From Hyphomicrobiales bacterium (GTDB taxonomy: Bacteria > Pseudomonadota > Alphaproteobacteria > Rhizobiales > WTKA01): 35,992 bases of DNA. A model generated the notes under the pieces. The model saw only the letters and a list, made by a program, of their open reading frames with translations. It did not search any database and was not told where the DNA came from. The stretch covers positions 7,415 to 43,406 of the forward strand of contig WTKA01000060.1 of assembly GCA_011524605.1 (NCBI GenBank), written 5' to 3'. Both the position numbers and the translations under genes were made by a program. This document shows, one piece after another, positions 1 to 35,992 of the stretch (within the stretch, counting starts at the first letter, position 1; each line of letters starts with the position of its first letter).

Positions 1-140
1 CTTTTCAACTTTGACCTAGGCTATTTTAATCCAACCCAAAATAGCAACGCCTAATTTTTACATACGTGTTGAAATCTACTTATTTGGCAGCCAACCAATT
101 CGATCAATTTTGTAGAGGTTAAAATCTGTAATTTAACGCA

Positions 141-172
141 AAAAATCCCCCACTAATTAAGCTAATGGGGGG
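141..172 (-). terminator. Rho-independent terminator for the 197..769 minus-strand gene
   Basis: Minus strand reads CCCCCCATTAGCTTAATTAGTGGGGGATTTTTT: G/C-rich stem followed by a T-tract, directly downstream of the stop codon. Confidence 0.8.
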
Positions 173-196
173 TATGTGATTTAACAATTAAAGAGA

Positions 197-769
197 TTAG
201 TCTTGTTCTGTTCTGCCGCGCCATGTTTGATAAGGTGCTAGATCATCACTACACATCTCTAAAGATAGTTTTTTGATCTGATGCTTATCAGAACGACCGA
301 ACCGAGTGTCTTGCGCTGCTGTAACACACATATTAGGCGCTGCAACAGGTGAGAATTTACCATTTTCAAAAGAAATTGTTTGTAATTCGTTACCATCTTC
401 ACATGATGCCAAGCCTATACTTGATCCGGCAGTAAGGGCGCTCGCCGTTGCGCATACATCATAATTTGGCATATAAAGCTTATTGTTATCAAATTCTGAT
501 TTATCAAAAACTTGATCTGATCCAAGAGAGCCTTGGTATGAATAACATGTATGAACCTGCAAACCTTTAGTGATATCTATATTTTTATTGCCGCCAGCAA
601 TATCAATGCAATAGTGGTTTGTAACGCCGTCTAATTTATCAGAAAGAGCGATTTCAACTTGATTTTCATCAGCAATGGTCTGTGCATTTGCACTGACTGC
701 CGAAAAAATAACAGCTGAACTAAAAGCAATCACTTGAAGAGAGCGTAGGAAAATAGTTTTTTGTATCAT
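197..769 (-). CDS. Secreted small protein with ricin-type beta-trefoil-like repeats (hypothetical)
   Basis: ORF with N-terminal signal peptide (FLRSLQVIAFSSAVIFSAVSANAQ). Three Cys-spaced segments (CIDIAGG..TC, VCATAS..SC, MCVTAAQ..MC) and a terminal YQTW resembling a degenerate QxW lectin motif. Confidence 0.55.
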   Translation of the reverse strand: MIQKTIFLRSLQVIAFSSAVIFSAVSANAQTIADENQVEIALSDKLDGVTNHYCIDIAGGNKNIDITKGLQVHTCYSYQGSLGSDQVFDKSEFDNNKLYMPNYDVCATASALTAGSSIGLASCEDGNELQTISFENGKFSPVAAPNMCVTAAQDTRFGRSDKHQIKKLSLEMCSDDLAPYQTWRGRTEQD

Positions 770-820
770 TGTTCAACCTTTAATTTGTTGAGTAAAATTG
801 GGTAGCCATATTTGTTATAG

Positions 821-839
821 CTAGGCTCAGAGCCTGATA
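821..839. repeat. Solo copy of the element end sequence CTAGGCTCAGAGCCTGATA
   Basis: CTAGGCTCAGAGCCT is identical to the terminal sequence of the element at 35721-35992 and is itself palindromic (AGGCTC-A-GAGCCT). Confidence 0.6.
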
Positions 840-1015
840 TATACAGGATTGAATGCAAAAAAAAATTATACTATCGATTATAGGTAATTTCTTTTGAATA
901 CATACCATAAATTACAACATAATATGGCTAAAATGCACAAAGGAAGACTGTACTCAATTCAGGAATTCAGTCCAGATCTTCATTTTATATTTTGTTTAAT
1001 TCAATCTCAAAGCAA

Positions 1016-1525
1016 TTATAAGCGCCAAGCGAACCCGGTTTTGAGTACTTTTTTGCCCTCAAATTTTTCATGAGCTTTAGCAATAGCTGTACCTTTAACA
1101 TGCTCATAAAAATCACATCCAGCTCGATTTTCTTCTAAACACCAAAGTAACATAGCTTGATAGCCTAAGTCTTGTAATTTACTTGAAGCCGCTTTTAGCA
1201 GCTTTCGGCCAAGGCCAAGCCCTTGGTAGACAGGTAGTAAATAAAGTTCATAAACCTCGCCAGCGGGTACAGACCATTTAACACGGCTCGTTCCAATCGT
1301 TGCATAACCCACTGTTTTACCAGCGAATTTAATGATTAAAACGCGCAAGCCCTTTTCGATGGAATTTTTCCACCAGTTAGGCCCTCGTTTTGATATGGCT
1401 CTATTAAGGGCACATCCGGGCAAAATCCCTAGATAAGCTGAAGACCAGCTTTCTGCGTGAATAAAAGCTAAATCTTGTGCATCTTTAGCGGTGGCTATTG
1501 TAATATCAAATGTTTGAACTCTCAT
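1016..1525 (-). CDS. GNAT family N-acetyltransferase
   Basis: Acetyl-CoA binding motif region YLLPVYQGLGLGRKLLKAA and overall GNAT layout. Confidence 0.85.
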   Translation of the reverse strand: MRVQTFDITIATAKDAQDLAFIHAESWSSAYLGILPGCALNRAISKRGPNWWKNSIEKGLRVLIIKFAGKTVGYATIGTSRVKWSVPAGEVYELYLLPVYQGLGLGRKLLKAASSKLQDLGYQAMLLWCLEENRAGCDFYEHVKGTAIAKAHEKFEGKKVLKTGFAWRL

Positions 1526-1614
1526 GACATAGAGTGTGCCGCTTTATTAACAAAACGTAAAGCCCTAAGTTAAAAAAAAGTTAATTTATAATCTTAATTT
1601 TCCCCATAATATAC

Positions 1615-1647
1615 AAAAAAGAGGCCTGCATTTACATGCAAACCTCT
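1615..1647 (-). terminator. Rho-independent terminator
   Basis: Minus strand AGAGGTTTGCATgtaaATGCAGGCCTCTTTTTTG: stem with G-T wobbles and a T-run. Confidence 0.75.
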
Positions 1648-1800
1648 AATTCAAACATCTAAAACGCTAGGCTAAATGCTGATATTAAAGCATAAAAATA
1701 GCCAGCATATGTAATTATGCACGGTTGATATCTTACTTTGCAAGACCCCACCTTTATGTCCACTTTCAAAGCGAGAGCTTGCTTGAAAGCACCAACAAAT
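1615..1800 (-). ncRNA. Candidate sRNA or structured 3'UTR downstream of the MarR/ldtR-like gene
   Basis: Noncoding region with stacked hairpins (CTTTCAAAGC 1763-1772 / GCTTGAAAG 1781-1789; GGCTA 1670-1674 / TAGCC 1699-1703 enclosing ATGCT / AGCAT) ending in a strong intrinsic terminator. 5' end not determined. Confidence 0.3.
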
Positions 1801-1871
1801 AAGACATCCTTGTAAAAAGCAATCAAACTCATTAAAATGATGATATTGCTCTTCTTTCTCTAACGCTTAAA

Positions 1872-2384
1872 TTATAAGCGATAAAGAATTTGGTCTGTCC
1901 AAAAACGCTCTAAACGCTGCATAGATTCGTTCATAGTTTGAAATTCTTCAGGACTTAACCCACCAACTTTTTCAATTGAAAGAACATGGCGGTTATATAA
2001 CCCTTCGACAACATCATGGATTTCTTGGCCTTTTTCTGTAAGTTTAATACGAACAGAACGGCGATCATCTTTAGATGGTCTATGGTGAATATAGCCTAGG
2101 TCAACAAGTTTCTTAAGGTTATAAGAAACATTTGAGCCCTGATAATAGCCTCGTGAACGCAGTTCGCCTGCTGATAATTCTTCTCCACCAATATTAAACA
2201 GAAGAAGAGCTTGAATAGCATTAATTTTTGAACTGCCTGTACGGTCAAATTCATTTTTGACGACTTCTAAAAGCCGACGATTTAAACGCTCAACCAAAGA
2301 TAAGGATTCAAGATAATGCTTTTGAACTTCCTCATACCCTTCTGGTGGTGAGCTAGTTACTTTTTCCTGTGCTAAAGTACTCAT
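1872..2384 (-). CDS. ldtR: MarR-family winged-helix regulator, LdtR-like
   Basis: Winged-helix MarR sequence (NVSYNLKKLVDLGYIHHRPSKDDRRSVRIKLTEKG) next to DUF6163-like and hemB. Start taken as 2384 (MSTLAQ..) because GAGG lies 7 nt upstream of that ATG. The provided ORF extends to 2516 with an implausible N-terminus. Confidence 0.7.
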   Translation of the reverse strand: MSTLAQEKVTSSPPEGYEEVQKHYLESLSLVERLNRRLLEVVKNEFDRTGSSKINAIQALLLFNIGGEELSAGELRSRGYYQGSNVSYNLKKLVDLGYIHHRPSKDDRRSVRIKLTEKGQEIHDVVEGLYNRHVLSIEKVGGLSPEEFQTMNESMQRLERFWTDQILYRL

Positions 2385-2575
2385 TTTACGCCTCGATTTT
2401 TTTCTTTTTTTCTTCGGTGCTGGTTTCCAGTCTCCCGATGTAAAACACTTTAAGACAAATAATCTAAAATTTAGCAAAAAACCGGGGCTAATTTTTAGTA
2501 AACGCAACAGAGACAATTTTATGGAAAATATAGGGCTAATAATTTAAGGCATTGATTTAATTTGATATATTGAAA

Positions 2576-3022
2576 TTAATGACTATGAATATGGCCAAAA
2601 TCTTCAATAAATGCTTCATATTTTTGCCGCAAAAAGATATAAATTATTAGAAAAAAAGCTTGAATTGGGATAAATAAGCTTAACAAAATGATAGGATTTT
2701 CATTAAAAATATTTGAAAACACAACAATTGTTGTATGTAACAGCCATAAAGTTACCCCCCATGGTGTTAATAGCCATAATCCAAGTCCGGCAATGACGCT
2801 AATTGTTGCAATAAAAATTACTTCAACCTGAGAAAAAAAGTTCAAATTTGTAAAAGGCATGTCTTCATAAATGCCGCCTATAATGTAAAGCCATGCGTAC
2901 GCGCCAAAGAAAATATGAAACAAGCCTAAAAACCTGAGATAGCTCATAAAATTACGCACGACATTATTCTTTCGAGCTTTTGCCGTAAAATCTTCATTAT
3001 TATCATCTGGCTGAATATTCAT
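2576..3022 (-). CDS. Small membrane protein, DUF6163-like
   Basis: Four predicted TM segments; position between a MarR regulator and hemB as in Rhizobiales genomes. Confidence 0.6.
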   Translation of the reverse strand: MNIQPDDNNEDFTAKARKNNVVRNFMSYLRFLGLFHIFFGAYAWLYIIGGIYEDMPFTNLNFFSQVEVIFIATISVIAGLGLWLLTPWGVTLWLLHTTIVVFSNIFNENPIILLSLFIPIQAFFLIIYIFLRQKYEAFIEDFGHIHSH

Positions 3023-3176
3023 CTATTTTTCCAGTTTTGTTGAAAAATTTTCAAAAATCATTATATATCTCTTAGATCAAATTATATATTTTTCAACATA
3101 AGTTTCAAACATCTCTTTAGCCCTTTGCATTTATAAGCGCTAAAATTATATAAATGACACCCATGAGTACATAGAT

Positions 3177-4175
3177 ATGAACCTTGATTTATCAAAGCGA
3201 ATGCGGCGCAATAGAAAGAGCGATTGGGCAAGGCGTCTTGTTACGGAAACAACATTATCTCCATCAGACTTTATTTGGCCTCTTTTTATTCAAGAAGGGT
3301 GTAATGAAAAAACGCCCATCCCTTCAATGCCTGGTGTATATCGTTATTCAATTGATCTATTGGTAGAACAAGTAAAAGAAGCTGCAAACTATCAATTACC
3401 AATGATTGCCCTCTTCCCCAATACACCGCAGGACTTGCGAGATGATAAAGGAAGTGAAGCGCTTAACCCTAACAATCTTGTATGTAGGGCTATCCGCGAG
3501 ATTAAATCCCTAGGGCTTAATATAGGGATAATGGCTGATGTTGCCCTAGACCCTTACACATCACATGGCCATGATGGTCTTATTATTGATGGCGAAATTG
3601 TCAATGATGCAACGGTAAAAGTCCTAACGCAACAATCCCTGATTTTGGCACAAGCTGGTGCTGATTGTTTAGGTCCTTCTGATATGATGGATGGACGTAT
3701 TGGCGCCATAAGACAGACATTAGAGCAAAACAAATATTATAATACTCAAATTATGTCATATGCGGCAAAGTTTGCTTCCAGCTATTATGGGCCTTTCAGA
3801 GACGCGGTAGGTGCCTCCTCCACTTTGCAAGGGGATAAAAAGAGCTATCAAATGAACCCTGCTAATAGCAATGAAGCCTTGCAGGAAGTTAGACTTGATA
3901 TTGAAGAGGGTGCTGATATGGTGATGATAAAGCCCGGCCTCCCCTATCTTGATGTCTTAAAGAATGTAAAATCAACATTTAATATACCAACATTCGCCTA
4001 TCAAGTATCAGGTGAATATGCTATGATTCAAGCGGCAGTTGAAAACGGCTGGCTTGAAAAAGAAAAAATTATGATGGAAACTTTGCTATCTTTTAAACGA
4101 GCCGGTGCTGATGGGGTCTTAACTTACTTTGCCCTTGATGCTGCAAAATATCTACTCAATAAGGATGCCATATAA
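3177..4175 (+). CDS. hemB: Delta-aminolevulinic acid dehydratase (porphobilinogen synthase)
   Basis: Full-length ALAD: MRRNRKSDWARRLVTE, MADVALDPYTSHGHDG, GADCLGPSDMMDGRIGAIR, MVMIKPGLPYLD, AYQVSGEYAMI. Confidence 0.97.
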   Translation: MNLDLSKRMRRNRKSDWARRLVTETTLSPSDFIWPLFIQEGCNEKTPIPSMPGVYRYSIDLLVEQVKEAANYQLPMIALFPNTPQDLRDDKGSEALNPNNLVCRAIREIKSLGLNIGIMADVALDPYTSHGHDGLIIDGEIVNDATVKVLTQQSLILAQAGADCLGPSDMMDGRIGAIRQTLEQNKYYNTQIMSYAAKFASSYYGPFRDAVGASSTLQGDKKSYQMNPANSNEALQEVRLDIEEGADMVMIKPGLPYLDVLKNVKSTFNIPTFAYQVSGEYAMIQAAVENGWLEKEKIMMETLLSFKRAGADGVLTYFALDAAKYLLNKDAI

Positions 4176-4639
4176 TGAATGATATCATCTCACCTGATCT
4201 CATTGAAAAAATTGCCTTACAATCTGTGTTGAGACGCCGGATTGTTGCTTATTTTATTGATATTGTCATCATCTGCCTTTTAATCATCCCGGCGGCTATT
4301 TTGGTATTTATTTTAGGCTTTATGACTTTTGGTGCTGCTTGGCTTTTATATTTCTATCTGTGGGCACTGGTTGCTTTATGCTATATTGGTGTCTCAGTAT
4401 CCTTAAATAGTCAAACTGTCGGCATGGGTTTTGTCGGCTTAAAAATGTCAAATAGTGAAGGCGCAAAAATAGGTGGCCTTTTAGGTATTTTGCATTCTAT
4501 TCTCTTTTATGTTTTATTTACTTTAACATCAGGGGTTATCATTCTTGTGCCTTTATTTACAAAAAACAAGAGAATGGCTCATGATATGCTGTTAGGTATT
4601 AGCGTTATCAATGAAAGAGCGATAAAAGATATCATATAA
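4175..4639 (+). CDS. RDD family membrane protein
   Basis: LRRRIVAYFIDIVIICLL, SQTVGMGFVGLKM and RMAHDMLLGISV motifs of RDD proteins. Start overlaps the hemB stop (TAATG). Confidence 0.85.
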   Translation: MNDIISPDLIEKIALQSVLRRRIVAYFIDIVIICLLIIPAAILVFILGFMTFGAAWLLYFYLWALVALCYIGVSVSLNSQTVGMGFVGLKMSNSEGAKIGGLLGILHSILFYVLFTLTSGVIILVPLFTKNKRMAHDMLLGISVINERAIKDII

Positions 4640-4685
4640 TAAGCATTGCTATCATCATTTAAAGACAAAAGAAAAGGAGCAAGAT

Positions 4686-5444
4686 TTGTCTAAAATTAAT
4701 TCTGATATATCTCAAATCAATACGCCTCCTTTTTATCTGACTAAACCGCAGCCCTGCCCTTATTTAGAAAATCGAACCGAGAGAAAAATTTTTACGATAT
4801 TACAGGGCGGCAATGCCGATAGTTTGAATAATTTACTAAGCGGCTGTGGCTTTAGAAGAAGTCAAAACATTGCTTACAGACCTGCCTGTGATGGCTGCAA
4901 CGCATGTTTAACAACGCGCATTCCCGTTAAAAACTTTAAGCCAAGTAAATCACAAAAGCGTATTTCTAAAAAGAATACGGATATTTTAGGGTGGAATTTA
5001 GATTGCGAAGCCAGCAGCGAACAATATGATTTATTTGAATCCTATGTTCAAAAACGCCATCTCGATGGCGGCATGGCGAATATGGGCATTCTTGATTATG
5101 CAATGATGATTGAAGAAACCCATGTTCAGTCCATAGTTAGAGAGTATAGACTGAAAGAAACAAAGAATAGTTCTGAAAGCGCATTAAAGGCAGTTGCTCT
5201 ATGTGATATATTAAGCGATGGCCTGTCTATGGTCTATAGCTTTTATGATGTAAATGCTGCATCTCGAAGCTTGGGTGTTTATATGATTTTAGACCATATT
5301 GCTCAAGCGCAACGGTTAGAACTTGATTATGTATATCTTGGCTATTGGGTGAAAAACTCACCTAAAATGGCTTATAAGAGTCAGTTTAAGGGTATTGAGG
5401 TCTTAACAAATAATGGCTGGGAACTTATAGAAAATCTAGAATAG
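4686..5444 (+). CDS. bpt: Aspartate/glutamate leucyltransferase (Bpt; Ate-type aminoacyl-tRNA-protein transferase)
   Basis: PCPYLENRTERKIFT, GFRRSQNIAYRPACDGCNACLTTRIPV, YLGYWVKNSPKMAYKSQF. TTG start with AGGAG (4675-4679) just upstream. Confidence 0.93.
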   Translation: MSKINSDISQINTPPFYLTKPQPCPYLENRTERKIFTILQGGNADSLNNLLSGCGFRRSQNIAYRPACDGCNACLTTRIPVKNFKPSKSQKRISKKNTDILGWNLDCEASSEQYDLFESYVQKRHLDGGMANMGILDYAMMIEETHVQSIVREYRLKETKNSSESALKAVALCDILSDGLSMVYSFYDVNAASRSLGVYMILDHIAQAQRLELDYVYLGYWVKNSPKMAYKSQFKGIEVLTNNGWELIENLE

Positions 5445-5489
5445 AAGGTCTTATTTCTATAAAAAACAACGGTATATAATAGTTATAAA

Positions 5490-6491
5490 ATGCTAAATTT
5501 AATCAAATTTATGCTCTTTCTCACTTCTATACTCGTTATAGCCATCTTATTATTTAATCAATATTTTGAATTGTTAGATGCCTTCAATCAATTTCAAGAA
5601 TTTTACTTTATTTTTCTTCTAATAGGCGTCTCTACAATCATATTTTTTGATAAAGCGCGCAAAACAAATGTAAAATTGCTACTCTTCTTTATTTTTTTAG
5701 GCTTGATTATAACTTGCCGCTATATTTTGCAAGAACACATAAAAGCAGATCACTACCATGATAATCAAGCATATGAATATAGCCTTTTAAGTATGAATGT
5801 GCATCATAATGACCTCGATGGCGCTTCTTTTTTATCTTATATTGAAAATTATGAACCCGACTTTCTTTTATTACAAGAGTTTAGCGGTAGCAAAATAGCC
5901 GAAATTGCTCAGGAAGTTAGAAAATTCTACCCCTATGAACAAAGATGTGTGATTCAATCTTACTGCCACACAATTATTTTTTCCAAACATGCATTTATAG
6001 AAACAGACAATTTAGTAGCAGCACAAAAATCTATTTTAAATGGTAATTTGCACCGTACCGCTTTAGCAAAAGTTGCGCTTCCCACCGGCTCATCCTCAAG
6101 CTCTATAAAAAATCTTGCCCTATATGCTGTTCATTTAAGATGGCCAATTCATTTTAATGATGAATATTCAACGCAAAGACAACAGGTAAGAACGCTTATT
6201 CATTCAATCCAGAACTTAAATGAAAGCCAGGCTATTATCATGGCAGGCGATTTTAATTCCGTGCCATGGTCTTATAATTTAAGCCTATTAAAAAATGGAA
6301 CAAATCTTCGCTTAGTTGACACGCCTACAAAAACATGGGGTCCTACCCTCTATGAAAACGCGCCAAACATACCAATTTTTGACATTGACCATTTTTTTGC
6401 AAGCGAAAATATTATTGTTCACAAAACAAAAAAACTTGGTTTTGCAGGCTCAGACCATTGGCCGCAAATCATGTATTTTTCACTTAATTAA
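5490..6491 (+). CDS. Membrane-anchored endonuclease/exonuclease/phosphatase family protein
   Basis: N-terminal TM helices then EEP motifs: LLLQEFSG, MAGDFNSVPWS, IDHFFAS, GSDHWPQI. Confidence 0.85.
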   Translation: MLNLIKFMLFLTSILVIAILLFNQYFELLDAFNQFQEFYFIFLLIGVSTIIFFDKARKTNVKLLLFFIFLGLIITCRYILQEHIKADHYHDNQAYEYSLLSMNVHHNDLDGASFLSYIENYEPDFLLLQEFSGSKIAEIAQEVRKFYPYEQRCVIQSYCHTIIFSKHAFIETDNLVAAQKSILNGNLHRTALAKVALPTGSSSSSIKNLALYAVHLRWPIHFNDEYSTQRQQVRTLIHSIQNLNESQAIIMAGDFNSVPWSYNLSLLKNGTNLRLVDTPTKTWGPTLYENAPNIPIFDIDHFFASENIIVHKTKKLGFAGSDHWPQIMYFSLN

Positions 6492-6499
6492 AATAAAAA

Positions 6500-7303
6500 T
6501 CATTCTGAAATCAACACGCCTTCAACATTTTGCAAAGCAGGGAAATATTCAAGCAAATAAAAGCCCATGCTTGTCATTGAAGGTAAGTCTTCGTGAATCC
6601 AACCGTTATTATTTAAGAATAGAAGGCCTGTCACAATCAATAATACCCCAATGACAATTTCAACAACACCTAAGTTTTTCTTAAACTTTTGCGACCAGCG
6701 GATAAATTGGGGAGCAAAAAGCGCGGCTATAAGAAATGGAATAGCAAGGCCTGCTGAATAAAAACCAAGTAAAAGAATACCATCAACCATTGTGTCTGAA
6801 ATACTCGCAATCGGCAATATTGCACCCAATATAGGGCCAATACAAGGAGTCCAGCCAAAAGCAAATGCAAGACCTAAAACATAAGCGCCAAAGGGGCCTG
6901 AGGCAGCACTGGAATGTTGAAAGCGAAGCTCGCGATATAAAAAGCTTAGTTTAAAAACACCTAAAAAATGAAAGCCAAAAAGAATAATAACACTACCTGC
7001 AACCATGCTTAGCGCGGTAAGATATTGATTTATAAATTGACCTAAAAGGGTTGAAGCTGCGCCCAAAGCAATAAATACTGTTGAAAACCCTAACACAAAG
7101 CCAATAGCAGATATAAAGACATTGCGGCGAATTTTTGCGTCTATATTTTTCTCATCATTGATTTGATCTAAGCTTACCCCTGCAATATAAGCTAGATAAG
7201 GCGGCACAAGAGGCAAAACACATGGGGAAAGAAAGGATAAAAAACCCGCTAAAACTGCGATGCCATATCCAACATGCTCTATATTTTCCATATCTACCCT
7301 CAT
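6500..7303 (-). CDS. ccdA: Cytochrome c biogenesis protein CcdA
   Basis: GFLSFLSPCVLPLVPPYLAYIAG and AFGWTPCIGPILG motifs with six or more TM segments. Confidence 0.9.
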   Translation of the reverse strand: MRVDMENIEHVGYGIAVLAGFLSFLSPCVLPLVPPYLAYIAGVSLDQINDEKNIDAKIRRNVFISAIGFVLGFSTVFIALGAASTLLGQFINQYLTALSMVAGSVIILFGFHFLGVFKLSFLYRELRFQHSSAASGPFGAYVLGLAFAFGWTPCIGPILGAILPIASISDTMVDGILLLGFYSAGLAIPFLIAALFAPQFIRWSQKFKKNLGVVEIVIGVLLIVTGLLFLNNNGWIHEDLPSMTSMGFYLLEYFPALQNVEGVLISE

Positions 7304-7407
7304 TGAAAAATTTTGATCACTTTAATAAAGCTAGATAAAAAATACAATGATGATCATTGCCATATACAAAAATGTGATTATATCTTTGAATAGATCAATA
7401 ATTAGGA

Positions 7408-7908
7408 ATGGCTTACATGAAATTACTTAAATACATCACTTTTTCCTCTATTCTTATCCTTGGTGCAATTTCGACAGCATCAGCGGAAGCTGATTTAGAA
7501 AAAGGGAAAAAGACTTTCAAAAAATGCGCTGCATGCCATCAAGTTGGAGAAGGTGCAAAACATAAAGTTGGCCCTCACCTTAATGATTTATTTGGTCGAG
7601 CCGCAGGCAGTTTAGAAGATTATAAATATTCTAAAGCATTTAAACAAGCAGGTACAGAAGGCATCGGTGGAAATGGTGAGCCGCTTATTTGGAACGAAGA
7701 AACCTTGTCTGCCTTTTTTAAGAATCCTAGAAAATATATTAAAGGCACAAAAATGGGCTTTGCTGGTTTGAGAAAAGATCAAGAGATTACTAATATTGTT
7801 GCTTATTTAGAAAGTTTTTCTGAGGCAGCAATCGTTGAAGAAGATCAAAGCCTAGAAGAAAATACAAGCCTAGAAGAAGAAATTAACCCAGAGACAATAG
7901 CTGAGTAA
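7408..7908 (+). CDS. Class I cytochrome c (cytochrome c2-like)
   Basis: Signal peptide, CAACH heme motif, [25 protein letters not shown] axial Met region, acidic C-terminal tail. Confidence 0.92.
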
Positions 7909-7943
7909 GTTATTATCAACTATCTCCAACTAAAGCAATCACA

Positions 7944-8924
7944 TCAGCCCCATAAAAGGGGCGATGGCAACTGCATTTGCGTACCATGATATTGAACAGG
8001 ATTTGATATATCTTGCGCCAATAATAAGGGGCCATCAAGATCAATAATATTTGCTAAAGAGGCAATAACATAAGCAGGTGCCATAGCTAGGGAGCTAGAA
8101 AGCATGCAGCCAGCCATAATTTGAAAATCTAATTCTTTTGCTTTTTTCACCATTTCCAAACCTTGTGTTAAGCCCCCTGCTTTATCGAGCTTAATATTTA
8201 CCGCTTGAAAATAAGGCCTGAGCCTTTCCAAATCTGCATTTGTGTGCAAGCTTTCATCAGCACAAATAGGAATAGGCGATTGTTGTGGCAAATGATTTTC
8301 TTGCCCAGCAGGCAATGGCTGCTCAATTAAAGCGACTTTTGCCCTCATACAAGCATCCATCATTGTTTCATAAAGCTTGCCTGTCCAACCTTCATTTGCA
8401 TCGACAATTAGCTGAGCATCAGGCCTAGCTTCATATATAGCTTGAAGCCGTTCAACATCTAACCCATCCTCAAGCCCCAACTTGACTTTGAGTAAATCAG
8501 CAAATTCATTCTCTTTTGCGCTATTTGCCATATTTTCTGGCGTGTCTATACTTAACGTAAAAGCTGTTTGTAAAAATTGCGGCGGCTTTAATTGTAATAT
8601 TTCCCAAATCGTTTGTTTTTTCTTCTTACACATAAGATCCCAAAAGGCGCAATCCACCGCATTGCGGGCAGCTCCTGCTGGCAAAATATCTTGGATTTGT
8701 TCTGGTGTTCCAGCTAATTGTAATTTTGATTTCACAGACATTATATCTGCCATTACACTCTTAACCGTTTCACCATATCTTGCATATGGGCGACATTCTC
8801 CAACCCCTATAAGGCCTTGATCTTCAAGCCTGACCTGCACAACATCAACAGCAGATAATGCGCTGCGGGATATTTGAAAAACACCCTTAATTTCATAAGT
8901 TTGATGAAGAATCTCAATATTCAT
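7944..8924 (-). CDS. dgcA: Enolase-superfamily epimerase/racemase, DgcA-like (dipeptide epimerase family)
   Basis: LKVKLG, IVDANEGW, ICADES, VNIKLDKAGGLT catalytic motifs; C-terminal DLDGPLLLA..PLLWG as in DgcA proteins. Substrate not proven. Confidence 0.75.
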   Translation of the reverse strand: MNIEILHQTYEIKGVFQISRSALSAVDVVQVRLEDQGLIGVGECRPYARYGETVKSVMADIMSVKSKLQLAGTPEQIQDILPAGAARNAVDCAFWDLMCKKKKQTIWEILQLKPPQFLQTAFTLSIDTPENMANSAKENEFADLLKVKLGLEDGLDVERLQAIYEARPDAQLIVDANEGWTGKLYETMMDACMRAKVALIEQPLPAGQENHLPQQSPIPICADESLHTNADLERLRPYFQAVNIKLDKAGGLTQGLEMVKKAKELDFQIMAGCMLSSSLAMAPAYVIASLANIIDLDGPLLLAQDISNPVQYHGTQMQLPSPLLWG

Positions 8925-8926
8925 AA

Positions 8927-9213
8927 TCTAGGCTCAGGACATGATGGTTTATCCCATTCTGCACCAATAGATTTACACTATGAACAGGAGAAAAAATGTA
9001 GTTACTACTGCTAATTTCAAGCTTTTTTGACGTATTCATTGTGTAAATATAAGGCACCCATTAGGTTTTAATTAAAAGTGGGTTTAAGTTAAAAGCATCA
9101 TCTGTCAAAAATAAGTTTCAACAATAACAATACTATTCTTCTACTTTATTTTTATCCACTTAATAGTTTTAATTCAAACAATATTGAACAAAATAATCAC
9201 GTACTGAGCCCAG
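8927..9213 (+). repeat. Copy A of a MITE-like or structured noncoding repeat with degraded terminal repeats
   Basis: Aligns along its length to the reverse complement of 35721-35992, including a 28-nt perfect match TAATTTCAAGCTTTTTTGACGTATTCAT (9012-9039). Ends TCTAGGCTCAGGAC and ACTGAGCCCAG. Confidence 0.85.
8971..9048. repeat. Internal inverted repeat of element copy A
   Basis: ATTTACACTATGAA (8971-8984) against TTCATTGTGTAAAT (9035-9048): 13/14 complementary. Confidence 0.7.
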
Positions 9214-9346
9214 TTTTCTGTGCTTTTTCAATAATCGCAGCATAAAAGCATTGTGAAAATGAAAAAAGAAACTCGAATTTTTTATAAAGAGATGCTAGAG
9301 GTTAACAAAATTTTAACGCAACTTTTAAAGTATATCAAACTAATCT

Positions 9347-10537
9347 ATGTCTAACATCTCTCAAAAACCCCTATTTAATTTTGCGGTTTCAGGCAAAACC
9401 TGTTGGGTTACCTGTCTCGGGGACTGGGATATTAGCCTTGTCGAAGTATTAGAGAATCAATGTAGTAACCTTCCAATAAATACGGGAATCGAGCATTTTG
9501 AATTTGATATGCGCAATGTTGGTCAGCTTGACGTCAGCATGGCGCATTTTTTAAAAAAACAAATTTCTAAACTCGAATCTTTTGGCTACGAAGTTTCAAT
9601 CAAAGGCTTAAGTAAAGTCAGAGAAAAACAATTTAATGCTTTACCTAGGCTTGAAGAGCCAGTAATAAATAAACAAGCTGAAGGCTTTTCTTTTACAGCA
9701 GCTATAAGCGAAATTGGCCAAGTGCTCGTCGTACTTTGGCGTGAATTTTTATTCATCCTCACAATGATTGGCGTTTTTCTTGCAGGCTCAACCCAGCTCA
9801 TTATTGGCTGGCTTGTATTCATAGCGACGCTTGGCAAAGTCACCCTTTTTCGGATTCAAAAACAAGTTCGACCTGCTGCTGTCATCACCCATATTGAAAA
9901 GGCGGGCGTATATGCCATACCGATTGTTGCTCTCATGTCCTTTTTAATTGGGGGCATTATTGCACAGCAAGGCATTTTTCAACTGCAAAAATTTGGTGCT
10001 GCCATTTTCAGTATCGATCTTGTTTCTATTTTGGCTTTAAGAGAGTTAGGTGTTTTATTAACAGCAATCATGGTTGCAGGCCGTTCTGGTAGTGCTATTA
10101 CTGCAGAAATTGGCGCTATGAAAATGCGTGAAGAAGTAGACGCCTTAAAAGTGATGGGCGCTGACCCTTTTGTTGTGCTTGCATTACCTCGTATTTTAGC
10201 GCTTTTTATTGCCCTCCCGCTCCTCACTGTGATATCTGATGTTTTTGCAATGCTTGGCGGGATGGTCGTTGCGTGGATTTATGGCGGCTTTACACCTGCT
10301 TATTTTATTGAGCTATTGCCAGCTTCCATAGACCTTACCACTGTTTTTGCAGGCCTTTTCAAAGCGCCCCTTATGGCAATAATCATTGGCGTTATTGCCT
10401 GTGTAGAAGGGTTTAAAGTGCAGGCAAATACCGAATCCTTAGGGCGCCGCACAACTGTTTGCGTTGTTAAGTCTATCTTTTTGATGGTTTTCTTAGATGG
10501 TATCGCAGCAATTTTCTATGCTGCAATAGATTTTTAA
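9347..10537 (+). CDS. mlaE: MlaE-family phospholipid ABC transporter permease with N-terminal STAS (MlaB-like) domain
   Basis: N-terminal STAS-like fold region followed by MlaE permease motifs (ALRELGVLLTAIMVAGRSGSAITAEIGAMKMREEVDALKVMGADP). Confidence 0.9.
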   Translation: MSNISQKPLFNFAVSGKTCWVTCLGDWDISLVEVLENQCSNLPINTGIEHFEFDMRNVGQLDVSMAHFLKKQISKLESFGYEVSIKGLSKVREKQFNALPRLEEPVINKQAEGFSFTAAISEIGQVLVVLWREFLFILTMIGVFLAGSTQLIIGWLVFIATLGKVTLFRIQKQVRPAAVITHIEKAGVYAIPIVALMSFLIGGIIAQQGIFQLQKFGAAIFSIDLVSILALRELGVLLTAIMVAGRSGSAITAEIGAMKMREEVDALKVMGADPFVVLALPRILALFIALPLLTVISDVFAMLGGMVVAWIYGGFTPAYFIELLPASIDLTTVFAGLFKAPLMAIIIGVIACVEGFKVQANTESLGRRTTVCVVKSIFLMVFLDGIAAIFYAAIDF

Positions 10538-10549
10538 GGCGGTGAAGAG

Positions 10550-11329
10550 ATGACAATAAAAAAGAAACAGAAATACGCGCTTGAACTTGAAGGTGTTAAA
10601 ACGCGCCTTAATGGTGTCAATATCCACACTGGCGTAGATATGAGCATGCATGAAGGGGAGATTTTGGCTGTTGTTGGTGCCTCTGGCGCGGGTAAATCAG
10701 TTCTTTTGAGGGCAATTTTAGGCCTCATCCCAGTGCAAGATGGTGATATTCGAATATTCAATCAATCCATAATAAAAGATGATAAAACTTATGGGGATAT
10801 GGCAGATCAAATTGGCGTTCTTTTCCAAAACGGCGCGCTATTTTCTTCCTTATCAGTTTTAGAAAATATCATGTATCCCATGCGTAAGCATTTGAATTTA
10901 AAAACCAAGACAATGCAAGAAATTGCCATGCTGAGATTAGAAATGGCAGGTCTTCAAGCAGACGATGCCAAAAAATTCCCTACACAGCTCTCTGGCGGCA
11001 TGGTTAAACGCGCAGCGCTTGCTCGCGCCCTAGCACTTGATCCGAAACTAGTCTTTTTGGATGAACCGACTTCAGGTCTTGATCCAATATCAGCGGGTGC
11101 TTTTGATGACAGCTTAAGGGAATTACAGGCAACAATGGGGTTAAGTGTGTATATGATAACCCATGATTTAGAAAGCATTGTTGCAACAGCTGATCGCATT
11201 GCTATTTTAGCAGACGGCAAAATGCTCTATACAGGCAAACTAAAAGATGTTTTGCAACTCGACCATCCTTGGATTAAGGATTATTTCCATGGTCAACGCG
11301 CACAATTTATTTCAGATAGGGGAATTTAA
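10550..11329 (+). CDS. mlaF: MlaF-family ABC transporter ATP-binding protein
   Basis: Walker A GASGAGKS, signature LSGGMVKRAALARAL, Walker B LVFLDEPTSGLDP. Confidence 0.93.
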   Translation: MTIKKKQKYALELEGVKTRLNGVNIHTGVDMSMHEGEILAVVGASGAGKSVLLRAILGLIPVQDGDIRIFNQSIIKDDKTYGDMADQIGVLFQNGALFSSLSVLENIMYPMRKHLNLKTKTMQEIAMLRLEMAGLQADDAKKFPTQLSGGMVKRAALARALALDPKLVFLDEPTSGLDPISAGAFDDSLRELQATMGLSVYMITHDLESIVATADRIAILADGKMLYTGKLKDVLQLDHPWIKDYFHGQRAQFISDRGI

Positions 11330-12633
11330 TGGAAAGCCGAGGAAATTATGTGATCGTAGGCGCCTTTGCCCTTGTTGTTTTGACAGCGGCTCTAGGCTTT
11401 ATTCTATGGTTATCACAATCTCGAGATAATTTTCTAACGAAGCAATATATTGTTGAATTTAAAGGCTCTGTGCAAGGTCTATCAGCCAATGCACCCGTTT
11501 ATTTCAATGGTATTTCTGTTGGCCGTGTTATTCGAATTTCTTTTAACCCTGATAACCCGCAGGCAGTTAGCGCTTTAATTGAAATTTCAGACGCGACCCC
11601 AGTGCGCGTTGATACAAGAGCGCAACTCAACTATCAAGGCGTAACAGGCGTTGCTGATATTCAGCTTACGGGGGCATCAAATACCGCACAAGTTTTAGAG
11701 GGCAGCTCAGAAAATCCACCAATAATAATTGCAGAGCCTTCCTTAATCCAAGATTTGATTGCTGGAGGACGCGAAGTCTTATCCGAGGCTCGTATTTTAT
11801 TAACACGCACCAGTGCAATCTTAGGAGAGAATGGCGGCCTGATTAATTCTTCCATGCGCAATGTCGATAAATTTACAAGTGCATTGGCAGATAATACAGA
11901 TCAAGTAGAAGAGTTTATGCAATCTGTTGGTGGCGCAGCAAAAAGCATCAGCAAAGCGACAGATCGACTTGATAATATCGTTGCAAAAGCAGATACGCTT
12001 GCAGAAGATATTGACACCCAATCGCTTGCAGATACATTTAAAGAGGTGCAGGCATTTACAAATACCATTGCAGGGACAAGAGAAGAAGTTGCTAAAGTTG
12101 TTACGAATGCAAATATCATCTCTACTCAGTTAACAACAACAACTGCTAAAATTAACAACATTCTAACAGTTGTTGAAAGTGTTGATGAAGAACAAGTTAA
12201 ACAACTACTCGGCGGAACTACTCAAACGCTTGATGAATTTAAACTGCTTGCAAATACATTAAATAAAGAGACGACACGATTTGTTGATCGTGTTGAACGC
12301 GTGGGTAGCAATATTGAAAAATTTACTGAAGATGATCTCGCTAATGTATCTGGCATGATTGATAAAGGCGGTGAAACGCTTGATGAATATAAAAATGTTG
12401 CTATTAAACTTAATCAAGAAATTGAAATATTAGCGAATAGCCTTAATCGCGTTACAGCAGATTTAGAAAACTTATCAAATAGAAGCCTAAAAGATGTGTC
12501 TTCAGTGCTACAGGATGCAAAACGTGCAGCTCGTTCTGTAAACAGCGCTGCAAAAAAACTTGAATCAAACCCTCAGAGTATTTTAACTGGCAATAGTACA
12601 CGCAAACCTACCTTTGATAATAATCGAAGATAG
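11329..12633 (+). CDS. mlaD: MlaD-family MCE domain protein
   Basis: N-terminal TM plus MCE domain (VQGLSANAPVYFNGISVGRV) and long coiled-coil C-terminus. Start overlaps the mlaF stop. Confidence 0.9.
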   Translation: MESRGNYVIVGAFALVVLTAALGFILWLSQSRDNFLTKQYIVEFKGSVQGLSANAPVYFNGISVGRVIRISFNPDNPQAVSALIEISDATPVRVDTRAQLNYQGVTGVADIQLTGASNTAQVLEGSSENPPIIIAEPSLIQDLIAGGREVLSEARILLTRTSAILGENGGLINSSMRNVDKFTSALADNTDQVEEFMQSVGGAAKSISKATDRLDNIVAKADTLAEDIDTQSLADTFKEVQAFTNTIAGTREEVAKVVTNANIISTQLTTTTAKINNILTVVESVDEEQVKQLLGGTTQTLDEFKLLANTLNKETTRFVDRVERVGSNIEKFTEDDLANVSGMIDKGGETLDEYKNVAIKLNQEIEILANSLNRVTADLENLSNRSLKDVSSVLQDAKRAARSVNSAAKKLESNPQSILTGNSTRKPTFDNNRR

Positions 12634-12667
12634 TGAATTGTAAAAAACCAGAAGGTTAAAAATTATT

Positions 12668-13297
12668 GTGATGTCATTTATTGAGAAGATTATGAATTTA
12701 AAACAGTATGTTTGCTTATGTTTCCTGCCCTTAATGCTTAGTGCCTGTGCTTTAGCAGGTGGCAGCAATAAACCTGAAGCAATTATTTATGATCTCAATA
12801 CCTCAAAAGCTGCTTCTGCGATAAAAGGGCAGCTATCTCGTCAAATTATCATCGCAGAACCCAAAACACTAGAAACCTTAAATAGTAAATCTATCATTGT
12901 TAAATCTAGCGCCAGAGGGACAATATCATTTCTTGGTTTAGCAGAGTGGATTGATGTGCTTCCCCTTGTTGTTCAAACACAACTCTTAAGAGGCTTTGAA
13001 AATGCTGGCGCTCTTGGTCGTGTTGGTGTGCCTGGAGAGCAATTAAGATCAGATTTATTGCTTGTATCAGATATTAGAAGTTTTAATGTCATTGATAATG
13101 GTACACAGCTTATCGCATCTGTTGAAATTTCTGTAAAAATTATCAATGATAATAATGGCGCTGTTCTTGCTGCAAAGCTATTTAAAGCGCAAAAACCTGT
13201 AACCATCGCTAAAAGCGATTCTATGGTCGCAAGTTTAAATACGGCTTTCCAAGATGTCTTATTAGATATTGTAAAATGGACGACAGCTAAGTTCTAG
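12668..13297 (+). CDS. ABC-type transport auxiliary lipoprotein (PqiC/ABC_trans_aux-like)
   Basis: Lipobox LMLSAC; ABC_trans_aux-like middle (IIVKSSARGTISFLGLAEWIDVLPLVVQTQLLRGFENAG); end of the mla operon. Confidence 0.8.
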   Translation: MMSFIEKIMNLKQYVCLCFLPLMLSACALAGGSNKPEAIIYDLNTSKAASAIKGQLSRQIIIAEPKTLETLNSKSIIVKSSARGTISFLGLAEWIDVLPLVVQTQLLRGFENAGALGRVGVPGEQLRSDLLLVSDIRSFNVIDNGTQLIASVEISVKIINDNNGAVLAAKLFKAQKPVTIAKSDSMVASLNTAFQDVLLDIVKWTTAKF

Positions 13298-13315
13298 GGT
13301 CAGGATCTTATTATT

Positions 13316-16300
13316 TTATTGCTTCTTATCTTCGCTACCAAATTCAAATAGGCGGCGGAACACGCCTGGAGCAATTAAAGAACCGGGATTTATTTGAATA
13401 GAAGGATCTGAAAACTTTCCCTCAATCTTATAAGTGACACCAAACAAACCCTCTTCTCTACGATTACCTAAAAGCGCACCAAGTCCTGGTATGCGTTGGA
13501 AAAAATTATTGATTGAAAATAAAGGTGTAAATACCCCTCTTAATGATAAATTTTCTTTTGCAAAATTTAAATCTCCTTCAAAAGTAAGGCCAATAGCTTT
13601 ATTTCTTAGAACAGCATCATCTATATAGTAGTCATTACTACTCTTTAAGCGGAAATAAGTTGAAAAACGATCAATTGGTACTGCTGTTATTACTTTTTCA
13701 TCAGCCACAATTTTTTTCTCAGTATAAAGCTTATTTAAGAGTTTCTCTCCTGAAATTAGAAGATCGGATGCATCAAGACGGCCATCCTTAAGAGCTAAAG
13801 TCTTAGCATCAATTTTACCCCGCCAAATTAATTTACCACCCGTAACTTTTTTATAAATGCCTAAAAATTTGAGGAAAGATCCAGCATCTTGACCTGTAAT
13901 TTGATATCCTACTTCGCGCCCTTTTTGCAAACCGCCTATTGTAATTGAGATATCTTTTTCTCCGTTTAATCGACCAAATATATCAGCATATTGCACGATG
14001 CCTTGTTTCGTTCTAAGGGCAATTTGAACATCATTGATTGTCATGCCATTAAGACCAATAATTTCATCAATTTGAGCTGTAATAGCAATTTCTTGCGTAT
14101 TAAAATCTTCTTTTTCTGACTTTGCTTCAGCTTGAGCAAACTCAAAATCAAACTGCTTTTGTTGATCATTTCTAGTAAGGTTTTTCTTTTCCACATTAGA
14201 ATTTAAATATGCAAGTCTCATTATTGATTGAGTTTTTTCTTTACAGCCTGCTTTCTCTGCTTGCATGGTAGAAAGAGGATATATCTCATTATCGCAATTT
14301 TGTAATAATGCTTTTTTTATTTTATCTTCTTCTGGCTTTACAATCGCCTTTAATAAAGAGGTAGCGTCAAAAGACTTTCCAGAGATATGAATATTCACAT
14401 CTTCATCTTGTGCATACTCGCCTTTTAAAGAGAGATTATCACTTCTGCTTGTTTGAAAAAGAGGAAGGTTGAAATTAACATGACCAGATTTTGTTCCAAT
14501 GCTAACGTCCCCTTTGACCTTGAGCGCTTCTGCATCTAGCTCAAAATTTGTGAGTTTGACTATATCTTTCCCCTCAATCAATTTAAAACTAGCGTAAGCT
14601 TTTTTTCCTTTTGGCTTGTCTAAGTCAATCTCTCGGACAGAAAGCCGCGTTGGGGTTAAATCAAGCATAACTTGCGTTGCACCATCAATGGCCTCGCCAT
14701 CTTGATATTGTACAGTTGCAACAATATCGCCAATAATATTTCTTTTTAAATTCACCCCAAAGCGCTTTTGCAAAGCAGGTGTTAGCGTTAAGCTAGCATT
14801 CAGTGTTTCACGCCGTTTCCCTCGATAGCTTTGAATATAACTCAAGGCTATCTTACCATCATCCATAACAGCATGACCGGAGAATTGCACCTGACCTGGA
14901 GAAGCAACTAAAGTGAGACTTCCCTTAGAGAGCGTGGGCAGTTTTTTAGATTCAGGGGTGGCAAAATTTTTAATTTCGCCAAATGCATAATAATTCAAAT
15001 CTTCAGGTGTAATTTGATCTTTTACAGGCATAGAACCATCAATATTTAAAACAAATTGCCCCTTAGTTTCGTCTGCTATCAAACCATTTCTAGATGTTAG
15101 CTCTAATGGTTTAGAATCTAAAAGTTGAAACAAGGCTTTATTTGTTCCATTCGCAGATAAACGAGCATTTAATTCAGGTGTTTTGCGGAATATTTTTTCA
15201 ATATTTATATCGATATTTTTTAACGTAATTTCATCTGATTTTTCCGCCTTGAATGTAGCCATTGCAGCACTCATATCAATAACATCATTCTTCATCGACA
15301 AATCTGACACAGGCAATGTTAATTCATAATTTTCGCCATCATTTTGAATATTAAATTTTGAATTTTCAAGTTTTGCAGAAGCTGTTATGGCATCTTGATT
15401 TGTTTGAAAAACATCTTTCAAAGGTTGAGAGGCAGGAAGTTGGAACTTGGCATTTAATGCTCTCACATCTCCTGACTGCCATATATTTTCAACAATTTTT
15501 GCCAGATCCGTAAAATCGCGGGATAAGGACATAATTTGCTGCCTATTGGCAAAGGGTAGTGAAATTTCACCTGAATAAATGCTGTCTTTATTTGGCAACT
15601 CTGCTTTTAAGTTCAATGCTAAATCATTAACATTGAGCTGCGCTTGACTAAACATTAAAGCACCACGGCTTGGGAAAACCATGCCCTCTATGGCAAGTAG
15701 GCCTGATTGTGGCTTTGAAAAACTTGCATGATTAAGCTGTAAATTTTGACTTTGAAGTTTAAACGATAGATTTTGTATTAAATTACTTTCTCCTGAGGAC
15801 AAGCTAATCAATTCAGGATTAATCTCACCTATAATTGTGCCTGTCCCCCACGAACCCGAGGCCTTACCAATTTTCAACTTCAAGCCGCTATCAAAGAGAT
15901 CCCCTTCGCTAAATAAGGTTATATCCTTTAAAATCGTTTGTCTATTTTCTGCCCCTAAAGTCATTACAGCTTCTTGCATATCAAGATTAATATGCGCCAC
16001 GTTGATCCTATTTTCAGAATCAACAAAACCATTGAAGTCTAATTTTTCCGCCTCAAATGCAATAGGCATAGATGGCGGTAAATTTACGCCAAGTTGCGCT
16101 AAGTTTTGAGGATTTAAATTTTCTCCTTTAACGGTAATAGCGATCTTTTCTTTTGCACTTTTCTCACTTAGTGAGATCGCGATAATAGGCCTTTGAGGCA
16201 AAGCCCCTAAAAGAGAAAGAGAAATCTTATCGCTATTATTTTTAAATATTAAGTCTATATTTTCAATGATTTGCTGCGGTTTTTCTTCACCTTTAAAAAT

Positions 16301-17056
16301 AAACTTATCAATAGAAATTTCAGCTTCTTGCATGGGAATGGCGCTAGCTATATCAAATGCGCTGGAAATTTGTTCGCCAACAGCCACACTGTTTTGCTGT
16401 ATTTTGCTAAGATGAATAGGCTCAAATATAGACTTGGGCAAAATAAAATCAGCAGCTATTTCTTGATTTTCTTCTTTTATCTGCGTCTGCTGTTGTAAAA
16501 TAGGTCGCCGTTTAGGCAAACCCATCCCCTTATATTTCCCGGAAACCATGATTACAGCAGAAGCTTGCTTTAGACTATTCATCTTCGGCTCTTTCACTGC
16601 TAAAGCTTTTGGTGCATCATTTTGTTTGATAGGCTTTTCAACCGAAAAATCAAGCGGATAGCCTTGCTCTATTAAAGCAACCGCATCATGAACTTTCATA
16701 TGTTTAAGGGTGAAGTTCCCAAATAATATATCCAAAAGCTGCACTTTCATGTGCAACTGCGGAGAAGCAATTTCTATTTTGTTCGTTTCATCTTTTAGAA
16801 GAACATCATCGACAGTTACAGTAATAATGCCGCTATCAACGAGAAGGTTTGCAGAAACGAAATCGACACTATAGTTGGGGGCTTTTTGATGAATATAAGT
16901 TTGTATGTCATTTTTATACTGAGTGACATCATATGCTTTTTGCGCCACATAAAAATACAAGCAAAATAAGCCAATCACACTCATAGCGAACAGGATAAGC
17001 AGGGCTGACATAAGCCCTCTAAATATTCTCATTGACTTTTGCTTAAGCTGTGCCAT
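13316..17056 (-). CDS. Large AsmA-like / DUF3971 (YhdP-family-like) envelope protein
   Basis: 1246 aa, N-terminal TM, repetitive beta-rich body, C-terminal AsmA-like region (LRGVFTPLFSINNFFQRIPGLGALLGNRREEGLFGVTYKIEGKFSDPSIQINPGSLIAPGVFRRLFEF). Confidence 0.88.
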   Translation of the reverse strand: MAQLKQKSMRIFRGLMSALLILFAMSVIGLFCLYFYVAQKAYDVTQYKNDIQTYIHQKAPNYSVDFVSANLLVDSGIITVTVDDVLLKDETNKIEIASPQLHMKVQLLDILFGNFTLKHMKVHDAVALIEQGYPLDFSVEKPIKQNDAPKALAVKEPKMNSLKQASAVIMVSGKYKGMGLPKRRPILQQQTQIKEENQEIAADFILPKSIFEPIHLSKIQQNSVAVGEQISSAFDIASAIPMQEAEISIDKFIFKGEEKPQQIIENIDLIFKNNSDKISLSLLGALPQRPIIAISLSEKSAKEKIAITVKGENLNPQNLAQLGVNLPPSMPIAFEAEKLDFNGFVDSENRINVAHINLDMQEAVMTLGAENRQTILKDITLFSEGDLFDSGLKLKIGKASGSWGTGTIIGEINPELISLSSGESNLIQNLSFKLQSQNLQLNHASFSKPQSGLLAIEGMVFPSRGALMFSQAQLNVNDLALNLKAELPNKDSIYSGEISLPFANRQQIMSLSRDFTDLAKIVENIWQSGDVRALNAKFQLPASQPLKDVFQTNQDAITASAKLENSKFNIQNDGENYELTLPVSDLSMKNDVIDMSAAMATFKAEKSDEITLKNIDINIEKIFRKTPELNARLSANGTNKALFQLLDSKPLELTSRNGLIADETKGQFVLNIDGSMPVKDQITPEDLNYYAFGEIKNFATPESKKLPTLSKGSLTLVASPGQVQFSGHAVMDDGKIALSYIQSYRGKRRETLNASLTLTPALQKRFGVNLKRNIIGDIVATVQYQDGEAIDGATQVMLDLTPTRLSVREIDLDKPKGKKAYASFKLIEGKDIVKLTNFELDAEALKVKGDVSIGTKSGHVNFNLPLFQTSRSDNLSLKGEYAQDEDVNIHISGKSFDATSLLKAIVKPEEDKIKKALLQNCDNEIYPLSTMQAEKAGCKEKTQSIMRLAYLNSNVEKKNLTRNDQQKQFDFEFAQAEAKSEKEDFNTQEIAITAQIDEIIGLNGMTINDVQIALRTKQGIVQYADIFGRLNGEKDISITIGGLQKGREVGYQITGQDAGSFLKFLGIYKKVTGGKLIWRGKIDAKTLALKDGRLDASDLLISGEKLLNKLYTEKKIVADEKVITAVPIDRFSTYFRLKSSNDYYIDDAVLRNKAIGLTFEGDLNFAKENLSLRGVFTPLFSINNFFQRIPGLGALLGNRREEGLFGVTYKIEGKFSDPSIQINPGSLIAPGVFRRLFEFGSEDKKQ

Positions 17057-17140
17057 TTCTTATTTAAATTTCATAACGCCATTTCATGTAAAAAAACATT
17101 AAATGAATTAGGTTAAATTTTATCTATCAGTCAGGAGATA

Positions 17141-17617
17141 ATGATGACTAGAGTTACCGTAGGTGACAAAGCACCAGAATTTAATTTGCCAGCAAATGGT
17201 GATAAGAATGTGACTTTATCAGCATTCTTAGGAAAATATATCGTCCTATATTTTTATCCAAAAGACGATACATCTGGTTGCACCAAACAAGCCATTGCTT
17301 TTACCGAACATAAAGATGCATTTGCCGCGGAAGATACTATCATTATCGGCATGTCCCCAGACACAGCTAAAAAACATGATAAATTCATAACCAAACATGA
17401 GCTAGACCTGATTTTAGCTTCAGATGAAGAGAAGCAAATCCTAGAGGCTTATGGCGTTTGGGTGGAAAAAAGCATGTATGGCAAAAAATATATGGGCGTT
17501 GAGCGCTCTACCTTCATTATTAGCCCTACTGGTGAAATTGCAGCGGAATGGCGCAAGGTAAAAGTGCCTGGTCACATAGAAAAAGTGCTTGAAAAAGTAA
17601 AAGAACTTAAAGCTTAG
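17141..17617 (+). CDS. bcp: Peroxiredoxin, BCP family
   Basis: GDKAPEFNLPANGDKNVTLSAFLGKYIVLYFYPKDDTSGCTKQAIAF. Confidence 0.93.
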   Translation: MMTRVTVGDKAPEFNLPANGDKNVTLSAFLGKYIVLYFYPKDDTSGCTKQAIAFTEHKDAFAAEDTIIIGMSPDTAKKHDKFITKHELDLILASDEEKQILEAYGVWVEKSMYGKKYMGVERSTFIISPTGEIAAEWRKVKVPGHIEKVLEKVKELKA

Positions 17618-17794
17618 AGCCTAGTCTCAGTATCTATTTCAAAAAATTTCGTTATTTTTCTATCAAAACTTCATGCTTAATGAAATATTAAAAAATTAGC
17701 TTTTGAATAAATATATTATGGCTTCACAGTTTAAATAAAAAATGTCATACTATATTAAAGATAATTAATGGCGAAAAACATGTCTATTTGTGAA

Positions 17795-17887
17795 ATGAAA
17801 CATAGCTTCTCTTCTCCCTACACATTAAGTGGGACTTTTTGCTATGGTGCACTACTGACATTATCACTTCTCCTTATCGGCCCCTAA
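17795..17887 (+). CDS. leuL: Putative leucine leader peptide upstream of leuA (MKHSFSSPYTLSGTFCYGALLTLSLLLIGP)
   Basis: Short ORF with 7 Leu in 30 codons, 6 of them clustered just before the stop (CTA CTG .. TTA .. CTT CTC CTT), placed about 80 nt upstream of leuA. In-frame alternative ATG starts at 17768 and 17780. Confidence 0.7.
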   Translation: MKHSFSSPYTLSGTFCYGALLTLSLLLIGP

Positions 17888-17926
17888 GTGATGGGCAGTC
17901 TAATATTTTGGGCGCACACTTAGGGG
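17881..17926 (+). promoter_or_regulatory. Candidate leuA attenuator hairpin overlapping the leader stop codon
   Basis: CCCCTAAGTG (17881-17890) / CACTTAGGGG (17917-17926), perfect 10-bp stem. A second TAAGTG at 17826-17831 could pair with the same CACTTA. No obvious U-tract follows. Confidence 0.6.
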
Positions 17927-17969
17927 ATGATTTCAACCATAGAAATTAGTCCGATATAGGTTAAAAAAA

Positions 17970-19544
17970 ATGACAAATATAAACACATCTTCACAGAACA
18001 CAAAAATGCAAGATATTATAATTTTCGATACGACTTTGCGTGATGGCGAGCAATCTCCTGGCGCTACCATGACATTAGAAGAAAAGCTTCAAGTAGCGGA
18101 ACTTTTAGATGATATGGGTGTGAATATCATTGAAGCAGGCTTCCCAATTGCTTCTGAAGGAGACTTTGAAGCTGTATCAAAGATTGCAGAACGATCAAAA
18201 AATGCTGTCATTGCAGGTTTAGCACGTGCAATATCTGGGGATATTGACCGCGCTGGCGAAGCCGTCCGCAAAGCTGGACGCGGCCGCATTCATACTTTTG
18301 TTTCTACTTCTCCTATTCACTTGAAATATCAAATGAATAAAAGCGAAGATGAAGTCTTAGAGATTATTACAAAAACAGTCACTCAAGCTCGTAATTTAAT
18401 TGATGATGTTGAATGGTCGGCCATGGATGCTACAAGAACATCTTTGGAATATTTAACAAAAGCGGTAGATCGAGCAATAAAAGCAGGCGCAACAACGATT
18501 AATTTGCCTGACACTGTGGGCTATGCAACGCCCGATGAATATTGCAATATGTTCAAGGTCATTAGAGAAAATGTTACTGATTCTGACAAGGTTGTTTTTT
18601 CGACCCATTGTCACAATGATTTGGGTCTTGCTGTTGCAAATTCCCTTGCTGGCTTGCATGGCGGGGCAAGACAAATTGAGTGTACAATAAATGGCCTAGG
18701 CGAAAGAGCCGGCAATGCTGCATTAGAAGAAATTGTCATGGCGGTAAAAACGCGTAATGATATTTACAACATCCAAACGACTGTAGATGCAAAACAATTG
18801 ATGCGGGCTTCGAAACTTGTATCTGCCGTTTCGGCCTTTCCTGTGCAATATAATAAAGCGATTGTGGGTAAAAATGCTTTTGCCCATGAATCGGGTATTC
18901 ACCAAGATGGCATGCTAAAAGATGCATCAACTTATGAAATTATGACCCCTGAAAGCGTAGGTGTTCGCGAAACTTCTCTTGTTATGGGCAAGCATTCAGG
19001 ACGCCATGCTTTTAAAGACAAGCTTGCTGAGTTAGGTTATGAATTGGGCGACAACGCCTTTTTAGACGCCTTTAAACGCTTTAAAGATTTGGCTGATCGC
19101 AAAAAAAATGTTTATGACGAAGATATCGAAGCTTTAGTTGATCAAACAGGATCATCTGAAAGTGAAGCCATTTCTGTTGAAGCTTTAACAGTGATTGCAG
19201 GAACCGGCGGCATACAAAAAGCATCAATCACCTTGAATGTCGAAGGCGAGCATATTAGCAAAGAAGCGAGCGGCGACGGCCCTGTAGATAGCCTATTTAA
19301 TGCTATCAAGGAGATTGTTGGTGATACGCAACATCTTGTTCTCTATCAGGTTCATGCGGTTACTGCAGGAACAGATGCACAGGCCGAAGTCTCCGTTCGT
19401 CTTGAAGAAGATGGTAAAATTGCGACAGGACGAGCAGCCGATACAGACACTTTGGTTGCCTCAGCTCGTGCTTATATTAGCGCATTTAACAAGCTTAATG
19501 TTAAACGCAATAGACAAGCAGAAAATACGATTGCTGCTGAATAA
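17970..19544 (+). CDS. leuA: 2-isopropylmalate synthase
   Basis: IIFDTTLRDGEQSPGATMTLEEKL, STHCHNDLGLAVANSLAG, GERAGNAALEEIVMAV, and C-terminal LeuA dimer/regulatory domain. Confidence 0.97.
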   Translation: MTNINTSSQNTKMQDIIIFDTTLRDGEQSPGATMTLEEKLQVAELLDDMGVNIIEAGFPIASEGDFEAVSKIAERSKNAVIAGLARAISGDIDRAGEAVRKAGRGRIHTFVSTSPIHLKYQMNKSEDEVLEIITKTVTQARNLIDDVEWSAMDATRTSLEYLTKAVDRAIKAGATTINLPDTVGYATPDEYCNMFKVIRENVTDSDKVVFSTHCHNDLGLAVANSLAGLHGGARQIECTINGLGERAGNAALEEIVMAVKTRNDIYNIQTTVDAKQLMRASKLVSAVSAFPVQYNKAIVGKNAFAHESGIHQDGMLKDASTYEIMTPESVGVRETSLVMGKHSGRHAFKDKLAELGYELGDNAFLDAFKRFKDLADRKKNVYDEDIEALVDQTGSSESEAISVEALTVIAGTGGIQKASITLNVEGEHISKEASGDGPVDSLFNAIKEIVGDTQHLVLYQVHAVTAGTDAQAEVSVRLEEDGKIATGRAADTDTLVASARAYISAFNKLNVKRNRQAENTIAAE

Positions 19545-19570
19545 AATACTTAAATAGACAAGGGAAGACC

Positions 19571-20806
19571 ATGAAGGGGACTATAGTGATTGGGGCGGGT
19601 CAAGCCGCTTGCGAAACCATCTTCACCCTTCGTGCTCAAGGCTATAACAAACCGATCACATTGATTGGTAAGGAGCGCTATCTCCCCTATCAAAGACCCC
19701 CCTTGTCTAAAGCCTATTTATTGGGTGATTATGATCAACAGCGATTATTTTTCAAAGCAGAAACGCTTTATGAGGATAAGCGAATTGATGTTCTGCTTGA
19801 TACTGAAGTGATAAACATAGACAGAGCAGCAAACCAGATCCAGCTCGGTGACGGAACATATATGGCTTATGAAAATCTTGTTATCGCAACAGGATCAAGA
19901 CCAAGACCTTTACCCATGGAAAATGGGGACAAATCGAACCTCTTCACGATTCGTAGCTTAGATGACATTGCACATATTAAGCCTTATATGCAGGCTGATA
20001 AAAAAGTTGTTATCGTTGGTGGCGGTTATATCGGCTTAGAATTTGCGTCAGTTGCACGTAAGTTTGGGTTAAAAGTAACATTAATTGAAAGAATGCCCCG
20101 AATATTAGCGCGTGTTGCTCGCCCAGAAACAGCAAAAACACTGCATGATACTCATCTTTCTCACGGCGTGGATATTCTCACAGATGTTGGTATTTCCAAC
20201 TTAAATGCAGTGGATGACAAAATAACGAGCGTCACTTTAACAAATGAGCAGGAATATGAGTGTGACTTTGTTGTTGTTGGCATTGGTGCCCTTGCTAATG
20301 ATGAATTAGCAAAAGAGGCTGGACTGGAAGTTAACAATGGTATTATCGTCAATGAGCAATGCCAAACATCTGATCCATCGATTTATGCAGCGGGGGATGT
20401 CACTCATTTTACCCATAATCGCTATGGCTCAATCAGGTTAGAATCAGTTGGCAACGCAATTGCGCAAGGTCAAATTGCTGCCAAAGCCATCTTAGGAGAT
20501 GAAAAAGCTTGCTATAATGCCATGCCTTGGTTCTGGTCTGATCAGTATGATGTAAAAATGCAATCTGTTGGGCTTGTGATGCATGATGATGTTGAAGTGA
20601 TCACACGCATTGGCGAGCGCAAAAATAGTTTTTCATACTGGGTATATGATAAAAACGGCCTTTTAAGCGTTGAAGCGATTAATGATGCAAAGGCTTATCT
20701 TATGGCTAAGCGCTGGTTAGAGGCTGGTCTTTCGCCTAATAAAAGTGAAATTGCTGATACACAAAGCAATCTAAAAAATATTACAACATCGCCAATCATG
20801 CTTTAG
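19571..20806 (+). CDS. FAD-dependent NAD(P)H oxidoreductase (ferredoxin reductase-like)
   Basis: GAGQAACETIFTLR, PYQRPPLSKAYL, VVIVGGGYIGLEFA, SIYAAGDV, C-terminal reductase domain (WFWSDQYDVKMQSVG). Confidence 0.9.
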   Translation: MKGTIVIGAGQAACETIFTLRAQGYNKPITLIGKERYLPYQRPPLSKAYLLGDYDQQRLFFKAETLYEDKRIDVLLDTEVINIDRAANQIQLGDGTYMAYENLVIATGSRPRPLPMENGDKSNLFTIRSLDDIAHIKPYMQADKKVVIVGGGYIGLEFASVARKFGLKVTLIERMPRILARVARPETAKTLHDTHLSHGVDILTDVGISNLNAVDDKITSVTLTNEQEYECDFVVVGIGALANDELAKEAGLEVNNGIIVNEQCQTSDPSIYAAGDVTHFTHNRYGSIRLESVGNAIAQGQIAAKAILGDEKACYNAMPWFWSDQYDVKMQSVGLVMHDDVEVITRIGERKNSFSYWVYDKNGLLSVEAINDAKAYLMAKRWLEAGLSPNKSEIADTQSNLKNITTSPIML

Positions 20807-20880
20807 ATTTATACTAAAATGACAATAAAACCTTCAAAATGTCGTAATTAAGGCATATATTCCTTAGTAATTTTATATAT

Positions 20881-22224
20881 ATGAGGGTTATTATGTCTAA
20901 TAATCAAGAGCATACAGATACAAATCAATCCCTTACTATTAATACTGATTCCAGCTCAGTTGAGCAAAGCAAACAAGAGCCTGAGATTATTCCACCCCGA
21001 AAAACAATTATCGAAAAAAGAAAATCAGGCGGCGGCTTTTGGAAAATGCTAACAATAATCGCCCTATGCTTCGTACTAACTTCTGTTGGCAGCAGTTTTT
21101 ATGCTAGCTATAAAAGAGATGCTGAATATAGCCTATCAACACATATTGATCGTACCGCTATGAAGCTTTTTAGTGATCGTCAACTAGAAGATAATGAAGT
21201 CGCTCTGATTTTAAAGTCTCAGGATGGAAAGCTACTAAAACTAGTCGTAGAAAAAAATGAAGCGGATCAATTTATCAACCAATCACTGAAAGATTTAGAA
21301 GAGCAGCGTGCTCTTATTAAACAGCAAATTAGCGATGATGTGAAAAACATGTTTTCCCTCGCTTTTGCTGACCAACAAGAAGATATTGAAAAATATGCCG
21401 ATTGGTTTTTTGAATGGAAGCGTTCCTATATCATTTTGAAAGAAACACTAACCTCAACTGCAACGCATATTGTGGAAGTTGGAGAAGTTGAAACGCTCAA
21501 TGTTGCTGTTGAACGTGATCTAAAAAACTATTTCATGACCCATTATCAAGCCCGGGTTCTCAAACCAGAGCTACGCGACCCTGTGATTACAGCTGCCTTT
21601 CAGAAAATAGCCGAACGCGCCCACAACAGCTACCGTTCAATGGTAGCGCAAAATGATTTGAAATTACAGCTTTTCTTACAACGCCACACAAATCACTTGC
21701 AAGAAATCAGCCTATCAAAAACAGAGCAAGCGATTATGATTGATTGGGATGCACAAAAATGGAAAGCTCCCTCTTATTTGCTTGAAGATCGGGCTATGGA
21801 TGCCGTGCAAGGGTTTGGCATTATTGCCGTTTCAGGTGTGGCAGGTAGAGCAACATTAGCACCAGTAATACGGGCGGCATCCTCTAGAGCTATTGGTGCT
21901 TTATCCACACGATTTGCTTCTGCAATTAGCACAGAGGTTATTTTTGGTGCTAAAGGCGCTGTTGGCGGCAGTGCCGTCAACCCTGGTGGTGGCACAATCA
22001 TTGGGGCCATTTTGGGCGTCGGCATTGGATTATTCGTTGATTATCTCGTTAATGAAGCACAAGAGAGCATCAAAAGAGATGATTTTGTCAAAGCAAATAC
22101 ACAAGCCTTAGAAGCAACGAAAGCGCTTTGGGAAAATAAACTTTCTGAGGGCTTGCATAATGCGGTGGATATCTGGTTTGATGATACAAGGATTGCCATT
22201 GTCAAAAGCCAAACAGAAACATAA
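20881..22224 (+). CDS. Uncharacterised membrane protein with Gly-rich C-terminal TM segment
   Basis: N-terminal TM (MLTIIALCFVLTSVGSSFYA), long helical middle, C-terminal GGGTIIGAILGVGIGLFVDYLV. No family recognised. Probable start at the second Met (MSNNQEH). Confidence 0.7.
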   Translation: MRVIMSNNQEHTDTNQSLTINTDSSSVEQSKQEPEIIPPRKTIIEKRKSGGGFWKMLTIIALCFVLTSVGSSFYASYKRDAEYSLSTHIDRTAMKLFSDRQLEDNEVALILKSQDGKLLKLVVEKNEADQFINQSLKDLEEQRALIKQQISDDVKNMFSLAFADQQEDIEKYADWFFEWKRSYIILKETLTSTATHIVEVGEVETLNVAVERDLKNYFMTHYQARVLKPELRDPVITAAFQKIAERAHNSYRSMVAQNDLKLQLFLQRHTNHLQEISLSKTEQAIMIDWDAQKWKAPSYLLEDRAMDAVQGFGIIAVSGVAGRATLAPVIRAASSRAIGALSTRFASAISTEVIFGAKGAVGGSAVNPGGGTIIGAILGVGIGLFVDYLVNEAQESIKRDDFVKANTQALEATKALWENKLSEGLHNAVDIWFDDTRIAIVKSQTET

Positions 22225-22245
22225 CTTTTAAAATAGGAGCATAGA

Positions 22246-22707
22246 ATGATTTTTAAAGCACTGAAAACAGTCGCAATTATAAGTGTATTATCCCTTTCAA
22301 ACCTCAGTGCAATCGCTCATGACGGTGTTGAAATGGGCAGTGAAATGTCAGCACGCCACTATGTCATGAAGTCAGTCGCTTCTGCTGCATCTGTCGCAGT
22401 TCCCATGTTGAAGGGAGGAGAATTTGATAAAAATGCAGCGACTTTAGCAGCTGCGAGTATGGCTGCAGCCGGCAATGCTTTTCCCTATTTATTCACAAAT
22501 GAAGATGCAGGCTCTGAAGGCACAAAAGCAAGCGCAAATATTTGGTCTGATAAAGCAGGGTTTGATTCTATTTCATTACAAATGGCAAATGCGGGTCATG
22601 ACGCTTATGTGGCCGCAAAAGCAGGTGATGAAGAAGGGTTTAAAGCTGCATTTGGTCAAGCGATGAAAACTTGCCGTGCTTGTCACTCTAAATATCGTGA
22701 GAAATAA
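22246..22707 (+). CDS. Class II cytochrome c (cytochrome c'/c556-like)
   Basis: Signal peptide, four-helix-like sequence, C-terminal CRACHSKYREK heme motif. Confidence 0.9.
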   Translation: MIFKALKTVAIISVLSLSNLSAIAHDGVEMGSEMSARHYVMKSVASAASVAVPMLKGGEFDKNAATLAAASMAAAGNAFPYLFTNEDAGSEGTKASANIWSDKAGFDSISLQMANAGHDAYVAAKAGDEEGFKAAFGQAMKTCRACHSKYREK

Positions 22708-22734
22708 TAATAAATATAAAGGCTAAAAGATCGT

Positions 22735-23640
22735 ATGAAAAAAGCATTTTTACATTATTTGATTTCCTCATGCTTTTTATTAGCCTGTTGTATAACGCTT
22801 ATAGTTTGGCCTTGGCGCAGCATTTCAGAAAAAGATTTTGAAGGGCTAAAAGCGAATATTGAAAATGGAGCTTATATTTATAATGCAGCTGGCTGCCATT
22901 CGTGCCATTTAGATGAAAATAAGAGCGAAGACCCACATTTACTCGCTGGCGGCCATATTTTAAAATCTGATTTTGGCAACTTCATAGTCCCCAACATCTC
23001 CCCACACCCGATAGCAGGCATTGGTAATTGGACAAGGTTAGAATTTGCAACAGCACTTGTTGATGGCGTCTCCCCGAAGGGACAGCATTACTACCCCGCT
23101 TTTCCCTATACGTCTTATGCCCAAATGAGTAAGCAAGATATTGTGGATCTATTTGCCTATATCAAAACTTTGCCTGAAATTTCCACGCCTACCCCCTCCT
23201 CTGATATTAAGTTCCCATTCAATATCCGCTTAGGATTAGGGCCATGGAAATTATTTTTCCATTCTAAACAAGGTCGAAATAGTGGCTTGAATAATGAGAT
23301 TAGCTTAGAGCGTGGCGCTTATATTGTTGAAGCTTTAGCTCATTGCGGAGAATGCCATACACCACGGAGTGTAAACGGATCGCTTATTCATAATAAAGCC
23401 TATTCAGGCGTAAATTCTGCACAGGGAAGAGGCGCAATCCCTAATATCACTCCCCACGAGAATGGCATTGGTTCTTGGAGTGAAGAAGAGATTGTAGAAT
23501 ATCTAGCTTCTGGATTTACACCAGAATTTGACTCAGCAGGAGGCAATATGGCTTCAGTTATTGAGAAAACATCTAAACTGACTGAAGAAGATATAAAATC
23601 CATCGCCCTTTATTTAAAGTCATTACGCCCCCTGCCCTAG
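22735..23640 (+). CDS. Membrane-anchored diheme cytochrome c
   Basis: N-terminal TM and two heme motifs, CHSCH and CGECH, each in a cytochrome c domain. Confidence 0.92.
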   Translation: MKKAFLHYLISSCFLLACCITLIVWPWRSISEKDFEGLKANIENGAYIYNAAGCHSCHLDENKSEDPHLLAGGHILKSDFGNFIVPNISPHPIAGIGNWTRLEFATALVDGVSPKGQHYYPAFPYTSYAQMSKQDIVDLFAYIKTLPEISTPTPSSDIKFPFNIRLGLGPWKLFFHSKQGRNSGLNNEISLERGAYIVEALAHCGECHTPRSVNGSLIHNKAYSGVNSAQGRGAIPNITPHENGIGSWSEEEIVEYLASGFTPEFDSAGGNMASVIEKTSKLTEEDIKSIALYLKSLRPLP

Positions 23641-23656
23641 GTAATTTTCATTACAC

Positions 23657-23690
23657 TTTACAACTATATCTTAAATTGTAAAATTTTTTA
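23657..23690 (+). terminator. Possible weak Rho-independent terminator after the diheme cytochrome gene
   Basis: TTTACAA (23657-23663) / TTGTAAA (23676-23682) followed by ATTTTTTA; stem is A/T-rich. Confidence 0.4.
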
Positions 23691-23952
23691 TTAAGTTATA
23701 TTATAAATCGATACTAACTAATTTATATCGCCTTAAGGGGGAGTTGAACTAAGGGTGGAAACTCGGTTTTCAATCAACAAGAGCCAAGACTCTCTTCAAT
23801 AATTGAGTTCATATCTTAAATCATCAAAGCTATATTTAAGCAGAGCGAAAATTTTTCAGATTCTCTAATTGGGATATAATAATTAATACAATTTTTATAA
23901 CTTTCCTTTTATTTCTGAACAGCCAAATCCAATTCAATTCTTAGGGGTAATT

Positions 23953-25224
23953 ATGGTCTATAAGCTAAAAAAAAATATTATTACAATCATCTTAGTGATC
24001 TTATCAACGCAAATAGCCAATGCCAAAACTATTAAAATATTAGCAACATCAAATTGGGTTAGTGAAGCTGAATTAGAGCTTAGCAAAAAATTTGAAGAAG
24101 AAACGGGTATAAAGGTCGAATATGAGCTGATAAAAGCAAGTGACTATCGCGATACCCTCACTTACTATTTAAACGTCGGAGACACTCCTGATATATTTAT
24201 GGGACAAAGCGGGTATAGTGATCTTCTTTCCTATGATATTAAAGAGACAGCACTTGATTTAAGCAACCAAAAATGGGCTTCTAGACTTGATCCATTAGTT
24301 GCTGAAACTTCAAGTCTAGATGGCACATTGTATGGGCTTACCTATTCCAATATTTCAGGATCCACAAGAGCGATAAATTATAATAAAACACTTTTTAAAA
24401 AATATAATGTAGATGCGCCAAAGTCTTTTAAAGAGTTAAAAAAAGCATGCGCAATATTTAATAAAGCTGGTATTCAACCAATTTACCAACCCTTTGCCGA
24501 CGTTTGGCATCAAGTATTAATGTTTGCTGAATTAGGTCCAAACTATGCAGCGAAAACACCTGATCTTGCTAAAACACTCAATCAGAACAAAGCAACATTT
24601 CTAGAAAATCAGGCGATGCTGAAAGCATTATACCAGATTGTTGATCTTTACAAAGCGGACTGCTTTGGGAAAACAGCATTAACGGATAGTAATGCGGATT
24701 TACCTAAAGCCTTTGCACAAGGTGATGTTGCGATGGCTTTTACCACCATAACATTTTATAACTCTTTGAAACAGCTAGATGCTAATTTTGATATTAATAG
24801 CATTGGGCTTTTTACGCATCCCCTAGGCGATAATAAACATCTCGGCATCAACCCTGCAGGACCAACAAAATTTGTCTATGCATATGGAGAAAATCAAAAA
24901 GAGGCGTTGCACTATCTTGATTTTTTGACTTCTAAAAATAATATGGAAACTGTTCTATCTCATCCAAAGGGCAAAAAAAGCTTGCCTCTTATAAATATTA
25001 AGCCCAATTTCCCGCAATATGTTATCGATTTTTTAGATGAATATCGTGAAAAAAATGGGATTGTTTTGCAAACAGCAATTAATTATATCAATCCACAATG
25101 GATGGATATTGGCGCTGATATATCTAAGATGGTTCAAGGCAATATTACGCCAGAAACAGTGTTAAGAAATATAGATATTCGCCGCGCTACCGCGGCCATA
25201 GAAGCTGGCGATCCTGCATGGTAA
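23953..25224 (+). CDS. Extracellular solute-binding protein (sugar ABC transporter type)
   Basis: Signal peptide; family 1 SBP features (ELSKKFEEETGIKVEYELIKASDYRDTLTYYLNVGDTPDIFMGQ). Confidence 0.88.
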   Translation: MVYKLKKNIITIILVILSTQIANAKTIKILATSNWVSEAELELSKKFEEETGIKVEYELIKASDYRDTLTYYLNVGDTPDIFMGQSGYSDLLSYDIKETALDLSNQKWASRLDPLVAETSSLDGTLYGLTYSNISGSTRAINYNKTLFKKYNVDAPKSFKELKKACAIFNKAGIQPIYQPFADVWHQVLMFAELGPNYAAKTPDLAKTLNQNKATFLENQAMLKALYQIVDLYKADCFGKTALTDSNADLPKAFAQGDVAMAFTTITFYNSLKQLDANFDINSIGLFTHPLGDNKHLGINPAGPTKFVYAYGENQKEALHYLDFLTSKNNMETVLSHPKGKKSLPLINIKPNFPQYVIDFLDEYREKNGIVLQTAINYINPQWMDIGADISKMVQGNITPETVLRNIDIRRATAAIEAGDPAW

Positions 25225-25301
25225 TTATTTTGGCAATTTATTTACTCTCACATCAGCAATCTTTGTGAAAGAAATAGTCGCAAAAAAGACGATAGTTTTT
25301 A

Positions 25302-25341
25302 TAAAAAAATAGCGAGATAAGACAATTTTCTAATCTCGCTA
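25302..25341 (-). terminator. Rho-independent terminator for the aminotransferase gene
   Basis: TAGCGAGAT / ATCTCGCTA perfect 9-bp stem (25310-25318 / 25333-25341), followed on the minus strand by TTTTTTTAT. Confidence 0.8.
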
Positions 25342-25375
25342 CTTGTAATTCTGGGAAATCAAAATACAAAAAACA

Positions 25376-26581
<1,206 letters not shown>

Positions 26582-26686
26582 TTACTCCTGCTTTTTTATA
26601 TTCATGTTGATGCTTATAAGACTTTGCTTGCTAAATGCAATATTTCATAGCAAAAAAGGGAGGATTATCTTTGGAAGAGCCTTCTC

Positions 26687-27313
26687 ATGAACACATTATA
26701 TTCCATGCAAAATTCTGGAAATAGCTATAAATGCCGCCTCATTTCAGCGCTAACACAGCAAGATTTAAACGTGATCAATGTAGACCCGAAACGCGGAGAT
26801 ACGCGGAGTGAAAGCTATTTAAAGCTTAATACTCTGGGCAAAGCGCCGATTTTAATAACGCAAAATAATGCAATTATTTCAGAGTCTAATGCGATTTTAT
26901 TTTACCTTGCTCAAAGCACGAGCTTTTGGCCGGAAGATGTTGTTTTACAAACAAAAACATTATCTTGGATGTTTTTTGAGCAATATGATCATGAGCCAAG
27001 TATCGCGGTTCGCCAATCAGCCTTGATGCGCGGTGAAACGGATGAAGCCTTGCTTCAAAAACTTGAATATAAGGGTTATCGTGCCTTAGATAGAATGGAA
27101 GAGCATTTAAAAGACAATAGCTACTTTGGTGAAGAACAGCCTTCAATTGCTGATATTGCCCTATTCGCTTATACCCATAATGCCCATAAAGGCGGGTTTG
27201 ACCTTGACAAATATCCAGCTATCTTAAATTGGATAGAAGCAATTCAATCACTTGCACATTTTAAAAGCTATGAATGGCAAGCTGCTTTACATAAGGAATT
27301 CTCTAATTCATGA
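26687..27313 (+). CDS. Glutathione S-transferase family protein
   Basis: Thioredoxin-like N-domain (LGKAPILITQNNAIISESNAILFYLAQ) and C-domain (PSIADIALFAYTHNAHKGGFDL). Confidence 0.9.
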   Translation: MNTLYSMQNSGNSYKCRLISALTQQDLNVINVDPKRGDTRSESYLKLNTLGKAPILITQNNAIISESNAILFYLAQSTSFWPEDVVLQTKTLSWMFFEQYDHEPSIAVRQSALMRGETDEALLQKLEYKGYRALDRMEEHLKDNSYFGEEQPSIADIALFAYTHNAHKGGFDLDKYPAILNWIEAIQSLAHFKSYEWQAALHKEFSNS

Positions 27314-28200
27314 CACGACTTCAAGGTAGTTTTTGTCTATTTGGCACCTCTCTAATATGGGGAATGGCTTTTATAGCTCAATCAACAGGCATGGAATCCA
27401 TTGGGCCCTTCACCTTTATTGCCGTTCGCTTTTTGCTTGGCGCACTTGCCCTTTTGCCTTTTGCAATTTACCAATGGCGTCAACTTGATCAAAAAAATAA
27501 ACCTCAAGTCATAAGATGGTCTTTGATAGCAGGAAGCTTTTTATTTGCAGGAGCATGCGCCCAGCAAATTGGCCTCCTAAGTACAAGCGTTACAAATTCA
27601 GGTTTTTTAACCTCTCTTTATGTGCCGTTAGTGCCTATTTTCATGCTCTTCTTATTCAGAACACCACCGCATATTATTGTTTGGCCTGCTGTTACTCTTA
27701 GTTTTTTAGGCACATTCTTAATTAGCGGCGGTGATATTATGCAGATAAACCGTGGTGATATGTGGCAAATCTTAGGCGCCTTCTTTTTCACAGGCCACAT
27801 TATCTCTCTTTCCTATGCGATGAAAGCATTGCCAAAAGCTGTTTTAATTTCTTGCGGACAATTCATTTTTGTTTTTATTGCAGCTGTCCCCCTAGCTTTT
27901 ACATTAGAGAGCCCTACTATTGATGGGGTTCTTAATTCTTGGCCAGAACTTGCGTTTACAGGATTTATATCCAGTGGCATTGCATTTTTATTGCAAATGG
28001 TTGGCCAAAAAGTTGTACCCCCTTCACAAGCGACTTTAATCATGGCGATGGAAGCTGTTTTTGCGGCTGTTTTTGCATGGTTAATCTTGTCAGAAGAATT
28101 GATGCCCATTGCTTATTTGGGATGTGGGCTTATTTTTGTAGCAACTTTACTGGTAGAAATTGTGCCTGAAATTTGGAAAAAAGATAGAGCCCATCAATAA
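27310..28200 (+). CDS. EamA/DMT family transporter
   Basis: About ten TM segments; FGTSLIWGMAFIAQ and QATLIMAMEAVFAAVFAWLILSEEL repeats. ATGA overlap with the GST gene. Confidence 0.9.
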   Translation: MTRLQGSFCLFGTSLIWGMAFIAQSTGMESIGPFTFIAVRFLLGALALLPFAIYQWRQLDQKNKPQVIRWSLIAGSFLFAGACAQQIGLLSTSVTNSGFLTSLYVPLVPIFMLFLFRTPPHIIVWPAVTLSFLGTFLISGGDIMQINRGDMWQILGAFFFTGHIISLSYAMKALPKAVLISCGQFIFVFIAAVPLAFTLESPTIDGVLNSWPELAFTGFISSGIAFLLQMVGQKVVPPSQATLIMAMEAVFAAVFAWLILSEELMPIAYLGCGLIFVATLLVEIVPEIWKKDRAHQ

Positions 28201-28213
28201 TCTGAAATAGAAA

Positions 28214-28762
28214 ATGGAATATCAAATGAAAATCACATGTTTAGCTGGATCTATTCGGGCAAGCTCATTTAATAATGTAGCAGTAAAGTCATTTGCCTTT
28301 ATTGCTGAAGAAGCTGGACATGAATGTGATATTATTGATCTTAGTGATTATCCCCTCCCCTTATTCAATCAAGATGAAGAGGAAGAGAGCATCATTGCAA
28401 TAGCTCAGAAATTAGCTGATCGGTTAAATAATAGTGATGCTGTTTTCATCTCTTCTCCAGAATATAATGGCTCTGTTTCCCCCTTATTAAAAAACACCCT
28501 TGATTGGATGTCACGGACCCCAAACAAACCATATCAAAACAAAATATTCGCTATTGGTGCAGCTTCTCCAGGCGCATTAGGCGGTATACGGGGTCTCGCT
28601 CATTTGCGCGATATTCTCACTAGCGTTGGGGCTATTGTTATTCCTAAAATGTTGACGATAGGCGGTATTCAAAATTTAATGGATGAACAGGGTCTTGCTG
28701 TTCAAGAACGCCAAAAAAATCAAGTGGAGAGCATGTTAGATTCTATTGAAAAACTGCTATAG
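28214..28762 (+). CDS. NADPH-dependent FMN reductase
   Basis: LAGSIRASSFNNVAV, SPEYNGSVSPLLKNTLDWMSR. Confidence 0.92.
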   Translation: MEYQMKITCLAGSIRASSFNNVAVKSFAFIAEEAGHECDIIDLSDYPLPLFNQDEEEESIIAIAQKLADRLNNSDAVFISSPEYNGSVSPLLKNTLDWMSRTPNKPYQNKIFAIGAASPGALGGIRGLAHLRDILTSVGAIVIPKMLTIGGIQNLMDEQGLAVQERQKNQVESMLDSIEKLL

Positions 28763-28774
28763 GCTATTATAGTT

Positions 28775-28826
28775 GTAATAAGGTTATTCTTGATTCCAAT
28801 ACTGAAAATTGGATTAACCTTGTTAC
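28775..28826. repeat. Long imperfect intergenic palindrome
   Basis: GTAATAAGGTTA (28775-28786) / TAACCTTGTTAC (28815-28826), 11/12 plus G-T wobble, enclosing TCCAAT / ATTGGA. Confidence 0.65.
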
Positions 28827-28873
28827 ACCAAATTATCGCCTAAAATATTTTATAGCATTAAAAAGAGTTTGCA

Positions 28874-30523
28874 ATGCCGATAGAAGATATATCCTATCGC
28901 TATATTCGAGAAAAAGCGCAAGCACGCATTATACCTAGTATAAATGAGTTCATCCAAACAGAACAAATAAAAGTTTGGTGTATAGCGCTTTTCCTTGGTG
29001 CACTTGTTGGTATCGCCGCTACTTTATTTCGTCTTGGCATTGGTGCTGTGCAATGGATATGGCTAGGTGACAGCTCTGAATCGGCTATGGGCAGCTTAAC
29101 TACGCAAACAGAATGGTATTTTCTATTCTTTCCTCCTATCATTGGCGGGATTATTGTGGCTGCTCTGATTAGCTATCTGTGCCCTTTAAAAAGACCTGAA
29201 AATGTATCTGACGTGATTGAGGGGCGAGCAAAAGCTGGAGCAGATTTAACCCTAAAACGCGGCCTATCCAGCGCCTTAGTGAGCGTAATATCTCTTGGAT
29301 TTGGGGCAAGTTCCGGTCGAGAAGGCCCTGTTATTCATCTTGGCGCCAGTCTTTCAGCTTGGTTTTATCGTCATTTTGATCTGTCCAAAATTAATATGAA
29401 AATGCTTTATGCCTCTGGTGTTGCCGCTGCAATATCTGCATCGTTCAACGCCCCTATTGCAGGTGTTATTTTTGCGCATGAAGTTATTTTACAGCATTAT
29501 TCAATTCGTACATCTGTACCTGTTGTCATTGCCTCAACCATTGCCTCAGTCATTGCGCGCGCTGCCTTCGGCGCAGAAGTAACATTTTCTATTCCAGCCT
29601 ATCAAATTACATCCTATTGGGAATTTCCTGCTTTTATTTTACTAGGCGTTACCTGCGCGGTTGTTGCTGTTTTATTTCAGCTTTCACTTATCATGACAGA
29701 CTGGACATCACGTCAACTTCGCGTTCCTATTTGGACAAAGCCCATCATGGCTGGCATTTTAGTGGGCAGCATAGCCATTCATTACCCACAGATTTTAGGC
29801 GTGGGCTATGCCGCAACAGACGCTGCTTTAAATCAAGAATTATCTATTTCAATCATGCTTGCTTTAATTTTGGTAAAAACAATTGCGACTTCGATCACTT
29901 TAGGCGGCAAGTTTGGCGGCGGCATTTTTTCTCCAGCTCTTTATATTGGCGCTATGGCAGGCGGCAGCTTTGGGCTTATTGCAGCTCAATTTTTCCCTGA
30001 AATGGCGTCCAGCCACGGGCTTTATGCTATATTAGGCATGGCCGCCGTATCAGCTGCACTTTTGGGCGCGCCCTTTTCAACTACGCTTATTGTCTTTGAA
30101 CTAACTGGCGGCTATACACTTTCAATCGCTTTACTATTAACCGTTGCAATTTCAACAGGCTTGCATTTAGCCTTTCATGGCCGCTGTTTTTTCCATTATC
30201 AACTTGAAATGCGTGGACAATTTTTGCAAGAAGGCCCCCATCGCGAAGTTGTAAAAGTGATGTCTGTGCAGGATTTCATGGAATTGCTAGACTATAATGA
30301 TAGAAGAGACTTTGATCCAGACCTTGAAGAGGAATTTGTCCTTTATACAGATACGATGGAAGTTGTATTGCAAGCCTTTGAAACAACTAAAAAACCAAGA
30401 CTTGCAGTTGTTCGCAAAACCACTGATGTTGACTTTCGCTTAATGGGTTGGGTTACACATGTTGAGGCGATGCGTAGTTTTAATTCAGCATTAATCGCAG
30501 CCAGCAAAGAAGAGCATCGCTAA
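28874..30523 (+). CDS. ClC-family chloride channel/antiporter
   Basis: GASSGREGPVIHLGASL, GGKFGGGIFSPALYIGAMAG, AALLGAPFSTTLIVFELTGGY. Confidence 0.95.
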   Translation: MPIEDISYRYIREKAQARIIPSINEFIQTEQIKVWCIALFLGALVGIAATLFRLGIGAVQWIWLGDSSESAMGSLTTQTEWYFLFFPPIIGGIIVAALISYLCPLKRPENVSDVIEGRAKAGADLTLKRGLSSALVSVISLGFGASSGREGPVIHLGASLSAWFYRHFDLSKINMKMLYASGVAAAISASFNAPIAGVIFAHEVILQHYSIRTSVPVVIASTIASVIARAAFGAEVTFSIPAYQITSYWEFPAFILLGVTCAVVAVLFQLSLIMTDWTSRQLRVPIWTKPIMAGILVGSIAIHYPQILGVGYAATDAALNQELSISIMLALILVKTIATSITLGGKFGGGIFSPALYIGAMAGGSFGLIAAQFFPEMASSHGLYAILGMAAVSAALLGAPFSTTLIVFELTGGYTLSIALLLTVAISTGLHLAFHGRCFFHYQLEMRGQFLQEGPHREVVKVMSVQDFMELLDYNDRRDFDPDLEEEFVLYTDTMEVVLQAFETTKKPRLAVVRKTTDVDFRLMGWVTHVEAMRSFNSALIAASKEEHR

Positions 30524-30713
30524 TATTATTTCATTCTCTATACTTGTCAAAATAATCATCTAACTTGCAAACCATAATATTTCTTCTAGATTTGCATTGA
30601 ATAACTACCATATCAAATACCTAAAATCTGAGCGTAAAACAAATAAAAGAGTTTTACATTTGCTATGAGTTTTGTAAGCTGTTTTTAAAATAAGAAATAT
30701 ATCGGAGGATTGT

Positions 30714-32246
30714 ATGACAACGATTATTGAGCAGCTGGAACAGCGCCGCGAGGAAGCACGTATTGGCGGCGGACAAAAGCGAATTGATAATCAGCATGCA
30801 AAAGGCAAGCTCACAGCACGCGAGCGTTTAGAAGTCTTGCTTGATCCCGATAGCTTTGAAGAATATGGTATGTTTGTGGAACATCGCTGTATAGAATTTG
30901 GCATGGATAAACAAAAAATGCCCGGCGATGGCGTTGTTACAGGTTGGGGCACGATCAATGGCCGCCTTGTTTATGTTTTTGCAAAAGATTTCACTGTTTT
31001 TGGCGGCTCTCTCTCAGAAGAACATGCAAATAAAATCAATAAAATTCAAGATATGGCGTTAAAAAATCGTGCGCCGATTATTGGTCTTTATGATTCAGGT
31101 GGCGCAAGGATTCAAGAGGGTGTTGCAGCCCTTGGTGGCTATGCTGAGGTCTTTCAACGCAATGCGATTGCCTCTGGGGTCATTCCTCAAATCTCTGTTA
31201 TCATGGGACCGTGTGCAGGCGGAGATGTCTACTCCCCAGCCCTCACTGATTTCATTTTCATGGTCAAAGACACAAGCTATATGTTTGTCACAGGCCCTGA
31301 TGTGGTGAAAACGGTCACAAATGAAGAAGTTAGTGCTGAAGAGCTAGGAGGTGCTTCCATCCACGCAGTTAAATCATCCATAGCTGATGGTGCTTTTGAA
31401 AATGATATTGAAACTTTATTGCAAATTCGCCGTTTGATGAATTTCCTCCCCTCCAACAATACTTCTGGCGTACCAACTATTTCTACCTTTGATGATGTAA
31501 CGCGCATTGAAAAATCGCTCGACACGCTTATTCCCGACAATGCTAACAAGCCATATGATATGAAAGAGCTGGTAGAAAAAATTGTCGATGAGGGTGATTT
31601 TTTTGAAATAGCACCCACCTTTGCCCGCAATATTATTACCGCTTTTGGCAGGGTTGATGGGCGTACTGTTGGCATTGTTGCCAATCAACCCATGGTTCTT
31701 GCTGGTGTGTTAGATAGTGACGCTTCGCGCAAAGCCGCTCGATTTGTCCGATTTTGTGATTGTTTTGACATTCCAATCATCACCCTTGTTGATGTCCCTG
31801 GTTTTTTACCGGGCACAGCGCAAGAGCATGGCGGCTTAATCAAGCATGGTGCAAAGTTGCTCTACGCTTATTCAGAAGCGACAGCACCTAAGATTACCGT
31901 CATTACACGCAAAGCCTATGGCGGGGCATATGATGTGATGGCATCCAAACATTTGCGTGGCGATGTAAACTATGCATGGCCTACCGCTGAAATTGCAGTA
32001 ATGGGGGCTAAAGGCGCCGTAGAAATTATCTTTCGTAAAGATATTGGCGATGAAGCAAAAATTGCTGAACATACTAAGAATTATGAAGACCGTTTTTGCT
32101 CTCCCTTTGTTGCAGCGGAAAGAGGCTATATTGATGAGGTTATAAAACCGCAGTCAACCCGTCGACGTATCGCCCGTGCCCTTGATATGCTGAAAAATAA
32201 GCAACTCGAAAATCCTTGGAAAAAACATGATAATATGCCGTTATAA
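30714..32246 (+). CDS. pccB: Acyl-CoA (propionyl-CoA) carboxylase beta subunit
   Basis: [93 protein letters not shown] upstream of the ATG. Confidence 0.95.
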
Positions 32247-32360
32247 ATAATCAGCCATCATTTAATCATGCTATATTCAACTTCTTTGGTTTTTCATAAC
32301 TTTTATAAAAGAGCCGTAAAATGGCCCTGCTTAATATTGGATGAAATTAATCGTACAAAT

Positions 32361-32390
32361 CTTTTCATTACCGCGTTAGTAAATGAAAAG
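32361..32390. repeat. Intergenic inverted repeat
   Basis: CTTTTCATT / AATGAAAAG (32361-32369 / 32382-32390), not followed by a T-tract. Confidence 0.5.
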
Positions 32391-32558
32391 ATAAACTTAA
32401 AGCTGCCTCAATAAAACATTTTTAATAAAAATTTAATGTTATTTATAAGCGATTTACAATTTTTATGCATGTAAGTGGTGTATTTACCCAGATCGAGGCT
32501 TAACATTAACACTTCTCTAACCGCATTCTATTAATATAACTAGAAAATATATGGAATT

Positions 32559-33632
32559 ATGGATTTGAAGATGGCAGCTGCAAAGAAGAAAAAATTTCCT
32601 GAAAATGATTACATTGTTATTGAAGAAGCATTATCATCCTCAAAAAGAGGAAGATGGTTTTTAGATCAATATGTACAGCGCAATGCAAAAACTGATGCTG
32701 GACAAATGCTCAATAGCATTAGCCGTCTTACAAATTTAGTTGAAAACCAAGAGACAAAACTTCAAACAGTTATGAGCCCAATTGATATTGAGCTTGTTAA
32801 AAAAGCGCTTGGTATTGTTGAGCAATATCTCTCAGCTAGCGGCCAAGAGTCACTTGTAGGCTTAGCTCATGACCTTGAGCAAAATGCTAATATGCTATCA
32901 ACTTCTGCAGAAAATTTAATCCTTGCTGCTGCGAACATGAAAATGGGTAAAGTTGATGACAATACCTTTGCGCAAGTTGTAGCTGAAGCAGAGCGTATTC
33001 AAGATGCACGCCGATTCACACAAAGTGCAAAGTCAAAAATCGCAACACTCTTTCAAGCTCTTTCTCTATTAGAAGGACATTTAAGAGAAGTTTGCGGCGA
33101 ACCGTCACAAGTAAATTCTTCAGATAATAGCCAAGTAGCTACACCGCAAAAAGGTGAAGAAGCTCAAAAAAAAACATCTTTGAATGAAGTTGAGCAACCA
33201 AATGCTGTAAAAGAAATCTCGGCAGAAGAAGTTGTGAAAGAAGGCCAACCCCATAAAACTGAAGATATCGTCCCTTCAGAATTTGCAAAAAAAGAAGAAA
33301 CAACTTCTCAAGCAGATGATAGAAACGATGATGATGACAGTGATGGTGGAACGCCTGCTCTAAATAATGAATTGAATGGATCTGATGAAATGAGTGAAGC
33401 AGATCTTGAAGCGCTATTTGCTTCTAAAGAAATTCAGTCTCAAGCACAATCTATCAATGATAAGGCACAATCACAGCTCTACAAAGAGCGCATCAACAAG
33501 CAATCTATAGAAAAATTAGCTGAGAAAATGGTTGGCCATGTAAAGACATCTTTTCAAGCAAGCATCGCTGATAAGCAAATGCAATTTTTTGCCGGCAACG
33601 AAGCTGTGTCACTAAAATTTAAAACTGTATAG
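32559..33632 (+). CDS. Alphaproteobacterial hypothetical protein, possibly CheZ-like, with acidic linker
   Basis: Conserved-looking N-terminal helix SSSKRGRWFLDQYVQRNAKTDAGQMLNSISRL, central low-complexity acidic region, conserved-looking C-terminal peptide. Start could be the internal ATG encoding MAAAKKK. Confidence 0.65.
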   Translation: MDLKMAAAKKKKFPENDYIVIEEALSSSKRGRWFLDQYVQRNAKTDAGQMLNSISRLTNLVENQETKLQTVMSPIDIELVKKALGIVEQYLSASGQESLVGLAHDLEQNANMLSTSAENLILAAANMKMGKVDDNTFAQVVAEAERIQDARRFTQSAKSKIATLFQALSLLEGHLREVCGEPSQVNSSDNSQVATPQKGEEAQKKTSLNEVEQPNAVKEISAEEVVKEGQPHKTEDIVPSEFAKKEETTSQADDRNDDDDSDGGTPALNNELNGSDEMSEADLEALFASKEIQSQAQSINDKAQSQLYKERINKQSIEKLAEKMVGHVKTSFQASIADKQMQFFAGNEAVSLKFKTV

Positions 33633-33667
33633 TATAGCAGTCTATTTTTTACAAAAGCGCTTTAATA

Positions 33668-34660
33668 TCATCCCAAGTGTGTATCTGTTTCAAGCGCTTT
33701 TGTTAACATAGCTGCATCAATATTACCGCCCGATAGGGTTACAGCTACTGTTTTTCCTGATACATCAATTTTCTTAAACATAAGAGCTGCCAAACAGACC
33801 GCGCCACCAGGCTCAACTATTTGTTTCAATTCTGTAGCAGCAAAATTAACCGCACTTAACGCCTCTTCATCACTTACGCAAACAGCTGATTTTAAGAGTT
33901 TGTTGTTGATTTGAAATGTCAACTCTCCAGGCTGAGGCGTAATGATTGCATCACAAATAGATCCTGATAACTTTGTATTTTTTTCGCGTTTCCCTGATAT
34001 GAGTGAACGCGCTGTATCATCAAAACCCTCAGGCTCTACAGCATATAAATCAACTTCAGGGTAAAGGGCAGAAAGTGCAGTTGATACACCAGCGGTTAAA
34101 CCACCACCGCCACAGCAAATTGCTACAAGATCAGGTTTTTTACCAAATGCCTTCAACTGCTCTGCAATTTCTAAACCTACCGTGCCCTGGCCTGCCATAA
34201 TATTAAAATTTTCAAAAGAATGAATGAGCGTCGCTTGTTTTTCTTCCGTAATCTGTTTGATTAAGACTTCTCTGTCCACTTTACTACGGTCAAAATGAAT
34301 AATTTCTGCGCCATAGCTTTTTGTCCGTCTAATTTTAATTTCTGGTGCATCTTCCGGCATCAAAATTGTTGCTTTTATACCAAATTCACGAGCAGCTAAA
34401 GCAACACCTTGCGCATGATTGCCAGAAGAACAAGCTGTTACGCCTGCTAGCCTCTCAGATGCGCTAAGTTGGGATATTGCATAATATGCCCCTCTAAATT
34501 TGAACGAACCTGTGTGCTGCATATTCTCGCATTTAAACCATATATCTGCATTCAGCGCTTTATCTAATTTCTGAGATTTTGCTAAAGGCGTTTGAAAGAT
34601 ATGACCTTGTAATGCTTTTTGTGCTTTTTGAACGTCAACAATACCGAAACTATCTGTCAT
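33668..34660 (-). CDS. PLP-dependent threonine/serine dehydratase family protein
   Basis: KCENMQHTGSFKFRGAYYAI, ACSSGNHAQGVALAA, CCGGGGLTAGV, TLSGGNID. Confidence 0.9.
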   Translation of the reverse strand: MTDSFGIVDVQKAQKALQGHIFQTPLAKSQKLDKALNADIWFKCENMQHTGSFKFRGAYYAISQLSASERLAGVTACSSGNHAQGVALAAREFGIKATILMPEDAPEIKIRRTKSYGAEIIHFDRSKVDREVLIKQITEEKQATLIHSFENFNIMAGQGTVGLEIAEQLKAFGKKPDLVAICCGGGGLTAGVSTALSALYPEVDLYAVEPEGFDDTARSLISGKREKNTKLSGSICDAIITPQPGELTFQINNKLLKSAVCVSDEEALSAVNFAATELKQIVEPGGAVCLAALMFKKIDVSGKTVAVTLSGGNIDAAMLTKALETDTHLG

Positions 34661-35700
34661 TATTTATGATCACTTTTTGAAATTGGAGATAAATGCCCTA
34701 AAAATTGCTCAGCGGCTTTTTCCCAAGTAAATGTTTTTGCAAAATCAACACATTTATTTTTATCTATCGCTAAGGCTTCGATGCAGGCCGATTTAAGGTC
34801 TTCATTCAACACACCCACATCATTGTCACCAATAATATCTAAAGGGCCTGGGACAGGAAAAGCCGCTACTGGTAAGCCGCTCGCCAAGGCTTCGATGATA
34901 ACAACCCCAAATGTATCTGTTTTACTCGGGAAAACAAAAACATCCGCACTACAATAATGAGCTGCAAGCTCCTGCCCCCGCTTAGGGCCAACAAAAGTAA
35001 CATCTTTATATTTTTTCTTGAGCTGTTCTAGAGCCGGGCCTCCACCTACAACCAATTTTGATCCTTGTAAATCTAAATTTAAAAAAGCTTCAATATTTTT
35101 TTCGACAGCAACTCGACCAACATAACAATAAACAGGGCTTTCTAACGAAATTGCTTTGCTATGATCAGGGCTAAACTGTTTTGCATCAACGCCCCTACTC
35201 CAATTTTTTAAATTTTTAAAACCCCAATGTGTCAACTCCTCACGCACGGTTTTTGTAACAACCATCACCCCATGAGAAGGTGCGTGAAACCATCTTACAA
35301 AACGATAGCCCCATTTAAGAGGTATAGGAAAGCGCGCTTTAATATATTCAGGAAATTTCGTATGGTAAGAAGTGGTAAAAGGATAGTTGCTTTTCACACA
35401 ATATCGACGCGCTAAGATGCCCAGCGGCCCTTCGGTTGCAATATGAATATAATCAGGGTTGATAGTTTTAATTTTATTCGAGATTGACTTAGGTGTTGTA
35501 AGACTGAGCTTGATTTCTGGATAAGTAGGCATTGGAAATGTTTTAAATTGATCCGGCGCAATAACATGAAAATCATAACCCATCTCAACAGCTTCATCAC
35601 GCATCCTGGTTAAAGTTCTAACGACACCATTAATTTGTGGCTCCCAAGCATCCGTAATAAGGAGAATCCTTGAGCCTTTAGGCGGTAGCATATTTTCCAT
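34660..35700 (-). CDS. GT4-family glycosyltransferase (similar in layout to the Agrobacterium glycolipid synthase type)
   Basis: ILLITDAWEPQINGVVRTLTRM, PMPTYPEIKLSL, YVGRVAVEKNIEAFL, VFVFPSKTDTFGVVIIEALASGLPVAAFPVPGPLDII. Confidence 0.88.
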   Translation of the reverse strand: MENMLPPKGSRILLITDAWEPQINGVVRTLTRMRDEAVEMGYDFHVIAPDQFKTFPMPTYPEIKLSLTTPKSISNKIKTINPDYIHIATEGPLGILARRYCVKSNYPFTTSYHTKFPEYIKARFPIPLKWGYRFVRWFHAPSHGVMVVTKTVREELTHWGFKNLKNWSRGVDAKQFSPDHSKAISLESPVYCYVGRVAVEKNIEAFLNLDLQGSKLVVGGGPALEQLKKKYKDVTFVGPKRGQELAAHYCSADVFVFPSKTDTFGVVIIEALASGLPVAAFPVPGPLDIIGDNDVGVLNEDLKSACIEALAIDKNKCVDFAKTFTWEKAAEQFLGHLSPISKSDHK

Positions 35701-35720
35701 ATCAATCAGCCAATCTATTA

Positions 35721-35992
35721 TCTAGGCTCAGAGCCTATTAATTTTGTTCAATTCTGTTTGAATTAAAAGTATTAGGTGGATGAAAATAAAGTAAAAGAAT
35801 AATTTTTCTATTGTTGAAACTTTATTTTTGACAAATGATGCTTTTAACTCAAACCCAAAGGGCACCATATATTTACACCATGAATACGTCAAAAAAGCTT
35901 GAAATTACCAGTAGTTCCAGCGCTTTATTTCCTTTTCACAGTGTAAATCTATTAGTGCAGAATGGACTAAGCTAATAGGCTCTGAGCCTAGG
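35721..35992 (-). repeat. Copy B of the MITE-like or structured noncoding repeat, with intact 20-bp terminal inverted repeats
   Basis: TCTAGGCTCAGAGCCTATTA (35721-35740) and TAATAGGCTCTGAGCCTAGG (35973-35992), 19/20 inverted. Body aligns in reverse complement to 8927-9213. No ORF inside. Confidence 0.88.

Follow-up and report, generated by a model that had tools for sequence, protein, structure and literature searches.

A putative IS427-type MITE and its foldback relatives in several genera of Rhizobiales

The element that lies within positions 35721-35992 of the window, by which we mean the whole 35,992-nucleotide stretch of Hyphomicrobiales DNA analysed here, is almost certainly a non-autonomous transposon (MITE) of the IS5 family and, by its predicted group, of IS427 type. 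The initial annotation had read this interval as a MITE-like noncoding element, and that reading is supported by three features: dispersed copies, the lack of a gene, and ends that are those of IS5/IS427-type insertion sequences (ISs). The explanation that we propose with good confidence is that of an IS427-type MITE which would be moved in trans and would represent an old lineage with its own conserved foldback interior. Two things were missed by the initial annotation, namely the conserved foldback that involves the whole element and the existence of relatives in other genera.

Boundaries, copies and target of the element

The inverted repeat described initially is present: TCTAGGCTCAGAGCCTATTA at 35721-35740 is matched by TAATAGGCTCTGAGCCTAGG at 35973-35992, its reverse complement at 19 of 20 positions, and the terminal inverted repeat of the interval prolongs to 29 nucleotides at 86% identity. 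The description of an AT-rich interval devoid of ORFs is likewise correct, with a G+C content of 32% over 272 bases as against 38% in the window, and with no ORF of at least 80 amino acids listed within 35721-35992. The palindrome reported inside each terminal repeat, TAGGCTC-A-GAGCCTA, is real in both ends of the interval but represents a minority state among the copies, since GAGCCTA is kept in few of 45 end matches and GGACCTA is found in most; the perfect palindrome is a local variant of few copies. The CTAG at both borders, for which a 4-bp target duplication or a part of the repeat had been considered, is neither. The transposon begins with GGCTCAG, the element proper occupies 35725-35988 (264 bp), and the flanking TA sits in a YTAR target. 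From the comparison of 31 full copies, the left TA of the duplication is placed at 35723-35724, with the Y at 35722, and the right TA at 35989-35990, with the R at 35991. Because the window is the final 36 kb of contig C151 and the element runs up to the contig end at 35992, its right flank consists of two bases only. Read on the plus strand, the left terminal inverted repeat GGCTCAGAGCCTATTAATTTTGTTC (35725-35749) carries a consensus end identical to that of IS5/IS427-type ISs, and the right one (35959-35988), which includes the AGAA half of a junction stem, ends in CTCTGAGCC.

The host genome (2.3 Mb in 164 contigs) yields 45 BLAST matches to the element, and searches with the consensus ends give 115 and 84 end matches, two sets that may partly overlap. 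A census by a profile built from 26 aligned full copies and run on the 426 kb around end matches detects the element at no fewer than 99 loci, which are spread over 65 contigs and include 33 full-length copies; this is a lower bound, given that the search was targeted to these stretches. The pairwise identity of the host copies ranges from 77 to 100%, with a mean of 87%. The many copies with matching ends that are expected of a mobile element thus exist in the host, and homology extends well beyond a single orthologous locus. A palindrome that arose by chance or is peculiar to this locus, involving no mobile element, would have the position at the contig end in its favour and nothing more; it can practically be dismissed in view of the 99 loci on 65 contigs and of the identical ends borne by ISs of other genera. 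The ends of the host copies can be told apart by their sub-terminal sequence, which is either CCTATTAATTT (type A) or C(G/T)TGATTATTT (type B), and the left/right combinations A/A, B/B and A/B are seen, with no B/A among the classified copies.

Among 47 end-bounded elements, 32 measure 260-289 bp, and one-hairpin and ends-only forms are few. The deletion forms comprise three of 172-181 bp that lack the first of two large hairpins (hairpin I, see below) and ten of 34-69 bp that hold barely more than both ends. The former (C18:794, C69:26565 and C148:43646) have kept both ends and hairpin II, and look like clean hairpin deletions. For as many as 39 of the 99 copies, the nearest contig end is no more than 100 bp away, so that the element appears to be one of the chief reasons why the assembly is fragmented. 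Two of the loci fall in the window: the one at 35722-35991, and a second full-length copy, more divergent (78% identical), at 8928-9213 on the minus strand. The gene at 7944-8924 (minus strand), which by eye we take to be an enolase-superfamily epimerase, has its ATG only a few bases past the right end of this second copy, and its immediate upstream region consists wholly of the element.

Insertion takes place into YTAR with duplication of the TA: in the 31 full copies, a pyrimidine precedes the TA and a purine follows the right TA without exception, and the left TA itself is found in 30. None of 63 strong matches in the host, and none of 25 in other genomes, is contained in an ORF, the ORFs having been called by a simple script and not by a gene finder. 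The genes around the host copies are convergent in 13 cases, divergent in 11 and codirectional in 14. Several copies are located exactly on the stop codon of a neighbour (C36:20860, C24:5492 and C155:4308 in the host, L189, L191 and L088 in other genomes, at offsets of about -3 to -5), where a TAG is restored by the target TA together with the element's first G, so that such insertions would be harmless. The relatives sampled belong to the same order and none to the host's own family; in a sister species of another host, the end of the orthologous gene is found without the element, but conservation does not extend to the other flank. Downstream of the ortholog of the gene beside L189, a further genome (locus L218) carries a different direct tandem repeat, CTAGGGCGCGCCTCATTGAATTGTCTTGACAATTCAATGC..., which occurs twice in a row and has an internal palindrome.

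The parent insertion sequences

The initial annotation had suggested a search for an autonomous IS with the same ends, and such ISs exist in other genomes. When GTDB contigs were scanned once for the 24-base end of the consensus, exact matches were obtained on 16 contigs from Rhizobium, Bradyrhizobium, Camelimonas and others. The first ORF of a transposase, whole or in part, adjoins the end in 14 of these 16 stretches, and seven also encode the second ORF; as the IS is not readable as one frame, its first ORF was taken as the query. In Pfam, the two ORFs of the Rhizobium tropici copy correspond to DUF4096 and DDE_Tnp_1, and they also match the two halves of the NCBI IS5-family model NF033580. 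Longer ISs for which both ends were found measure 819-854 bp and are bounded by the same ends as the element.

Among known systems, the closest to the element are the ISs of the IS5/IS427 group, such as IS1248 and ISPaes1 of Paracoccus. The element shares with this group the 2-bp TA duplication in YTAR, the host group and its ends, of which 24 bases are identical to those of the ISs detected here in Rhizobium and others. The putative group name IS427 is based on the two-ORF layout, the length and the TA target. The IS427-group ISs of Paracoccus are 832-865 bp long and generate a 2-bp duplication in all but one case (PMC3281130), and the IS711/IS6501 elements of Brucella use the same kind of target as our element, IS711 duplicating the TA in YTAR (PMC2266754). 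In contrast to the IS5/IS427 ISs, which are about 820-865 bp long and encode a transposase, the element has 264 bp and none, and apart from the ends its interior does not descend from the IS. Indeed, BLAST detects nothing in common between IS and element beyond the terminal 25-40 bases or so, and for this reason the element does not appear to be a recent deletion derivative of the IS.

An OrfA of IS427 type gave no match in the host genome when the DUF4096 model and the Rhizobium OrfA were used as queries, and neither transposase ORF was credibly matched in the host stretches around end matches. The assembly is 96% complete and broken by repeats, and a transposase copy may therefore have been lost from it. 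This negative result concerns the present activity of the element rather than its assignment to the group. In the mechanism that we propose, an IS427-type transposase acting in trans would bind the ends of the element and would move it into new YTAR sites, with duplication of the TA.

A foldback shared between genera

The copy at the end of the window folds at -94.5 kcal/mol, compared with -50 in shuffled sequences (z = -9.3 on either strand). Between the terminal repeats, the plus strand shows hairpin I, an imperfect palindrome of about 99 nucleotides (35756-35854) apparent from the fold and from covariation across genera; the mini-hairpin CC-AAA-GG, which the alignments place between both large hairpins (35855-35861) and at the position of which many copies of the same genome have a 12-17 bp insertion; and hairpin II, an imperfect palindrome of about 97 nucleotides (35862-35958), apparent from the fold and from an inverse self-match in most copies. 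By eye, hairpin II could plausibly be an inverted copy of hairpin I; the comparison, however, scores no better than shuffles (z from -0.9 to 1.4), and this origin is not supported by it. It may still apply in view of one cross-match, between hairpin I of L192 and the hairpin II model, on the opposite strand (E = 1.4e-5).

Relatives of the element were searched for by a pattern that requires two exact 10-base ends at a distance of 236-266 bp. Of 397 genomes from the order, 8 contain it, the host included, and these belong to five genera. The seven other genomes contain relatives of 264-278 bp that have the same architecture and interiors hardly alike. A Cohaesibacter MAG (L074) harbours a 267-bp relative in dozens of copies, with 67% identity along the whole length. 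A class-wide sample of 385 genomes contains the pattern in the host genome only and nowhere outside the order, the reversed-pattern control giving zero among the matches listed; since the pattern is strict, this absence outside the order is weak evidence. The pattern has no match in viral contigs, and plasmid and phage collections gave no matches either. A literature search of limited coverage returned no paper describing the element.

All the relatives examined share one clover-leaf plan, which consists of a closing stem (the ends plus TTCTG/CAGAA), hairpin I, a CCC-loop-GGG mini-hairpin, the prediction of which is absent from some sequences, and hairpin II. When 16 elements that represent five groups are aligned, with hairpin II partly covered because group g33 aligns poorly there, 93.3% of the cells form the 73 consensus pairs, and double changes that retain pairing are observed at 49 of them. 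In helix 2, which belongs to hairpin I, double compensatory changes affect 18 of 20 pairs across genera. The covariation amounts to 0.461, as against 0.166 in shuffles that ignore relatedness (none of 500 reaches 0.461), the structure being derived from the same alignment, and it falls to 0.08-0.11 (maximum 0.108) when the partners are slid by 1-3 columns. It is very probable that the foldback architecture is conserved across genera. When interiors without their ends are compared with a profile of the other groups, the E values are 3e-18 to 2e-10 for the Cohaesibacter group, 4e-18 for g113 and 2e-9 for the host's own group, and the same test is weak for g57 (0.008) and g33 (0.008 in the right register). 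Common descent of the interiors appears well supported, by sequence comparison, for three of the five groups; for g57 and g33, it would rest on the architecture and the junction letters.

What maintains the fold

Is the fold maintained by selection, and if so at which step? That it is selected, through transposition or otherwise, is a tentative proposal, to which we grant somewhat less than an even chance. The interiors of the host copies diverge by 7.1% at paired and 10.3% at unpaired positions, and those of the Cohaesibacter MAG by 4.0% at both, so landed copies seem to decay almost freely. The pairs being kept between groups while landed copies are little constrained, a requirement at the moment of movement fits better than a service rendered at each site.

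Such a service is what would be expected of a dispersed structured RNA or regulatory repeat comparable to ERIC, REP/BIME or Correia, the transcribed hairpins of which would act on neighbouring mRNAs and would be kept by the host. The conserved fold with its compensatory changes and the intergenic siting, often a few bases from gene ends, agree with such a function, as does an excess of G-T over A-C mismatches when the hairpins are read from their own end inwards (68 to 24, in contexts that are not independent). Under a stricter per-site test, however, this excess vanishes in the host (19 versus 19) and amounts to 34 versus 23 overall (p = 0.18). Furthermore, landed copies vary almost equally at paired and unpaired positions, their orientation to genes is mixed, and no Rfam family matches the element up to E = 1; we regard this function as improbable.

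An unselected fold deserves more weight, although it too is rather unlikely. The element would then be a MITE in which template-switching correction during replication (quasi-palindrome conversion) copies one arm onto the other and thereby generates double changes. Compensatory changes would arise in this way without selection, and both the mismatches without strand bias in the host copies and the weak constraint on landed copies are in keeping with it. The process leaves unexplained why two hairpins of about 100 nucleotides, the mini-hairpin and the junction letters TTCTG / AAACCC / GGGC / CAGAA are common to several genera, and why full-length copies far outnumber one-hairpin forms; moreover, the arms remain imperfect.

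The alternative that we favour, with reservations that slightly outweigh our confidence, is an old MITE lineage of the order kept by selection on a four-way foldback which would be needed either by IS427-type transposition or by an RNA of the element. In this old lineage with its own interior, the closing stem, the two hairpins of about 100 nucleotides and the mini-hairpin would have been kept by compensating changes. If the fold is selected, it would most likely be through transposition: the foldback DNA could bring the two termini close to each other, and the loss of a hairpin would make a copy spread less.

The element has in common with bacterial MITEs that it is short, gene-less, multi-copy and intergenic, with terminal inverted repeats and a foldback. 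MITEs are mostly limited to one species or genus and are often plain deletion derivatives; unlike them, this element has relatives in several genera, in which the fold is common and the letters have strongly diverged. The Bru-RS and RIME repeats of the same order are about 100 bp long and are not known to have IS ends. Compared by their description, Bru-RS1/Bru-RS2 and the RIMEs of rhizobia resemble the element as palindromic intergenic repeats, and Bru-RS have been reported as possible hot spots for the insertion of IS711 (PMC2266754).

In conclusion, the element seems to account for much of the fragmented state of the host assembly, and it would allow one MITE lineage with the ends of a well-known IS group to be traced across several genera within an order, in which the architecture has stayed intact while the letters have changed. 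Bacterial MITEs are usually regarded as the short-lived debris of one species. If the folded shape is indeed under selection, this would be a non-coding mobile element conserved by its structure and not by its sequence, and it offers a testable case for the structure-dependent mobility of a gene-less element.
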